Source: a virus. Taken from it: a stretch of DNA of 55,219 nt. The stretch lies in IMG/VR virus record IMGVR_UViG_3300022725_000123, positions 1 to 55,219 of that record. The stretch is one strand, 5' to 3'. Positions 1-55,219 of this stretch are shown piece after piece. A program made the position numbers and the translations under genes. Every line of letters starts with the position of its first letter. Position 1 is the first letter of the stretch. Below the pieces are notes generated by a model. The model did not search any database and had not been told where the DNA came from. It was given only the letters and a program-made list of their open reading frames with translations.

Positions 1-1558
1 GACCCTGTGTGGTATTTTCAGACGCAACTCCATCATAATATGCTTGTTGTTCAGCATATTTTCCTAAAATGTATTCTATTTCTGAAAAAGGATTTACTTG
101 ATTTTTGTTCGCATTAAATACGGATTTACCGCTAATCTTACTTAATCCATCTAATACTTCACCAAAAGAATTTTTTAATTTTATATTATTTAGTGTTGCT
201 ACTTTTGTGATTACAGGTAAATTAATTTCAACTCCTAAGTTTTTTAATTCTTGTATCACTTTAGTATACTCACCCTTAGCTGCCATTTGCTTCAGCTCGT
301 CAATATTAGAAAAAGTAATAGTATCTCCATCAAAGTATTTAGTACTTTTAACACCTTCAAACCACTTATTAAAAGTAATACTAGCTATTGAAGCTTGATC
401 TTTTTCAACTGTTTTAAAATCAACACTCTCCTTATTAACTTTTACTTGGTTTTTATTATATATTTTTTTAGCTTTGTTTAAAGCTACATTGAATTCACGT
501 TTCTTTTCAATCGGTAAATTAGCAAACTTATCAGCAAGTATTTTAAAACCCGGTTTAATATCAGATTGTGAAGCAATTAAAGATTCAATTTCTTTATATA
601 TATCACTATATTCTAATTGACCATTTACATGATTTAAAGTAACAGGGTTGTTACTTAAAAGAGGTTCTAAAATGTTCCATGTTTGGTTAAAAGATTCATA
701 CATTTTAATAGGTAGAAAACTACCATATACAAATGTATTATCGCTTGACATTTTAGGCACACCATATTTAATAAATAATTTTACATTAAGTGTGGCATTA
801 CTTTTTGAGTTTTGAAGAATAGAAGCTTTTTTTACAACTTCACCAATACTTTCAGGATTTTCAATTTCATTTTCTTCTTCTTCTTTTTTAGTAGTATAAG
901 AAAGATTTTTTAATTCAGAAGCAACACTTCTTACAAAGTCTTCTTTATAGGCTTCTAAATAATCAATACCTTCGTTAATATCATCTTCTGTTATATTAAG
1001 ATTAGAATTATTTTCAATTACATCTAAAGAAGATTCATAAATTTCATCTATTATTAAATCAATATTTGCCAATAAAGATTCAGGTTTATCTAAATAAACA
1101 CCTGCTTTTTCTAATGCTTTTTGATTATAGACAATAAAAAACAATAACTGTTCTTGTAATTGTTTAACGATATAAGGATCTATTCCACTAAACCTATTTA
1201 AATTTATGTAACGTTCTTCTCCTTTTTTGTTTACAAAATACTTTAATGTTTTACCATTTCTTTCTACTGTAAAAAGTTTAGGTTCACCTTGACCATTAAC
1301 AAGCTCTAACTCTCTATTTGATAAATCATCTTTTTGCCAATCAAATCCAAGCCATTTCTTAAATTCGTTTGAAAACAAATAGTAGTAATGATACTCTGCT
1401 TGATATTCAACATCTTCTTCTGTAAAGTTTTCTTTTTTTAGTTGCTTTACTTTATCATAAATATCTTCAGCGTAGTATGTTTTAAGGTCTTCGTATAAAT
1501 CAGATACAACCTCTTCACCCGCTTTGTTTTTTATTATATATTGACAATTAAATCCCAT
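1..1558 (-). CDS. Giant virion (cargo) protein, N-terminal part; candidate virion RNA polymerase subunit
   Basis: An open minus-strand frame runs from an ATG at 1558 to the window edge without a stop, at least 519 residues. It begins MGFNCQYIIKNKAGEE and is rich in Lys, Glu and Asn with mainly helical character. The start overlaps the end of the upstream gene by 11 bases, so the two are probably translated together. In crAss-like phages the genes after the tail muzzle encode very large proteins packaged in the capsid, including a virion RNA polymerase; position and size fit that. No polymerase catalytic motif lies in the visible part, so the RNA polymerase idea is inference. Confidence 0.7.
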   Translation of the reverse strand, partial: MGFNCQYIIKNKAGEEVVSDLYEDLKTYYAEDIYDKVKQLKKENFTEEDVEYQAEYHYYYLFSNEFKKWLGFDWQKDDLSNRELELVNGQGEPKLFTVERNGKTLKYFVNKKGEERYINLNRFSGIDPYIVKQLQEQLLFFIVYNQKALEKAGVYLDKPESLLANIDLIIDEIYESSLDVIENNSNLNITEDDINEGIDYLEAYKEDFVRSVASELKNLSYTTKKEEEENEIENPESIGEVVKKASILQNSKSNATLNVKLFIKYGVPKMSSDNTFVYGSFLPIKMYESFNQTWNILEPLLSNNPVTLNHVNGQLEYSDIYKEIESLIASQSDIKPGFKILADKFANLPIEKKREFNVALNKAKKIYNKNQVKVNKESVDFKTVEKDQASIASITFNKWFEGVKSTKYFDGDTITFSNIDELKQMAAKGEYTKVIQELKNLGVEINLPVITKVATLNNIKLKNSFGEVLDGLSKISGKSVFNANKNQVNPFSEIEYILGKYAEQQAYYDGVASENTTQG

Positions 1559-4500
1559 CACATTTTTTTTCGCTATTCGTTTTTGCATCATCAGGTAAAG
1601 AAGTAAGTCTACTTCCTTTCTTATTTCGCTTTTTATTTTTTATACTTCTTAACCTACTTTGTTTAGACTCGTTTATATTATCTTTACTCATTGTTTCACT
1701 TTTTGAATCAGGTACCACATTTTCTGTAGGTTCCTTGATAGATAACGAATCTTTAGACTCTTTAGTTTCTTCTACCGTTTTATTAATTTTTGATAAAACT
1801 TTTTTACCTATTCCAGATGTAGGTGAGATTTCATTTCCTTGACTTGCACTATTTTCTGTATTATTTATAATTCTATCATCTTCTGTAACAGCATAAGTAA
1901 AAGTTACATCTTTTTTATTTGTTATTGAAACGTTTTCATATGAAATAAAATTACTTTTAATATGTGCTCTGTTAATAAGTTTGGAATCAGTTATCTTTCT
2001 ATTAGTATTACTATTTATTACCGTACCATCTGGCTCAACTATAACAGACCAATTTGAATTCTTATCTTTTTTTAATAAAATTACGTTACTATCTGGTGAA
2101 GTTTCTTGAACGTTAGTAGTTTGCTGCGCTGACTGTGAATCAGTTGCTTCATCTGTCAACTTATTATCTCCTGATTCCTCTTCTAAATTAAGTGACTCTT
2201 CGACAATTTCTTCAGCACCAGTGTATAACCTATAGAAATCAAAAAATAAAGTACCATTACTTTCATTATCTCCTTTTACTTGATCTGGTGTTTTAAATAT
2301 TTTAGGTTTGTCTGAATAAATATATTTATTTGAAATAAGATATTCAACGTAATCAGAATTATGTAATAAGTCTACGGATACATTGTGACGTTTGTTATTT
2401 TTTAGAAACGAAATGATACTTTGTTTACTTGATTCAACGTTTTCCGCAGTAGCTACTAGTGGTGGAAGCTTTTTATTTTCAGAAGGGTTTTCAGAAATTT
2501 CTTCTGGTATTGTAGTACTATAATGTAGAGCTTCTCCTTTTTTTGCAAAATATAATCTTGTTTTAGGATAGTTATGTGTATTTACATTGTTATATACAAA
2601 AAATTCTAAAACTTTAGAATATGTTAAATCACCAAATAATTCTGAATTTACAGGTGATTTACTTTTTAATTCTTCTGAAATTTCATCATTAAATTCTTTA
2701 CCTTCTATTAGTTTTTCTCTTATTACTTCATAAATAAACTCTGCTTGTTCATCATTAAGTTTAGATCTACCTACTGTAAAAGGTACTTCTTTTCCTGTGT
2801 TATCGATAATAGGTATATATATTTCACCCGGTCTACCTCTTTTTGACTTTGTTTTAGTACCAATAAAAAAAGATTTCTTATCTTTATCTCTATATTGACC
2901 TTTTTTATCAGTATATACTATTTCAAACTCTTGACCTACTACATCAGTTAATAAAAATTCACCTGTTTTTTCAGCAAATGGTAATGCTGACTGACCTGTA
3001 ATAGAACCTTTAACTTTAACGTTTGGACCAAATGATTTTATTTTATCTCTAAATTCAGCATAAGTTTTCGATAAAGGTGTTTTTTCAGTTCCTTTTTCGT
3101 ATAAAAAAGTATATACTATTTCTCCATTGTGTTTAACATAAGAACCATCCTCATTTAAAAACCGTACTACAATAGAATCGTATTCATCAGAAGGCTCATA
3201 AGTAAACTCAGGAGTTAAATTTGTTTTATCAAAAGGTTGTTCTAACCACTCTGAAAAAGTAGGATTCATTTCTTTCTTAACAGCTGCAAATACAAGAGAC
3301 TTTTTACCTGTTACATCCTCTCTTTCAACTTGACTAAAATCAGATTCTTCATTTGGTTGATCGTCATTGTTACTTGTTTCAGGATTACTAGATTCTTCAA
3401 CTTTTTTTAGATTTTCTGCTAAATTATCTATTTCAACTTTATTATCAATATATAGTTGCTTTTCTTCAGCAGGTAAAGAACTACTATTTTTATTAGGATC
3501 ATTTAGTGTTTCAGCAATAGATTTAAACTTTTCTTCTTTTATCTTTTTTATTTCTGCTAGTTTATCAGAAATATTTAATTTCATCCCTCTTTCTTCGGCT
3601 TCTTTTTTTACCTCGTAGACATCTTCTTCTTTTGCAGCGTTACTTAACTTAGTTTTAATTTCATTTCTAACAGCTTCCTGCTTTCCTTCACTGGATGTTA
3701 AAAAGTTATTTCGTTTTACTTGTTTATTAAGTAATGATTTATAAGAATCATATTTTGCCAAAGCTGAAATATACTTACTTAAAATATTTTCCTCTCCTTC
3801 TTGCATAAGAGCTTCTTCGATACCTTTATCCATCTCTTTTTCGGTATCTGTTCTTTCATCTTTAAGCTCTGATAATTCATTTTTATAGATTTCTCTAAGT
3901 TTATCTATTTTATTTTTAATCTTTTTTAATGGTACTTCCTTATCTTCAATAGTATCATCCATTAAAACAGACATCATTTCATTATTACTTTGAACGTCTA
4001 ATGCTTTTATTTTTGAATGAATATCTATTTTTTCTTGTGCGTGTGAAGAAAGTTCATTAAAATTAGGAATAGAAGATTTAATATTGTTAATTTCTTGTTG
4101 CTGTAAATCTTTATTTTTAGAATACTCATCAACAAGTAATTCACCATACGCAATTTCAGCTGCTGATGCTCCATATTTATTAGCTAGTTTTAAATATCTT
4201 TCTCGTAATTTTAAAGCATCTTTTTTTAGTTCTGGAAAACTTTCTTTTACTTTATCGGTATCTATTTTAACTTGATGTTTTTCTTCAAGTTCTAGTATCT
4301 CTTCAGGTGTTAAATTTTCAAATCCTTCTAACATTTCTAAATGATTATCAAATCTATCATTATTGATAGCTGAAATAGTCATATAGAGATTAGCAATTTT
4401 TTTATTTATCTCAGGAGATTCTTCGTTACTTATATTTGAAAATAAATCATTTAATAATTTATCACGTTGTTCAAAGTAACGTTTGTTTTGTTTTCTAGCA

Positions 4501-5717
4501 GTTCTTCGATTTACAATATCACCAATACCTTGAAATAAAGCACCACCTAAACCACCCATAACAACAGAATTCCAAAATTCAGAATTCCCAAGCATGTCTC
4601 CATACTTTTCACCTACTGATTCATAATCAACTAATCCATTTTCATAACGAATTCCGTGTTTTGCTGTTTCACCAACATTAAATTGATATGCTTCTTCAAC
4701 TGCTTCTGACGTACTTACTACACCATATTTTTTAAGTGCTTTTCTATATTTATTTTTTCCAGAGAATAATGCTTTCTTAGGAGCTTTGGAAACCATTTTA
4801 CCCGTAAGAGGATTAAATATTTTACCTATTGCTAAATACTGAGGAATATCTTGAAGCAGCATTACCCAGTTTTCATAATATACTTTTTCTGCTGCTTCTC
4901 TAGCAGCTTTTTTTGAAAGACCTTCTTGTAGGAGTTCTTCGTAAATACCAGAAGCTTCCATTGTAGACTCAATCTGTCTTGATAAAACAGCTTGTGAAAC
5001 TCCATTTGCAAGCCATTTTGATTTTTTTGATAATTTTCCTGCTTTAACTAATTTACTTAAAACTCTAGAACCTTTTGATAAATTACCTGCTAACTTTCCA
5101 ACTGCGGAAATAGCTCTTACTGTACCAGCTGCTGGAATAAGCATTGAAAGAGTACTACCTATTGAAATCATAGTTTCAAAAAAATCTTCAGAATCACCAA
5201 ACATAGAACCTCCTTCTTGTGTTTGGTAAATGGGTAAAGTACTATCTCCAAAATCAGTAATAGCTTTACCTATTTCTATTAGAGCGTTTTCAGATTCCAA
5301 TGCAATATTGTTTCCTTTAGCCATTTCAAACAAAGTACCAAAACCACTAATTCCCTTACCTACTACAGTAGTTGCTAATCGACCAGCCGCGTTTGCCCAT
5401 TCATGATGAAAAGGTTGATTTTTACCTCGAATTCTTTCTTGTTTTAAAGGATCATCTAATACACTATAAGGTGTGTTGGTATCATATTGAGATTCACCTG
5501 TTCCACGAATAAAATCTAAACTTACGTTTTCTTGTTCATTTGGAACTTCAATATCTATAGGTTCATCACTTATTTCAATTGAAAACGGTTCTTCTTTAGA
5601 GGTTTCTTCTGGTTCTATATTAGGTGTTTCTACTCCTTCGTCAGATTCAATATCATCAATTTCAATATCTACTTCTTTTTCTGAACCTTGTAATGAATCT
5701 AATTCTTCAATTGTCAT
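1548..5717 (-). CDS. Large internal virion (cargo) protein, 1389 aa
   Basis: Very acidic, Glu/Lys/Ser-rich protein. The first 70 residues are a low-complexity acidic segment with repeated EVDIEIDD-like patterns. A more hydrophobic, Gly- and Ala-containing stretch follows at about 110-240 (VVGKGISGFGTLFEMAKG; SMLIPAAGTVRAISAVGKLAG) and could touch membrane. Long charged coiled-coil-like helices fill about 410-800. The last 80 residues are basic (SKQSRLRSIKNKKRNKKG). It sits one base after the upstream gene and overlaps the next by 11. By position it matches the large packaged proteins of crAss-like phages thought to be ejected with the DNA. The membrane segment suggests a role at the host envelope, which is inference. 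Confidence 0.65.
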   Translation of the reverse strand: MTIEELDSLQGSEKEVDIEIDDIESDEGVETPNIEPEETSKEEPFSIEISDEPIDIEVPNEQENVSLDFIRGTGESQYDTNTPYSVLDDPLKQERIRGKNQPFHHEWANAAGRLATTVVGKGISGFGTLFEMAKGNNIALESENALIEIGKAITDFGDSTLPIYQTQEGGSMFGDSEDFFETMISIGSTLSMLIPAAGTVRAISAVGKLAGNLSKGSRVLSKLVKAGKLSKKSKWLANGVSQAVLSRQIESTMEASGIYEELLQEGLSKKAAREAAEKVYYENWVMLLQDIPQYLAIGKIFNPLTGKMVSKAPKKALFSGKNKYRKALKKYGVVSTSEAVEEAYQFNVGETAKHGIRYENGLVDYESVGEKYGDMLGNSEFWNSVVMGGLGGALFQGIGDIVNRRTARKQNKRYFEQRDKLLNDLFSNISNEESPEINKKIANLYMTISAINNDRFDNHLEMLEGFENLTPEEILELEEKHQVKIDTDKVKESFPELKKDALKLRERYLKLANKYGASAAEIAYGELLVDEYSKNKDLQQQEINNIKSSIPNFNELSSHAQEKIDIHSKIKALDVQSNNEMMSVLMDDTIEDKEVPLKKIKNKIDKLREIYKNELSELKDERTDTEKEMDKGIEEALMQEGEENILSKYISALAKYDSYKSLLNKQVKRNNFLTSSEGKQEAVRNEIKTKLSNAAKEEDVYEVKKEAEERGMKLNISDKLAEIKKIKEEKFKSIAETLNDPNKNSSSLPAEEKQLYIDNKVEIDNLAENLKKVEESSNPETSNNDDQPNEESDFSQVEREDVTGKKSLVFAAVKKEMNPTFSEWLEQPFDKTNLTPEFTYEPSDEYDSIVVRFLNEDGSYVKHNGEIVYTFLYEKGTEKTPLSKTYAEFRDKIKSFGPNVKVKGSITGQSALPFAEKTGEFLLTDVVGQEFEIVYTDKKGQYRDKDKKSFFIGTKTKSKRGRPGEIYIPIIDNTGKEVPFTVGRSKLNDEQAEFIYEVIREKLIEGKEFNDEISEELKSKSPVNSELFGDLTYSKVLEFFVYNNVNTHNYPKTRLYFAKKGEALHYSTTIPEEISENPSENKKLPPLVATAENVESSKQSIISFLKNNKRHNVSVDLLHNSDYVEYLISNKYIYSDKPKIFKTPDQVKGDNESNGTLFFDFYRLYTGAEEIVEESLNLEEESGDNKLTDEATDSQSAQQTTNVQETSPDSNVILLKKDKNSNWSVIVEPDGTVINSNTNRKITDSKLINRAHIKSNFISYENVSITNKKDVTFTYAVTEDDRIINNTENSASQGNEISPTSGIGKKVLSKINKTVEETKESKDSLSIKEPTENVVPDSKSETMSKDNINESKQSRLRSIKNKKRNKKGSRLTSLPDDAKTNSEKKCDGI

Positions 5718-5718
5718 A

Positions 5719-7866
5719 TTATCGAGTATTGAGGGTTCTTTGAACTAACTTCGATTGAAGCTCGTTTTCTGTGTAAAATAAAAAATCATCTTTAACTTTT
5801 ACAGGTTGAAATACAGCTTTATTACCAGAACCACTTGTTTTTCTGTAACCTTTGTAAACCATACTTGTTCCATCTTTAGTAACAATAGGAACTTTTTTGA
5901 AATACAACGGTACTGTTTGTTTGTTACTTGACGCATATAGTAAAGGAGTCCTAGACATATTTTCTGAAGGATTGTTTATACTAGGAGCTTTTCGTTTTAA
6001 ATCATTAAACTCTCTTAGTAAACCATAACTATTTACATTTCTAGAAGGTACTATGACTTTATAACTACCTTTTTTTGTGTTAACAATCATTTCATGTCCT
6101 CCTGTAAAACTAGAAGGCACATTTGCAAATACTTGGTAACCTGTTTTATCAATACTTTCTATAGTTCTATCATCTCCTTCAAAAAATTTGCTTACTTCTT
6201 CCCCCTCTAATACTACAGGTTCTTTACCTTCCGGTACAACGTACAATTCACCTCTGTTAATCGCACTAAGACTATTTGCATTTTCTAATTCGGTATCTGT
6301 TTCAATCTGATCATGTGAACCTACTTTTTTATCTCTATGTTCGTTCCAATCTTTTTCTAATTCTCTTGAATACTCTGAAACTGTTTGTATAGTATTAAAT
6401 TTTAAACGACTGTCATTATTATTATTATATTGACGTTGATAAGAAATAGCATCTTGATTGTTATCATTCATGTAAGAAGTTAACTTTCTATTTGCTTCTT
6501 GTTCAAGTTCTTCACGAACTTCAGGTGTGATATCTTGAAATTTAAATCCTTTTTCTCGTAATTTTCCAACTATATCGCTTGTCGCTGATGCTAAAAATTT
6601 AGATTCATCTTTTGTTAAACCTATTTCTTTTGCCGCACTTTTATAGAGATCTTTGAGACTTTGTCCTTGTCTTTCTGCCCATCTACTAAGTGCTCCGTCT
6701 TCTAAATAACCATGTATGAAATATTCTTTAAATTCTTTTCTTAAAGTACCATCTTCGTTTAAAAGTCTTCTACGAAGGTCTTTTGAATCACTTGATTTAA
6801 GAATGTCCATAATTTCAACTTCTATTAAATTATCAAGTGTAATGTGGTTACCCTTTTTGTCAACCATTCTTTTAGATATTTTAACAGGGTCGTCTAACTC
6901 TAATTTATTGTCTTCTGATTTAAAACTAATACCATCGTATCCTAATTCTTTACGTACTTTTCCACCTACAATGCCATCAATTTGCCTATTAGTCATATTC
7001 CTTTCACTAATAGTATTACTTATTTTTTGTTCAAAACCTTGCGTTCTAGCAACATTATTAGCAGTAGGTATAACAGTTTCTTTCACAAACTCTTCAACAG
7101 ATTTATCATTAAGAAATGCTTCTTCTTGTATGTAGTTTTTAATTTCTGGGTCGCTGTAACCAGCATTTACTAAATAATTAGTTAATCCATCTATTAATTT
7201 TTGTTGCTCTTCCTTACTTTTACCTTGTAATTCACCAAATTTAAAACTTCTATTGGTTCTTGTATTTGTAAACACTCCTCTCTCAAAGTCAGGTTTGTAT
7301 CCAAGATCTTGAATAATTTCTTTTAAAGGAAGATCTTGCATTATTTTAGTATATTTTTTATTTAAATCTATTTCAGGATTAAGCATTCTACCATCATAGC
7401 GAATATCACCTCTTTCCATTGCTTGCATGGATTCAGCGTCAAACTTAGAAAGCGCTCTAAGCGCTCTACTATCTGTAATATCCTTATTGTCTTTATACCT
7501 TTTTAAAAGCTCTTGTCTTTTAGCTAATGCATTTTTTATTTGTGCAGCTTCTGAATCAGGGCCAAACATCTTTTGTTTAGCATCTTTTAATTTTAATAGT
7601 TCATTAGTAGTATTTATATCTTGAATACCTTGGTCGGTAATTTTACCTACTAAACTATCTATGTTAGAGTTGAAACCCTGTTCTATCTGCTTTGCTCTTT
7701 GTTGATGCCAAGGAAGACTACTTAAATTTTCTTCCATTTTTAAAGCATTGTTTATAGTAGCATCATGCTTTTGTTGTAAAGCCATAGGTACAGTAGCCAA
7801 CTCTTGAAAAGAAAGAGGTTGAAACTGTGATACGGGTACTTGTCTACTTGAATATCTATTCGCCAT
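5719..7866 (-). CDS. Internal virion (cargo) protein, 715 aa
   Basis: Mostly helical, charged protein beginning MANRYSSRQVPVSQFQPLSF, with a conserved-looking N-terminal segment (QPLSFQELATVPMALQQKHD) followed by coiled-coil helices to about residue 130. No enzyme motif is visible. It overlaps the upstream 536-residue gene by 11 bases and is one base from the downstream 1389-residue gene, so the three form one translational chain. The N-terminal pattern (short basic lead, QPLS motif, then heptads) is common in phage proteins lining the tail/capsid interior. I assign it as a cargo or tail-lumen protein by context only. Confidence 0.6.
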   Translation of the reverse strand: MANRYSSRQVPVSQFQPLSFQELATVPMALQQKHDATINNALKMEENLSSLPWHQQRAKQIEQGFNSNIDSLVGKITDQGIQDINTTNELLKLKDAKQKMFGPDSEAAQIKNALAKRQELLKRYKDNKDITDSRALRALSKFDAESMQAMERGDIRYDGRMLNPEIDLNKKYTKIMQDLPLKEIIQDLGYKPDFERGVFTNTRTNRSFKFGELQGKSKEEQQKLIDGLTNYLVNAGYSDPEIKNYIQEEAFLNDKSVEEFVKETVIPTANNVARTQGFEQKISNTISERNMTNRQIDGIVGGKVRKELGYDGISFKSEDNKLELDDPVKISKRMVDKKGNHITLDNLIEVEIMDILKSSDSKDLRRRLLNEDGTLRKEFKEYFIHGYLEDGALSRWAERQGQSLKDLYKSAAKEIGLTKDESKFLASATSDIVGKLREKGFKFQDITPEVREELEQEANRKLTSYMNDNNQDAISYQRQYNNNNDSRLKFNTIQTVSEYSRELEKDWNEHRDKKVGSHDQIETDTELENANSLSAINRGELYVVPEGKEPVVLEGEEVSKFFEGDDRTIESIDKTGYQVFANVPSSFTGGHEMIVNTKKGSYKVIVPSRNVNSYGLLREFNDLKRKAPSINNPSENMSRTPLLYASSNKQTVPLYFKKVPIVTKDGTSMVYKGYRKTSGSGNKAVFQPVKVKDDFLFYTENELQSKLVQRTLNTR

Positions 7867-9466
7867 CTTTGCTAGGTTTTCCTTGATAACTTACGTTACC
7901 TAATAAATTCATTAAATAACCAATTGGCATTTCTTTTAACATTTCCATGTTAAACTGTTCTTTTCCTAATGCACCAGCATTATTACCTAATTCAGCAATT
8001 AAAGATAAAATTCTATCTTTATAAACAGCTCTATCTTGGTCATTCATATTTTCAATAGTCATTGCTACCTGATTATTACGAGCATCTTGTCTAAAATTAG
8101 ATTGTTGTACTCTCGCTTTTTCAGCATTGTTTAATCTATCAATAGATATTCCAGCTTTAGACAATGCATTTTTAGTATTTAAATCAGTACCTAATAAGTT
8201 ACCTGCAAGTGCTCCCGCAGAAGATACATTTTTTTCCAATGAGTCTCTAATAGCGTTACCAGATGATTCGATATCTCGTCTAACACCTTCATCACCAATT
8301 AAGTTTTCTTCAAAGTTTACATCTGTTTGAAACTTAGAAGCTTGTTTAGGTGATGGTTTATCATTTAATTCAGATATTAAAGAACCAATATTAGAAGCTA
8401 TTGGTGCGTATCTCATTAAAGAAGCATAATTATTTCCGTCTTCTGAACCCTCTCCATCGTCGTTTTTACTTTTTAATGCATTATTTCCAATCTGGTTAGA
8501 CGTGTCTATAACAGATCTATCACTATCTAATTTGTTGGGTAGGTCTACAATACTTTCTTTAGTTCTAGTTGAACTAGTTGGTGCTTCACCTGTTACAGTA
8601 ACTTCAGGAAGATTCATAGATTTATTTAATAGTGTACCATAGGTATCAATATTATCTGAAAATCCATCATTATATAATAGAGGGTTCATTATTGAACTTT
8701 CCATTTGTCTTTGATGTTTTTCCAAAGAATTTAAATTAAGTTCCCCTCCGTCTCTAAATTGTTGTGTAGGTTGGTTGTTAAGTTCTACCTCTTTAAATGC
8801 TTCTTGTGCTTTTTTAAGATTTTCTATTTCTTTTTTGTAACCTCTATTAGAGATACTATCATTTGGTCGATCTTTATCGTTAAACATTTTTGAAACGTCT
8901 GCAAATGATTTACCTATTGCTTTTTTAGGTAAATTAAATTCATTAGCTAATGTTTCATTAACCATTAATCTATTTGAAAATATGTAATCACTATCTCGTG
9001 TTTCACCTTCTTCCACAGAAGCATTATTTCCAATAGCTATACCACCATTTGGATTTTGTTCATGTGTTCCACCCGACATGTATTCAGTTAAAGACCCTCC
9101 TTGCGACATCATCATAGGTATTGCGTTGTTTAGTAAATTAGCCCCAGCATCAACACCGGGTTGAGATTGTAAATCTTCTACGTCATTTAATTGGTTTCCT
9201 ATGGTATTACCAACTCCTTTAGCAGCAGTACCTAATCCCGGAACAGCTACATTTAAAGCAGTAGATGTTAACTGTCCCTTTAATCCTGTAAGAGTGTCTC
9301 CAACTTGACCTAATTTTTTATTATTGTACTCACCTGTATCAACTAAATCTTTACCTGTAAGCCCTTCAAATGGAGCTAATGCAGAATCGGTTAAAAACTT
9401 TCCGTAATCTTTTACATAGTCCCCAAACTTGTATTCTTTTTGGTTTTGTTTTTTCTTGTATTTCAT
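7856..9466 (-). CDS. Virion structural/cargo protein with HEQNPNGGI motif, 536 aa
   Basis: I place the start at the ATG at 9466 (MKYKKKQNQKEYKFG) rather than 12 codons earlier at 9502, because the earlier start would put a good promoter inside the gene. The N-terminus is basic. A Gly/Ala-rich segment follows (about 55-95), then a block with GGTHEQNPNGGIAIGN, VEEGETRD and SDYIFSNRLMVNE (about 130-180). As I recall, such a block recurs in virion proteins of crAss-like and other Bacteroidetes phages. Helical segments rich in Asn and Ser follow. It overlaps the downstream 715-residue gene by 11 bases. Its exact function is unknown to me. Confidence 0.65.
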   Translation of the reverse strand: MKYKKKQNQKEYKFGDYVKDYGKFLTDSALAPFEGLTGKDLVDTGEYNNKKLGQVGDTLTGLKGQLTSTALNVAVPGLGTAAKGVGNTIGNQLNDVEDLQSQPGVDAGANLLNNAIPMMMSQGGSLTEYMSGGTHEQNPNGGIAIGNNASVEEGETRDSDYIFSNRLMVNETLANEFNLPKKAIGKSFADVSKMFNDKDRPNDSISNRGYKKEIENLKKAQEAFKEVELNNQPTQQFRDGGELNLNSLEKHQRQMESSIMNPLLYNDGFSDNIDTYGTLLNKSMNLPEVTVTGEAPTSSTRTKESIVDLPNKLDSDRSVIDTSNQIGNNALKSKNDDGEGSEDGNNYASLMRYAPIASNIGSLISELNDKPSPKQASKFQTDVNFEENLIGDEGVRRDIESSGNAIRDSLEKNVSSAGALAGNLLGTDLNTKNALSKAGISIDRLNNAEKARVQQSNFRQDARNNQVAMTIENMNDQDRAVYKDRILSLIAELGNNAGALGKEQFNMEMLKEMPIGYLMNLLGNVSYQGKPSKDGE

Positions 9467-9471
9467 AGTTA

Positions 9472-9503
9472 CAAATATAATAAAAAAAATGGCATAAGTC
9501 AAA
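9472..9503 (-). promoter_or_regulatory. Bacteroidetes-type promoter for the cargo-protein genes
   Basis: On the minus strand TTTG (9500-9503) is followed after 20 bases by TATATTTG (9472-9479), an exact match to the Bacteroidetes -33 TTTG / -7 TAnnTTTG pattern with normal spacing. The ATG at 9466 is only 5 bases downstream, so the message would be leaderless or nearly so. It lies in the only sizeable gap between the muzzle gene and the cargo genes. Confidence 0.5.
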
Positions 9504-9551
9504 TAAATACATATTTAATTTATACCATTTAATAATAGTTTATATATTATT

Positions 9552-12500
9552 TTATTTATACGATAATGGCTTTTGTCTATAACTATATATTATATCATGT
9601 AAAACAAAAGACTTGTCGTTATTATTTAAAAATTCTAAATAAATATATGCATAATTTCCCATCATTCTATTTCTTGAATTTTCTTCTCTTGGTACACTAA
9701 TTCTCCATTTTCTAAATTTACGAATAGCGTTAGGACTTACAAAACCTGTATCTTGATGTTCGTTGTAAATTCTAATAGTAGACAGTGTTTCTAATAAATC
9801 ATTACCTACAATTGAGTTGTAAATAAGATTATCTAAAACGCTATTGATATAATCAAAACTTGCAATAAAAGTAATAGATGATTTTCTATAAGTTCCTGAA
9901 AACTTACCATACTCTCCAACTAAGTGTTGATTAATTACCGCATCTCCACCTATATTATTTTTTGACGAATATATTAATCCTCGATGATTGATATAATTTG
10001 GATATGCCCAATCGTAAGTAGAATGAAATCCTTGTTTAGCAAAGTTATAGGTTATTGAATATTCATTACCGTTATTACTTTCAATAAAAGACAGTAAAAC
10101 TTCTTTTTTGTTATTATCGTAATAACCTGAAATACCATTTCCTAATAAAGGGTTATCTCCACTAACCGTATCATCCACGTTGCTAAAATAAGTATACATT
10201 CCATTTAATGAAAGTGGGTTTTCAGTATTAGATAATAAATTCAAACTTTTATTAGGTAGATCATAATATATTAAACCATAAGGAGTTTTAATAATACCAA
10301 ATTGATTTAACGTACCTGATGTAGTCGTTAAATATTTATAATTATTTAGTAAAGAACCTTTACCTAATTGTACTTCTAATTCATTTGTTGAAATTTGTAC
10401 ATTAGGGTTGATACTTAATAAAGCAATTGCTTCTGGTTGAAATATATATAAATTATCTAAATACTCATTAATACTTACTATCTCACCATAATTACCATTA
10501 ACATCTAAATAATTATTTTCACGAAACTGAGTCCATGAATCTTTCACCTCTCCATTAATTTTAGCATTTGATGCTAATACCCTGTTATCATACTTTTTAA
10601 TAATTTCAAAATTTAACGGCTTTGGGAAAGCTACTGAGTATTCTTTTTGTCTATTATAAACAGGTAATGGTAATTTATATTTTGATATGGATTGATTAAC
10701 CTTTCTTAATTCAGAAAAAGTTCTATTTTCATTGTCAGGTCGTAAATCAATATTTAAAGATGTTTCAATAGGTATAAATAATGTTTCACTAAACGAAGCA
10801 TCTGAAAATTCATCACCGTTTGAAAAAAAAGCGCTTCTTAGATGATTCCAATAAGTAATAAAAGTATCCCCATCAAAAAGCTCTATTTCACTATTAGTAG
10901 TTACTATATCACTTGAAACAACTGGTTTATTTTTCAGTTTTGCTTCATAAGTATTACCACCATATTGATTATTAACAACTGTTTTGTAGTCTACAACAAT
11001 AAATTGACCAATTAAAGAAGCAGTTGTAACATTAGATAAATTAGTTTCTAATCTATTACCACTACTATAATAACCTATTTGAAAAGTTAAATTACTATTT
11101 GTTAAAGCTCTAAAATTACCAAAACCACTAGCTGTCTTAGACGCATTTATATAAGTTTGAGTACCTACTCCATTATCCATAATTTCTGTATTTGGATTAT
11201 CTACAGAACTCGTAACAGATGAAAAATTAGCTAATCCTAAGATATCTAATTTCTCAATAGCATTAGAATTCATTTTTCCTGCTTTACGAATAACAGATTT
11301 ATATCTGGTATCATTATCATCTATTAAGGTCCAAGGTTGTGAACCACCCACATTGTTAAAGAATCGAGTACCCGTAGATGGTTGTAATACACTATTTGTA
11401 TCGTACTTATCTTCAGGTGTTTCAAGTTTATTTACATCTTTTGTTTCATAAGTAGTAGACCATCTTGTTTCTAATCCTCCAACAATAGTAATGTAATCTA
11501 CATCACTTACTGAAAAATTTTGTTTATGTAATTCAACTTCAGGTGAATGAAATTGCAATGCCCATGTAGCCATTGTGTACACAGGTGCTGTTTGCATTTC
11601 AAAACCCATGCTAATACCATCATCTATAGTTAAGCCTTGATTATCATAAGAAACAGTATTTGAATCAAAATAGGTTCTTGTTAGATAAGAAGATTGTAAT
11701 CCTGCGTCAATGTAATCTTTACCAAAACCATTTGGAGGAGTGTTTAACATTGGATTTACAATTCCTTGTGCTTTTATAGATTTATCTGCTTCTGACCGAG
11801 GTTGCCTTAAAATTTGCCAACCAACAGCCGAAGAAGGCATGTTGTTAACATCTACTTTAATACCAAGTGCATTAAAAACTACTTCTTGATTTTTAATACT
11901 AGTTATTGGAAAATCATCTTGATTAGGTGTGCGTAAATCACAAATCCACTTAGGAAAACTATATTGACCTTTTTCGTTTACAAATCTAATAAACCATCTG
12001 TATACTTCATCTCGCTTTAAGCTTTTTCTATCAAATGCAAAATCACCTGCATAAGAAGAAGCATTTAAATAAGTATTTGCTTGTTGGGCATTGTTATCAG
12101 GTTTAAATTCTTTTGTTATAAACTCTATTTTAATATTTAATCCTTCTGCTCCTAATGTAGAACCATCTCCTTGATATCTAAATGTATTGTAATAAGTATC
12201 ACCTACTTCTGCTTTAACGGAAGGATTTATACAATCGTGATTTTCATCAGGTACAAAAGTAAAATTTGCGGATATTGCAAATTGAGAACCATCTCTTTGT
12301 TCAACAAATCCTTTACCTAAATTATCAAAAGAAAAAGCTCTTGCATCATAGTCGCAATCATAAAAGTTATAAGATACGTTTACTGGAAATAAAAAATTAT
12401 CCTTATCATACATGTCTTTACACGTAAAAGGATCTGAACCTAAAAGTAAACTTTCAGCTAACGAAGAATTTATTTCTTGTAAATTATTATCGTCTACAAA

Positions 12501-13382
12501 TGTTATAGAATCTGAATTTATTTCTTCTTCTAATATTAAACTTACTTCTGGTACTGAAAATTCATCAGTATAATAATATTTGTAAACATTTATAATTTTG
12601 AAAGCAGTATCAATATTGCTAATATTAATTTTAAAAGCTTTACTTACAATCTCCTCCCCACCTTTAAAGTTAGGGTTAATATTTATCATTTCTGATAGAG
12701 GAGATATTTTAGTTTCAGCACCATTTAAAGTGTAGAGGTTATAAGCATATTGTACAAATCCGGGTTTAAAATTACCACCGGGTATAGATTCTACTAACTT
12801 TGGTTTTGTTAGAGTGTAATTAGGAAAAATATCAAGAGTTATTAATTTCTTATTTATAATGTCGTCTTCAGCAACATTAATATAACGTACATAATTGTTA
12901 TTATCTGTAATATAAAACTTTTGAATATTTTGATTCTCAAAACGAGGTATTATTTTTCGCAGTGGTGTATCTAAAGACCAGTTTAAATAGTTATTATATA
13001 CTAGAGATAGTTGACTACCAACTTTCCATATTTGACCATATCCACTATCGCAAGTAAAAACATATAAATCTGAACCTATATTCTGAAAATCAAGGATTTT
13101 AATGTCCGTTAAATCAGGAATATTAATAAGCTCTGAATTTGTATACGGAATTATTTCAATTAATGTATTACTTACAACTGTTAAAAATTGATTAGCACTA
13201 TTTAAAATATCAGGTACTGTAAATTTTTGTATATTACCTTTAATATTTTTTACACTAAAGTTATTCTGAGAATCCGAATTTATAATTTCAACATTTTTAG
13301 CGTCAAAATATAAATTATCAGGATATTTTTCAGGACTTATATCTTTATTTAGTTTTTCTGGCGTTAATCTTTTTTTCATCAA
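9552..13382 (-). CDS. Tail muzzle / tail tubular protein, 1276 aa
   Basis: Long Asn-, Ser- and Tyr-rich protein of beta type, starting MMKKRLTPEKLNKDISPEKY. The opening (LNKDISPEKYPDNLYFDAKNVEI) resembles openings of tail tube tip proteins that fold as beta-propellers. There are many alternating hydrophobic strands (for example GSDLYVFTCDSGYGQIWKVG) and no enzyme motif. It follows the ring-protein gene with a 4-base ATGA overlap and precedes the cargo genes, which is the place of the P22 gp10-like tail tubular or muzzle protein in crAss-like phages. Size and fold type agree. The name is by position and composition, not by a matched motif. Confidence 0.7.
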   Translation of the reverse strand: MMKKRLTPEKLNKDISPEKYPDNLYFDAKNVEIINSDSQNNFSVKNIKGNIQKFTVPDILNSANQFLTVVSNTLIEIIPYTNSELINIPDLTDIKILDFQNIGSDLYVFTCDSGYGQIWKVGSQLSLVYNNYLNWSLDTPLRKIIPRFENQNIQKFYITDNNNYVRYINVAEDDIINKKLITLDIFPNYTLTKPKLVESIPGGNFKPGFVQYAYNLYTLNGAETKISPLSEMININPNFKGGEEIVSKAFKINISNIDTAFKIINVYKYYYTDEFSVPEVSLILEEEINSDSITFVDDNNLQEINSSLAESLLLGSDPFTCKDMYDKDNFLFPVNVSYNFYDCDYDARAFSFDNLGKGFVEQRDGSQFAISANFTFVPDENHDCINPSVKAEVGDTYYNTFRYQGDGSTLGAEGLNIKIEFITKEFKPDNNAQQANTYLNASSYAGDFAFDRKSLKRDEVYRWFIRFVNEKGQYSFPKWICDLRTPNQDDFPITSIKNQEVVFNALGIKVDVNNMPSSAVGWQILRQPRSEADKSIKAQGIVNPMLNTPPNGFGKDYIDAGLQSSYLTRTYFDSNTVSYDNQGLTIDDGISMGFEMQTAPVYTMATWALQFHSPEVELHKQNFSVSDVDYITIVGGLETRWSTTYETKDVNKLETPEDKYDTNSVLQPSTGTRFFNNVGGSQPWTLIDDNDTRYKSVIRKAGKMNSNAIEKLDILGLANFSSVTSSVDNPNTEIMDNGVGTQTYINASKTASGFGNFRALTNSNLTFQIGYYSSGNRLETNLSNVTTASLIGQFIVVDYKTVVNNQYGGNTYEAKLKNKPVVSSDIVTTNSEIELFDGDTFITYWNHLRSAFFSNGDEFSDASFSETLFIPIETSLNIDLRPDNENRTFSELRKVNQSISKYKLPLPVYNRQKEYSVAFPKPLNFEIIKKYDNRVLASNAKINGEVKDSWTQFRENNYLDVNGNYGEIVSINEYLDNLYIFQPEAIALLSINPNVQISTNELEVQLGKGSLLNNYKYLTTTSGTLNQFGIIKTPYGLIYYDLPNKSLNLLSNTENPLSLNGMYTYFSNVDDTVSGDNPLLGNGISGYYDNNKKEVLLSFIESNNGNEYSITYNFAKQGFHSTYDWAYPNYINHRGLIYSSKNNIGGDAVINQHLVGEYGKFSGTYRKSSITFIASFDYINSVLDNLIYNSIVGNDLLETLSTIRIYNEHQDTGFVSPNAIRKFRKWRISVPREENSRNRMMGNYAYIYLEFLNNNDKSFVLHDIIYSYRQKPLSYK

Positions 13383-14086
13383 GGTTGATTTTTAAAACGT
13401 TGCGCTTTATTTAAAGTACTAAATCCTTTTTCATAAGAATAATTATCTTGTATTAACCTTGAAAGATTATTAGCAATAGATTCCATTTTACTATGAGATG
13501 GAATTTTAATTTTTGATTCCACTTGACCAATATACCAAGAACGCTGAGTATCTAAATAATTTAATTTCCTTTCAGATATTTTCTCAACCATATATAACCC
13601 TTCGGCAATAGTAAACATTATATGATACTTTACAGCGTTAATAAAAGATATGTCATTAGGTATTAAAGGAAATCCTTTTTCATCTAAAAACATTCTTTTA
13701 TAAACTATTTCAATTTCACCATCCTTAAAAGAAGTAAAAATATAATTTCCATTAAAACTGAAAGTATCTACGTCAGTATCATATCTATTTGTTTTAACAG
13801 CGTTTTCAGTAGTAGAATGATAAATATCACTAACTTCATATAAAGGTGTATTGGACTTTGTGTTTTTAATACCATCTACTAAATAAATATCTTTTGGTAA
13901 AAAACCACGATGATTTTTAATAGTAATAATAGCAGACACTCTTTCAGAAGTTTCATATCCAATTAAATATGAAAGAACATCAGAAATACTCCTTATAATA
14001 TCTGAAAAAGGAATATCTTCCGTTTGCATGGTAGCTAACGCTCTATCTATAATAGGGTAAGTTGATATGTATCCTTGTTCTTTCAT
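13379..14086 (-). CDS. Tail ring / head-tail connector protein, 235 aa
   Basis: Begins MKEQGYISTYPIIDRALATMQTEDI. A helical N-terminal third (SDIIRSISDVLSYLIGYETS) precedes beta strands with a YKRMF segment, and a helical C-terminus (ERKLNYLDTQRSWYIGQVESK). It overlaps both neighbours by 4 bases, so it is coupled to the IHF-like gene and the muzzle gene. In crAss-like phages small ring proteins occupy this place between portal-side connector and muzzle. No enzymatic motif is seen. Assignment is by synteny and size. Confidence 0.6.
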   Translation of the reverse strand: MKEQGYISTYPIIDRALATMQTEDIPFSDIIRSISDVLSYLIGYETSERVSAIITIKNHRGFLPKDIYLVDGIKNTKSNTPLYEVSDIYHSTTENAVKTNRYDTDVDTFSFNGNYIFTSFKDGEIEIVYKRMFLDEKGFPLIPNDISFINAVKYHIMFTIAEGLYMVEKISERKLNYLDTQRSWYIGQVESKIKIPSHSKMESIANNLSRLIQDNYSYEKGFSTLNKAQRFKNQP

Positions 14087-14613
14087 AAACTAAAGAAGTT
14101 TAAATTATTATTTTTAATAGCGTTTTTAAGTTTAATTTTATTTGATCTGGTAGGTTTAAAAGAATACTTAGAACGATTTTTAAAATTCGCTTTTCTTTTT
14201 AAATAAACATATTGAAATACTTCAAAATTTTTATTGATATATCGTATTAATGTTTTATTTTCCTTAGACTCTTTATCACTATCCCATAATTTTAAAGTGG
14301 CATCCCAATTAATAGGTAAATTGTTTAAAATAGGTTTTCCAGATTCATCTTTTTTTAAGTGCTGTTTATATTTAATTATTTTTAAACTACCTGTTCGATG
14401 AGGTAATTTTAATTCACCACCTTCTTCAATTAAGAAATCTATTATTTCATTACTTACCTCTTTTATTATTTTAGTGTACAAACGTTTTGGTATACTAAAA
14501 ATACTAGTTTTTGAATCTACATTATTTTCAATATAGTATTTATATTGTAAATCAGTTGCTATTTCTGTTTTAATACGTTCTTCTGATTTTCCTTTTCTGG
14601 CTCCTTTTGGCAT
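14083..14613 (-). CDS. IHF/HU-like structural-module protein, 176 aa
   Basis: Basic protein (many Lys, Arg, Asn). About residues 45-80 fit the HU/IHF pattern: IPKRLYTKIIKEVSNEIIDF (helices) followed by GGELKLPHRTGSLKIIKYK, where Leu-Pro-hydrophobic-Gly-x-Leu resembles the beta turn of HU/IHF. The C-terminus is strongly basic (FKPTRSNKIKLKNAIKNNN). An IHF-like gene inside the tail-ring cluster is, from memory, a recurring feature of crAss-like phages, so location supports the call. It overlaps the next gene by 4 bases. It may be a virion component rather than a chromatin protein. Confidence 0.6.
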   Translation of the reverse strand: MPKGARKGKSEERIKTEIATDLQYKYYIENNVDSKTSIFSIPKRLYTKIIKEVSNEIIDFLIEEGGELKLPHRTGSLKIIKYKQHLKKDESGKPILNNLPINWDATLKLWDSDKESKENKTLIRYINKNFEVFQYVYLKRKANFKNRSKYSFKPTRSNKIKLKNAIKNNNLNFFSL

Positions 14614-14643
14614 ATATTATAATATAATTTACTTATCCAACAC

Positions 14644-15285
14644 TTATCTACTCTCTGCATCATTGTCGGTATCTTCAGGTATTCTTAATTTATTTAATAA
14701 TATTTTAATTACTTCTTGCATAATTTTTAAAAACCCTTCGTTTTTTAAAGGGTAGTCAAAAGTATCTAAATCAAAATTATCACTAAAGTTCTGAACATCA
14801 AAAGGGTTTTCTAATATTAAAGTAACGTCTACATTATTCATTAGATCAATAAGGTTATTACTTGATTTTAAATATAAATAATTTTCAGTATCTAATGTAC
14901 AATAAATTAAATTAGGATAATCATATCCCGTAAAAGGAAATCTGTTAAAAGAAACTAAACTAAAAGGTATATCTGTAACATCAGTACTACTTATTTTGTA
15001 AATTGTATTTTTATGATGTAAGTTTATTGTATTTGGAATAGGTTCTGTAGACCTTAATACGTTTACAGAAGGTGTACATAATGCTTCATGTGTTACAAGA
15101 TCGACATTTAAATTTTGTTTTATTTCTTCATCTATAACCCTATTTCTTTGATTTAATTGATTTCTAATAAGCTCAGAGCGTAATAAATTAACATAAAATA
15201 TAATTTCTCTATTGTCAATATTACTATCATCAACAATTTCTCGAATTTGCTCCCTTATACTATATATTATTTCATTATATTTCAT
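14644..15285 (-). CDS. Tail ring / stabilisation protein, 213 aa
   Basis: Starts MKYNEIIYSIREQIREIVDDSNIDNREIIFYVNLLRSEL, a helical N-terminus like gp4-type connector proteins (two helices ending in the pattern YVNLLRSELI). A beta-rich middle follows (LHHKNTIYKISSTDVTDIPF) and then an acidic C-terminus. It is 5 bases downstream of the phosphoesterase gene and 30 bases before the IHF-like gene, within the ring cluster. I infer a P22 gp4 / tail stabilisation role from fold pattern and place. Confidence 0.55.
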   Translation of the reverse strand: MKYNEIIYSIREQIREIVDDSNIDNREIIFYVNLLRSELIRNQLNQRNRVIDEEIKQNLNVDLVTHEALCTPSVNVLRSTEPIPNTINLHHKNTIYKISSTDVTDIPFSLVSFNRFPFTGYDYPNLIYCTLDTENYLYLKSSNNLIDLMNNVDVTLILENPFDVQNFSDNFDLDTFDYPLKNEGFLKIMQEVIKILLNKLRIPEDTDNDAESR

Positions 15286-15290
15286 ATAAT

Positions 15291-16421
15291 TTAAATTAAA
15301 GGATTATCGATTACTCTGGGTAAACCATTTCTATTTTCAATAGTATAGTAACCTGCTACAGAGGTAAAACCTAAATCTTCTGAATATTGATTACCTGTAA
15401 ATAAAGCTGGATTGATGTAAGCTCTATATTTTTTATCGTCTGCTACTATTTGAGTTTCTCTTTCTTTTTTACCTCTAGTATGTAAATGACCTGATAAAAC
15501 TACTGTAAAACAATCACCTTTTTTATGAGCTAATATGATATCCGCTATGTCACCTTTAGCAAAACTTTTATCTCCGTGATGAAGAATATAGTTAATTTCA
15601 TCTATAATTGTTGAAATAACCCTAGAATGAAATATAACTGGAACTTTAGTACCTAAAAAATAAGATATGATTTTTGCTGCATCACCATCTTGATCTTCTT
15701 TATTATTAGAAGTAACACGATCATGATTACCAGCTACTATATATACCTTTTTAAGATTTTCTACTTGCTCTAAGAAACCCAAGATAAGTTCGTATGCTAC
15801 AATGAGTACATTAGCTCCATAAGCACCGGGTGCCATTGATTTCCAAGAGTTTATATGCGATAAACCTGTAAATGACTCGATAAGATCTCCAAGAATAAAA
15901 ACGTGATTTTCTTTATTATTTTCACTATTAATCTCTTCTGCAACAGTAGTTAATCGTTTAGCTAAAATAGTAATGTCAAAATCAGAAGTATTAAGTAAAT
16001 CTTTAACCATAGCACCAATATGAAAATCAGCTAAAGAGTGTACTTTAATACCACTACAATCAGTTTTTGATCTCCAAGTTTTATGTCGATTGTCATTATA
16101 ATTTTTAAGTGCTTCTAAATGCTTATCTAAATTAGCATTGTCTACTTCATTTTTTCTCTTATAAGAATATAACATTTTACCGTCAGCGCCTTGCCACATT
16201 GATTTTATTTCAAATCCATCTGGAACTTCATCCGGTTTTTTGTTATATGTAATTTCTTCTACGTTTTGAGAATTAAATATTCTAAGAGCTTTAGCGCAAT
16301 CTTTTAACGATACCTCATAGTTATATTTACTTACAAGAATTTCGTGCAATCGAAACTTACCTTCTTTCTTATAACCGGGCTTTTTTTCTAAAAAAGATAT
16401 TATTTTTTCAACGTTATCCAT
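15291..16421 (-). CDS. Calcineurin-like metallophosphoesterase
   Basis: All five metal-site blocks of the calcineurin-like phosphoesterase family are readable: ADFHIG (D132, H134), ILGDLIE (D179), AGNHDRV (N232, H233), HHGDKS (H282) and SGHLHTRG (H312, H314). The N-terminal 115 residues form a separate helical region (FRLHEILVSKYNYEV, then a KxxDEVPDGFEIKSMW segment) that may bind nucleic acid. The family cleaves phosphodiester bonds with two metal ions; the substrate here is unknown. It lies between the endolysin and a tail ring gene, so it is expressed late and could be a virion or DNA-entry/packaging nuclease. That role is inference. Confidence 0.85.
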   Translation of the reverse strand: MDNVEKIISFLEKKPGYKKEGKFRLHEILVSKYNYEVSLKDCAKALRIFNSQNVEEITYNKKPDEVPDGFEIKSMWQGADGKMLYSYKRKNEVDNANLDKHLEALKNYNDNRHKTWRSKTDCSGIKVHSLADFHIGAMVKDLLNTSDFDITILAKRLTTVAEEINSENNKENHVFILGDLIESFTGLSHINSWKSMAPGAYGANVLIVAYELILGFLEQVENLKKVYIVAGNHDRVTSNNKEDQDGDAAKIISYFLGTKVPVIFHSRVISTIIDEINYILHHGDKSFAKGDIADIILAHKKGDCFTVVLSGHLHTRGKKERETQIVADDKKYRAYINPALFTGNQYSEDLGFTSVAGYYTIENRNGLPRVIDNPLI

Positions 16422-16447
16422 AAATGTTTTATTATAAAACGCTATAC

Positions 16448-16912
16448 TTAGCTGATAGTTTTAATCATACTTCTTTCATCGTCAGGATTGTATGCAACAT
16501 GAACCCAATCAGGTTGTTCTCCGTTACCATATTCCCATATTAGTTCGGTAAAAGGTAAACTGTTTTTTATATAGTCAAATAAAAGATTGTTTGCTTCAAA
16601 CCATTTATTATTTGTATTGTCAAGTAAATATAATTCACAATCCGCAGCGTAACCAAAATAATGAAAAGAAGAAGTAGTACTACCTAATTTAAGTGTTAGT
16701 TCTTTACATCTATAACCAGATGTTATTTTAATAAAAGAACCTCCTTTACCATATAATAATTCAAAATGATTTCTAGCAGGTTGTAAAACTTTTTCACACA
16801 GTACTTTAAGCCTTTTAACATGTGTAGAATTTGGTGTGTTATCTATATTAAATCTTTTAGCTGTTGCTGATTTAACAAATTCTTTTAATAAAAAATTTCT
16901 ACTTAGTCTCAT
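16448..16912 (-). CDS. M15-family peptidase endolysin
   Basis: 154 residues with the zinc site of M15 (D-Ala-D-Ala carboxypeptidase / L-Ala-D-Glu endopeptidase) enzymes: SSFHYFGYAADCEL (H84, D91) and DWVHVAYN (H138). The lead LSRNFLLKEFVKSATA and ITSGYRCKELTLKLG are also typical. It would cut peptide cross-links in peptidoglycan. There is no signal peptide, so export needs a holin. Candidate holins (19166-19720) and a spanin-like gene (18457-19128) lie just upstream in the same transcript. Confidence 0.85.
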   Translation of the reverse strand: MRLSRNFLLKEFVKSATAKRFNIDNTPNSTHVKRLKVLCEKVLQPARNHFELLYGKGGSFIKITSGYRCKELTLKLGSTTSSFHYFGYAADCELYLLDNTNNKWFEANNLLFDYIKNSLPFTELIWEYGNGEQPDWVHVAYNPDDERSMIKTIS

Positions 16913-16918
16913 ATTATT

Positions 16919-18460
16919 TTAAGATATTAGTGCAACAGCGTTTACTATTGTTTCAATAGAAACAGTATTGCTTATTAATGCTTGAAATCCATTTAAATTG
17001 ATATTAGCGCCTCCCCATGTTATAGCGTCACTTCCATCAAAAGGTGTAATATGATAACTAGAAAGATTTGTAACACTATTATTTGCAGAAGAACCTGAAG
17101 AATCATATGAATTTTTATATGCAGAGTAATCAAATATCTGCTCATTTGTATCATGAATATGAATAATTCTTCGTATATTGTGATGATCGGGTGAAAAGGA
17201 TGCTGCATAAGAAGGGTCTTCAAGAGCTCCTTTCAAATCACTTACTTTAATAGCGCCTGAATTAAGCATTCCTAATCTACAAGCACCTTGATATCGAATA
17301 CCTTTACCATTATCAACTGTTGTACCATCTGAAGAAGCAAAAGTTTCTCTAACGATTCGTAAACGATAATCGTCATTATCAAATGAATCCATTGTTAAAT
17401 TAAGAAATGGCGGTAATGTTAATTGTCCTGTAGAAACACTTATCCCTGTTTGTGAGGTTTCAACATTGTTTTCTGTTGTTTGTCTAGCTGTATGATAATC
17501 TGTAATAAAAGAACCACCGGGAGTAATAAGACCAATATGATAGTTACCTTTAAAGTATACCACTCTGTTTATAATTCTAAATTGTGGAGCATCTTTATTG
17601 GTATATGGATACATACCTTGTGAAGTAAGTATATAATCTGGGAAATCAACCCATCCAGAATCATATTGCCTTTCAAATAAAGAAGTTGTATTATTACAAT
17701 TACTTAAATCAATTTGACTTTCATCTACATCTAGTGTTACATAATTTCCACCATCAATTTTATTAATTTTAGCAGTAGTTCTTATAGCACCAGTACTAGA
17801 ACTATTTCCAATATAATTTGCAGTAGCTCCCGAATCTACAGCTACTTTATTGTTATCACTAGATGGTAGTGTTGCCCACTTTAAACCTTTTGGCTCACTT
17901 GAATCAGGTGTTAAATACTGACCATTTGTACCAACAGGTAATCTACTATTTGAAGTATCATAAATGTATAAATCTCCTTTTGTGGTAAGTGGAGATTTAA
18001 TACTAGTTTCTAAAAGACCACTTACAATATCAAAACTATTGCCTAATTCTAAAAAAGAAGCATCTGTATCAAAATATAACACTGATCTATTAACAGGTGA
18101 AGATAAACTTTTACCTATTCCTCCTTTATTTAAACCTAATACTCCATCTAAATTATTTATATCAATCTCTGTTTCATCAACATCGAAAGTTAAATCTTCG
18201 GCATTTTCAACAATTGTTAACTTTAAAGTACCTTTTAAACTTCTAAAATTTAAATCTTTGTTGTTAGTTTTATTTTTAAATACTTTTTTACCAGTACCAA
18301 GATTACTAGCACCTACTAATATTTCTTGAAAATTAAATTTAATATTTTTACTTGATATTTCGTCAACCCCTACTACAAAAGTATCATTTTTTCTTAATGC
18401 ATTATTAAGATCACTATATAAATAAGTATCAAATTCTGAAAATTTTGTTGATGAACTCAT
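16919..18460 (-). CDS. Tail fibre protein, 513 aa
   Basis: Contains the module TKGDLYIYDTSNSRLPVGTNGQYLTPDSSEPKGLKWA (about 157-193), a sequence style common in phage tail fibres and other repetitive surface proteins. Around it are repeated DVDETEIDINN and DVDESQIDLSN segments (two copies, about residues 92-102 and 242-252), as in fibre shafts. The C-terminal 180 residues are beta-rich with aromatic turns and could be the receptor-binding tip. It overlaps the upstream spanin-like gene by 4 bases and is 6 bases before the endolysin gene. Codon use is that of the AT-rich backbone. Confidence 0.75.
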   Translation of the reverse strand: MSSSTKFSEFDTYLYSDLNNALRKNDTFVVGVDEISSKNIKFNFQEILVGASNLGTGKKVFKNKTNNKDLNFRSLKGTLKLTIVENAEDLTFDVDETEIDINNLDGVLGLNKGGIGKSLSSPVNRSVLYFDTDASFLELGNSFDIVSGLLETSIKSPLTTKGDLYIYDTSNSRLPVGTNGQYLTPDSSEPKGLKWATLPSSDNNKVAVDSGATANYIGNSSSTGAIRTTAKINKIDGGNYVTLDVDESQIDLSNCNNTTSLFERQYDSGWVDFPDYILTSQGMYPYTNKDAPQFRIINRVVYFKGNYHIGLITPGGSFITDYHTARQTTENNVETSQTGISVSTGQLTLPPFLNLTMDSFDNDDYRLRIVRETFASSDGTTVDNGKGIRYQGACRLGMLNSGAIKVSDLKGALEDPSYAASFSPDHHNIRRIIHIHDTNEQIFDYSAYKNSYDSSGSSANNSVTNLSSYHITPFDGSDAITWGGANINLNGFQALISNTVSIETIVNAVALIS

Positions 18461-19128
18461 AAATTATAATTTATTCCCGCTATTACACCGGGTCCTAATT
18501 GAACTCCATTATTAATAAATATACCGTAACCAGCTGAAAAACCAATTTGTATTTTCTTTTTGTTATTTTTAACTTTATACGTTTTCAAAGTAGTAATTGT
18601 AGCATAAGGATTACGATTAGTTATTAACGCAAAAGGAACTTTTTTAAACAAAGTTTTTCTTTCTTCACCTATAATTAGTGAATATTCATTTTTAAAATCT
18701 AATTTAAATTTTAAACTATCTGTAACAATTCCAGATAATGATAACCATTTATCAACATATCCAAAAGTAGTTGTATCTTTATTCTTAACAACGTTAGTAG
18801 TTTTTTCAATAACTATAGTATCATTAAAAACAGTAACTGAACCACCTTTTTTAATTTCAGATTTATATTTTTTTACTAGAGTTTTAAGTCTTTTGTTTTC
18901 TTTTGATTTAACATTTACATTCTCTAGTAACTTTGTATTTTCTGTTTGTAGTATTTCTGTCTTATGGCTAACTTCTCCTAATTTATTTTTAGTTTCAACA
19001 ACTTTTGAATTTAAAGCATTAATATTAGATATAGCATCTTTTTTATCATTTAAAGCTTTAAAATATCTAAAACCTAAAAAAATTACAACAATAGTTAAAA
19101 TTATATTTAATATGAAAGATTTTTTCAT
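18457..19128 (-). CDS. Membrane-anchored coiled-coil protein, spanin-like
   Basis: One N-terminal membrane helix (FILNIILTIVVIFLGFRYF), then a long coiled coil (about 28-90, KDAISN ... VKKYKSE), a short beta segment with FNDTIVIEKTTNVVKN, and a C-terminal beta segment (IQIGFSAGYGIFINNGVQLG) like an outer-membrane-associated strand set. The arrangement inner-membrane anchor, coiled coil, outer-membrane end suits a unimolecular spanin. It sits among holin candidates, fibre and endolysin. The leader just upstream keeps the last codons of another fibre gene (see the repeat at 19131). Confidence 0.5.
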   Translation of the reverse strand: MKKSFILNIILTIVVIFLGFRYFKALNDKKDAISNINALNSKVVETKNKLGEVSHKTEILQTENTKLLENVNVKSKENKRLKTLVKKYKSEIKKGGSVTVFNDTIVIEKTTNVVKNKDTTTFGYVDKWLSLSGIVTDSLKFKLDFKNEYSLIIGEERKTLFKKVPFALITNRNPYATITTLKTYKVKNNKKKIQIGFSAGYGIFINNGVQLGPGVIAGINYNL

Positions 19129-19165
19129 AATTATTTTGCTTTTATAATTGTTTTATGATTACTGT

Positions 19166-19438
19166 TTATTTCATTTGCTCATTGCTTAGAGGAGTTTTAA
19201 AATTGATAGCCAAAATCATACCGCCTATGGCGCTGAATATTGCAATAGCAACGGTCATTTTGCCCAAATTTATTTTGACAGTCTTTTCCAAATTAGAAAT
19301 ACGATTCTCATTAGTCTTTAATTGTGCTATGGCCCCTTCTTGACCGGTGTTTTTATCGGTATACATATAGTGCTTGAGCGCTTCTACTTCGCTTTTGATA
19401 TTGCGTATTTCTAATAATATTTCCTGCTCTTTAGTCAT
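19166..19438 (-). CDS. Small membrane protein with coiled coil, holin/XhlA-like candidate
   Basis: 90 residues: an N-terminal coiled coil (EQEILLEIRNIKSEVEALKH and IAQLKTNENRISNLEKTV) followed by one membrane helix (MTVAIAIFSAIGGMILAI). This is the shape of haemolysin XhlA-type lysis accessory proteins. It is 6 bases downstream of another small membrane protein in the GC-richer block. Function is inferred from shape and place. Confidence 0.5.
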   Translation of the reverse strand: MTKEQEILLEIRNIKSEVEALKHYMYTDKNTGQEGAIAQLKTNENRISNLEKTVKINLGKMTVAIAIFSAIGGMILAINFKTPLSNEQMK

Positions 19439-19444
19439 ATTATT

Positions 19445-19720
19445 TTAAGCTTCTTGTTTAGTTTTAATTTTACTTTCAATCCAGGATAATGCCTTATTAC
19501 CTATTTCGGTAAAAAATTGCTTGGGGTTGCCGTAGGTAAATACGCCGCCGGCTATAAAGGCCAGTAAGCAATGCCATTGCTTCACTTCATAACCTACCTG
19601 ATTATCAATATTGATCCATCCAAAAAACAATAGCGTAGCCAATACCATAATGGCCATCCCCCAGGCGGTGCTAAACCATTCCTCTATTTCGCAGCGCAAT
19701 TCTTTAATCGTCATTTTCAT
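19445..19720 (-). CDS. Two-helix membrane protein, holin candidate
   Basis: 91 residues with two hydrophobic helices (about 20-36, MAIMVLATLLFFGWI, and 50-64, CLLAFIAGGVFTYG), a charged N-terminus and a basic/acidic amphipathic C-terminal tail (FTEIGNKALSWIESKIKTK). Size and topology fit a class II-like holin. It overlaps the DUF1353-like gene by 4 bases. It carries two CCWGG sites (19481 and 19661), which the backbone lacks. Confidence 0.5.
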   Translation of the reverse strand: MKMTIKELRCEIEEWFSTAWGMAIMVLATLLFFGWINIDNQVGYEVKQWHCLLAFIAGGVFTYGNPKQFFTEIGNKALSWIESKIKTKQEA

Positions 19721-20103
19721 AGTTTGCTGATTCTTGTAGTTTTAAACCGTCGGCCACCAAATAGACGAACCGCATAATAGGCTACTTTAGCCCGGCGCTG
19801 ATCTATTCCATAATCCTTGAGCATGGTGTAAAAGAGCGCATCAATCAATAAGCGATTGCTGAAAGGCACCCCGTAGCGATATAGATAATCATGCACCAAG
19901 GCCGCTTCGCGATTAATACCATCGGGAAGCATACCGAATACACTCCAAGTCCATCGCGGAGCACTGCCGCCATCATACTCAAAGCCCGAAGGTACCACTA
20001 TACTACCGTGACTTACGTGGCTGGTAAAAGTCTGATCTAAGCGGTAGCCTTGCCCTTGGTTAGGTATTAATATGGGAACAATATGAGCTTGGGGTAGCTG
20101 CAC
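19717..20103 (-). CDS. DUF1353-like phage protein
   Basis: 128 residues. The pattern IVVPSGFEYDGGSAPRWTWSVFG, then GINREAALVHDYLYRYG, then RLLIDALFYTMLKDYGI and YYAVRLFGG is what I know from DUF1353 phage proteins (conserved Asp, Pro-Arg, and His-Asp-x-x-Tyr). The family is common near lysis and tail genes of phages, and its biochemical role is not known to me. It lies 4 bases downstream of a signal-peptide gene and overlaps the holin candidate by 4 bases. Confidence 0.65.
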   Translation of the reverse strand: MQLPQAHIVPILIPNQGQGYRLDQTFTSHVSHGSIVVPSGFEYDGGSAPRWTWSVFGMLPDGINREAALVHDYLYRYGVPFSNRLLIDALFYTMLKDYGIDQRRAKVAYYAVRLFGGRRFKTTRISKL

Positions 20104-20107
20104 TGGT

Positions 20108-20602
20108 TTATTGGTAAAATTTATTTTGACTATCTAGCTTGGCTATCTGCGCCCGTATCAAAGGTATGATATCAATTTGCCCACTACTTACCGTTTGGTA
20201 AAGCAGGTTGTATTGACCTAGAGTACCGAGACTATCTATCTTGCTTACCAGCGCACCTTGTTCATTGGCTATACTATCCTGGGGACTAGCTTTATCGCCG
20301 CTGGGGTAATACTGCTCCTCATTATTAAGAGTTTGCACTACGCGGTAACTATATATAGCACGGGTGCCGCTATAATTGTGTACTTGAAAGTATATTTTGA
20401 ACTGCTTTTGCCGCATGTTCCAAAATACATTGGTAACCTGAACATAGCGCTCAAAGCCGGTTACCGTATCGTTGCTGATCTTTTCGGCAATTTGATTGCT
20501 TTGGTTAAGCCTTTTCACTACGGTATCTACCGGGGCTTGCTGAGCGGTAGCGCTTACGGCAAATGTTAAAGCTAAGGCTATTAATAAAATTACTTTTTTC
20601 AT
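20108..20602 (-). CDS. Secreted protein with signal peptide, 164 aa
   Basis: A clear Sec signal peptide (MKKVILLIALALTFAVSATA, cut before QQAPVD). The mature part has a beta section (RYVQVTNVFWNMRQKQFKIY) and an Asp/Gln-rich C-terminus. No family recognised. It lies in the GC-richer block, two bases downstream of the 557-residue fibre-like gene, which also has a signal peptide. The pair could be exported together, for example to the envelope at lysis. I see no evidence deciding this. Confidence 0.6.
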   Translation of the reverse strand: MKKVILLIALALTFAVSATAQQAPVDTVVKRLNQSNQIAEKISNDTVTGFERYVQVTNVFWNMRQKQFKIYFQVHNYSGTRAIYSYRVVQTLNNEEQYYPSGDKASPQDSIANEQGALVSKIDSLGTLGQYNLLYQTVSSGQIDIIPLIRAQIAKLDSQNKFYQ

Positions 20603-20604
20603 GG

Positions 20605-22278
20605 TTATTTTGCTTTTATAATTGTTATGTAAAATTGAACATCTACGGGGGTTCGAGCGGCTGAAAATGGATTGTAAAAGCGAACAGCTACTTGATCTAC
20701 ACCACTGTAATAAGAATCATACGGTAGGTAGCTTAAATTACTTGCAGAGCCGTAAGCTTCGGTAGGAGTGAGTTGTATAGCATCGCCTGGCTGTATGCCC
20801 GGCACGGAATACACTACCACTGTATCTCCGCCGCTAGCAATACTGTTGCCAAAATTCATGCTACTGGTGGTAACCGTGATATAATCCGCCACACTATCGC
20901 GCACGTAGGTTTCGATATTAGTAGCGTTCATTTGGCTGCCGTCAGAGATTAGGGTTTGACCGTTGGTAAGAAAGAGGGAGTTAGCATCCATGAAATTACC
21001 ATTAATAGTTATTCCTTCATCTGCGGTGAAATTTAAATTCTTTTGTGCTCCTAATGAAATGCCATCAGTAGTTAATATTTCAATACTCTTATTTCCTTCA
21101 TAAAAACTACCATTACTTATAACAGATTGCAAGTTTTGGTCACCTGTGTTAATGCCTGAAAGGTTACTTAAATTGGTAATATCACTTGCTGTAATATTTG
21201 ATGCCTGACTTGCAGAATATGTTGGGTCTGTTTCTGTGTAACCTGTTATATACCCAGCTCCATTTGTTAATTCGTTATTATTAGTTGGTATATCTGCTCG
21301 TATAGATGCTGAAGTATCTCCCAACTCTATTCGAGTAATACCTGAAGACGTTATTGCACTAACATCAAATCGAGTGGCTATGGTAGTAAGAGTGTCTGAA
21401 AAAGAAATACCTGATGCAATATTTGAAGCAATCGCACTATCTACTTGAATACGATTATATATAGATGCCGCATTCATTTTGGTACCATCGCTTATTAATG
21501 TTTGACCGTTGGTAAGGGAAAGGCCGTTGGCGTCGATTATATTTCCATTAATATCTATATCATCTAAATAAATTATAGGCCATCTTCTTAAGGCAGTTCC
21601 AAGGGTAGCGTTATTTGTTTGAATTAAAGACCCAAATACTTGCACACTTTTTCCTGTGCCTGGCTTTAAAAACAAATGGTCATTAACCTCAATCATAGGT
21701 AATTCTCCAAGATATTTAGTAAACCAAATTATTTTATTACCGATCTGGTTCTTGATTCCTTTTGTACTTAAAATATGTACTGTATCTTTAATATTTATAC
21801 GAGAACCTCCTTTTGCTACATTAAAAAAAACAAAACTACTGTCACTTTTTATAAACCTAATAAAAGCTACTTGATTATTTTCATTTAATGTATATCTGAT
21901 CTCACTATTATAAGGTGTCTCCGTATCTGAATTTAAAATAAGATTGTTATCATTAATTCCATCAAATATAAAATGATTAGCTTTAAATTTAATCGTATCT
22001 ACATTTTTAAAGTAATGCTGAAAATCAAATATTCTCCAATTTCCTTGATCCCAATAATACAAGCTGCTATCCTTCTTCTGATACACCGCTGCACTATCGC
22101 GCAGGTAAGTAGGGAGCAAGGCGGTATCTTGCAGTACGTGAATGCCGCCGCTTATGTTCTCCATCTTTACCACGCCAAAGGGGCCGGTAGGCTCCAGATC
22201 GCCGCTGCTGCCAAATTTGCCTTGAGCAAAAGCAGTAAGGGAAAAAATGAATGCTATGTAGGTGAGTACTTTTTTCAT
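20605..22278 (-). CDS. Fibre-like protein with signal peptide, mosaic base composition
   Basis: 557 residues. N-terminal Sec signal (MKKVLTYIAFIFSLTAFAQ), then a neck with ENISGGIHVLQDTALLPTYL and RDSAAVYQKKDSSLYYWD as in tail fibres. Two copies of a shaft unit, NGNIIDANGLSLTNGQTLISDG and NGNFMDANSLFLTNGQTLISDG, lie near residues 247 and 427. The DNA of both ends (22080-22278 and 20605-20990) is GC-rich while the middle is AT-rich like the backbone, so the gene is a mosaic. It overlaps the upstream gene by 4 bases. A fibre or receptor-binding role is likely, but the signal peptide is unusual for a cytoplasmically assembled virion part. Confidence 0.65.
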   Translation of the reverse strand: MKKVLTYIAFIFSLTAFAQGKFGSSGDLEPTGPFGVVKMENISGGIHVLQDTALLPTYLRDSAAVYQKKDSSLYYWDQGNWRIFDFQHYFKNVDTIKFKANHFIFDGINDNNLILNSDTETPYNSEIRYTLNENNQVAFIRFIKSDSSFVFFNVAKGGSRINIKDTVHILSTKGIKNQIGNKIIWFTKYLGELPMIEVNDHLFLKPGTGKSVQVFGSLIQTNNATLGTALRRWPIIYLDDIDINGNIIDANGLSLTNGQTLISDGTKMNAASIYNRIQVDSAIASNIASGISFSDTLTTIATRFDVSAITSSGITRIELGDTSASIRADIPTNNNELTNGAGYITGYTETDPTYSASQASNITASDITNLSNLSGINTGDQNLQSVISNGSFYEGNKSIEILTTDGISLGAQKNLNFTADEGITINGNFMDANSLFLTNGQTLISDGSQMNATNIETYVRDSVADYITVTTSSMNFGNSIASGGDTVVVYSVPGIQPGDAIQLTPTEAYGSASNLSYLPYDSYYSGVDQVAVRFYNPFSAARTPVDVQFYITIIKAK

Positions 22279-23237
22279 TGTGCAATAATTTCGCTGTCGC
22301 TGGTGTAAAGATTGTTGCTTACATAAATATGGTAGCTTTCGGTATAGCCACTCTCATTGGTAAAGCTGCGGGTAGTTTGGGTAAAGCTGGCTAAGCTGCC
22401 AAAGCCATTTACCGTAAGGCTACTCAAATCGCCGTAGCTCGCTGGGTAGGCCAGTACCACGTAGCCCTCCGGGGAGGGGCTTACGCTAAAGGTTTCGCTC
22501 CGGTTGGTGCGCAAAGCGCTGGTTAGGGCTTGTATTTCGCTATCGTTGGGGTTATTATTACTGGCCAGGCCCCAATAATTGGAATTGCGGTAATAGATAG
22601 ATAAGGCATCGCTTACGGTGCCGGTAGGGTTGGTGGCTTGTAAGTTGATGGTAAAATTGGTATTGATGGGAAAGGTAAGCGTATATTGACCCGTGGCGCT
22701 GGCGCTGGTATCAGGCTGGGTGAAGTTTTGAGCTACGCCCTCAATGGTAATGGTGGTAATGGTATCGGAGCTGGATAGGCGGGTTACCGTCCAGTTAGCA
22801 ATAGCGTTATCAATACCAGCAGTACTTTTCTGAACGATAAAATTACTTCCACTAGTGCTGCCCCGAAAGGTGGCGGTAAGGCTGGCTGTAAGCGGTTCAG
22901 CGGGAAAGAATATTTCGCTAAAGGTAGTCCAAGTTTCCCCTTCCAAGGTATTGAAATTGCGGGTAATGGTTTTGCCTTGATATTTAGAAAATATGGAGGT
23001 ATCGGTTACACCTGTTCTCATTAAATTTCTAAACGTAGCTAAATCAACCGTATCAACTTTACCGCTAAGAGGTAATGTCCATAAAATTAAAGTATCTGCT
23101 GTACCCGCGTAGTCTATTATTAAACTATCTTCAACAATTATACCAGATTGAAAAGTTCGATGTGTTGGAGTATTAATAGTTTGACTAAACAAATTAAAAC
23201 TAAGTAACGTAAATAATATGTAAAATAACTTTTTCAT
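22275..23237 (-). CDS. Signal-peptide protein with fibre-tip-like C-terminus, 320 aa
   Basis: Starts MKKLFYILFTLLSFNLFSQ, a Sec signal peptide. A Thr/Ser-rich beta region follows (TASLTATFRGSTSGSNF; TGQYTLTFPINTNFTINLQA), then a C-terminal segment VVLAYPASYGDLSSLTVNGF ... ESYHIYVSN, a pattern seen at tips of phage fibres and baseplate proteins. Its promoter-proximal quarter (about 22990-23237) is AT-rich and the rest GC-rich, so composition again switches inside the gene. Overlaps of 4 bases at both ends show a single operon. Probable receptor-binding or adhesin function. Confidence 0.55.
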   Translation of the reverse strand: MKKLFYILFTLLSFNLFSQTINTPTHRTFQSGIIVEDSLIIDYAGTADTLILWTLPLSGKVDTVDLATFRNLMRTGVTDTSIFSKYQGKTITRNFNTLEGETWTTFSEIFFPAEPLTASLTATFRGSTSGSNFIVQKSTAGIDNAIANWTVTRLSSSDTITTITIEGVAQNFTQPDTSASATGQYTLTFPINTNFTINLQATNPTGTVSDALSIYYRNSNYWGLASNNNPNDSEIQALTSALRTNRSETFSVSPSPEGYVVLAYPASYGDLSSLTVNGFGSLASFTQTTRSFTNESGYTESYHIYVSNNLYTSDSEIIAQ

Positions 23238-23599
23238 CTAAAAATAATAATTTTTATATCACCAGTAATTGGTACTGGAAATGTTACTAAACCTGTTGAA
23301 GTATCTATTGTTGTTCCGGGAATACTTTGTGCTGAAAGTGTACCATCTGATACAAATACCAATATTCTTTCCTCGTTAACAGTTGATACATCTGCTGATA
23401 TAGTATATGTTGTTTCTGAAGATAAAGTATCGTTTTCAACAACTGCTCCTACTATATTAGCAATAAAATCTTTTAATTGTATTTTAATATTATCTTCTAC
23501 TCCACCAGCTTCATTATGACCAACAATATAAAAAGAATCATAATAAGGTGACGCTAACAAAGAGGTCATTCCTTTTAAAGTAAAATCTGAAAGTTTCAT
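23234..23599 (-). CDS. Small tail/fibre-associated protein, 121 aa
   Basis: Beta-rich protein beginning MKLSDFTLKGMTSLLASPYYDSF. A segment LSSETTYTISADVSTVNEERILVFVSDG precedes a C-terminal strand pair. Length and composition suit a fibre chaperone or short fibre unit. Overlaps both neighbours by 4 bases. No family recognised; AT-rich backbone codon use. Confidence 0.5.
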   Translation of the reverse strand: MKLSDFTLKGMTSLLASPYYDSFYIVGHNEAGGVEDNIKIQLKDFIANIVGAVVENDTLSSETTYTISADVSTVNEERILVFVSDGTLSAQSIPGTTIDTSTGLVTFPVPITGDIKIIIFR

Positions 23600-24240
23600 A
23601 TAAATTTAGGTACTAAATTAAGTTGTGTCTTTGTGCCGAAGATAAGAGAATTATTAGAAATTATAATACTATTATTTGGAAAATAGTCAGGTATTTGGGT
23701 GTTATTAACAGTAGCGTTTCTATCCCAACCAACAAAAGTTTTTCCCGGACAAGTTAAATTACCAGTATTATCTTTAATTATATATGTATCTCCTTCAACA
23801 TACACATTGCTATCAACAGGTGGTGTTCCAGAAGTAGCTTCAAAACCAGTTAAATAATTAACAGTAAGTGTTCCCTCTGGTGTACTTTCTTCAGGATATA
23901 TACAATTATTATTTTCATCCAATATGAAATTACCACTTTCATCTGTTAATGCTCCGTCTCCACATAAAGGTGGTGTTACAATACTAGAAGGTAATACACT
24001 TGTAGAAACGTCACTACAATTTGAACATAAATCTTGTAAGACATCTACTAATAAGTTTTTTACATCTTCAGAAGAACATTCAGAAGTTAAAAAATAAGAA
24101 GCCGTCTGAAAAAAGGAAGTTTTTTGAACATCTATTTCAAACCTTCCTTTTTTAATATTATTACATACTAAATTAGCTTCTTTTACAATGCAACTTTCTT
24201 TTGTAGTAATAAAAGAATTTATTTCATTTTCGATGAACAT
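23596..24240 (-). CDS. Cys-rich protein with Listeria-Bacteroides (InlB B-like) repeat
   Basis: 214 residues. The N-terminal 90 residues carry spaced cysteines (for example VLQDLCSNCSD). The C-terminal part GTLTVNYLTGFEATSG ... YIIKDNTGNLTCPGKTFVGW ends with NLVPKFI, like the beta-grasp repeat called Listeria-Bacteroides or Flg_new found in secreted and surface proteins. Such a domain may bind carbohydrate or protein at the cell surface. The start overlaps the upstream Cys-rich gene by 22 bases. Probably a fibre component. Confidence 0.55.
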   Translation of the reverse strand: MFIENEINSFITTKESCIVKEANLVCNNIKKGRFEIDVQKTSFFQTASYFLTSECSSEDVKNLLVDVLQDLCSNCSDVSTSVLPSSIVTPPLCGDGALTDESGNFILDENNNCIYPEESTPEGTLTVNYLTGFEATSGTPPVDSNVYVEGDTYIIKDNTGNLTCPGKTFVGWDRNATVNNTQIPDYFPNNSIIISNNSLIFGTKTQLNLVPKFI

Positions 24241-24767
24241 TTTTCACAAAGCTTTTTAATAATTTCAAATTTACATAACGCGTTGCTAAATTCACCCAAT
24301 TTTGCGGAAACTTTTGCTGAATACAATAAAGCTCTTATTTCAGCACCTTTTTGTAAAACATCTTCAATAAAACAATTACCAGAACAAACACTATCTAAAT
24401 TATTTGCAATACAACAATCTATTTCGTAATGTACAATACCACCAATATTTTGAATTGTTCCATCAGAACTTAATATTTTAAACGCCCAAACACCATCAAA
24501 AAGTCTTTCAGAACTTTCACCTAAGTTAGAACTACTTATAGTGTGTATAAACTCGGTACCTATTGTAGTGGTAGTTGATGCAAAATTTAAATCGTTGGCT
24601 CCTGAAGTAGTAGTATATGTGGTACCATTAATAGTTGCTGAACCATTATCTGCTTGTGTATATGTCAAAGTACCATTTAAATACGATTCAACAACTTTGT
24701 AAGTTGAAGCATCATCTGGTTCAATTAATGATATTTTTTTAAAATCTGAACTTACTTCTATTTTCAT
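24219..24767 (-). CDS. Cys-rich fibre-region protein, 182 aa
   Basis: N-terminal beta region (VVESYLNGTLTYTQADNGSA, FASTTTTIGTEFIHTISSS) and a C-terminal helical region with eight cysteines (EIDCCIANN, VCSGNCFIEDVLQKG, LCKFEIIKKLCEKCSSK). The tail of this protein resembles the N-terminal part of the following 214-residue protein (helix, LQ-x-x-C, C-x-x-C), so the two may pair through disulfides or share a module. No family recognised. Confidence 0.5.
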   Translation of the reverse strand: MKIEVSSDFKKISLIEPDDASTYKVVESYLNGTLTYTQADNGSATINGTTYTTTSGANDLNFASTTTTIGTEFIHTISSSNLGESSERLFDGVWAFKILSSDGTIQNIGGIVHYEIDCCIANNLDSVCSGNCFIEDVLQKGAEIRALLYSAKVSAKLGEFSNALCKFEIIKKLCEKCSSKMK

Positions 24768-24770
24768 ATA

Positions 24771-25034
24771 TTACTCTTGCACCGTTTTTAAATTCGACAA
24801 ATCAAAATCATGTTCAATAGGTAAAATAACATTGCAGTAGTAGTCTTCACCTATCACCGCTTCTTTATCTACCTCGCCGGCTTCGTTGTACGTTGCAGGT
24901 GTGACTACTTTTTTGTAAGGATTGTTGTGTTGCGGGAAGTAACTGTCAGCGGCAAAGTGCGATTGCAAGGTGGTCAGATCAGCTTCTAAATCTGACAAAC
25001 TTCCTGCTAATAATATGCGGGGATACTTGCTCAT
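24771..25034 (-). CDS. Hypothetical protein in fibre cluster, 87 aa
   Basis: Starts MSKYPRILLAGSLSDLEADLTTLQ. Mixed helix and strand, with a central YFPQHNNPYKKVVTPATYNE segment. The DNA is GC-richer than the backbone, like the next gene upstream, which it overlaps by 4 bases. No recognised family. The pairing with a lectin-like fibre gene suggests an assembly chaperone or attachment part. Confidence 0.45.
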   Translation of the reverse strand: MSKYPRILLAGSLSDLEADLTTLQSHFAADSYFPQHNNPYKKVVTPATYNEAGEVDKEAVIGEDYYCNVILPIEHDFDLSNLKTVQE

Positions 25035-26263
25035 AATGTTTCGTTATTCAATTCTGTTTCCGTTAATGCGAAAGGGCTAAACTTTAGTAGATTTATTTGA
25101 TTTTTCCCATTTTTTCCTGAAATTACTAAATCGCTATTTGCGCTAAAGTCCAAATTTTGCGACGTGCTTAATGCGGTGTTTCCATTAACGCTAATAATGC
25201 ATCCCGATGCTCCCCAGGTTAAGGCTATGTGTGAATTATCTGTGGTTAATGCGTAGCTGGTGCTTTCGCCGCTATCCTGTATAAATACACCCGGCCTTGA
25301 ATCACTTGTGGTGCTGATATATATATATATTCGGTTTCCCGTAGTGCCTAATTGAAAGAATGTATGCGATGATTCCCGCAACCGCGCTACGCTATTTATT
25401 TTAATTACAAATGTTCCTTCCGTAGCTGAGATGAGTCCTTTGCTAATTATATCGCTTAACGTGACTTTTTCATCAGAACGTGTAACGGATGATGTCGTTG
25501 TGTTTATAATGTCGGTTGGGTAGTTTCCTTCTTCTAGTTGCGCTTGCCAAATAAGCACGTCTGCGGAGTCCGGAAATCCATTGATGCCAACCAAATTTCT
25601 AAGACCAAGATAAAAATCGGAATCACTACCTGTAGGCGTTAGGTTTACGTCAAACCGCTGCCACTCTCCTGTAACAGTAATTTTTTTAAACGCGGTCGGC
25701 GGACGATTTGACCCAAACAATAGGTCAAATGAAGCTCCCGTATTGCTTTTCAGGAATATAGATCGGTTGTTCTGAGCAGTTACTAGAATATTTTCATAGC
25801 GAAGGAATGAAAAATCAGATGGTGTTGTACCTCCATTCAGATTGAATTGCGCTCTGTCAGCGTTCATCGTTCCGTCTGGTGACATAGCGTAATTTGAAGT
25901 TATTACCACTTCACTTCCCGTACCTCCGTCAGGCTTGCTCCATGCACTATCTGTAAAATCATTAGAAGGAAATATGTAATTTTTTCGGCTTGGATTCACC
26001 ACTAATTCAGCGCACCCGGTTTCGCCAAACGGCTCACTCCAATTAGGCTCATCTTCTGCTAACGTGATAAACTTGCCGTTACGATACGCAACGGCTCCGC
26101 TTTTTGCAGCATCTTCTGCGGTATTAGGGCGGGTGAAATTCCCCTTAATAATCTTGCTGCCTGCGGCGGCCTGGTCGTTGTAAAAATGCACCTTGCCTTT
26201 GTCCGCGCCATCTTCGGTAGCGGCTACTAATAGTGTTGTGAAGGGTCCCAAACTCATTGCCAA
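25031..26263 (-). CDS. Tail protein with C-terminal lectin-like (LamG/concanavalin-type) domain
   Basis: 410 residues. The N-terminus (MAMSLGPFTTLLVAATEDGA) leads to a carbohydrate-binding-like beta region (about 95-245: NYIFPSNDFTDSAWSKP ... WQAQLEEGNYPTDIINTT). A second beta sandwich (about 250-410) has EGTFVIKINSV, HIALTWGASGCIISVNGN and ALTETELNNETL, the order typical of LamG-type lectin domains at the ends of Bacteroidetes phage fibres. The gene is GC-rich against its neighbours and holds two CCWGG sites (25214, 26170). Probably the receptor-binding unit. Confidence 0.65.
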   Translation of the reverse strand: MAMSLGPFTTLLVAATEDGADKGKVHFYNDQAAAGSKIIKGNFTRPNTAEDAAKSGAVAYRNGKFITLAEDEPNWSEPFGETGCAELVVNPSRKNYIFPSNDFTDSAWSKPDGGTGSEVVITSNYAMSPDGTMNADRAQFNLNGGTTPSDFSFLRYENILVTAQNNRSIFLKSNTGASFDLLFGSNRPPTAFKKITVTGEWQRFDVNLTPTGSDSDFYLGLRNLVGINGFPDSADVLIWQAQLEEGNYPTDIINTTTSSVTRSDEKVTLSDIISKGLISATEGTFVIKINSVARLRESSHTFFQLGTTGNRIYIYISTTSDSRPGVFIQDSGESTSYALTTDNSHIALTWGASGCIISVNGNTALSTSQNLDFSANSDLVISGKNGKNQINLLKFSPFALTETELNNETL

Positions 26264-26490
26264 TTATTTTTAACAGATTGATAAATATAGGTTAGACTTA
26301 TAGGCGTAGCACTAGCCGTTTCTAGTTCGCTTTTGATCTGGAAGGCTTTGTTAGTTTGACCATCGTCGCTACTATTGTCTATTTGTGTTTTTAAACAAGA
26401 TAAACTTAACACAGTACTATCAACATCACTTAATGAATTTACTACTTGTGTTAGTAATGAATTAGATAAAAAATGAGTAATACTACGCAT
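26254..26490 (-). CDS. Small fibre-region protein, 78 aa
   Basis: Starts MRSITHFLSNSLLTQVVNSLSDV. Its 3' half is GC-richer than the 5' half, marking the left edge of the imported segment inside the gene. C-terminus ELETASATPISLTYIYQSVKNNWQ. Overlaps the lectin-like gene by 10 bases and the upstream gene by 8. No family recognised. Confidence 0.45.
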   Translation of the reverse strand: MRSITHFLSNSLLTQVVNSLSDVDSTVLSLSCLKTQIDNSSDDGQTNKAFQIKSELETASATPISLTYIYQSVKNNWQ

Positions 26491-26902
26491 AGTCTCCTAT
26501 TAAAACAAAATTATTATCAGATCTTTTTATTAACCTTGCTCCTGCATAATCAGAAGATATAGTTAATGTGTTATTAGAACTACCATTTAGGTTTACACCA
26601 TTAGTAGAAGTAATTACAATATTACCAGTATTAAGTTTTTGAAAATCAACATAGTCTAAATTCTTAAATTCTAAGTTATCTGATACTTTAAATGTTAAAT
26701 TTGAAGTACCTGTATTATTTAATACTTTATTATTGTCGTCTTTGTTAATATATCTTGAACTCTGAACATTTACTTGTTTTCCAATATTTTCAAATATATT
26801 TGTTAATACTTGTTTAAATAATGGAATTTCAGAACTCGTATAATTTTTTAAAATTGAAAGAGATTCCTCAAATGTTAAATTTTTGAATTCGTTATTTGTC
26901 AT
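26483..26902 (-). CDS. Hypothetical protein, first gene of the fibre operon, 139 aa
   Basis: MTNNEFKNLTFEESLSILKN is helical; a beta-rich C-terminus follows (NTGTSNLTFKVSDNLEFKNL, GNIVITSTNGVNLNGSSNNT), like a fibre N-terminal anchor plus shaft start. It is the first gene after the terminator hairpin at 26907-26940. No family recognised. Confidence 0.5.
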   Translation of the reverse strand: MTNNEFKNLTFEESLSILKNYTSSEIPLFKQVLTNIFENIGKQVNVQSSRYINKDDNNKVLNNTGTSNLTFKVSDNLEFKNLDYVDFQKLNTGNIVITSTNGVNLNGSSNNTLTISSDYAGARLIKRSDNNFVLIGDYA

Positions 26903-26906
26903 AATA

Positions 26907-26940
26907 AAAAATTAAAAAGGGTTGTATAAAACAACCCCTT
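26907..26940 (-). terminator. Intrinsic terminator between head and fibre genes
   Basis: On the minus strand GGGTTG (26932-26937) pairs with CAACCC (26919-26924) around a 7-base loop, extended by flanking A/T pairs, and is followed by a T-rich run into 26903. It lies just after the stop of the auxiliary capsid gene and would reduce read-through into the fibre genes. Confidence 0.7.
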
Positions 26941-26943
26941 ATT

Positions 26944-28194
26944 TTATAGAGTACTTACAGATAAGTCGGAAGGAGTATTTAAATCAGTAATAAGAACGTT
27001 GGTGTTTGTATGATCGGTTCCATTAGCACCTGCGTTACAATACACTGTAATATTTCGTTGGATTTTATTTTCTTGAAATCCAGTACGAGTAGTTCCTAAG
27101 TAATCTATAGATACAACATCGTATTTTTTAGAACTATCTGCAAATAAAACAGAACGATAGTCATACAAAACGGGTTCTCCCATTCGATACAGTTCTCCAA
27201 AGTTTCCATTTGCAAACCATTCATCATCTGCAACTCTTTTACCTGCTCCAATACCTTGAGAGGAAGCTTGGCTTTCTGTTACTTCAGTAGTTCCACAGTC
27301 ATCTAATGTTACAGTAAAATTAAATTTTTCGTATTGGAATTTTCCAAGTGACCAAAAAAGTTCTTTACCTGTCATTTTAACACCGTACTTTAATGAAGAT
27401 GTATCATCAGCTTCTACAAATTTAAGTCCTGTATCAGCAATAGTTTCTGTTTCACCAACATAAGTTCTATCTAAAGTAGCTTGGTTGTTTGCAGTATCAA
27501 TTGCTGTAATACGATATACTGGATCTGTAGCAGATGTACCTACACGAAGTAAGTCACCAACATCTAAAGCAGCACTACCTGTACCATCATCAATATCGTC
27601 TGCTGTAATAAACTTAGAGCCTTTTGTAAATACTACATTGTTTACACTAGTACCCAGTGCAGCATCAGATCCTGTAGAAGCTACCAGTTCAAACTTAATT
27701 CTATCTTCGGGTTCACGTTTAAAGTTACGAATTAATGAATCACGTAAACCTTCCGCAATTCCTAATTGACTAGCAGCAGCAGGTGATTGATACCAACCAG
27801 CTTTACGATATCTTAATTCAGTAGAAGTTCCACCAAAATTATACATTTCCAAATTCACAGTGTAAAAGTTATTTTCAATTACATGAATTGAATTTGAACT
27901 TCCGTTAAAGCCTACATATTTAATACTTTCTGTTGGCGCGGAATAAGCTTTTGCGCTTACTTTAAGAATATCAGCTACCTTAATAGGTTCTGATACTGTT
28001 AAATCACCGTTGTCATTTTTTGCTACGATAGCAATTTCTTTACTACCTGACGCAATTGCAGTACCATCTTTTTCTACCGCAATTACTTCTCCAACCGCAG
28101 CATCTGCGCTAAAAGTATTTGTTGTAGTTTCAGTTGCTGCACTAGTTGCGTTTGCAACGACTACTTGTTTTGTTGATTTTTGAAATTCAGACAT
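26944..28194 (-). CDS. Head-associated structural protein (auxiliary capsid candidate), 416 aa
   Basis: Begins MSEFQKSTKQVVVANATSAATETTT, Ala/Thr-rich. It then has a beta domain (GEVIAVEKDGTAIASGSKEIAIVA) and a large mixed domain with VNLEMYNFGGTSTELRYRK and GDLLRVGTSATDPVYRITAID. Codons are less AT-biased at alanine and threonine, as in highly expressed genes. It lies two bases after a connector gene and is the last head gene before the terminator. It could be an auxiliary capsid or a tail-tube-like protein; I favour the first. Confidence 0.55.
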   Translation of the reverse strand: MSEFQKSTKQVVVANATSAATETTTNTFSADAAVGEVIAVEKDGTAIASGSKEIAIVAKNDNGDLTVSEPIKVADILKVSAKAYSAPTESIKYVGFNGSSNSIHVIENNFYTVNLEMYNFGGTSTELRYRKAGWYQSPAAASQLGIAEGLRDSLIRNFKREPEDRIKFELVASTGSDAALGTSVNNVVFTKGSKFITADDIDDGTGSAALDVGDLLRVGTSATDPVYRITAIDTANNQATLDRTYVGETETIADTGLKFVEADDTSSLKYGVKMTGKELFWSLGKFQYEKFNFTVTLDDCGTTEVTESQASSQGIGAGKRVADDEWFANGNFGELYRMGEPVLYDYRSVLFADSSKKYDVVSIDYLGTTRTGFQENKIQRNITVYCNAGANGTDHTNTNVLITDLNTPSDLSVSTL

Positions 28195-28195
28195 T

Positions 28196-28876
28196 TTAAT
28201 TATTTTTATTATTAATATTATTTGTTATTTGCAATGCTTGATTTACAGCTAATTTTACAATATCCCTATGTGTATTACTTGGTAATTCAGAGTCTGTTGG
28301 AACTGTAAGACCATTGATACTGTTACTTAATGTTTTAATTATAATAGGTTTAGGATATCGTATGTACTTATATTTATATTCTGAAGGTTTTGAATTTGAA
28401 ATTGTTAGTATTTCAACCAACCTTTTATTATTTATTTTTTTGTAATCTAATCTCCAAGAAAGCTCTTCATTTGGTTTTTTAAAAGGGTTTTTAAACTGGT
28501 AATCAAATTCATCATATTTATATGGTACAACGCTCGTTTTTTTATTTTTTAGGAGTGTTGAACTAGAAGATAAAGTAACTTCTTCTTTTAAAATAAACAT
28601 TAAATCATTTTTCAACTCAAAAAACCGTGATTGAGAATTTGTTGCGTCACTAGGATAATTTAAAGGTGTTGCTGAAACATCGGACTCAATTAAATTTGAA
28701 ATTGCTCTACGATAAACTTCTGATTTATCAAGAAAAGAGTATGCTTGTTTAACATACTCTTCTTGACCATAAGTTAACATTAGTGAAATATCATATTCGT
28801 CTAATGGTGGAGCAGAGTTACTAGTTAATGTATCATACAAACTAATAAACTCTAATTCAAATTCAGCGAGTGTCAT
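28196..28876 (-). CDS. Head-tail connector (adaptor) protein, 226 aa
   Basis: Helical N-terminus (MTLAEFELEFISLYDTLTSN; ISLMLTYGQEEYVKQAYSFL), a beta middle with KYIRYPKPIIIKTL, and a closing helix HRDIVKLAVNQALQITNN. The pattern R-Y-P-x-P then a C-terminal helix with D/E-I-V-x-x-A-V-x-x-A is frequent in adaptor proteins of podoviruses (P22 gp4-like). It overlaps the upstream gene by 4 bases and is 2 bases from the next. Assignment by pattern and place. Confidence 0.6.
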   Translation of the reverse strand: MTLAEFELEFISLYDTLTSNSAPPLDEYDISLMLTYGQEEYVKQAYSFLDKSEVYRRAISNLIESDVSATPLNYPSDATNSQSRFFELKNDLMFILKEEVTLSSSSTLLKNKKTSVVPYKYDEFDYQFKNPFKKPNEELSWRLDYKKINNKRLVEILTISNSKPSEYKYKYIRYPKPIIIKTLSNSINGLTVPTDSELPSNTHRDIVKLAVNQALQITNNINNKNN

Positions 28877-29706
28877 ATATCAACTCGATCTTCAATTAAT
28901 ACTCTAATGCTTTGATTCTTATTATCCATTAAGAATTTAATAAGTTGTCCATAGGTGTCACCTAATTTATCACCTTCTTTTAAATAATATTTATTTCCTT
29001 CTTTTACAATTATTTGCTGATTTAAAGCTTTTGTTACAAGAACTTTAATGTCAAAAGTAGCATCAGTAAGAGTTTCATAAAAATACTTCATATTTGCTTT
29101 AGAGCCTTTAATATAAGTATCTTTAATCTGCTTAATTAAAAAACTATCACTTGTAGAAGAACTTATTGACTTACCTGTAATTTTTAAGAAATTAATCATT
29201 TGAACACGATCCTTTTTCAAATCAGAAAAAAGTTCCCACACTTTTTCTTCGTAATCTGTTTCTTCTTTTTCGTGTAAGGCTTCTTCTTCAACATCTCTTA
29301 AGTAGTATCGATATGATAATTTATTACCTAATTCTTTTTTAGAAGGCGCTACTGTCAAAGTGTTATTTTTTAACACTTTAAAAGTAATCAAATCTTCTGG
29401 ATTTCTTAAATCTAAAGTTCTAGGTGTTTTATCTAACAATACTTCAAAAGTATCCCAAAAATTATCATGACGTTCACGAACAGATAAACTTCTTTTGTAA
29501 ACCTCTTCTTCAAGATATTTTCTTTCTTCTTCCGTTAACACTTCTTTGTATTGGCCTGTTTTTTTATCAATAGGTGTTACAAATCTGTTCTTAGCACCGG
29601 GTGCTAAAAAAGAAGAACGATGTCCAACATCAGGAATAAAAGAAGTTGGTTTAACATTCGGTTCTACAATAATCTTTTTGTTTTTTAAAACGCTGTTTTT
29701 TGACAT
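28873..29706 (-). CDS. Capsid-linked structural protein downstream of MCP, 277 aa
   Basis: Highly charged; N-terminus SKNSVLKNKKIIVEPNVKPT, then PGAKNRFVTPIDKKTGQYKE and a long helical, Lys/Glu-rich body. Crassvirales genomes carry a conserved uncharacterised gene in this place directly after the capsid gene. It overlaps the adaptor gene by 4 bases, and 18 bases separate it from the capsid gene. No motif reveals its role. Confidence 0.55.
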   Translation of the reverse strand: MSKNSVLKNKKIIVEPNVKPTSFIPDVGHRSSFLAPGAKNRFVTPIDKKTGQYKEVLTEEERKYLEEEVYKRSLSVRERHDNFWDTFEVLLDKTPRTLDLRNPEDLITFKVLKNNTLTVAPSKKELGNKLSYRYYLRDVEEEALHEKEETDYEEKVWELFSDLKKDRVQMINFLKITGKSISSSTSDSFLIKQIKDTYIKGSKANMKYFYETLTDATFDIKVLVTKALNQQIIVKEGNKYYLKEGDKLGDTYGQLIKFLMDNKNQSIRVLIEDRVDI

Positions 29707-29724
29707 GAATTATTTAATTTTAGT

Positions 29725-31239
29725 TTATGCTAAGATAGAAGGAATCAAAGTTGCTGTTCTAGAAGCATCTCTTACCATTGCGGCAAAAAGACACATTTTA
29801 TGAACTTCAAAACCATCTACTGACGTGGCCATCATTTTAGCTCTATCACCACGAGGAGAATAGGGATCTCTCATACCGGGAATATATCCAGTAATTTCAG
29901 GATCACTAGAACTCATTACTTTTTGGATATTTGGTTCTCCGTCAATAGTACCGATATCAAAAATATCCATACGATATGCTTCGGCTACACCACCAAAAAA
30001 GTCTCCGTTATTAGGAGCCATTATTTTATTACGAACAGGGTCACTGTAATACTTGTCTACTTCAACACGAACGTAAATGTTATTAGGTGCAACAAACTCA
30101 GTAAACTGGAATCCAGCTTTAAAAGAATTTGAATGAAGTTTAGAACTTGTACTTTGAATAGCATTTTGATTTGTGTTATCAAAACCTATAGTACTCCAAC
30201 CAGAAGCTTCATTTTTAACTGCTTTGTGAAATAAAGTAGCGCCTCGTTCACCAGTTCTAATTACAAATTTACGTTCGTCCATACCTAACTTTCCTTCAGA
30301 AAGTTCAGTTAGAATGTTAGTAATTAAATCATAAGTAAACTTACTATAAAAATAAGTGTTTGCTACTTCCATTTGTTCACGTAATCCGTAACCTGCACGA
30401 ATACCTTGTCCTGATTTACCATCATTTGATAAAGTACCTTTATCATTTAAAGTAGACTTACCGTAAAAAATAGCTCTATTCTTATCTTGCATGAATTGAT
30501 ATTCACACTCATAAGCTTCATATTGCAACCAAGTATTGAAACTTTTCTTTTCTCCGTTTTTACCTACTACTTCAAAAGTAGCTGCAAACTTACGATTAAT
30601 CATGTTACCATGAACAACGTATTGTTTACGAATTCTAGTAAAGGTTTGACGAAATTTAGTAGGAGAAGTAAAACTTGTCTCACTACCTCTTACAGAAAGA
30701 CTTTCTTCAACAGGAGCGTATTCTTTGGAGAATTTTTTACCTGCAACTAGTTCTTCACCGGGCATACCAGTAGTAGCTGCATCAGTACCCCACATAACAC
30801 ATTCATATACTGAATTTGTTCCTTCACTATACTCATTGATAATTTGAATAGGGTATCTTTCATTTTGCTCACCAACAATAACTTCTGTGTCAGAGAACCA
30901 TCTTTTTGGAAATACTAACTCGAAAGATTGTTTGTTAGCACCAACATTTACGTCACTGCTAGTTACAACAGAACCTTGAAAACGAGCTTCAACTAATGAA
31001 ATGTTTTGTTCGTTGTTTCCAATCAGACTCCATGTGAAATCATCATCTGTTTCTAAGGTTTTTATAGGTAGTTCACTTAACATTGTGTCAAGACTCGTAC
31101 CGTAGCTTTCAGCTAGCATTCGACCTGTGATTTTACTAGCTAATTGTGGTTTTTGTTCCCAAATAGCACCTAAGTGATTCTTAGAAGTCATTCCACTCCA
31201 ATCCTTAGAATTCACTATTTGTGTGTTACTAATTTTCAT
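29725..31239 (-). CDS. Major capsid protein, 504 aa
   Basis: Starts MKISNTQIVNSKDWSGMTSK. Length, place between scaffold and connector genes, and composition (mixed alpha/beta; GMRDPYSPRGDRAKMMATSV near the C-terminus) agree with the HK97-fold capsid protein of crAss-like phages. Motifs such as LPIKTLETDDDFTW and KYYSDPVRNKIMAPNNGDFF are visible. Codon choice is more even than in neighbours, as expected for the most abundant protein. No N-terminal prodomain is obvious; the scaffold is a separate gene upstream. Confidence 0.8.
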   Translation of the reverse strand: MKISNTQIVNSKDWSGMTSKNHLGAIWEQKPQLASKITGRMLAESYGTSLDTMLSELPIKTLETDDDFTWSLIGNNEQNISLVEARFQGSVVTSSDVNVGANKQSFELVFPKRWFSDTEVIVGEQNERYPIQIINEYSEGTNSVYECVMWGTDAATTGMPGEELVAGKKFSKEYAPVEESLSVRGSETSFTSPTKFRQTFTRIRKQYVVHGNMINRKFAATFEVVGKNGEKKSFNTWLQYEAYECEYQFMQDKNRAIFYGKSTLNDKGTLSNDGKSGQGIRAGYGLREQMEVANTYFYSKFTYDLITNILTELSEGKLGMDERKFVIRTGERGATLFHKAVKNEASGWSTIGFDNTNQNAIQSTSSKLHSNSFKAGFQFTEFVAPNNIYVRVEVDKYYSDPVRNKIMAPNNGDFFGGVAEAYRMDIFDIGTIDGEPNIQKVMSSSDPEITGYIPGMRDPYSPRGDRAKMMATSVDGFEVHKMCLFAAMVRDASRTATLIPSILA

Positions 31240-31260
31240 TTAATTTGATTTTAAAACGAT

Positions 31261-32337
31261 TTATACTAAATTTTGTTCTATATAATCTAAATCTAACTCG
31301 TCAGAATCGTAAGAAGTACTTCCGTTGGTTACTGTTGAATTAGAATTTAAACTTTCTAAAAACTCTTTTGATTTTTTTGAAGTGGGTTCTTTAAAAACTG
31401 AAAAATCTTTAAAACCTTCTGTAAGATGGTATAAAGCATGTAAGTTTTTTTCAAACTCAATTGGATTTTCAGAACGAGCTTTTTCAATTACTGAAATTCC
31501 CCGATTATCTTTGTACTCAACAGGATTAACCATTGAATCATACACTTTATCGGCTACACTTTTATTATATTTAACACCGGGTAAGATGTCATTTTTTTCG
31601 TCAAAAACAGTGTCTTTAATCTGACTTTTCAGTTTTTCAATTCTTTGTTGATTTTCTTCAAGTTCTTTTTGTTTTTGAGACTCCTTTTGTTTTTCTTCTT
31701 CTTTAAGTCTTGCTTTTTTATCTTCAAATGCTTCAAACGCATCTTCCTCGTTAGTACCTAAATCAAAAGAACGTTGAGTTAATTTTTCAGCTTTTTCTTG
31801 ACTATATCCTTTACTTACAAAATCTTCTTTAATTAATTGTTTTTGTAAAGTTTCGTCTTCTTTCAACTTGTTTTCATCAACTGAATTAACATCGTTTTCT
31901 TTGGTTTTTGATTCGATAAAATCATTTACATCAAAACCTGATTTTAATTTATTAAGAAATTCTTTTTGATGTTCGTTTAAATCTGAATATTCGTTTTTTT
32001 GAATTTCATTTTTAATCAATGCTGCAATATCATCAAAAGATTCAAATTTGTGATCTTCTGGTATATCAGAAATAACACTTTCTTCTTTTAAGCTTTGAGC
32101 AAATAATTGAAGATTAGATTTATTTTTTTCTTCTTCATTTTTAGTCTCGGAAGATTTCTCTTCTGAAGTATTATCTGGTTTATTATTTGTTTTATCATCT
32201 GAACCTTTATCTTCGACGGTAACATCTTTATCAGTAGATCCGGGATTATCATTTTCATAATCCTCATTTCCTTCTAGTTGTTCTAATACGTCATAGTCTT
32301 CGTCTTGAAGATTGTCCATTGAAAAATCATCTGGCAT
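31261..32337 (-). CDS. Scaffolding protein, 358 aa
   Basis: Strongly acidic, almost entirely helical: an Asp/Glu-rich N-terminus (MPDDFSMDNLQDEDYDVLEQ), a Lys/Glu low-complexity stretch (about 45-75), then coiled coil (about 205-245, KARLKEEEKQKESQKQKELE). It lies 21 bases upstream of the capsid gene, the usual scaffold position. A promoter-like element stands just upstream. No protease motif is visible. Confidence 0.7.
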   Translation of the reverse strand: MPDDFSMDNLQDEDYDVLEQLEGNEDYENDNPGSTDKDVTVEDKGSDDKTNNKPDNTSEEKSSETKNEEEKNKSNLQLFAQSLKEESVISDIPEDHKFESFDDIAALIKNEIQKNEYSDLNEHQKEFLNKLKSGFDVNDFIESKTKENDVNSVDENKLKEDETLQKQLIKEDFVSKGYSQEKAEKLTQRSFDLGTNEEDAFEAFEDKKARLKEEEKQKESQKQKELEENQQRIEKLKSQIKDTVFDEKNDILPGVKYNKSVADKVYDSMVNPVEYKDNRGISVIEKARSENPIEFEKNLHALYHLTEGFKDFSVFKEPTSKKSKEFLESLNSNSTVTNGSTSYDSDELDLDYIEQNLV

Positions 32338-32355
32338 AAATAATATATTTTAGTT

Positions 32356-32389
32356 CAAAATTACAATAAAAATAAGGCTTTTCGACAAA
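32356..32389 (-). promoter_or_regulatory. Bacteroidetes-type promoter for scaffold and capsid genes
   Basis: On the minus strand TTTG (32386-32389), inside a T-run, is followed after 22 bases by TAATTTTG (32356-32363), an exact TAnnTTTG. The scaffold ATG is 18 bases further on. The 90-base gap is the longest among the head genes. A similar TAATTTTG (35983-35990), without a -33 match, stands 4 bases before the portal ATG. Confidence 0.45.
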
Positions 32390-32428
32390 AAAATTGATAT
32401 TTTAATAATTTATCAATCTTTTGTATAA

Positions 32429-32683
32429 CTAATAAGAAGCTATCACTTCTCCTCCTGAAACACTTACGTTAGTAAAAGTACCTTTAAGTATTATACCATC
32501 ACCTAGTGATTTATTAGTATAACTTCTACTTGATAATTCTTCATTAAAACTTATAGTAACACTACCAATAGTTTGGAGTTTTTTAAAAGTCTTATCAGAA
32601 AAACCATCATCTGATACAAATTCAAAACCTTTATCTCCAAAATAGAGTTTTAAAAAGTTAATTATTTTTTCTAGTGGATTCAT
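32429..32683 (-). CDS. Small hypothetical protein, 84 aa
   Basis: MNPLEKIINFLKLYFGDKGFEFV helix, then a beta-rich end (TIGSVTISFNEELSSRS, GDGIILKGTFTNVSVSGGEV). Overlaps the upstream membrane protein gene by 4 bases. No family recognised. Last of four small genes between portal and scaffold. Confidence 0.5.
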   Translation of the reverse strand: MNPLEKIINFLKLYFGDKGFEFVSDDGFSDKTFKKLQTIGSVTISFNEELSSRSYTNKSLGDGIILKGTFTNVSVSGGEVIASY

Positions 32684-32970
32684 TTATAAATTGATTTAAA
32701 AAATTTAATTATTTCGTCACTTTGCATTATTAAAAAACTAACAAAAGAACCAATAGCAAAATATACAATTTCTTTACCTTTTCGTATATTTTTCTTTTTT
32801 TCTATTACTTTTTTTAGCTCGTTAATTTCATCTTTGTTTATTTCAATTTGAGATAAAGAACCCACTTGTCCAATGTTTGGTCTATTTTCTAATTTACTTA
32901 GTAAACCATCTAACTGTTTTTCAAGTTTTAACAATTTTTCTGAAAAGTTTCTTATTAATTCTTTGTCCAT
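32680..32970 (-). CDS. Small coiled-coil membrane protein, 96 aa
   Basis: N-terminal coiled coil (FSEKLLKLEKQLDGLLSKLE; NKDEINELKKVIEKKK), then a membrane helix (EIVYFAIGSFVSFLIM) and a short tail. Shape like XhlA/holin accessory proteins and like the 90-residue protein at 19166-19438. Overlaps both neighbours. A second holin-like pair here (with 33403-33636) is unusual among head genes. Confidence 0.5.
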   Translation of the reverse strand: MDKELIRNFSEKLLKLEKQLDGLLSKLENRPNIGQVGSLSQIEINKDEINELKKVIEKKKNIRKGKEIVYFAIGSFVSFLIMQSDEIIKFFKSIYK

Positions 32971-33428
32971 TTTATATAGTACTTTATGTTTTTTACAGCT
33001 GGTAAAGTTCCTCCAAAATTAGAAGGTAGTGGTTTAATACCTTTTATCCAATCTTTAAATTTAATTGGTTCACTTAGTGTATAAGGTTTAACATCTTTTA
33101 CTTCTGTAAAGTTAAAATTATAATTTTCTCTATAATAATAGCAATATTGGAAAGTTTCGTTGTAAAATCTCCAAGCTATTAATCGTTCATTTTTATGACC
33201 TGCTTTTCTGTCACCTTTTGTTTTAAAAGAATATGCGAGTGAGCCTTTACCGCCTACTTTATTCCAATCTGCTTGTTCATGATCTGGTAACTTGTATTTA
33301 GAATCTTCAGTAAAAACTAAATGAATATAATCAGGTTTTGCAAATAAAATTAAATACAACATTTTTAGTACACTTTTAAATGTTGCAATTCTTTTTCCTT
33401 TTTTATGTTCTATTTCGATGGTTTTCAT
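32955..33428 (-). CDS. Hypothetical protein, 157 aa
   Basis: N-terminal basic segment (MKTIEIEHKKGKRIATFKSV) with a hydrophobic patch (MLYLILFAK), then a globular region with many aromatic residues (RLIAWRFYNETFQYCYYYRE). Conserved-looking but not recognised. It overlaps the holin-like gene upstream by 26 bases and the coiled-coil gene by 16. Confidence 0.5.
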   Translation of the reverse strand: MKTIEIEHKKGKRIATFKSVLKMLYLILFAKPDYIHLVFTEDSKYKLPDHEQADWNKVGGKGSLAYSFKTKGDRKAGHKNERLIAWRFYNETFQYCYYYRENYNFNFTEVKDVKPYTLSEPIKFKDWIKGIKPLPSNFGGTLPAVKNIKYYIKWTKN

Positions 33429-33636
33429 TAACTTTATTTAATAATTTTCCTACAAGTTTATCTTTAGCAAAGGTTAATAATATACCTGTTATAGCAATTG
33501 CTCCAATATGATAAATGCTTAAATTAAAATTGGTATCTACAAAAAGTAAAACACCCGAAAACATAAAAGTAGCAACACCTAATATAGTACTTAGTAAATT
33601 ATCTAATCCTAATGAATCATTCTTTTCTATTTTCAT
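33403..33636 (-). CDS. Two-helix membrane protein, holin-like, 77 aa
   Basis: Two membrane helices (about 14-33, LLSTILGVATFMFSGVLLFV, and 40-58, IYHIGAIAITGILLTFA) with a basic C-terminus (KDKLVGKLLNKVNENHRNR). Topology and size suit a holin. It overlaps the end of the portal gene by 4 bases, so its translation is tied to the portal. Confidence 0.5.
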   Translation of the reverse strand: MKIEKNDSLGLDNLLSTILGVATFMFSGVLLFVDTNFNLSIYHIGAIAITGILLTFAKDKLVGKLLNKVNENHRNRT

Positions 33637-35978
33637 TTGATTTGAGATTTAGTATTAATTTTCTTTTTTTCTAAATTCATTTTATCATTATGATGCTTAT
33701 TGTCTTGTTGTAACTTATCATTAAATTTTTTCAACTCGTCTAATCTTTTTTGTCTTTCGAGTTCTATTTTACTAGCTTCTGTTTCAGACGTACCACTCGT
33801 GATAATCTTAGTTTGATTATCTCTCATGTTTTTAATATTCTCAAGTTCTCTATCTGCTTGTTTATTATTTTCTTCTCGTTCTATTTGTTGTTTTTGTAAT
33901 TCAAGTTCTTTTTCTTGAGCCTGTTGAGCTTTTGCAGCTGTTTCTTCTTCTGCATCTTCTATCTTATTTTTCATATCAGATAAAGAATTACTAAAGTAAA
34001 TATTGAGAACATCTTTAAATTGAGCATTTCCTGCATTTAAAGCTACTTCTGCTAATCCTTCAATTTTTTGTTTTAACGCTTCTGTTTTCTTAGAATTTTC
34101 AATTATGATATCATAATCCGCTTCATTTATATCATCTCCAATTAAATTTAGCGTTTGTGTAGACGCTTCGTCTAAAACATATTGTAATTTTTCAGTACGT
34201 CCTTTATACGCTATTTTACATGCTTGAATAAATGCTCTTAGTGCGTCTATTTTTACTTCGTCATGTTCAGAAAATCTCCACTCTGTAACGTGATTAGATT
34301 GTACTACCGATCTTTCAATACCACCTAATGTTTCTCTATTTGAAACATTTCCTAATCTTTGTTCACTAACACCTGTGATTTCAGTTAACTCTGACTTTAT
34401 AAATTCTAATAGTCCAATGTGTTGTTGAATATTAGCACCTTGATCTAAATCTAAATATCCTTTTGTAGCATTATTTAAACTACCTGCTAATTTACCTGTT
34501 GCTGAACCTTTATTACCTTCTTTAAAGCTGTCTTTAACAGCAATTTTCATTTTATTTAAGTAATGAAACCATTTTTCAACATCCCATTTTTCTGGAATTG
34601 TCGCAAAATCCATTTCTAATACTTTACCATGATTATTTGCTAATAGCTTATTTAATCTATCGTGAATAGCATCATATAAATAAAGATAGTTTTTAACCGT
34701 TCCAATCATTGAAACTGTCCGAAAAGAATTAAAAGAATATGTTTTACCTACAATTCCCGGATGGGATTTAGCTGGATTATCTAAAGATCTAAATTGTAAC
34801 TCTTTAGGTTTCAACCTTAAATAAATATCATTTCCTATTTTAGTTCCTTCATACCATTCGTTTATCCAAATGTATTTAAACGTTTCTCCTTCATCTTCTT
34901 TTACAATATAATCTTCAGGAAAGTAATCTATTTTTTCATAACCGTTCTTATCAAAAAATGTTACTTTTTTAACTCTTCTCCAACCTCTCCAATAGACACG
35001 TAACACTCTAACGTTACCTGATTCATCATAAGAATCCAAAAGAGTGTATCCATTAGATTCCCCAATATTAATAAGGTCTTCTATTTTATCAGGGTCTGTT
35101 GCAGAATCTAAAAAATTAACATTTGCTAAAAACTTTCTATCTCTTTGATGTTTATCAACAAATGGATCATTACCTGAAGAACCAAAACCTTTTTCTAGTT
35201 GTTTTAAATGTTTATCTTTTAAGTCGTCATGGTAGTAATCAATTATTTGACCCGGACTCCAATAATCATTTAATATAATTAAGTCAGAATCTTCAATTTT
35301 ATTAGAATATCCTGAACGAACCCAAAACACTTTAAGAGGATCAACTTTTAATAATCTTGGTTCACCACCTATTATAGCAGCTTCATAATATTCTTCACCT
35401 TGTATTAAACTTGTTTTAAAACCGTTGTTAAATAAGTTTTCAAACTTTTGTTTTTTACTATGATGTGTTAGTAAAGCATTAATTGTTTTTTCTCTTTGAC
35501 TTTGAAAGTTTTTTACTTTACGTTTTAACTTTTTTACTTCAGCTTCGAGTTGTTCTTTATTTAAATCAGATTCAATTAACTCTAATACATTCTGACGTAC
35601 CATTGATGCCAATTCTTTTTCTTTCTCTGAAATAGCATCAGGGTTTGACACTGTTGCTGAAAATTTGAACTCTCTATTTGATTCTTCCCCTACTAAAAGA
35701 TCAATTCTAGGATTTATAATAGGATAGTGTTGAATATCATAAGATATAGTATTTGTTTCAATACCATTTGGATTTATGGTTTTTTCTAAATCATAAATAT
35801 CTAATTTACCATTATAAAGATTACTGTTAAGAATCTTATCTTGGTAAGAAGTTCTAACACCTTCATCGTGAAAATAACCAGAGCTATCAACAGCGTCAAT
35901 GCATTCACGAAACCATTTAGGTGTTTTTTTTGATTTAGGTGTTTTTTGAGATGGAAAATTTCCAATATATGAATTCAT
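33633..35978 (-). CDS. Portal protein, 781 aa
   Basis: Recognised from IINPRIDLLVGEESNREFKF (about 68-87), the NPRIDLLxGEE pattern of crAss-like portals, and from GVSEQRLGNVSNRETLGGIE (about 539-558) in the later part. The C-terminal 130 residues are coiled coil (EEETAAKAQQAQEKELELQK ...), fitting the portal barrel or a tail reaching into the capsid. It would form the dodecameric ring at the packaging vertex. The adjacent TerL gene agrees. Confidence 0.85.
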   Translation of the reverse strand: MNSYIGNFPSQKTPKSKKTPKWFRECIDAVDSSGYFHDEGVRTSYQDKILNSNLYNGKLDIYDLEKTINPNGIETNTISYDIQHYPIINPRIDLLVGEESNREFKFSATVSNPDAISEKEKELASMVRQNVLELIESDLNKEQLEAEVKKLKRKVKNFQSQREKTINALLTHHSKKQKFENLFNNGFKTSLIQGEEYYEAAIIGGEPRLLKVDPLKVFWVRSGYSNKIEDSDLIILNDYWSPGQIIDYYHDDLKDKHLKQLEKGFGSSGNDPFVDKHQRDRKFLANVNFLDSATDPDKIEDLINIGESNGYTLLDSYDESGNVRVLRVYWRGWRRVKKVTFFDKNGYEKIDYFPEDYIVKEDEGETFKYIWINEWYEGTKIGNDIYLRLKPKELQFRSLDNPAKSHPGIVGKTYSFNSFRTVSMIGTVKNYLYLYDAIHDRLNKLLANNHGKVLEMDFATIPEKWDVEKWFHYLNKMKIAVKDSFKEGNKGSATGKLAGSLNNATKGYLDLDQGANIQQHIGLLEFIKSELTEITGVSEQRLGNVSNRETLGGIERSVVQSNHVTEWRFSEHDEVKIDALRAFIQACKIAYKGRTEKLQYVLDEASTQTLNLIGDDINEADYDIIIENSKKTEALKQKIEGLAEVALNAGNAQFKDVLNIYFSNSLSDMKNKIEDAEEETAAKAQQAQEKELELQKQQIEREENNKQADRELENIKNMRDNQTKIITSGTSETEASKIELERQKRLDELKKFNDKLQQDNKHHNDKMNLEKKKINTKSQIK

Positions 35979-36055
35979 ATTGCAAAATTATAAAATTTTA
36001 GTTCCTTTTTTACATAATAATTGAAAATATGAAAACATTTCACCATTTAGTATAA

Positions 36056-38251
36056 CTAATTCTTTTTCCAAAAATCATCATCTGCTAAAGTTTTAGTAAC
36101 GGTTTCATCTTTCATAGTATCACCGTATTTTAACATTTCTTCACGTTGTATCATTACCATATTCATAGCTGATACTCTATCGTAGTTACCGTCTTCATGC
36201 CAAGCAATAAGTTCTTTAATATATGCAACACTTCTAATCGTATGCATCATTAATTGATTTTCGTCTTCTGGATTGGTAGACAACATCCAATCTCTTTGAA
36301 GCCTTCTACCTAAAGCGTTTACTTCTTTTGTAGGAGCGGTACCTTTTCTTTTGTTACCGTAAGATTGATTTGCTTGTGTAGTGTCAGTGTCTGTTAAAAA
36401 TTTAGGATTATCAGCTAATAAATGTAATGAGTGTTTTTGATTAAAATATCCAAATAAACCTTTGTTTTTATTTTCATAATTAATTAACGCATTATAATAA
36501 ATAGAAAGTCTTCTGCATATTTCATAAAAATCATTTGCAAATTTAGGTCTACCTGTATATTCAGCTACTATTCTATCAGTCCATAAATCAAATACAAACG
36601 CTGAACCTAAAGAAGTTCCTGAATCATCGTCATAAGGGTCTACTCCAATAATATACCTAAATGCAGGTGCTTCATTTGAATTTTTCTTAACAGGTTGTTT
36701 AAATATTTCAATAGCTCCTGTTTTATCTTTTTGAGAACTTAAAGGAAAAGTTCGTATAGGTTCTTTTTCTGAAGGTGCCCAATCAACAGTACCATTTTTT
36801 ACAGAAAGTCTACCAATATAATGAGGCGACACAAAAGACCGCAGATTAGGAGAAATTTCAGCCAAATAATCTTTTAAATCTGGTACGGGAAATAAGTTAC
36901 CCTCAACTCTCATAACCGCTTCTTGAGGAGTAATAGATCTATCTGCTTTTTCTTGCATGATTACCCTTGGATCAGGACTTTCATTTAGTACTTCAAGTCT
37001 TGATTCAAATGTTGCAATAAGTGCTTTTACAACATCAGAATTACCATTTTCATCATAACAAAGCTCTCTGTTCATGTATTCACCACAATAAAAAGCACAT
37101 GTAGATTTAGATTGTAACTTATCAAATACATTAGGTAAAGACTTGACTCGATACGCTTTACACTGATAAAAAAGAGACTCTAATCCCTCAAATGCTGCAC
37201 CGACGGTACCACCCGTTCCATAAGCAACCATTAAACCAAATACCAATGGGCCTTGCTCCATTGAAGGTCTTGCAATTGCCCATACTTTAAGCAAGTGTAA
37301 ATACCTACCCGCTTCTTCAATCAATATTGCTTTACCTCTTTTACCTCTTGCTTTTTCAGGTCTATTTGCTGTGGTAAGACCCAGTATTTCTGATTTGTAA
37401 CCTTTATATACATTTCGATTTAAATCTTTATAAGAAGACCTCTTATGCATATCTGTGTCTTTCTCGTGTCTTTTTTTAAACCACGCAGTATGCTCATTTA
37501 TAAAATCTAAATTATCCCACGTTTTAGAAAGTAATCCATCGTCTGTTAAGTCACCTTTATCTGAAGCAAATGCCCAAGCTTTAGCATCAGCAAAAAATTG
37601 ATAAATACAACTTAAAATACTAGCGTTTTTAAAACTATATCCCCTACCTCTCGTTTTTAAAACTACTCCATATTTTCCTTCTGATTTACACTGTGCTAAA
37701 TAATGAAAATACAAATAATCCATATCCCATACTTTGGGAAACCCTTTTATTCTATCTGCTTCAATAGAGCTACTTTCAACATCATCACTTACTGATTCAG
37801 CAATCATTATGGGAAAATAATTCCAATAAAAATAATTATAACCCGTAATCCATTCACCATCGGAAGGTCTTACTAAGCCTTCTATACATCGACGTTTTTC
37901 CTCTCTCCAAAATTTTTTAAAAGGAGAATTAGGATGTTTTGAAGGATGATAATCAGTATACCTTCCATTTTCTTCAAAGTTAATAGCAGCCTGTCTAAAG
38001 AAATCCATATCCTCTAAAATGTGAGGATCTGTTAAGTTTACATGTATTTTTCCATTATCATCTTTTTTTCGATTACTTATATTTGGATTATCCCACCTAG
38101 TTAAATCACACGCACGACTTCTATTGGGAGAAATTAAATTCTTAATAAATTCTATTTTATCAATACAATCTAATAACTCATTATAAACGTAGCTATCAAG
38201 ATTTTCTTTAAGACTTTCGTCAATCGGACTTTGTGTGCTATTTACAATCAT
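36056..38251 (-). CDS. Terminase large subunit (TerL), 731 aa
   Basis: ATPase domain: a deviant Walker A LKTRGRGYSFKN (about 198-209; no GKS/T end), Walker B AILIEEAGRY (about 308-317), coupling motif AYGTGG (343-348). Nuclease domain: YIIGVDPYDDDSGTS (about 534-547) with D537 of the RNase H-like centre. The family cuts concatemers and drives DNA into the capsid. It overlaps the upstream candidate small subunit by 4 bases and is 77 bases before the portal gene. The Arg-Gly loop form of Walker A is used by some TerL families, so this is not a defect. Confidence 0.9.
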   Translation of the reverse strand: MIVNSTQSPIDESLKENLDSYVYNELLDCIDKIEFIKNLISPNRSRACDLTRWDNPNISNRKKDDNGKIHVNLTDPHILEDMDFFRQAAINFEENGRYTDYHPSKHPNSPFKKFWREEKRRCIEGLVRPSDGEWITGYNYFYWNYFPIMIAESVSDDVESSSIEADRIKGFPKVWDMDYLYFHYLAQCKSEGKYGVVLKTRGRGYSFKNASILSCIYQFFADAKAWAFASDKGDLTDDGLLSKTWDNLDFINEHTAWFKKRHEKDTDMHKRSSYKDLNRNVYKGYKSEILGLTTANRPEKARGKRGKAILIEEAGRYLHLLKVWAIARPSMEQGPLVFGLMVAYGTGGTVGAAFEGLESLFYQCKAYRVKSLPNVFDKLQSKSTCAFYCGEYMNRELCYDENGNSDVVKALIATFESRLEVLNESPDPRVIMQEKADRSITPQEAVMRVEGNLFPVPDLKDYLAEISPNLRSFVSPHYIGRLSVKNGTVDWAPSEKEPIRTFPLSSQKDKTGAIEIFKQPVKKNSNEAPAFRYIIGVDPYDDDSGTSLGSAFVFDLWTDRIVAEYTGRPKFANDFYEICRRLSIYYNALINYENKNKGLFGYFNQKHSLHLLADNPKFLTDTDTTQANQSYGNKRKGTAPTKEVNALGRRLQRDWMLSTNPEDENQLMMHTIRSVAYIKELIAWHEDGNYDRVSAMNMVMIQREEMLKYGDTMKDETVTKTLADDDFWKKN

Positions 38252-38790
38252 TCTGGGTTTTCAAAATAACCAACTTCTTCACCCCCTCTTACTCTAGAGG
38301 CTTCTTGAAGTTCTTTAGTAATCGTTTCTTTCAACTTTCTTATAACTTCTGTCTGATCTGACAATTGATTCATACTTGATTGAAGCTGAGGAATGTTATG
38401 AACCAACTTACCATTTTTATCTCGTTCATCTAAATCAATAGACTTATAGAAATCTTTTAGTTTTTGACTAAACTCTAATGCTGAATCAAGTAAGTCCATA
38501 GAAGCAGTACGCTGTCTTTTTTTATAAAACTCAATGGCGTTTTTAACATTAACGCTCATTTCCCAACGATCTTCTAACCCTACAGACTTCTTAATTTCAT
38601 CTATCTTTTCTGATTCATTTAATATATCACTAAAATCTGAGTTATAATCTGTAAAATAATAAACAAAAGCTAGCTCTTTTTCAGCCAGCTTTTTGTTCTT
38701 TTTATTCCATATTTTCTTAAAAGGTAATAAAGTGTAAGCCTCAGCTGAGATTTCTAATAACCCTTTATCCCCTATTTGAAAAACGTTCAT
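38248..38790 (-). CDS. Candidate terminase small subunit, 180 aa
   Basis: Mainly helical (LLEISAEAYTLLPFKKIWNK; YKKRQRTASMDLLDSALEFS) with a C-terminal coiled coil (LSDQTEVIRKLKETITKELQ) that could make an oligomer ring. Directly upstream of TerL with a 4-base overlap, the normal TerS place. I see no clear helix-turn-helix, so the call is by context; it could also be a general packaging accessory. Confidence 0.45.
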   Translation of the reverse strand: MNVFQIGDKGLLEISAEAYTLLPFKKIWNKKNKKLAEKELAFVYYFTDYNSDFSDILNESEKIDEIKKSVGLEDRWEMSVNVKNAIEFYKKRQRTASMDLLDSALEFSQKLKDFYKSIDLDERDKNGKLVHNIPQLQSSMNQLSDQTEVIRKLKETITKELQEASRVRGGEEVGYFENPE

Positions 38791-38792
38791 AA

Positions 38793-39110
38793 TTAATAAA
38801 TATACTCTATGTCATTTTCAGAAAATTTACCATAAGTCACTCCATCAATTTCAATAGTGGGTACTACTAATTTATTTTTATACCTACCAAATTGTTCATC
38901 TTGCGATTTAACATAATACCTGTCAAAATTAATTTGAACCTTGTCTTTTGGTTTTACTACTTCACAGAGATGCCCTGTTAAATGCACTACTTGCACATTT
39001 TTAAGCAATCCTTTATTACCAAACTTATCAGCTGATAAAATAATATCTCCTTTTTTCTTTTCTTCTTCTAAACTTGTAATAATTGTTTTTCCTACTACTT
39101 TACCTTTCAT
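38793..39110 (-). CDS. GroES-like (Cpn10-fold) protein candidate, 105 aa
   Basis: Reads like a co-chaperonin: GKTIITSLEEEKKKGDIILS, then VQVVHLTGHLCEVVKPKDKV, QINFDRYYVKSQDEQ and VPTIEIDGVTYGKFSENDIEYI. The last block matches the Cpn10 ending (Asp-Gly, aromatic, then E/S-x-D-I). About 100 residues is the Cpn10 length. Phage T4 gp31 is a known phage GroES analogue that adapts host GroEL for capsid folding. Without structure the SH3-like barrel could also be another barrel protein. Confidence 0.4.
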   Translation of the reverse strand: MKGKVVGKTIITSLEEEKKKGDIILSADKFGNKGLLKNVQVVHLTGHLCEVVKPKDKVQINFDRYYVKSQDEQFGRYKNKLVVPTIEIDGVTYGKFSENDIEYIY

Positions 39111-39298
39111 AATATATTTTTTAATTTTTTTTCTTCGTTTGTCATTAATTCTATTTTATTACACGCTATTACCAATCCCGGTTCAAAGCTTACATTATAA
39201 ATACAATGCCCGTCTTCATAATATGTAATACTGTTTACAATCCCTTTCATATCGTTTACTTTGAAAAAGACTTCTGATCCAATTTCTATTTCTTCCAT
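39107..39298 (-). CDS. Small SH3-like barrel protein, 63 aa
   Basis: MEEIEIGSEVFFKVNDMKGI followed by VNSITYYEDGHCIYNVSFEP has the strand and turn spacing of KOW/SH3-like barrels (Gly-x-x-Val, Gly-Ile-Val, aromatic strand). Highly acidic and basic ends. Overlaps the next gene by 4 bases. Function unknown. Confidence 0.45.
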   Translation of the reverse strand: MEEIEIGSEVFFKVNDMKGIVNSITYYEDGHCIYNVSFEPGLVIACNKIELMTNEEKKLKNIL

Positions 39299-39459
39299 GT
39301 ATAAAAAATTCCTAAGTTAAAAATTCTAATGTTCTTTTTTTCTTTTGCTTCATCTCTTAATTGCATAAATAAATGGTCATATATTGTTTTTACTACTTCT
39401 TTTTTTAAGTTGTTTCTGATTGCTACATCATGATATATTTTTTCTAGTTTTTTGTCCAT
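39286..39459 (-). CDS. Small HU-like or helical basic protein, 57 aa
   Basis: Not obvious because short. ATG at 39459, stop TAG at 39286-39288, starting MDKKLEKIYHDVAIRNNLKK and ending NIRIFNLGIFYTWKK. Two helices followed by an I-x-x-x-N-L-G-x-F pattern, which recalls the HU/IHF beta arm base (I-x-x-F-G-x-F). Overlaps the upstream gene by 16 bases and the next by 13. Basic, so DNA binding is possible. Confidence 0.5.
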   Translation of the reverse strand: MDKKLEKIYHDVAIRNNLKKEVVKTIYDHLFMQLRDEAKEKKNIRIFNLGIFYTWKK

Positions 39460-39821
39460 TCAAAATTAAATGTTAAATAAAAGTTTGTTAAGTTTTCTAT
39501 GTCAACCATATAATTTTTATTAATAGTATTATCCTGTATAATATTTTTTTTACGTAAAGCTGTCATTAAATTTAAAATTGAAAACATCTTGACATTTAAA
39601 TTTTCACAATATTCTACTTTAGTATCATAATCAAATACCTTTTTCCATAAATCAGCTTCATTTTTAAAATTCTTTTTTTCTACACTATACTTGTATAATA
39701 TCTCTGAAAGAAATGACCTTTCTCTAGGACTTAAATCATGCAATGGTGTAGTAAATTTTAAAAAGAATTTAAAAAAATCTTTATCATTTACTGGTATTTT
39801 AATAACCTTTTTCTTTTTCAT
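39444..39821 (-). CDS. Hypothetical helical protein, possible winged helix, 125 aa
   Basis: Basic N-terminus (MKKKKVIKIPVNDKDFFKFF), then LSPRERSFLSEILYKYSVEK and LWKKVFDYDTKVEYCENLNV, then MFSILNLMTALRKKNIIQDN. The succession of helices with a Leu-Ser-Pro-Arg-Glu start resembles winged-helix or sigma-like DNA-binding domains. It is the first gene downstream of the tRNA-Thr. A regulatory role or small packaging subunit is possible. Confidence 0.45.
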   Translation of the reverse strand: MKKKKVIKIPVNDKDFFKFFLKFTTPLHDLSPRERSFLSEILYKYSVEKKNFKNEADLWKKVFDYDTKVEYCENLNVKMFSILNLMTALRKKNIIQDNTINKNYMVDIENLTNFYLTFNFEWTKN

Positions 39822-39833
39822 AATCTAACATTG

Positions 39834-39906
39834 AGCTTCCTACCAGAATCGAACTGATTATCTTCTGGGTACAAACCAGTTGCATCGCCAGCAATGCTTA
39901 GGAAGC
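39834..39906 (-). tRNA. tRNA-Thr (anticodon TGT)
   Basis: Minus-strand cloverleaf: acceptor GCTTCCT / AGGAAGC (7 bp), D-arm GCAT-TGCTGGCG-ATGC, anticodon arm ACTGG-TTTGTAC-CCAGA (one A-A mismatch at the base; TGT at 34-36 after T33), variable AGATA, T-arm ATCAG-TTCGATT-CTGGT (one T-G). Discriminator T, no encoded CCA. It reads ACA, a preferred codon in AT-rich genes. It sits 5 bases from the nuclease gene. Confidence 0.85.
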
Positions 39907-39911
39907 TTTCC

Positions 39912-40253
39912 TTATTTAATTAATTTGTAAAAATCTTCTTTTCTCATTGAAACAAATTCTCCTTCTGTTACAAATCTTGTTTTAGCTTTTTTAACTTTTT
40001 TATGAAATACTACAATGGGTTTATCTTGAAATCTTTCTGGTCTATCATTATTAATAAGTTCATTTAATTTAGGATAATCTTTCTTAACCTTACATTGAAT
40101 ATAATAAGGAAAGTCACCTAAAATATCTATACCTGCATTATCAGCATTTCTAGATTCACTTCGTGCTGTTACTACATCATAACCTAGTTCTTTAAGTTCA
40201 TTAACAATAGAGCGTTCATAATTATTACCAGCTGTTCTATTTCTATTTGCCAT
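39912..40253 (-). CDS. Hjc-like PD-(D/E)XK nuclease (Holliday junction resolvase-type)
   Basis: 113 residues. NNYERSIVNELKELGYDVVTAR gives the first helix with E13; NADNAGIDILGDFPYYIQCKVKK gives D43 and the Q-x-K (K55) of a PD-(D/E)XK centre in which the usual Glu is Gln. This is the archaeal Hjc pattern. The family cuts branched DNA and would resolve replication or recombination intermediates before packaging. Overlaps the upstream gene by 11 bases. Confidence 0.7.
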   Translation of the reverse strand: MANRNRTAGNNYERSIVNELKELGYDVVTARSESRNADNAGIDILGDFPYYIQCKVKKDYPKLNELINNDRPERFQDKPIVVFHKKVKKAKTRFVTEGEFVSMRKEDFYKLIK

Positions 40254-40728
40254 CTTTTATTCTAGAAAATTCAAAACCAAGTTGAAATTTAACTTCACAT
40301 AAATAATTATATGACTTGTTTATAGCATTCCAATAATTATAATTAAAGTGTTCTTCATTAGTAGCATTTAAAGTTCTACCATGCCTTCTATTTAAACTTT
40401 CAATTAATTTTTGAATTTCTTGTCTCAACCAATCTACTTTTTCAATATGATTCCAATTTGCATATTTAGTATCATCAAACTTACTAAATTTTAAAATATC
40501 ATTATCTACATCTTGAGTAGGTACAATATCTTCTTTAGTTTTATATCCTGATTTATAAGGGTTCTCTGTACCTAATTCAGAAAGAACTTTACCGAGCCAA
40601 GCTTTTGAAAGATATAGACTATCTACAGCTTTTTCTATTTCTTTATATTTATATAAAGGTTTTAATCCTTTTGTGAGTTGAGCTAAACCATCTATAGAAA
40701 CTCTCAATTCTTTTATTTTACTAATCAT
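40243..40728 (-). CDS. Small helical phage protein, possible Acb2/Tad1-type hairpin protein, 161 aa
   Basis: The segment VDSLYLSKAWLGKVLSELG, then NPYKSGYKTKEDIVPTQD, with a second helical pair near the end (YLCEVKFQLGFEFSRIKDG), recalls from memory the helical hairpins of small phage proteins grouped with Acb2, an anti-CBASS nucleotide sponge. That is a resemblance of pattern only, and I cannot check it. No enzyme motif. Overlaps the next gene by 11 bases and the upstream gene by 4. Confidence 0.35.
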   Translation of the reverse strand: MISKIKELRVSIDGLAQLTKGLKPLYKYKEIEKAVDSLYLSKAWLGKVLSELGTENPYKSGYKTKEDIVPTQDVDNDILKFSKFDDTKYANWNHIEKVDWLRQEIQKLIESLNRRHGRTLNATNEEHFNYNYWNAINKSYNYLCEVKFQLGFEFSRIKDGK

Positions 40729-41033
40729 AAATTGTATTTATTTAATATTTTATTAGTACTTTCATTTATAGTTTCTTGTAATTCTTTATTTAATTTTCTA
40801 GAATATTTATTAATTAAATATTGAATATCTTCTTCATCTAATTCTAAAAGTTCGGTATATCGTGGTCCACCAAAATGTATTGTTGCTGGACAATATGCAG
40901 AGTAACATAAGTGAAAGTTAATTCTATTCACATAATCACTTATCATTTCATGGGAGTTGAGAGGTTTTCTGTTTTTAATAATTTCTTGATTTTTATTCCT
41001 CTCTTTGTATTTTTTAATAAAATCTATAATCAT
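40725..41033 (-). CDS. Hypothetical protein, 102 aa
   Basis: Basic N-terminus (MIIDFIKKYKERNKNQEIIK), a middle NRINFHLCYSAYCPATIHFG with two Cys, and a helical end (DIQYLINKYSRKLNKELQET). No family recognised. Overlaps the downstream gene by 4 bases. Confidence 0.5.
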   Translation of the reverse strand: MIIDFIKKYKERNKNQEIIKNRKPLNSHEMISDYVNRINFHLCYSAYCPATIHFGGPRYTELLELDEEDIQYLINKYSRKLNKELQETINESTNKILNKYNL

Positions 41034-41073
41034 TACTCATATTTTTTCTAAGTATTTAACAGGTTTAACTTTT

Positions 41074-41268
41074 TCATTCATACGTTTTAGTCTTTAATTC
41101 ATTATCGAACTCTTCTACCGTTCCTAAATACATTCTGGTATCTTGAGCCATTAATTCAAATGCTGTTTTAAATTCTTCTGATGTACCATTTAACAAATCA
41201 ATTGTTATACGTGGAGTTCCATCAGCCATTGTATTCACTTTTACTACTTGTACTTCTGTTGCTATCAT
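41074..41268 (-). CDS. Hypothetical protein, 64 aa
   Basis: MIATEVQVVKVNTMADGTPRITIDLLNGTSEEFK is a beta hairpin region followed by a helix (AFELMAQDTRMYLGTVEEFD). No family recognised. Its start lies inside the frame of the small membrane ORF 41222-41347. Confidence 0.55.
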   Translation of the reverse strand: MIATEVQVVKVNTMADGTPRITIDLLNGTSEEFKTAFELMAQDTRMYLGTVEEFDNELKTKTYE

Positions 41269-41347
41269 TATATTCTTTTGTTTTACGTTTTTCTGTTATA
41301 AATAAGCTAATTATATATCCTAATATTAATAAGTAATATGCTAACAT
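41222..41347 (-). CDS. Small membrane peptide, 41 aa
   Basis: ATG at 41347 overlaps the PhoH gene stop (ATGTTAG). The product starts MLAYYLLILGYIISLFITEK, one membrane helix, and ends in a hydrophilic Ser-rich tail. It overlaps the next gene by 47 bases, which weakens the case, but it fills the only gap in the operon. Confidence 0.4.
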   Translation of the reverse strand: MLAYYLLILGYIISLFITEKRKTKEYNDSNRSTSSKSEYNG

Positions 41348-41985
41348 TCTAAATAATTAATAATATCTGTTAGAGCGTCATTTCTATGATTAGACGTAAG
41401 TGTGATGTATCCACAAAGATTTGTGTTTTCTAATTTTATAGTCTTATAAATACATGAGTTCTTACCTATTTTATCATCAATTTGTTCTTTAGAACCACAA
41501 AATATAATTTTAGAATCTTCTCCTAACCTTGTAAGAATAGTTCTAAAATCTTTATAATCCATATCTTGATATTCGTCGACAATTACTACCGAATCCATAA
41601 ATGTAACACCTTTTGCAACTTCAATCGGCATTATTCTAATTTCATCTTTTTGAAGCATTGCTTCTGTAGTATTCTTAGCTTGACACACATTTAAATTTTG
41701 TATAATCGGAAATACATAGGGTTGCATTTTTTCTTCTAGTGTACCCGGAAGTGCAGCAAGATTATTTTTAATCATTGGTCTTGTAATCCAAATTTTATTA
41801 AATAGTCTTTTTCTGAAAGACATGAGTGCTACATAACAAGCTGCAAGTGATTTACCTGATCCAAAATCCCCATGAATAAAAGTTACATCATAATTATGAA
41901 ATAATGTATGAAACTCTTTTTGCTCTTCATTAAGTTGAATATTAAGTCTTGGATTATTTGGTACTCTTTTAGTTTTATTTGACAT
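41341..41985 (-). CDS. PhoH-like ATPase
   Basis: 214 residues with Walker A FIHGDFGSGKSLAA (about 36-49), the family's KIWITRP motif with Arg-Pro, LPGTLEEKMQPYVFPIIQNL, Walker B SVVIVDEYQDMDY (about 132-144) and TRLGEDSKIIFCGSKEQID. PhoH proteins are P-loop NTPases, often linked to RNA helicase or nuclease activity, and common in phages. It lacks extra domains. Overlaps the upstream gene by 11 bases. Confidence 0.85.
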   Translation of the reverse strand: MSNKTKRVPNNPRLNIQLNEEQKEFHTLFHNYDVTFIHGDFGSGKSLAACYVALMSFRKRLFNKIWITRPMIKNNLAALPGTLEEKMQPYVFPIIQNLNVCQAKNTTEAMLQKDEIRIMPIEVAKGVTFMDSVVIVDEYQDMDYKDFRTILTRLGEDSKIIFCGSKEQIDDKIGKNSCIYKTIKLENTNLCGYITLTSNHRNDALTDIINYLEC

Positions 41986-42370
41986 TCAATTGTTCTAATA
42001 ATTTTCTAAGTTCTGATTTGTTTTTTATAATTCCTCTAAATTCTGTATCGTCGTATAAATAAGGTTGTGATATAGAATATTTATTATTTCCTAAATCTAC
42101 TAACATATATGTATTAAAGAAAAATTGATAAGGTAACTTACCTTGTTTAAACCCTAAACTTTCTATTTCTTTTTGATCTAAGTATTTAACTTTTAGTTGA
42201 GCAATACTATCATGTATATAATAATCTAAAAATTCTCTTAGTTCTCTTGGAGTTTCTATAGTAATTTTAGCCCAACTACTATCTTCATCAGGTAATCTTT
42301 CATCTTGTAGAGATTCATATTCAAACCCTACATAAAACTCTGAAATATCAGGTGTATAATATTTATTCAT
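41975..42370 (-). CDS. Conserved phage hypothetical protein (YYTPDISEF start), 131 aa
   Basis: MNKYYTPDISEFYVGFEYES is a start I recall as recurrent in uncharacterised Bacteroidetes phage proteins. The body has alternating strands and a helix (PRELREFLDYYIHDSIAQL), and a C-terminal helix (KNKSELRKLLEQLNVK). Function unknown. Overlaps neighbours by 8 and 11 bases. Confidence 0.6.
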   Translation of the reverse strand: MNKYYTPDISEFYVGFEYESLQDERLPDEDSSWAKITIETPRELREFLDYYIHDSIAQLKVKYLDQKEIESLGFKQGKLPYQFFFNTYMLVDLGNNKYSISQPYLYDDTEFRGIIKNKSELRKLLEQLNVK

Positions 42371-42557
42371 CTAATTTCAAATATTTATAACTTACAACAT
42401 ACATATCGTCTTCACTCTCGATATCTATCTTAATAAATCTATCTTTAACATCGTGTAATTCTTTATATTCAATAAATGACTTTTGTCTCCTAACTAAAGC
42501 TTCAAAAGCTTTTAATAAATCACTTGTTTGTATTTTTCCTTGTGCGAGAATTTGCAT
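42363..42557 (-). CDS. Hypothetical protein, 64 aa
   Basis: MQILAQGKIQTSDLLKAFEALVRRQKSF helix, then strands (DRFIKIDIESEDDMYVVSYK). The start lies 38 bases inside the preceding zinc-ribbon gene, so a later start is possible, though no other ATG lies before the last residues. No family recognised. Confidence 0.45.
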   Translation of the reverse strand: MQILAQGKIQTSDLLKAFEALVRRQKSFIEYKELHDVKDRFIKIDIESEDDMYVVSYKYLKLDE

Positions 42558-42711
42558 TTAACCAGTTTTCAATTGTTTCTAAATAAGTATAATTAACGGC
42601 ACCACAATCCGCACATAAAGGAACAGACATATATTCCTTAATAGCTAACGAATTACAATTTTTACAAACTTCAACTGGTTGTGAATTGTAGTAATCTTTT
42701 GATTTGTTCAT
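42520..42711 (-). CDS. Zinc-ribbon protein, 63 aa
   Basis: Four cysteines in two C-x-x-C knuckles, VCKNCN (C16, C19) and LCADCG (C33, C36), 13 residues apart. The rest is short helical tail (YLETIENWLNANSRTRKN). Such ribbons bind nucleic acid or act as adaptors. Overlaps the upstream gene by 41 bases. Confidence 0.6.
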   Translation of the reverse strand: MNKSKDYYNSQPVEVCKNCNSLAIKEYMSVPLCADCGAVNYTYLETIENWLNANSRTRKNTNK

Positions 42712-42937
42712 TTTTACTAAGCTTATTTATTTTTTGTAAATCATCTGTTGGGTAACTAGTTTTAATCAATTCACACATTGCGTTAAATTTTAAAACCCCT
42801 TCAATAAGTTCCTTATTACTTTTAAAGTTTATTCGCTTTTCAAAAGGAATAATTTTAGATTCTTTATCAAAGTAAATATTTGTTTTTAACTCTAATAAAT
42901 CTTTTACTTGATAATCTACAACTGGATATATATTCAT
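42671..42937 (-). CDS. Hypothetical protein, 88 aa
   Basis: Begins MNIYPVVDYQVKDLLELKTN; helical at the end (LINE NKLSKNEQIKRLLQFTTS region). No motif recognised. Overlaps the signal-peptide gene upstream by 4 bases. Confidence 0.5.
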   Translation of the reverse strand: MNIYPVVDYQVKDLLELKTNIYFDKESKIIPFEKRINFKSNKELIEGVLKFNAMCELIKTSYPTDDLQKINKLSKNEQIKRLLQFTTS

Positions 42938-43179
42938 TTTATTTTTAAATTTGTAACAGTATTATCACTTTTAAAAACAGCAACTGTACTATCTGTAAGT
43001 CTAACTGTATCAGGTAATCTATTTTTTAATTCTTGATACCTTTGATAAGCAATAACACTATCTAAGTAAACTTCTTTGTTTTCACAATCATATACAGGAA
43101 TTTCATAATAACTGTTATTGTGTTCTGTTGGTGCATATCCTATTGAAACTACACACCATGTAATAATCCATGTTTTCAT
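42934..43179 (-). CDS. Small exported protein, 81 aa
   Basis: I take ATG at 43179 (MKTWIITWCVVSIGYAPTEH) as start; an in-frame TTG at 43197 would add six residues but spoil the signal-peptide shape. After the hydrophobic lead come a hydrophilic region with YDCENKEVYLDSVIAYQRYQ and a beta end (DSTVAVFKSDNTVTNLKIK). Could be a lipoprotein-like or o-spanin-like peptide. It is the first gene of the leftward transcription unit. Confidence 0.5.
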   Translation of the reverse strand: MKTWIITWCVVSIGYAPTEHNNSYYEIPVYDCENKEVYLDSVIAYQRYQELKNRLPDTVRLTDSTVAVFKSDNTVTNLKIK

Positions 43180-43358
43180 TTTTATAAGAAAACGCAATCA
43201 CATAATTAAAGTTTATAAAGAAAAAAATTTTTTATATAAATTGAAATTTTTTTATATATTACGGAGGTTTTTGTATAATAAACAACTCCCCCCACCGTTA
43301 TCAAAATTTGGGCGCATAGGGTATGTGCCTTTAATCTAACATTAAAACCCTAATTGCT
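43180..43358. promoter_or_regulatory. Divergent intergenic region between leftward and rightward genes
   Basis: All genes to the left are read leftwards and all to the right rightwards, so promoters in both directions are expected here. The left half is extremely A/T-rich (43205-43260, with runs of A and T). The right half has GGAGG at 43263-43267 not linked to an ATG, a CCCCCC run near 43290 and GGGCGCATAGGG near 43312. I found no full TTTG / TAnnTTTG pair on either strand. Confidence 0.5.
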
Positions 43359-43592
43359 ATGGACATTAGAACATTCATGAAGAAAAAAAACTTCAGTAGT
43401 GTGCAACTGATAAAAAACCCGCACACAGGAAAACGTTTTGCGTCATTTGATGACGGCGTAATGAAAATGCGCGTATCATCAAAACTTGAAAAGCTCGGAG
43501 AAAGCTACGTATCGTGGTTTGAAGATACGCAGGACTTTTGTGTTTGCTCAACACAAAATCAGGAAAACGTTTTGCAAACATTGACAATGTAA
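43359..43592 (+). CDS. First rightward early gene, hypothetical, 77 aa
   Basis: MDIRTFMKKKNFSSVQLIKN, then TGKRFASFDDGVMKMRVSSK and a Cys-containing end (WFEDTQDFCVCSTQNQEN). Its DNA is richer in GC than neighbouring early genes and it ends in a strong TTCG-loop terminator, so it may be a separately acquired transcript. No family recognised. Confidence 0.6.
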   Translation: MDIRTFMKKKNFSSVQLIKNPHTGKRFASFDDGVMKMRVSSKLEKLGESYVSWFEDTQDFCVCSTQNQENVLQTLTM

Positions 43593-43595
43593 CAT

Positions 43596-43620
43596 GAGAG
43601 CCCTTCGGGGCTTTCTTTTT
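43596..43620 (+). terminator. Intrinsic terminator after the 77-aa gene
   Basis: GAGAGCCC (43596-43603) pairs with GGGCTTTC (43608-43615) around a TTCG tetraloop, with one G-T pair, followed by TTTTT (43616-43620). It lies 3 bases after the stop codon. Confidence 0.9.
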
Positions 43621-43622
43621 AG

Positions 43623-43667
43623 TGTGTGGAATTAAGTACATGAATGTGTGGGAATTGAGTACATGAA
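43623..43667 (+). repeat. Tandem 22/23-bp repeat, possible operator
   Basis: Two adjacent copies of TGTGTGG(G)AATT(A/G)AGTACATGAA (43623-43644 and 43645-43667) differ by one inserted G and one A/G change. It lies between the terminator and the next early gene, a good place for a regulator site spaced two helical turns. Confidence 0.6.
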
Positions 43668-43709
43668 TACCTACAACCACATCGAACATAATTTTTAAAT
43701 CTAACTATT

Positions 43710-43925
43710 ATGGAAAATGATAATATATCTTTTTCAAAAAAAGAAGTACAAGAAATGATGATGAAAGCTTATATTAAAGGCGAAAATCGAGGACTTACTT
43801 ATGCCGGATGGTTTTTTTTATCTGAAGAAGATAAAGCTGATAGAGCAGCTGAAGATTGTGAAGAAATATATAGAAATGTTTCTTTGAATAAAGAATCCCA
43901 CTCACCCACCAAAGGTACGAAATAA
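43710..43925 (+). CDS. Early hypothetical protein, 71 aa
   Basis: MENDNISFSKKEVQEMMMKAYIKGENRG is helical; then LTYAGWFFLSEEDKADRAAE and a Lys/Ser-rich tail. The A-rich leader ending AACTATT before the ATG resembles those of other early genes. Acidic; no family recognised. Confidence 0.5.
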   Translation: MENDNISFSKKEVQEMMMKAYIKGENRGLTYAGWFFLSEEDKADRAAEDCEEIYRNVSLNKESHSPTKGTK

Positions 43926-43947
43926 ATTTAATAAATCCAAGGATTTA

Positions 43948-44042
43948 ATGTTAAGCTTATGTTAAGTTTATGTTAACTGTATGTTAAGTAAATGGTGCAT
44001 AAATGACTCTAATGTTAACTCAATGTTAAGAGAATGTTAGCT
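43948..44042 (+). repeat. Iteron-like array of 11-bp ATGTTAA units
   Basis: Nine consecutive units that start with ATG: ATGTTAAGCTT, ATGTTAAGTTT, ATGTTAACTGT, ATGTTAAGTAA, two diverged ones (ATGGTGCATAA, ATGACTCTA), ATGTTAACTCA, ATGTTAAGAGA, and a partial ATGTTAGC. The period is 11 bp apart from one 9-bp unit, so the sites lie on one face of the helix. The setting next to the divergent region and before the replication genes suits a replication origin or a cooperative repressor site. Confidence 0.65.
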
Positions 44043-44081
44043 TTCTTGTATTTTAATCTTTTATTAACTTAAAATAGCATT

Positions 44082-44380
44082 ATGAAAACAGTATACGTTG
44101 CCGATAAAAATCTTATGGTGCTGAATTCTATGGTGTTTTTCCATCTCTTGATGAACTTAAAAGAGCTATTGTAACTCATGAGTTTCTTTTTGAAGAAGAG
44201 CCTCCTGAGTACTCTGAAGAACTGTTTGAACAGTGTAAAACTGATGGACAATATACTTTATTTAAAGTGCAACTTCATGAAGATGAGCAAGTTGTGTTCA
44301 GTGAATACGATGGAAAGTCTTGGTTTGATATAGAAAAGATCGAGAAAAACATCTTATCAAAGACAACTGAAATTTATTAA
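44082..44380 (+). pseudogene. Frameshifted early gene (about 99 aa if intact)
   Basis: ATG at 44082 opens MKTVYVADKN; then the coding sense moves to the -1 frame at the A-run 44106-44110 and continues SYGAEFYGVFPSLDELKRAI ... WFDIEKIEKNILSKTTEIY to a TAA at 44378-44380. Restoring one A would give one continuous 99-residue acidic protein. The second frame has no ATG of its own. Either a real inactivation, a homopolymer sequencing error, or a programmed shift. The A-run lacks a canonical slippery heptamer in the zero frame. Confidence 0.6.
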
Positions 44381-44404
44381 CAATTAAAAAAAACATAACT
44401 AATT

Positions 44405-44485
44405 ATGGAAGAATACATATTGTCTCTTTTAGAGAGAGACGAAACCATTCTTGTAGATGAAGAGGAAATCTACATGTTTTTGTAA
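44405..44485 (+). CDS. Tiny acidic peptide, 26 aa
   Basis: ATG at 44405 after the leader ACATAACTAATT, nearly the same leader as the 93-residue gene at 45441 (AATAACTAATT). Product MEEYILSLLERDETILVDEE ... MFL. The shared leader argues that it is translated. It ends 34 bases before the first structured RNA and might be a leader peptide. Confidence 0.4.
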   Translation: MEEYILSLLERDETILVDEEEIYMFL

Positions 44486-44518
44486 CCGCTTATAGAAAGC
44501 GTCCTAAGTGCTTATTAT

Positions 44519-44764
44519 AACTTGTACAGGTTATATAACTACATAAGTAAAAGAACTTAAAAGAGTGTTAGTGTAGTTAATAACACAAACTTGTTTAATA
44601 CCTTGAGAAAGTATTAAATGTATCTGGAAGTTATCCTACTTAGGGATTTTAAGGATTTCTTACTTGTATGTAACTATCTCTTTTATGGGCGAGGTTATCG
44701 TAAGTGCGACATGTGTACGCATAACGTTAATTGTGGTTCAAGTCCACAGTAGTTACTACAAGTT
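44519..44764 (+). ncRNA. Structured RNA R1, tRNA/tmRNA-like outline
   Basis: Outer helix AACTTGTA (44519-44526) / TACAAGTT (44757-44764). Inside, TAACTAC (44536-44542) / GTAGTTA (44749-44755) makes a 7-bp acceptor-like stem. Two bases later comes AAGT-AAAAGA-ACTT (D-arm-like), then AAAAGAG (44559-44565) / CTCTTTT (44678-44684) closing a large insert with hairpins GTGTTA/TAACAC and TTTAATAC/GTATTAAA. Next a GTTAT/ATAAC arm, then a perfect T-arm TGTGG-TTCAAGT-CCACA (44732-44748). The order matches a tRNA with a large insert in the anticodon arm, or a reduced tmRNA. An alternative acceptor partner, GTAACTA (44670-44676), pairs with TAGTTAC (44750-44756). Confidence 0.55.
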
Positions 44765-44821
44765 TTAATACTAACAAGGAGTGTTGCATCCCTTTATTTA
44801 TTTAAATAAAAGTTGAAACCT

Positions 44822-44891
44822 CTTGTAATAATCTCACTTGATATAGAATACCGACATTGATGGTGAGAAAAGGTATTTGTATTATTACAAG
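44822..44891 (+). ncRNA. Structured RNA R2 with H-type pseudoknot
   Basis: An 11-bp perfect closing helix CTTGTAATAAT (44822-44832) / ATTATTACAAG (44881-44891). Inside, CTCAC (44833-44837) pairs with GTGAG (44863-44867) and AATACC (44847-44852) pairs with GGTATT (44872-44877). The two inner helices cross, so this is a pseudoknot. It has no coding content on either strand. Confidence 0.6.
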
Positions 44892-44893
44892 TT

Positions 44894-44975
44894 TCATAAG
44901 AGAAAATCTTATGAGTAGAATGTAGTTAGGAAGTGTATGTGGAGGAACAGTCTCTCAGCTTCAAACCTACATTCT
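44894..44975 (+). ncRNA. Structured RNA R3 (hairpin plus 9-bp stem)
   Basis: Hairpin TCATAAG (44894-44900) / CTTATGA (44908-44914), then AGAATGTAG (44917-44925) / CTACATTCT (44967-44975) closing a 41-base interior with possible GAAG/CTTC pairs. Confidence 0.45.
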
Positions 44976-45010
44976 TTAAAAGATTATTGTTTAACATTAA
45001 TAAACAGTTT

Positions 45011-45088
45011 CTTGTAACGTTGGAGTAAAATACCAGAGAGTGTATTACCTCTTGGTTTGGTTGAAAATCCATCATACAACCTTACAAG
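45011..45088 (+). ncRNA. Structured RNA R4 (CTTGTAA-closed)
   Basis: CTTGTAA (45011-45017) / TTACAAG (45082-45088), continued after a C-C mismatch by GTTG / CAAC. Interior ACCA-G-AGAG / CTCTTGGT (8 bp, one bulge) overlaps an alternative AATAC / GTATT pairing, giving a possible switch or pseudoknot. The 16 bases up to the closing helix (AACAGTTTCTTGTAA) recur before R5. Confidence 0.5.
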
Positions 45089-45103
45089 TTAACAAAACAG
45101 TTT

Positions 45104-45214
45104 CTTGTAATATATATGGAATCACAGAGAGTTGTAAGGTTAGCAATTAAATCCTTATGAACCAGATTGTGATGGTTGCCTTTGCGTGGAAATATATGTA
45201 GCTACTATTACAAG
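45104..45214 (+). ncRNA. Structured RNA R5 (CTTGTAA-closed, pseudoknot-capable)
   Basis: CTTGTAATA (45104-45112) / TATTACAAG (45206-45214). Interior hairpin TAAGG (45135-45139) / CCTTA (45153-45157); TCAC (45122-45125) / GTGA (45169-45172) crosses AACCA (45160-45164) / TGGTT (45173-45177), the same crossing order as in R2. Confidence 0.5.
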
Positions 45215-45217
45215 TTG

Positions 45218-45249
45218 TAGTATGAAAACATACTATGTAAAACTGTTTT
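45218..45249 (+). terminator. Hairpin and T-run after the R1-R5 group
   Basis: TAGTATG (45218-45224) / CATACTA (45229-45235) with an AAAA loop; a run of T follows at 45245-45253 after a 9-base spacer. The distance is longer than usual, so this is a weak terminator or a further RNA stem. Confidence 0.35.
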
Positions 45250-45274
45250 TTTTTATTACTTAAAACTAAGTAAA

Positions 45275-45430
45275 ATGAAACAAATTTATGTTCTGGTTCA
45301 ATGGCCAGAATCGCAAAATTACATGGAAGAAAATTGGTTTTATGAAGAAGCTATTCTTTATCAAGCTAATAAATATCAAGAACACTTAGACAGTGCGTAT
45401 TTTATACCACTAAAAAGAAGAATAATTTAA
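45275..45430 (+). CDS. Small early protein, 51 aa
   Basis: MKQIYVLVQWPESQNYMEEN, then WFYEEAILYQANKYQEHLDS and a basic end (PLKRRII). A-rich leader (CTAAGTAAA) before the ATG at 45275. A strand followed by a helix; no family recognised. Ten bases before the next gene. Confidence 0.6.
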   Translation: MKQIYVLVQWPESQNYMEENWFYEEAILYQANKYQEHLDSAYFIPLKRRII

Positions 45431-45440
45431 ATAACTAATT

Positions 45441-45722
45441 ATGAAAAAAATATTAACACTCCTATTGTGCTTAACAGTATCAATAGGTTTTAGTCAAGTA
45501 AAAAACACCTATCAATTAGAGATAGTAAGTTTGGAGTATGACATTCCAAACACAACAATTGATTTTCAAGTAATTGAAGTTGTTGATATCTATGGTAACG
45601 GAGAATACGTTGAAATAGAATCATTTGACAACTTTCAAATAATGGATATCTATAATGAAGATGGTATTATAGAAGAAACTTATTATTTAGATCTTGTTGA
45701 CGTTTGGGATATTAATTATTAA
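45441..45722 (+). CDS. Exported acidic protein with signal peptide, 93 aa
   Basis: Sec signal peptide MKKILTLLLCLTVSIGFSQ, then an acidic, beta-strand-rich mature part with repeated D-x-x-x-x-Y-x-x-x patterns (IVSLEYDIPNTTIDFQVIEV). Early expression of a periplasmic or secreted protein suggests a role at the host envelope, for example against superinfection. That is inference. Confidence 0.65.
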   Translation: MKKILTLLLCLTVSIGFSQVKNTYQLEIVSLEYDIPNTTIDFQVIEVVDIYGNGEYVEIESFDNFQIMDIYNEDGIIEETYYLDLVDVWDINY

Positions 45723-45748
45723 AGTAGAACGTTAAACCTTGAAACGTT

Positions 45749-45786
45749 GTGGTTATGCTACGCCTATGTTAGCCTTATATAATCAC
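45749..45786 (+). ncRNA. Structured RNA R6 (hairpin)
   Basis: GTGGTTAT (45749-45756) / ATAATCAC (45779-45786), continued inward by GCTA (45757-45760) / TAGC (45770-45773) with a 5-base bulge on the 3' side. The stem has 12 pairs, one of them G-T. Confidence 0.5.
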
Positions 45787-45808
45787 TAAAGAAAGATAGA
45801 ATATAAAT

Positions 45809-45925
45809 TGTAGTAATATTTGTTGTCAGTGCAAGCCTGAATGTGGTAGCAGACAGAGATGTTGTTTTCAAACAGTAAATTTATGACCAGATATAGACGT
45901 GAAAGTGTATTGGATATTTACTACA
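45809..45925 (+). ncRNA. Structured RNA R7 (TGTAGTAA-closed)
   Basis: TGTAGTAA (45809-45816) / TTACTACA (45918-45925) close about 100 bases with inner TGTC / GACA pairs. No ORF of note lies inside. Confidence 0.4.
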
Positions 45926-45938
45926 TATTAAATTTATC

Positions 45939-46065
45939 AAGTGTACCAACTGTATTGTAATATGTTGAAGGAAGGAAGTGTTATTATACGATTTAATGTG
46001 CTGATATTCGTATAAATATAGCAATAAAAATATGTAGCACAGCATATATCAATTTACTTACACTT
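45939..46065 (+). ncRNA. Structured RNA R8 with pseudoknot
   Basis: AAGTGTA (45939-45945) / TACACTT (46059-46065) closes the element. Inside, TTATACGA (45984-45991) pairs with TCGTATAA (46008-46015), and TGTGCT (45997-46002) in its loop pairs with AGCACA (46036-46041) beyond it: a crossing pair of 8 and 6 bp. Confidence 0.55.
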
Positions 46066-46078
46066 AGGAGTTTACAAC

Positions 46079-46156
46079 AAGAGATAATGTGAAGACTTGG
46101 AGGATTTTGGCCCTCGATTTTAGAGCTTACATATGTATATGCCAATATATTATCTC
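46079..46156 (+). ncRNA. Structured RNA R9 (GAGATAAT-closed)
   Basis: GAGATAAT (46081-46088) / ATTATCTC (46149-46156). The closing sequence AAGAGATAAT recurs in R11 (46465-46474), and the bases after both are also similar (ACCATTTATAATAGTGAA against ACTATTTACAATAGTGAA), so the two are paralogues. Confidence 0.5.
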
Positions 46157-46159
46157 GTG

Positions 46160-46233
46160 ACCATTTATAATAGTGAATAACATTTGGTAGTTGTTTAATG
46201 AGTTGTTACCAACTAACAGCTATTATAAATGGT
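46160..46233 (+). ncRNA. Structured RNA R10 with 14-bp perfect stem
   Basis: ACCATTTATAATAG (46160-46173) / CTATTATAAATGGT (46220-46233), 14 perfect pairs. Inside, TTGGTA or TAGTTG can pair with overlapping TACCAA or CAACTA, giving alternative folds. It ends 29 bases before the ATG at 46263, so it could regulate that gene. Confidence 0.55.
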
Positions 46234-46262
46234 TTTTTAATAACAAAATAAAAAGAAATGTT

Positions 46263-46457
46263 ATGGAAAGTTTGGTAAATTTAGCAATGCATCATATGTC
46301 TGAACAGAAAGCTATAAATAAAGCTCTTAAACAAAAAGCTTTATCTGAATATGAAGCTGCTTTAAAGATGCCTCGGAAGAAAAAGAAAAAAGCTAAAAAT
46401 TCTGCTATGATATTGTATAGTATAGCTTGTTGGGGAGAAGATTTATTAGAATATTAA
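46263..46457 (+). CDS. Small basic protein between RNA elements, 64 aa
   Basis: I choose ATG at 46263 (MESLVNLAMHHMSEQKAINK); an upstream in-frame TTG at 46191 would run into R10. A basic patch MPRKKKKKAKNSAM follows a helix, then SIACWGEDLLEY. Basic and helical, so RNA or DNA binding is possible. It lies between R10 and R11. Confidence 0.5.
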   Translation: MESLVNLAMHHMSEQKAINKALKQKALSEYEAALKMPRKKKKKAKNSAMILYSIACWGEDLLEY

Positions 46458-46462
46458 TTACG

Positions 46463-46543
46463 TCAAGAGATAATAAACATCGACTATTAATAGTAGTAAC
46501 GTGAGAGTATATGTTGCAAGCTTAAATCTGTATTATCTCTTGA
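46463..46543 (+). ncRNA. Structured RNA R11 with 12-bp perfect stem
   Basis: TCAAGAGATAAT (46463-46474) / ATTATCTCTTGA (46532-46543), 12 perfect pairs. The following 80 bases contain ACTATT / AATAGT pairing and correspond to R10, but with a weaker stem. Paralogue of R9. It is followed by a small ORF, as is R9-R10. Confidence 0.55.
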
Positions 46544-46653
46544 CTATTTACAATAGTGAAAACTCTTCGGTACTTCAGTAAGTTGATAATGTTGAGATCA
46601 ATAGTATAAATGAAGCTGTTGTGATGATGCTAATAACAAAACAAAAGAAAGTT

Positions 46654-46821
46654 ATGAAAAAGTCAGAGAAATTTAAACTTATATTATTTATCATACTAGT
46701 ATTAACAAGTTTGTTTATATTAATTAGACCTTGTAGTATTAAGCCTTTCTCTAACCATGATTGTTATTGTGAAGGATTTAAAAAAACTGCTGGTAAATAT
46801 CCAATAAGTTGTACACATTAA
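46654..46821 (+). CDS. Small membrane protein, 55 aa
   Basis: Start at ATG 46654 (MKKSEKFKLILFIILVLTSL), preceded by the leader AACAAAACAAAAGAAAGTT, like that of 46263. One membrane helix then CSIKPFSNHDCYCEGFKKTA with four Cys. Could be anchored with a Cys-rich outer part. Function unknown. Confidence 0.5.
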   Translation: MKKSEKFKLILFIILVLTSLFILIRPCSIKPFSNHDCYCEGFKKTAGKYPISCTH

Positions 46822-46849
46822 TTATTAATCGTAGAAAACAAAAGATACT

Positions 46850-47341
46850 ATGAAAAATCAAACAAGGAGACAAGCTTTAGAATGGTGGAGTAAATTACCT
46901 AAAGATACAAGACAACAAAGCAAATTAAATCTTTGTTGGATATATTTTGATATAGGTAGAAATCCTAGCTCCTTAACAGGTAGAGAAATTGAAAAGATTT
47001 GGAGAAAAGAACATCCTAATTTAATTAAAGATGCGGATGAGTTGTCTAATTTAATGGATGATACTTTTGAATCCAAACCTAATCAAAAACAATTTAAAGA
47101 ATTTAATCCTGAATTGTTTAAAGCTTATATTAATAAGTTTAGTGATAAAGATAAAGTAAAAGCTTTAAATATTCTTTTGTTACAAGACAATATAGGACTT
47201 CAAATAAATGCAGAAGTAAAAGATGGAGGTAAATATTCAGAAATGAGTATAGTAGAGATAATTCCTATGATTATTAAATATATAGATAATACTCTTATAG
47301 GTAAAACTATGGATAAAATTTATTGCTATTACAAAAAATAA
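46850..47341 (+). CDS. Early hypothetical protein, 163 aa
   Basis: MKNQTRRQALEWWSKLPKDTRQQSK, then IYFDIGRNPSSLTGREIEKI and, towards the end, SIVEIIPMIIKYIDNT. Helical, mixed charge. A conserved-looking W-W-x-x-L start; no family recognised. It ends 5 bases before R13. Confidence 0.5.
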   Translation: MKNQTRRQALEWWSKLPKDTRQQSKLNLCWIYFDIGRNPSSLTGREIEKIWRKEHPNLIKDADELSNLMDDTFESKPNQKQFKEFNPELFKAYINKFSDKDKVKALNILLLQDNIGLQINAEVKDGGKYSEMSIVEIIPMIIKYIDNTLIGKTMDKIYCYYKK

Positions 47342-47345
47342 CATT

Positions 47346-47559
47346 TAACTACCAACTAATTTATTTTATAAAATGAAAAGGGGCTACTAGACAGAATGAG
47401 TTAACCAACGTACAAATGTGTATGAGGTGCAATAGGTCTTGATTACCTGAATCTAAATATGATATTACTACAGTAATCAAAGATAAATAAGGGACTGTTG
47501 AAAATCCTAGAAACTAGACAGTTTGATATTTAGATAGTTTTATAAAAAGTTGGTAGTTA
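47346..47559 (+). ncRNA. Structured RNA R13 with long closing helix and 8+10-bp pseudoknot
   Basis: TAACTACCAACT (47346-47357) / AGTTGGTAGTTA (47548-47559), 12 perfect pairs, continued by TTTTATAAAA (47364-47373) / TTTTATAAAA (47538-47547). Inside, TTGATTAC (47439-47446) / GTAATCAA (47473-47480) and ATCTAAATAT (47451-47460) / ATATTTAGAT (47526-47535) cross. No ORF of note. The 10-bp crossing helix is unlikely by chance. No group I intron core sequences were recognised. Confidence 0.65.
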
Positions 47560-47727
47560 TTTCTTTTCAACAAAGAAAAGAAAGTAGCAAAGAAAAGAAA
47601 TTTTATTCCTGTATACAATTGTTACTTTGTAACATTGCTTTACAAGATTAAAATCTTGAAAAGAATTTCAGCAAAGGTACAACATTTAAATATAAATGTC
47701 AAGTGCTTTTTGTAGAAAAAGGATGAA

Positions 47728-47779
47728 ATACCCATATTAATTAGTTAACGATAAGTTTGACTTAGTTAACGATGGGTAT
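47728..47779 (+). promoter_or_regulatory. Operator-like repeats before the replication genes
   Basis: TTAGTTAACGAT occurs at 47741-47752 and 47762-47773, 21 bp apart (two helical turns), enclosed by the inverted pair ATACCCAT (47728-47735) / ATGGGTAT (47772-47779). The rest of 47560-47800 holds small hairpins and A/T-rich DNA without genes. A regulator site for tRNA-Arg and the replication genes is plausible. Confidence 0.4.
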
Positions 47780-47802
47780 CAATTAGTTTATGTTAGATGG
47801 AA

Positions 47803-47857
47803 AAGAAGTGACATGATTTGGATGAATGATGGAAGGAGTCACTTCTTTTTTTTTTTT
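47803..47857 (+). terminator. Intrinsic terminator before tRNA-Arg
   Basis: AAGAAGTGAC (47803-47812) / GTCACTTCTT (47838-47847) with a 25-base loop, then ten further T to 47857. Would end the early RNA region transcript just before the tRNA. The loop is long, but the stem and T-run are strong. Confidence 0.7.
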
Positions 47858-47931
47858 GGTCTTATAGCTCAATTGGATAGAGCCATTGTCTTCTAAGCAA
47901 TAGGTTTCAGGTTCGAGTCCTGATAAGATCA
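47858..47931 (+). tRNA. tRNA-Arg (anticodon TCT)
   Basis: Acceptor GGTCTTA / TAAGATC (7 bp with one G-T), D-arm GCTC-AATTGGATA-GAGC, anticodon arm ATTGT-CTTCTAA-GCAAT (TCT after T33), variable AGGTT, T-arm TCAGG-TTCGAGT-CCTGA, discriminator A, no encoded CCA. Reads AGA, the main Arg codon in AT-rich genes. Confidence 0.95.
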
Positions 47932-47958
47932 CTTGTATTAATTTAAATAAATAGTAAA

Positions 47959-48303
47959 ATGAAAAGAGTAAAAAATGAAGTTACTGGAAAGATGGAAACT
48001 CATTTCCAAGGGAGAATTACCAAAATTACTGATTTGGGGTTGTCCAATAGTAATGGTAAACCTTATTGTGTGTGTACTATCGAGTATGAAAACATAAAAG
48101 GTGAAAGTAAGAAATCTTCTGGTATTATTTACAGTAATTCTATGAATGCTGTAGATTTTCAAAATGGAGATGAATGTAATGTGAGAGCGCTTCCCCCTAA
48201 TGACAAAGGAGAAGTATTGCTTATTGCGGATCCTCTTTCAAGTATTCCACAACGTGCTACCGTTGAGGATTTTGAACTTGAAGAGGATACTGTAAAAGCT
48301 TAA
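47959..48303 (+). CDS. OB-fold, SSB-like DNA-binding protein, 114 aa
   Basis: A strand-rich middle (HFQGRITKITDLGLSNSNGK; YCVCTIEYENIKGESKK) like an OB fold, and an acidic tail (TVEDFELEEDTVKA) like the C-terminus of SSB proteins. The place as first gene of the replication operon agrees. The residues do not match bacterial SSB closely, so another nucleic-acid-binding OB protein is possible. Confidence 0.5.
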   Translation: MKRVKNEVTGKMETHFQGRITKITDLGLSNSNGKPYCVCTIEYENIKGESKKSSGIIYSNSMNAVDFQNGDECNVRALPPNDKGEVLLIADPLSSIPQRATVEDFELEEDTVKA

Positions 48304-48309
48304 TTAAAT

Positions 48310-48348
48310 AGTGTTGTCGGCAATAACTGTCGGCAACACTTTATTTTT
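48310..48348 (+). terminator. Possible terminator after the SSB-like gene
   Basis: AGTGTTG (48310-48316) / CAACACT (48334-48340), 7 bp with a loop containing TGTCGGCAA twice, followed by TTATTTTT. Moderately strong; it would separate the abundant SSB-like protein from downstream replication genes. Confidence 0.6.
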
Positions 48349-48353
48349 CACAT

Positions 48354-48479
48354 ATGAAATTAAAATTGTTAGCAAGTATTGTTTTACTCTTAGGAATATT
48401 CGTAGTAACACAAGGAGATTTTCTTTTTGGATTACTTCTTATTTTTCTAAGCGTACAAAGTTTAATATTAATAGAATGA
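48354..48479 (+). CDS. Small membrane peptide, 41 aa
   Basis: ATG at 48354, product MKLKLLASIVLLLGIFVVTQ followed by a second hydrophobic helix (FGLLLIFLSVQSLILIE). Two helices with a short turn. Nine bases before the next gene. Function unknown. Confidence 0.55.
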   Translation: MKLKLLASIVLLLGIFVVTQGDFLFGLLLIFLSVQSLILIE

Positions 48480-48488
48480 AACTAAATA

Positions 48489-48797
48489 ATGGAACTAAAC
48501 AAAAAAAGCAGAAAAAATCTAAGATTTGATTTAATATCTATTTTAGAAATAGATCATAAGGTATTACGCTTTACTAAAGGTACCTATCTTCTTAATAATA
48601 AAATTATACAGTTTGAAGATGAACAACTTTGTAAATCTGAAAATTACGCAAAAGGTGTAGGTTATTTAACTGATGATGTTGGATGGATACCTAAAGGAAC
48701 TAGGGTTTATATTAAAAATAATGTTTTATTTTTTAATCATTATAGAATAAAATTAAAAAATAAACCTAAAATATTAACTCATGCGAATAACATTTGA
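48489..48797 (+). CDS. Hypothetical protein, 102 aa
   Basis: MELNKKSRKNLRFDLISILEI, then alternating strands (VLRFTKGTYLLNNKIIQFED; GWIPKGTRVYIKNNVLFFNH). Beta-rich and basic. Overlaps the polymerase gene by 17 bases, so the two are coupled. No family recognised. Confidence 0.55.
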   Translation: MELNKKSRKNLRFDLISILEIDHKVLRFTKGTYLLNNKIIQFEDEQLCKSENYAKGVGYLTDDVGWIPKGTRVYIKNNVLFFNHYRIKLKNKPKILTHANNI

Positions 48798-50622
48798 TAA
48801 TGAGCTATATCCTAATTTTTTTTTAGCTGGGTTTAAACATTGGGATAAAGAAGAGTATGTCTTTTTTGAAATATCTGAAAGAAAAAATCAAAGTAAAGAT
48901 TTAATAAAATATCTTAAACAAAATTTAATATTGATATCATTTAATGGTATTCATTATGATAATCTTTTGTTTAATTACATAATCTTAAATAAATTTAAAC
49001 CCACAGACCAATTATTATCAGGTTTAGTAAAACTCAATAAAGCTATAATTAATGATGATTATTTTAATTATAAAAAATTTAAAAGAAAAAGATTTACTTC
49101 CATAGACGTAGATTTATTTTTATATTGGTCTAAAATGCTTAGATTGAGTAAAAAGATTTCTTTAAAAGGATTAATGGTACAATTAAACATGCCATTAATT
49201 CAAGAATTACCTTATGACCCTAATGAAATGTTGTCTTATGAACAAATGGATGAGGTTATTAAATACAATATAAATGATTTACAGGCTACAGAAAAATTAG
49301 CAAAAGCTAAAGAAAAAGAAATAAAATTAAGATTTGATATCCATAAACAAAAAGGGTTTCCGTGTCATTCATGGGATCAAATTAAATTAGCTTCAGAAGA
49401 ATTACTTCATTCTTATTGTGAAATAACAGGTGAGGATCCTAGACAAATACGACAATTAAGATTTGAAAAACCTATCATACGCATTAAAGATATTTTACCT
49501 CATTTTGATTTTAAAACAAGTGTGTTTAAATTATTATTACAAAAGTTACATACTTCTGTAAATACTTTTTCAGAGACAGTATATTTTAATTGTAATAAGA
49601 CTACTATTCTTTTAACTTATGGAATGGGAGGAATTCATTCAGTTAATAGGAATCAAAAATTTAAAACTGATAGTAATTATCAATTACTTACTTCAGATGT
49701 TGCTTCGTTATATCCAACAGTAATTGAAAATTATAAATTAATTAGATTTGTGGAAGTGTTAAAAAGATATTCCACAATTAAAAAAGAAAGACTTTTAGCT
49801 AAAAGCGGTAAATTAGAAGGTAAAGATAATAATCTGTATAATACTTTTTATAAATTAGTCTTAAATGGTGTATCAGGACTTTTAGATCAAGCTTATTCAT
49901 GGCTTTATTACCCAGAAGGAGCTATGAAATTACGATTAATGGGCCAATTAATCTTAACTAAACTAATTGAAGAAGCTTCATTAGCTAATTTTCAAGTAGT
50001 TAGTGCTAATACAGATGGTATTGAAGTATTAGTAGACAAAAATAGATTAGATGAGTATTATAAACTTGTTAATCAAGTAGAACAACAATTTAATGTTTTA
50101 TTTGAACACGAATTTTATGATAGAATTTATTATTGGTCGGTTAATGATTATTTAGCAGTAATTAAACAACCCAATGAAGTATTACCATTAGATAAACTCA
50201 ATATTAAACAAAAAGGTATGATGGTAACTAGTCCTGAATTAAGTAATTCGGTTGATAGTTTAATTATACCAAAAGCTTTAAATTATTATTTTATCTATGG
50301 AATACCAATAGAAGAAACAATAAAACAAGAAACAAACATTTATTTGTTTTGTAATGCACCTAAAGTAGACAAAAAGTTTACTGTGTGGTGGGGAGGAGAA
50401 AAACAACAAAGACTTAACAGATATTATGTATCTAAATCAGGTGAATATCTTTATAAGCAAAAGCCCAATGGTAATTTAGAAAATATGTTGAAAGGATATA
50501 CTATTCAACTTTTAAATGATAATCGGGAAAAAACTAAGTACGATATAAATTATCAATATTATATTCGTAAATGTAAAGAATTGATTGAAGATATAGAACC
50601 AAGTCAACTTAAATTATTTTAA
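48781..50622 (+). CDS. Family B DNA polymerase with 3'-5' exonuclease
   Basis: 613 residues. Exonuclease: TFDNELYPN (D6, E8), ISFNGIHYDN (about 52-61), KYNINDLQATE (about 161-171, D166). Polymerase: YGMGGIHSV (280-288, the YxGG-type link), motif A SDVASLYPT (305-313, D306), motif B KLVLNGVSG (358-366), motif C ANTDGIEV (409-416, D412). Size is small for the family (protein-primed polymerases of phi29 type are about 570). No TPR insertions are evident. Motif C reads NTDG where the usual form is DTD(S/G), so the first Asp is replaced by Asn; this is unusual. Confidence 0.9.
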   Translation: MRITFDNELYPNFFLAGFKHWDKEEYVFFEISERKNQSKDLIKYLKQNLILISFNGIHYDNLLFNYIILNKFKPTDQLLSGLVKLNKAIINDDYFNYKKFKRKRFTSIDVDLFLYWSKMLRLSKKISLKGLMVQLNMPLIQELPYDPNEMLSYEQMDEVIKYNINDLQATEKLAKAKEKEIKLRFDIHKQKGFPCHSWDQIKLASEELLHSYCEITGEDPRQIRQLRFEKPIIRIKDILPHFDFKTSVFKLLLQKLHTSVNTFSETVYFNCNKTTILLTYGMGGIHSVNRNQKFKTDSNYQLLTSDVASLYPTVIENYKLIRFVEVLKRYSTIKKERLLAKSGKLEGKDNNLYNTFYKLVLNGVSGLLDQAYSWLYYPEGAMKLRLMGQLILTKLIEEASLANFQVVSANTDGIEVLVDKNRLDEYYKLVNQVEQQFNVLFEHEFYDRIYYWSVNDYLAVIKQPNEVLPLDKLNIKQKGMMVTSPELSNSVDSLIIPKALNYYFIYGIPIEETIKQETNIYLFCNAPKVDKKFTVWWGGEKQQRLNRYYVSKSGEYLYKQKPNGNLENMLKGYTIQLLNDNREKTKYDINYQYYIRKCKELIEDIEPSQLKLF

Positions 50623-50637
50623 ACTAAATTATAAATT

Positions 50638-50862
50638 ATGAAAAACGAAAATGTAATTTCAGATTCGGGTGATGAAAACGAAAGTATTGTTGTTCAAAAA
50701 GTATTATTAGTATTGTCCATTTTCGTACCTTTCATGTTCATAAGGTATTCAGATATGGATATAGAAAAACGTAATGATTTACTTCATGTTCTTATATACA
50801 TATATGGGTTTATTTTTAACTTTTTCTTTACTTTGTATTGTATTTTAATTGTAATATTATGA
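50638..50862 (+). CDS. Two-helix membrane protein, 74 aa
   Basis: Acidic N-terminus (MKNENVISDSGDENESIVV), then two membrane helices (VLLVLSIFVPFMFI and VLIYIYGFIFNFFFTLYCIL). It overlaps the helicase ATG by ATGA. It could anchor the replication machinery at the membrane, which is inference. Confidence 0.55.
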   Translation: MKNENVISDSGDENESIVVQKVLLVLSIFVPFMFIRYSDMDIEKRNDLLHVLIYIYGFIFNFFFTLYCILIVIL

Positions 50863-51923
50863 TACAAAGTGAATTACAAAGCAAAATCTCTAATTTAGAT
50901 GATACTCACGGACTTATTGAATTAGCTCCAAGAACGGGTAAAACTAAAATTGCTATTGACATTATTAAAAATGAAAAAGCAAGTAAAATTTTATGGGTTA
51001 CCCCATCATCTAAATTACGAGATGTTGATATTCCAAATGAATTTATTAAATGGAAAGCAAAAACATATTTAAAAAAAACTAAAATTATAACTTATGCGAG
51101 TTTAAAAAAAATAAAAGGTCATTATGATAAAATCATATTAGATGAATTTCAATATGTTACACCTAATAACTCTTTTAATTTACTAAATGGTAACTTAACA
51201 GCAAATTCCATTACTGGTCTTAGCGGAACACCTTCAAAACATGAAGAAAAAATAGAAATTTTAAGTAGTTTAAATTTAAAAACTATTTATAAAGTAGACA
51301 TTGATGAAGCTGTTGAACTTAATATACTACCTGAATATCAAATTAATGTAGTTAATTGTGTAACAGATGATACTGAAAAAAACATAGAAGTTAAAACTAA
51401 AAATGTTGAATTCAAAACAACAGAGCGTAAAAATTATGCTTTTATTGAAAGACGCATTAGAGCAGCAATGTTTAAACTTCAAAATGTTCCTAAATATTTT
51501 TATATTAATAGAATGCATGCTATTCATAATTCTTTTTCAAAATTAAAGACTACTCAATCTTTAATTAAAAATTTAAAAGGTAGAATTCTTGTATTTTGTC
51601 CTAATATTAAGGTATCGGAACAAATTTCAGAACACACTTATAATTCTAAAACATCAGATGAAAAGTTAAACAAATTTTTAAATGGTGAAATAGATTTACT
51701 AGCTTGTGTAAACAGTGGCGGTGTAGGATTTACGTTTAAAAATGTAGATCATTTTGTAATTATGCAAGCCAATCAAAATAAAAATGGTGATGTTACACAA
51801 AAAATAAGTAGAAGTTTACTTAAACAGGAAAATTACATTGCTAAATTACATATAATATGTTTAAAAGACACTCAGGACCAAAAATGGGTGGATGAAATCT
51901 TAAAAGACTTTAAAAATGCTTGA
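50859..51923 (+). CDS. SF2 DNA helicase (SNF2-like)
   Basis: I take ATG at 50859, overlapping the stop of the preceding gene as ATGA; an ATG 7 codons earlier at 50838 lies inside that gene. Walker A IELAPRTGKTKIAI, motif II ILDEFQYVTP (DEFQ), motif III ITGLSGTPSK, motif IV-V ILVFCPNIKVSEQ and LACVNSGGVGFTF, motif VI VTQKISRSLL. The family unwinds or remodels duplex DNA using ATP. Compact (354 residues), only the two RecA lobes. Confidence 0.85.
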   Translation: MIQSELQSKISNLDDTHGLIELAPRTGKTKIAIDIIKNEKASKILWVTPSSKLRDVDIPNEFIKWKAKTYLKKTKIITYASLKKIKGHYDKIILDEFQYVTPNNSFNLLNGNLTANSITGLSGTPSKHEEKIEILSSLNLKTIYKVDIDEAVELNILPEYQINVVNCVTDDTEKNIEVKTKNVEFKTTERKNYAFIERRIRAAMFKLQNVPKYFYINRMHAIHNSFSKLKTTQSLIKNLKGRILVFCPNIKVSEQISEHTYNSKTSDEKLNKFLNGEIDLLACVNSGGVGFTFKNVDHFVIMQANQNKNGDVTQKISRSLLKQENYIAKLHIICLKDTQDQKWVDEILKDFKNA

Positions 51924-52050
51924 AGAAAAACTTAAAAAGCTTAAAAACGTTGATAAAATGAATTTATACGATATTCAGTTTATTTTACTACTTGAATATT
52001 GTGAACTTTACTCTATTGAAGAAATTGAAAACTGTTTAGATCATGTATAA
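51916..52050 (+). CDS. Small protein, 44 aa
   Basis: Overlaps the helicase stop by 8 bases. MLEEKLKKLKNVDKMNLYDI helix, then LLLEYCELYSIEEIENC. Acidic, helical. Close overlap on both sides supports it. No family recognised. Confidence 0.55.
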   Translation: MLEEKLKKLKNVDKMNLYDIQFILLLEYCELYSIEEIENCLDHV

Positions 52051-52168
52051 AATATTTTTTACAAACACGAAAAAAGCAAAAGATTATTACCATAGGTTTT
52101 GTGCAGTTAATCACACAAAAACTGTACATTTAGGTAATATTAAAATAGTGTACTATGAAGATAACTAG
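52043..52168 (+). CDS. Small basic protein, 41 aa
   Basis: ATG at 52043, overlaps the previous gene by 8 and the next by 14 bases. MYKIFFTNTKKAKDYYHRFC, then HLGNIKIVYYEDN. Ends in TAG. Short but in a continuous chain of overlaps. Confidence 0.5.
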   Translation: MYKIFFTNTKKAKDYYHRFCAVNHTKTVHLGNIKIVYYEDN

Positions 52169-52655
52169 TAACAACTTAAAGCAAGTCCTTCTTTTGTTAT
52201 GTCAGAAGGAGGACATTGCTTTAATGTTAAACGAATTAGAAAACGAGAAATGTATTGATTATGATTTTAATCTAACTGCAAAAGGAAGAAAAGAGTTAAA
52301 AGATGTTAAATTATTTACCATCAATGATTCAGATTTAGATCAATTAGTTGAAGAGTACAGAAATTGTTTTTTAGATGAAAATGGAAAACCTTTAAAACCC
52401 GGAGTTACTTCGTCTAGAATTTTAATTAAAACTAGACTTAAAGAATTTATTGATACTTATGATTATAGCCAAGAAGATATAATAAAAGCTGTTAGAAAGT
52501 ATATAAAATCTGAAAGGTCTTCAGGGTTTAGATATTTACAAAAAGCTCACTATACGATTAAAAAGAAGGTTGATGGGGTGTTTGAATCTAGGTTATTAAC
52601 ACATCTTGAAGAATTAGAAGACGGAGAAGATATAACATTTGGACATGAACTTTAA
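52155..52655 (+). CDS. Replication-associated helical protein (helicase loader candidate), 166 aa
   Basis: Helical N-terminus (LKQVLLLLCQKEDIALMLNE), then DLDQLVEEYRNCFLDENGKP and DIIKAVRKYIKSERSSGFRY. Overlaps the DnaB-like helicase gene by 17 bases, so it is made with it. In several phages the gene before DnaB encodes a loader. I recognise no motif proving that. Confidence 0.45.
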   Translation: MKITSNNLKQVLLLLCQKEDIALMLNELENEKCIDYDFNLTAKGRKELKDVKLFTINDSDLDQLVEEYRNCFLDENGKPLKPGVTSSRILIKTRLKEFIDTYDYSQEDIIKAVRKYIKSERSSGFRYLQKAHYTIKKKVDGVFESRLLTHLEELEDGEDITFGHEL

Positions 52656-53769
52656 ATCTTTTTACAATAGTTTAAAATTTTATCAAAACAATGATTACAA
52701 TTGTATACCATTACCATTTCCAAAATTAAGAAACTTTATTCCGGGTACCGCAAAAGGTACAAATATAATAGTTACTGCGAATTCCGGAGTTGGTAAAACT
52801 CAATTTACTAAATATTTATACGTTTATCATTCTTTTTTATGGTGTAGAGAAAATAAAGTACCTTTAAAGATAATGTATTTTGCTTTAGAAGAAACAAAAG
52901 AAGAATTTATAGCAGATGCTACTTGCTTTTTCTTAGATCACTTTTATGATATTGAAATAGATTCTAACAAATTATTATCTATGGATTCAAAAGTTTCAAA
53001 TTACATTTTAGAAAAAGTTGAAAGTTTGAGTTCATTAATTGATGAATTTTTAGAAAGTGTTGATATTCAAGATGATATAGCTAATCCAACAGGTATTTTA
53101 AAATATGTTGAAAATTACGCAGAAAATAATGGTACCATATACAAGAAGAAAATTAAAATTCAAAACGAAGAAAGAGTTGTTTTTGATAAGTACGAACCTT
53201 ATAAAAAAAGTTATGTCATTGTAATAACAGATCATATTGGTTTACTACAAGAAGAAAATGGCGAAACTCTTCATACCACAATAAGAAAGTTTTCTGGTAA
53301 TTATGGAAGACGTAAGATTTCCAAAAGGTATAATTATATAATGGTTTTGGTTCAACAACAATCTGCTAGCTCAGAAAGTAAACAATATAATAATGAAGGT
53401 GAGTTGAATTTAGCTAAATTAGAACCAACTTTATCTGATTTAGGTGATAATAAATACACTCAGAGAGATGCATTACTTGTTTGGGGATTGTTTGCACCAG
53501 AAAGGTATGAAATTCCTATGTATAGACATTGGAATATATTTAAATTACAAGATAATTATAGATCTATTCATGTTCTAAAAAATAGAAGAGGAAGATCTAA
53601 TATTAAAAGTTCCATGTATTTTAATGGTGCTACAAATAACTTTAAAGAATTACCTAAAATCGAAAGAATTAATGGTTCAAGATTTATCGATAAAATACCT
53701 GAAAATAAATGGTACGATAAATATTTTAAAAATAATAGATTTTGGCAACATAAGTTAAATTTCAATTAA
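52639..53769 (+). CDS. DnaB-like replicative helicase (RecA-fold ATPase), 376 aa
   Basis: Walker A ANSGVGKTQFTK (47-58), then KIMYFALEETKEEFIADATC with the Glu of DnaB-type proteins, Walker B VIVITDHIGLLQ (about 194-205), and IMVLVQQQSASSESK with the Gln-Gln sensor. The N-terminal DnaB domain is absent, so only the C-terminal hexameric ring domain is present, as in shorter phage helicases. It would unwind the fork with the upstream candidate loader and the polymerase. Confidence 0.8.
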   Translation: MDMNFKSFYNSLKFYQNNDYNCIPLPFPKLRNFIPGTAKGTNIIVTANSGVGKTQFTKYLYVYHSFLWCRENKVPLKIMYFALEETKEEFIADATCFFLDHFYDIEIDSNKLLSMDSKVSNYILEKVESLSSLIDEFLESVDIQDDIANPTGILKYVENYAENNGTIYKKKIKIQNEERVVFDKYEPYKKSYVIVITDHIGLLQEENGETLHTTIRKFSGNYGRRKISKRYNYIMVLVQQQSASSESKQYNNEGELNLAKLEPTLSDLGDNKYTQRDALLVWGLFAPERYEIPMYRHWNIFKLQDNYRSIHVLKNRRGRSNIKSSMYFNGATNNFKELPKIERINGSRFIDKIPENKWYDKYFKNNRFWQHKLNFN

Positions 53770-53772
53770 TTA

Positions 53773-53880
53773 GTGTATTTGTTAATAGCTATTATCTTAG
53801 AGCCTTTTGCCTACATTTTTTTTGAATTTAGCACTTTTGATTACGCTGTGTCGGATATAAGTGATTACTTTGAAGAATAA
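53773..53880 (+). CDS. Possible small membrane peptide from a GTG start, 35 aa
   Basis: GTG at 53773 opens YLLIAIILEPFAYIFFEF, one hydrophobic helix, followed by an acidic end (SDISDYFEE). No ATG is present. It fills the gap after the helicase gene, but the start is weak. Confidence 0.3.
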   Translation: MYLLIAIILEPFAYIFFEFSTFDYAVSDISDYFEE

Positions 53881-53941
53881 ATATAAAACTGTAAAAAGTA
53901 AAAGAATTAAACAGACCATCATAGCGTATTAACTTTATACA

Positions 53942-54142
53942 ATGTTGTACGCTTTTAAAATTACGGATATGACAACAGTAACTATTTTAAAATTTGAGCA
54001 AATAGGGCAAGAAGAATATAAGACTATCCCTTACACTAAAAAGTTTAGAAGTGATACAACGCTTTGGCAAATTTTAGAATGGATTAAAACCATTGACCCC
54101 AATAAGACAATAGCAGACGCTTATTTTAATGACCGAACGTAG
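53942..54142 (+). CDS. Hypothetical protein, 66 aa
   Basis: MLYAFKITDMTTVTILKFEQ, then KKFRSDTTLWQILEWIKTID. Two strands and a helix, mixed charge. No family recognised. Followed by about 60 bases without a gene. Confidence 0.5.
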   Translation: MLYAFKITDMTTVTILKFEQIGQEEYKTIPYTKKFRSDTTLWQILEWIKTIDPNKTIADAYFNDRT

Positions 54143-54206
54143 TAATTTTTATTGCGCGCAACTAGTAAATAACGCAAACAGAACTAAGACTTAAATAAAA
54201 TTAAAA

Positions 54207-55064
54207 ATGAAAATAGTAATATTAAGAAGACGTGGGTTAGGAAACACGTCTACTATAGGAATTAAAAGTAATTCCAATAACAATATTGAAATTACTAGAA
54301 ACGATAAAGAAATTCCTCAAGATACTGATTTATTGATTAGATGGGGGTGTACTTCACAATTTCCTTCAAAAAAAACTTTAAATAAAGCAGAGGGAATTAA
54401 AGCAATTAATAATAAATATCTATCTCGTAAAATATTACAAGAAGCAGGTGTTAGTGTTCCTAAATTATATGAAGATATTGAAGCTGTTGATACGTTTCCA
54501 GTAATAGTAAGACCTGAATATCATGCTCAAGGTAAAATATTGTATTACTGTAATAACCAAGGTGAATTGTTTGACGCTGAATATCACATAAGCAACTTAG
54601 GTAAAGACGTTTATATATCTGAATATATTAAAAAAGACAGAGAGTTTGGTGTATTTATATTTAATAATCGTATTTGGAGTGTAATTGAAAAAGTTCCTAA
54701 AATTGAAGGAGCAAATAATGAAATTGCTTGGAATGTAGCTCAAGGTACACATCGATTTCAAAATGTAAAATGGAGTGAATGGCCAATTGAAATATGTAAA
54801 GAAGCTTTAGATGCAGTTAAGTGTTTTAATATAGACTTTTGTAGAGTAGATATTATTGTAAAAGATAATAAACCTTACATATTAGAATTAAATTCAGCAC
54901 ATAGTCTTACTAGTAATTATAGACAAGAAGCATTTGCAAAATGCCTTGATTATTTTATTGAAAATGGTAGTGTTAAAAATGAATTAGAATTAGATAATCT
55001 CACTTCTTATAAAGGTTTAATACATCCTGCCTTACGAATAAATAAAAAACTTATAAATTTATAA
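54207..55064 (+). CDS. ATP-grasp ligase (RimK-like), 285 aa
   Basis: ATP-grasp pattern: PVIVRPEYHAQGKILYY (about 97-113), the glycine-containing lid and Lys; VYISEYIKKDREFGVFI with the Glu pair; FCRVDIIVKDNKPYILELNS (about 214-233), the D...E-x-N metal site. Such enzymes join a carboxylate to an amine or thiol using ATP. In phages they can modify peptides or small molecules, for example with a peptide substrate encoded nearby; none is clear here. It ends one base before the next gene's ATG. Confidence 0.75.
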   Translation: MKIVILRRRGLGNTSTIGIKSNSNNNIEITRNDKEIPQDTDLLIRWGCTSQFPSKKTLNKAEGIKAINNKYLSRKILQEAGVSVPKLYEDIEAVDTFPVIVRPEYHAQGKILYYCNNQGELFDAEYHISNLGKDVYISEYIKKDREFGVFIFNNRIWSVIEKVPKIEGANNEIAWNVAQGTHRFQNVKWSEWPIEICKEALDAVKCFNIDFCRVDIIVKDNKPYILELNSAHSLTSNYRQEAFAKCLDYFIENGSVKNELELDNLTSYKGLIHPALRINKKLINL

Positions 55065-55065
55065 T

Positions 55066-55219
55066 ATGATTTACTTAATTATTTATCTTTTAATAGGTGC
55101 GTATTCTGGTTTTGTATTAATACATTCCATTGACCAGTATTTTATTAAATATTTAAATAGACATTGTAATAGATATTGGATTACGTCTTATATTTATTAT
55201 CCCATTATGTGTGCTTGTT
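55066..55219 (+). CDS. Membrane protein, N-terminal part
   Basis: ATG at 55066 opens MIYLIIYLLIGAYSGFVLIH, one membrane helix, then FIKYLNRHCNRYWITSYIYY, still open at the window edge. One base separates it from the ATP-grasp gene. Could be the partner of that enzyme at the membrane. Confidence 0.45.
   Translation, partial: MIYLIIYLLIGAYSGFVLIHSIDQYFIKYLNRHCNRYWITSYIYYPIMCAC

Follow-up and report, generated by a model that had tools for sequence, protein, structure and literature searches.

RNAs C and D of phage T4 are small, stable RNAs of unknown function that lie inside the phage tRNA cluster, and crAss-like phages rank among the most abundant human gut viruses. A study of crAss-like genomes covers tRNAs and introns, not other noncoding RNAs (PMC7886860). 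GOLLD, a large noncoding RNA of phages and prophages, and ROOL, a large phage-encoded RNA, are both often found near tRNA islands and have unknown functions; GOLLD combines a conserved core with a variable region that sometimes contains tRNAs, both RNAs form cages, and GOLLD has been reported to bind ribosomes (PMC12286853).

Here we analysed an IMG/VR virus record of 55,219 bases (the window), an incomplete phage genome that, judging by its portal, terminase, major head protein, crAss auxiliary capsid protein and DNA polymerase, is that of a crAss-like phage. A cluster of RNA elements lies on its plus strand, flanked by leftward structural genes and rightward replication genes, in the following setting:

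43596..43615, plus strand: intrinsic-terminator-like hairpin just upstream of the array, its sequence also present in the relative L020
47858..47932, plus strand: tRNA-Arg(TCT), downstream of the array
48310..48340, plus strand: intrinsic-terminator-like hairpin downstream of the array

No terminator-like site was found on the plus strand between these two hairpins (43.6-48.3 kb). An Rfam scan of the window at strict and loose thresholds matched tRNAs alone, and a BLAST search of the region against 50,697 sequenced phages gave a single match, inside an ORF.

Perfect Watson-Crick helices enclosing loops of 30-200 nt were counted in the region 44519-47560 and in 200 dinucleotide-preserving shuffles. 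Helices of 9 bp or longer numbered 15 (shuffles: mean 5.2, maximum 12), and helices of 10 bp or longer numbered 9 (shuffles: mean 1.6, maximum 5). These counts bear out the original prediction, made from the DNA letters, of more long helices than chance would give; the helices lie where it had placed them, with little coding capacity between the elements. The closing helix CTTGTAA/TTACAAG is indeed common to R2 (44822-44832/44881-44891), R4 (45011-45017/45082-45088) and R5 (45104-45112/45206-45214), and R1 has a near form. Pooling helix counts over the intergenic DNA of relatives gave no distinction between crAss-like and control phages. The elements for which our search recovered no homologues were:

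44519..44590, plus strand: R0a, candidate with a 13-bp closing helix containing one bulge, GTTATaTAACTACA/TGTAGTTAATAAC
44822..44891, plus strand: R2, pseudoknotted candidate closed by CTTGTAATAAT/ATTATTACAAG
44917..44975, plus strand: R3, candidate closed by AGAATGTAG/CTACATTCT (folding z -3.65)
45011..45088, plus strand: R4, candidate closed by CTTGTAA/TTACAAG
45104..45214, plus strand: R5, candidate closed by CTTGTAATA/TATTACAAG
47346..47559, plus strand: R13, candidate structured RNA with three nested 10-12 bp helices (folding z -2.9)

The homologue search for R0a/b, R2-R5 and R13 returned one weak match, to R2 (E 0.52), so these candidates are identified by helix statistics. TIR-bounded mobile DNA, considered for R2, R4 and R5 with their inverted CTTGTAA ends, is disfavoured, as their interiors are unrelated. 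Taken individually, R1, R3, R10, R11 and R13 fold better than shuffled sequence, the folding energies of R5, R6, R7, R8 and R12 are unremarkable, and the whole 527-nt large RNA described below folds no better than its shuffles (z 0.36). Folding energy alone is weak evidence and would not settle the question, and homologues were sought for that reason; the convincing evidence is covariation among them. Two RNAs, R1 and the large RNA, are almost certainly conserved structured RNAs by this evidence, and their helices survive in homologues with compensatory changes, the comparison on which the original prediction had been staked.

The first of these is:

44663..44762, plus strand: R1, tRNA-like RNA with homologues in L020, L057, L065, L167, L169 and L205 and with covariation

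As read from its sequence, R1 is a tRNA-like RNA unable to decode, with the acceptor helix, D-arm and T-arm kept. The acceptor (GTAACTAT/GTAGTTAC) is extended outward by CTTGTA/TACAAG across a bulged U, the strictly conserved D-arm (CTC-TTTTATGGGC-GAG) has a G-rich loop, the T-arm is TGTGG-TTCAAGT-CCACA, and a variable hairpin takes the place of a normal anticodon arm. A tRNA layout test found the 7-bp acceptor, the D-arm and the T-arm of 5 bp and 7 nt; R1 lacks the spacer of tRNA positions 8-9, and most copies have an extended acceptor helix. Neither RF00005, even at E <= 10, nor ARAGORN reported a tRNA at R1, and the D-arm had no exact match in 84,980 prokaryote genomes. Pattern searches turned up more members in other phages; a custom model scores nine records at 83-101 bits, and L205 contributes one more version. 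Across seven distinct versions, 97.1% of cells are paired and 10 pairs have both sides changed, a level reached by 0 of 500 shuffles (uncorrected for relatedness). The copy in L020, a phage with a terminase 65% identical to that of the window, has the same D- and T-arms and a wholly different yet matching outer helix. Matches added by a relaxed R1 pattern were mostly false (tRNA or coding), and a descriptor combining the T-arm with a long acceptor proved noisy, with 19 matches against 10 in shuffled sequence. A pseudoknot RNA and a three-way-junction RNA, likewise shared, also occur in some R1 carriers, always in the same order.

The second RNA and its parts are:

45728..46233, plus strand: large RNA of about 506 nt, H0-P1-P2-P3-linker-P4-P5, with colinear homologues in 15 other viral contigs and a divergent copy, L185
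45728..45786, plus strand: R6, the H0 hairpin (stem 45728-45733/45743-45748, which changes with pairing kept) and P1 (GTGGTTAT/ATAATCAC)
45795..45938, plus strand: R7, the P2 arm, with base GATAG/TTATC, a conserved internal loop and distal helix TGTAGTAA/TTACTACA
45939..46065, plus strand: R8, the P3 arm, AAGTGTA/TACACTT with nested hairpin CCAAC-TGTATTGTAATAT-GTTGA
46066..46079, plus strand: conserved linker AGGAGTTTACAACA, from P3 to P4
46081..46156, plus strand: R9, the P4 arm, GAGATAAT/ATTATCTC
46160..46233, plus strand: R10, the P5 arm, ACCATTTATAATAG/CTATTATAAATGGT (folding z -4.7)
46462..46640, plus strand: R11-R12, partial second copy of P4-P5, recognised by a 30-nt repeat at 90% identity, its pairing counted with alignment A6

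The original prediction was right that AAGAGATAAT is common to R9 and R11, and mistaken in counting at least ten separate elements where R6-R12 are concerned: judged from the aligned homologues, R6-R10 are arms of one conserved large RNA. When ORF-free stretches were compared, window positions 45723-46262 proved colinear with arrays in three other R1-bearing phages, in blocks of up to 98% identity. A scan of all viral contigs for one block, GTGTACCANCTGTATNGTAATATG, matched 15 contigs, and the 84,980 prokaryote genomes contained 0 matches to this block and 0 exact matches to the P3 motif. The skeleton, with linker AGGAGUUUACAGCA, recurs almost unchanged in 15 further IMG/VR contigs and can be recognised in a 16th; the 15 include near-duplicates (L065/L170/L171, and L225/L227, which are the same stretch) and therefore represent 12 distinct versions besides that of the window once these are merged. 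Strands shared by the aligned contigs are P2 GATAG...CTATC, P3 AAGTGTA...TACACTT with its nested hairpin and conserved loop, linker AGGAGTTTACAGCA, P4 GAGATAA...TTATCTC, GTG, P5 ACCATTTATAGTAG...CTATTATAGATGGT and GCTAA. A motif query weakly matched Lak and another huge phage, but these matches turned out to be coding sequence and chance similarity.

The skeleton strands covary, with GATAG/CTATC exchanged for GGTAG/CTACC, GATGT/ACATC or GATTA/TAATC, CCAAC/GTTGG for CCACC/GGTGG, and ACC/GGT for ACT/AGT. For alignments A5-A7, arm-base strands were trimmed by hand and the shuffle control ignores relatedness; on this footing, 95.5% of A5 is paired with 5 two-sided pairs (0 of 500 shuffles), and 96.2% of A6 with 4 two-sided pairs (2 of 500 shuffles for this measure, 0 of 500 for the covariation score). 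Compensatory changes in the alignments thus support P2, P3, P4 and P5, and more weakly H0 and P1. Pairing in the P1 and P2 distal helices is better within a sequence than across sequences (for P1, a mean of 7.9 within its own sequence against 5.5 between sequences), the P3 arm contains invariant columns in alignment A8, and an unconstrained fold of the window large RNA recovers the same arms in its centroid. The P3 hairpin loop TTGTAA could possibly pair with TTACAA/G in the linker.

Arm lengths range from tetraloop hairpins to more than 100 nt, and the RNA from about 506 nt in the window to about 200 nt in L221, where P4 and P5 shrink to a minimum. In L219 and L220 the P2 arm consists of a GCAA tetraloop hairpin, and L220 has no P4; in L218 an insertion of about 225 nt separates P3 from P4. 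The contig L207 has a separate partial copy (P1-P2; positions 7125-7336). Given this insertion and the partial copies (R11-R12 and that of L207), the two halves of the large RNA may be able to work apart. In the divergent version of the crAss-like L038 (locus L185), the P2 arm is built as a tRNA-like domain, GTGTATA...GCTGG-TTCAAGT-CCAGC...TATACAC. Because the arms vary freely in length and sequence, whereas their bases, the linker and one hairpin loop of 13 nt stay constant, the core would be the working part and the arms exchangeable. In the collections searched, the large RNA was found only in Crassvirales-like and unclassified phage contigs, several of them fragments of unknown type; major head protein identity to the window is 44-49% in L207, L038 and L221 and 25-27% in L065, L169 and L218.

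The large RNA resembles GOLLD in being phage-encoded, with a conserved core and variable arms, and in lying near tRNA or tmRNA genes, although not in every carrier (tRNA-Arg at 47858 in the window; tmRNA in L207); it differs in being shorter, in its skeleton, and in occurring as full and partial copies beside other RNAs. With ROOL it shares being a large phage RNA, but shows no sign of ROOL sequence. The GOLLD and ROOL Rfam models gave no match to the window in cmscan at the gathering threshold or at E <= 10, nor to the homologues L224 and L185 at E <= 1, and R1 and the large RNA matched no model in Rfam 15. The suggestion in the original prediction of a GOLLD/ROOL-kind RNA comes close for R6-R10 as regards a large multi-helix phage RNA near tRNA and tmRNA genes, with a tRNA-like arm in one relative, but not as regards family membership by these models. 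Nothing in the sequences analysed points to RNA packaged in the virion, another of its suggestions. A tmRNA occupies the same slot in relatives and the L185 RNA has a tRNA-like arm, but the large RNA has no recognised tag reading frame, its tRNA-like part is an internal arm rather than one formed by two RNA ends, and RF00023 had no match in the window. Like YrlA (Bacterial Y RNA, RF02553), R1 joins a tRNA-like module to a long terminal helix; YrlA had no Rfam match in the window, and no TROVE/Ro60 gene was found in 20 records searched, most of them fragments. T4 RNAs C and D are comparable to the array RNAs by description only. No array of tandem short-pseudoknot repeats beside a toxin gene, as in type III toxin-antitoxin systems, was present within the RNA region, and no toxin families were found among the proteins neighbouring the array.

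We consider it reasonably probable that the region is a noncoding RNA gene cluster in the crAss-like early region, with two defined members, probably co-transcribed and acting in trans. The array would be transcribed together with the small ORFs on the plus strand, and stable transcripts would act in trans as structural RNAs. We tentatively propose that they act on the host machinery that translates mRNA or handles tRNAs (the ribosome, nucleases or tRNA-binding proteins), as has been suggested for GOLLD and ROOL; the large RNA, unrelated to these in sequence, would at most work like them. The conserved structures, the phage-only distribution in the collections searched, the tRNA or tmRNA nearby in several carriers and the unrelated flanking genes are observations; transcription, action in trans and the target are proposals. 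A more speculative extension is that Crassvirales and some other phages share cassette-like large modular RNAs with exchangeable, sometimes tRNA-like arms, forming RNA machinery that works on the ribosomes or the tRNA pool of the host, of which machinery the invariant core (13-nt loop and AGGAGUUUACAGCA linker) would be the contact surface. Because they recur in further environmental viruses and have no Rfam family, these RNAs look like undescribed parts of host takeover. The two covariation-supported families, one large and one tRNA-like, are defined targets for further study and a new case in the question of why phages carry large structured RNAs.

It is unlikely that the RNAs are instead anti-defence decoys, imitating tRNAs or defence triggers to titrate nucleases that cut tRNAs or defence proteins that sense RNA. 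The scattered occurrence in unrelated phages, the variable arms and the duplications would suit decoys, as would the strictly conserved, tRNA-like D- and T-arms of R1 with the anticodon arm discarded, and there is a precedent in Septu/T6, where the phage overcomes a tRNA-cutting defence by tRNA gene amplification (PMC13096335). That counter-measure, however, is an intact functional tRNA (PMC13096335), no defence or counter-defence gene was found next to the array, and the conserved part is the core, whereas in a decoy arms race the recognition surfaces should be what varies.

A cis-acting role, in which the RNAs would control or stabilise the early mRNA as leader, intergenic or processing structures, is likewise unlikely. 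The RNAs do lie between same-strand ORFs with no terminator-like site inside the region, and R10 and R12 are directly upstream of small ORFs (at 46262 and 46654). Yet the genes flanking the large RNA, small and mostly on the same strand, differ in every phage both upstream and downstream, which argues against a gene-specific cis role; the conservation of several arms and linkers extends over 200-500 nt without a shared gene, and L218 carries about 225 nt inside the RNA.

That the region is a degenerate island of functionless tRNA and tmRNA relics is highly improbable, despite the tRNA-Arg beside the array and the aberrant tRNAs and tmRNAs that relatives carry in this slot, since compensated helices and fixed motifs of 20-25 nt would not persist in relics across divergent phages; this contradicts the idea for R1 and the large RNA, though R2-R5 and R13 could still be such relics. 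Chance inverted repeats in AT-rich intergenic DNA, compatible with the ordinary folding energy of several arms, have next to no probability given the helix excess and the covariation (0 of 500 shuffles), and are refuted for R1 and R6-R10.

In most of the fetched stretches that carry the large RNA, ARAGORN detected neither a tRNA nor a tmRNA; L207 has a tmRNA close to it, L065/L217 have one in the same region, and L207/L213 carry a tmRNA near array RNAs. Upstream of the DNA polymerase, in the slot corresponding to the array, other crAss-like relatives have tmRNAs, and tRNAs with enlarged anticodon or variable regions also lie upstream of that gene. Also upstream of the DNA polymerase, L010, L011 and L013 have tRNA-like RNAs without an anticodon arm and with 11-bp extended acceptors.

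In viral contigs and loci compared with the window (L-numbers), changes between phages in the paired strands of two structured RNAs occur jointly. The order of the pair is fixed, a pseudoknot RNA being followed by a three-way-junction RNA with a CATCYGYAARATAGATGRCAC core, and the tRNA-like RNA R1 often comes after it. L206, L169, and L020 have an additional element in common, which is closed by the helix AAACTCTCA/TGAGAGTTT and contains CATCCAATTGC and CAAGGTGCAACCTTG.

Pseudoknot and three-way-junction RNA pair: L057 480-595; L065 1025-1110 (-); L167 9000-9120; L205 rc (reverse-complement coordinates) 3900-4050; L206 60-185; L207 4520-4650
AAACTCTCA/TGAGAGTTT-closed element: L206 247-375; L169 1935-2045; L020 230-300 (-)

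Relatives also carry tRNA-like RNAs without an anticodon arm, whose closing helices are perfect and 11 bp long and differ in sequence from one another, and tRNAs in which the anticodon/variable region is enlarged by approximately 75-100 nt of additional structured sequence. Genes for tmRNA were found in crAss-like and related phages; that of L008 did not reach the Rfam cutoff, and some tags are unusually long (e.g., 33 aa, with ELLAA at the end).

tRNA-like RNAs without anticodon arm: L010 4399-4468; L011 1909-1974; L013 7559-7628
tRNAs with enlarged anticodon/variable region: L012 8815-8960; L205 rc about 4620-4790
tmRNA genes: L005 7889-8277; L012 8128-8516; L065 1480-1852 (-); L008 5012-5389; L013 2830-3210; L207 8101-8550

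In the window, an ATP-grasp protein (54207-55064) is similar to PHROG 2599, a phage glutaminyl transferase for ribosomal protein S6, and may modify the ribosome. Upstream of the structured RNA array lie ATGTTAAG-like repeat units with a period of 11 (window 43948-44030). Immediately upstream of the DNA polymerase in L016 (8900-10000), several short ORFs follow one another, and a common start motif, ...AGAATAATATG, lies ahead of every one of them.
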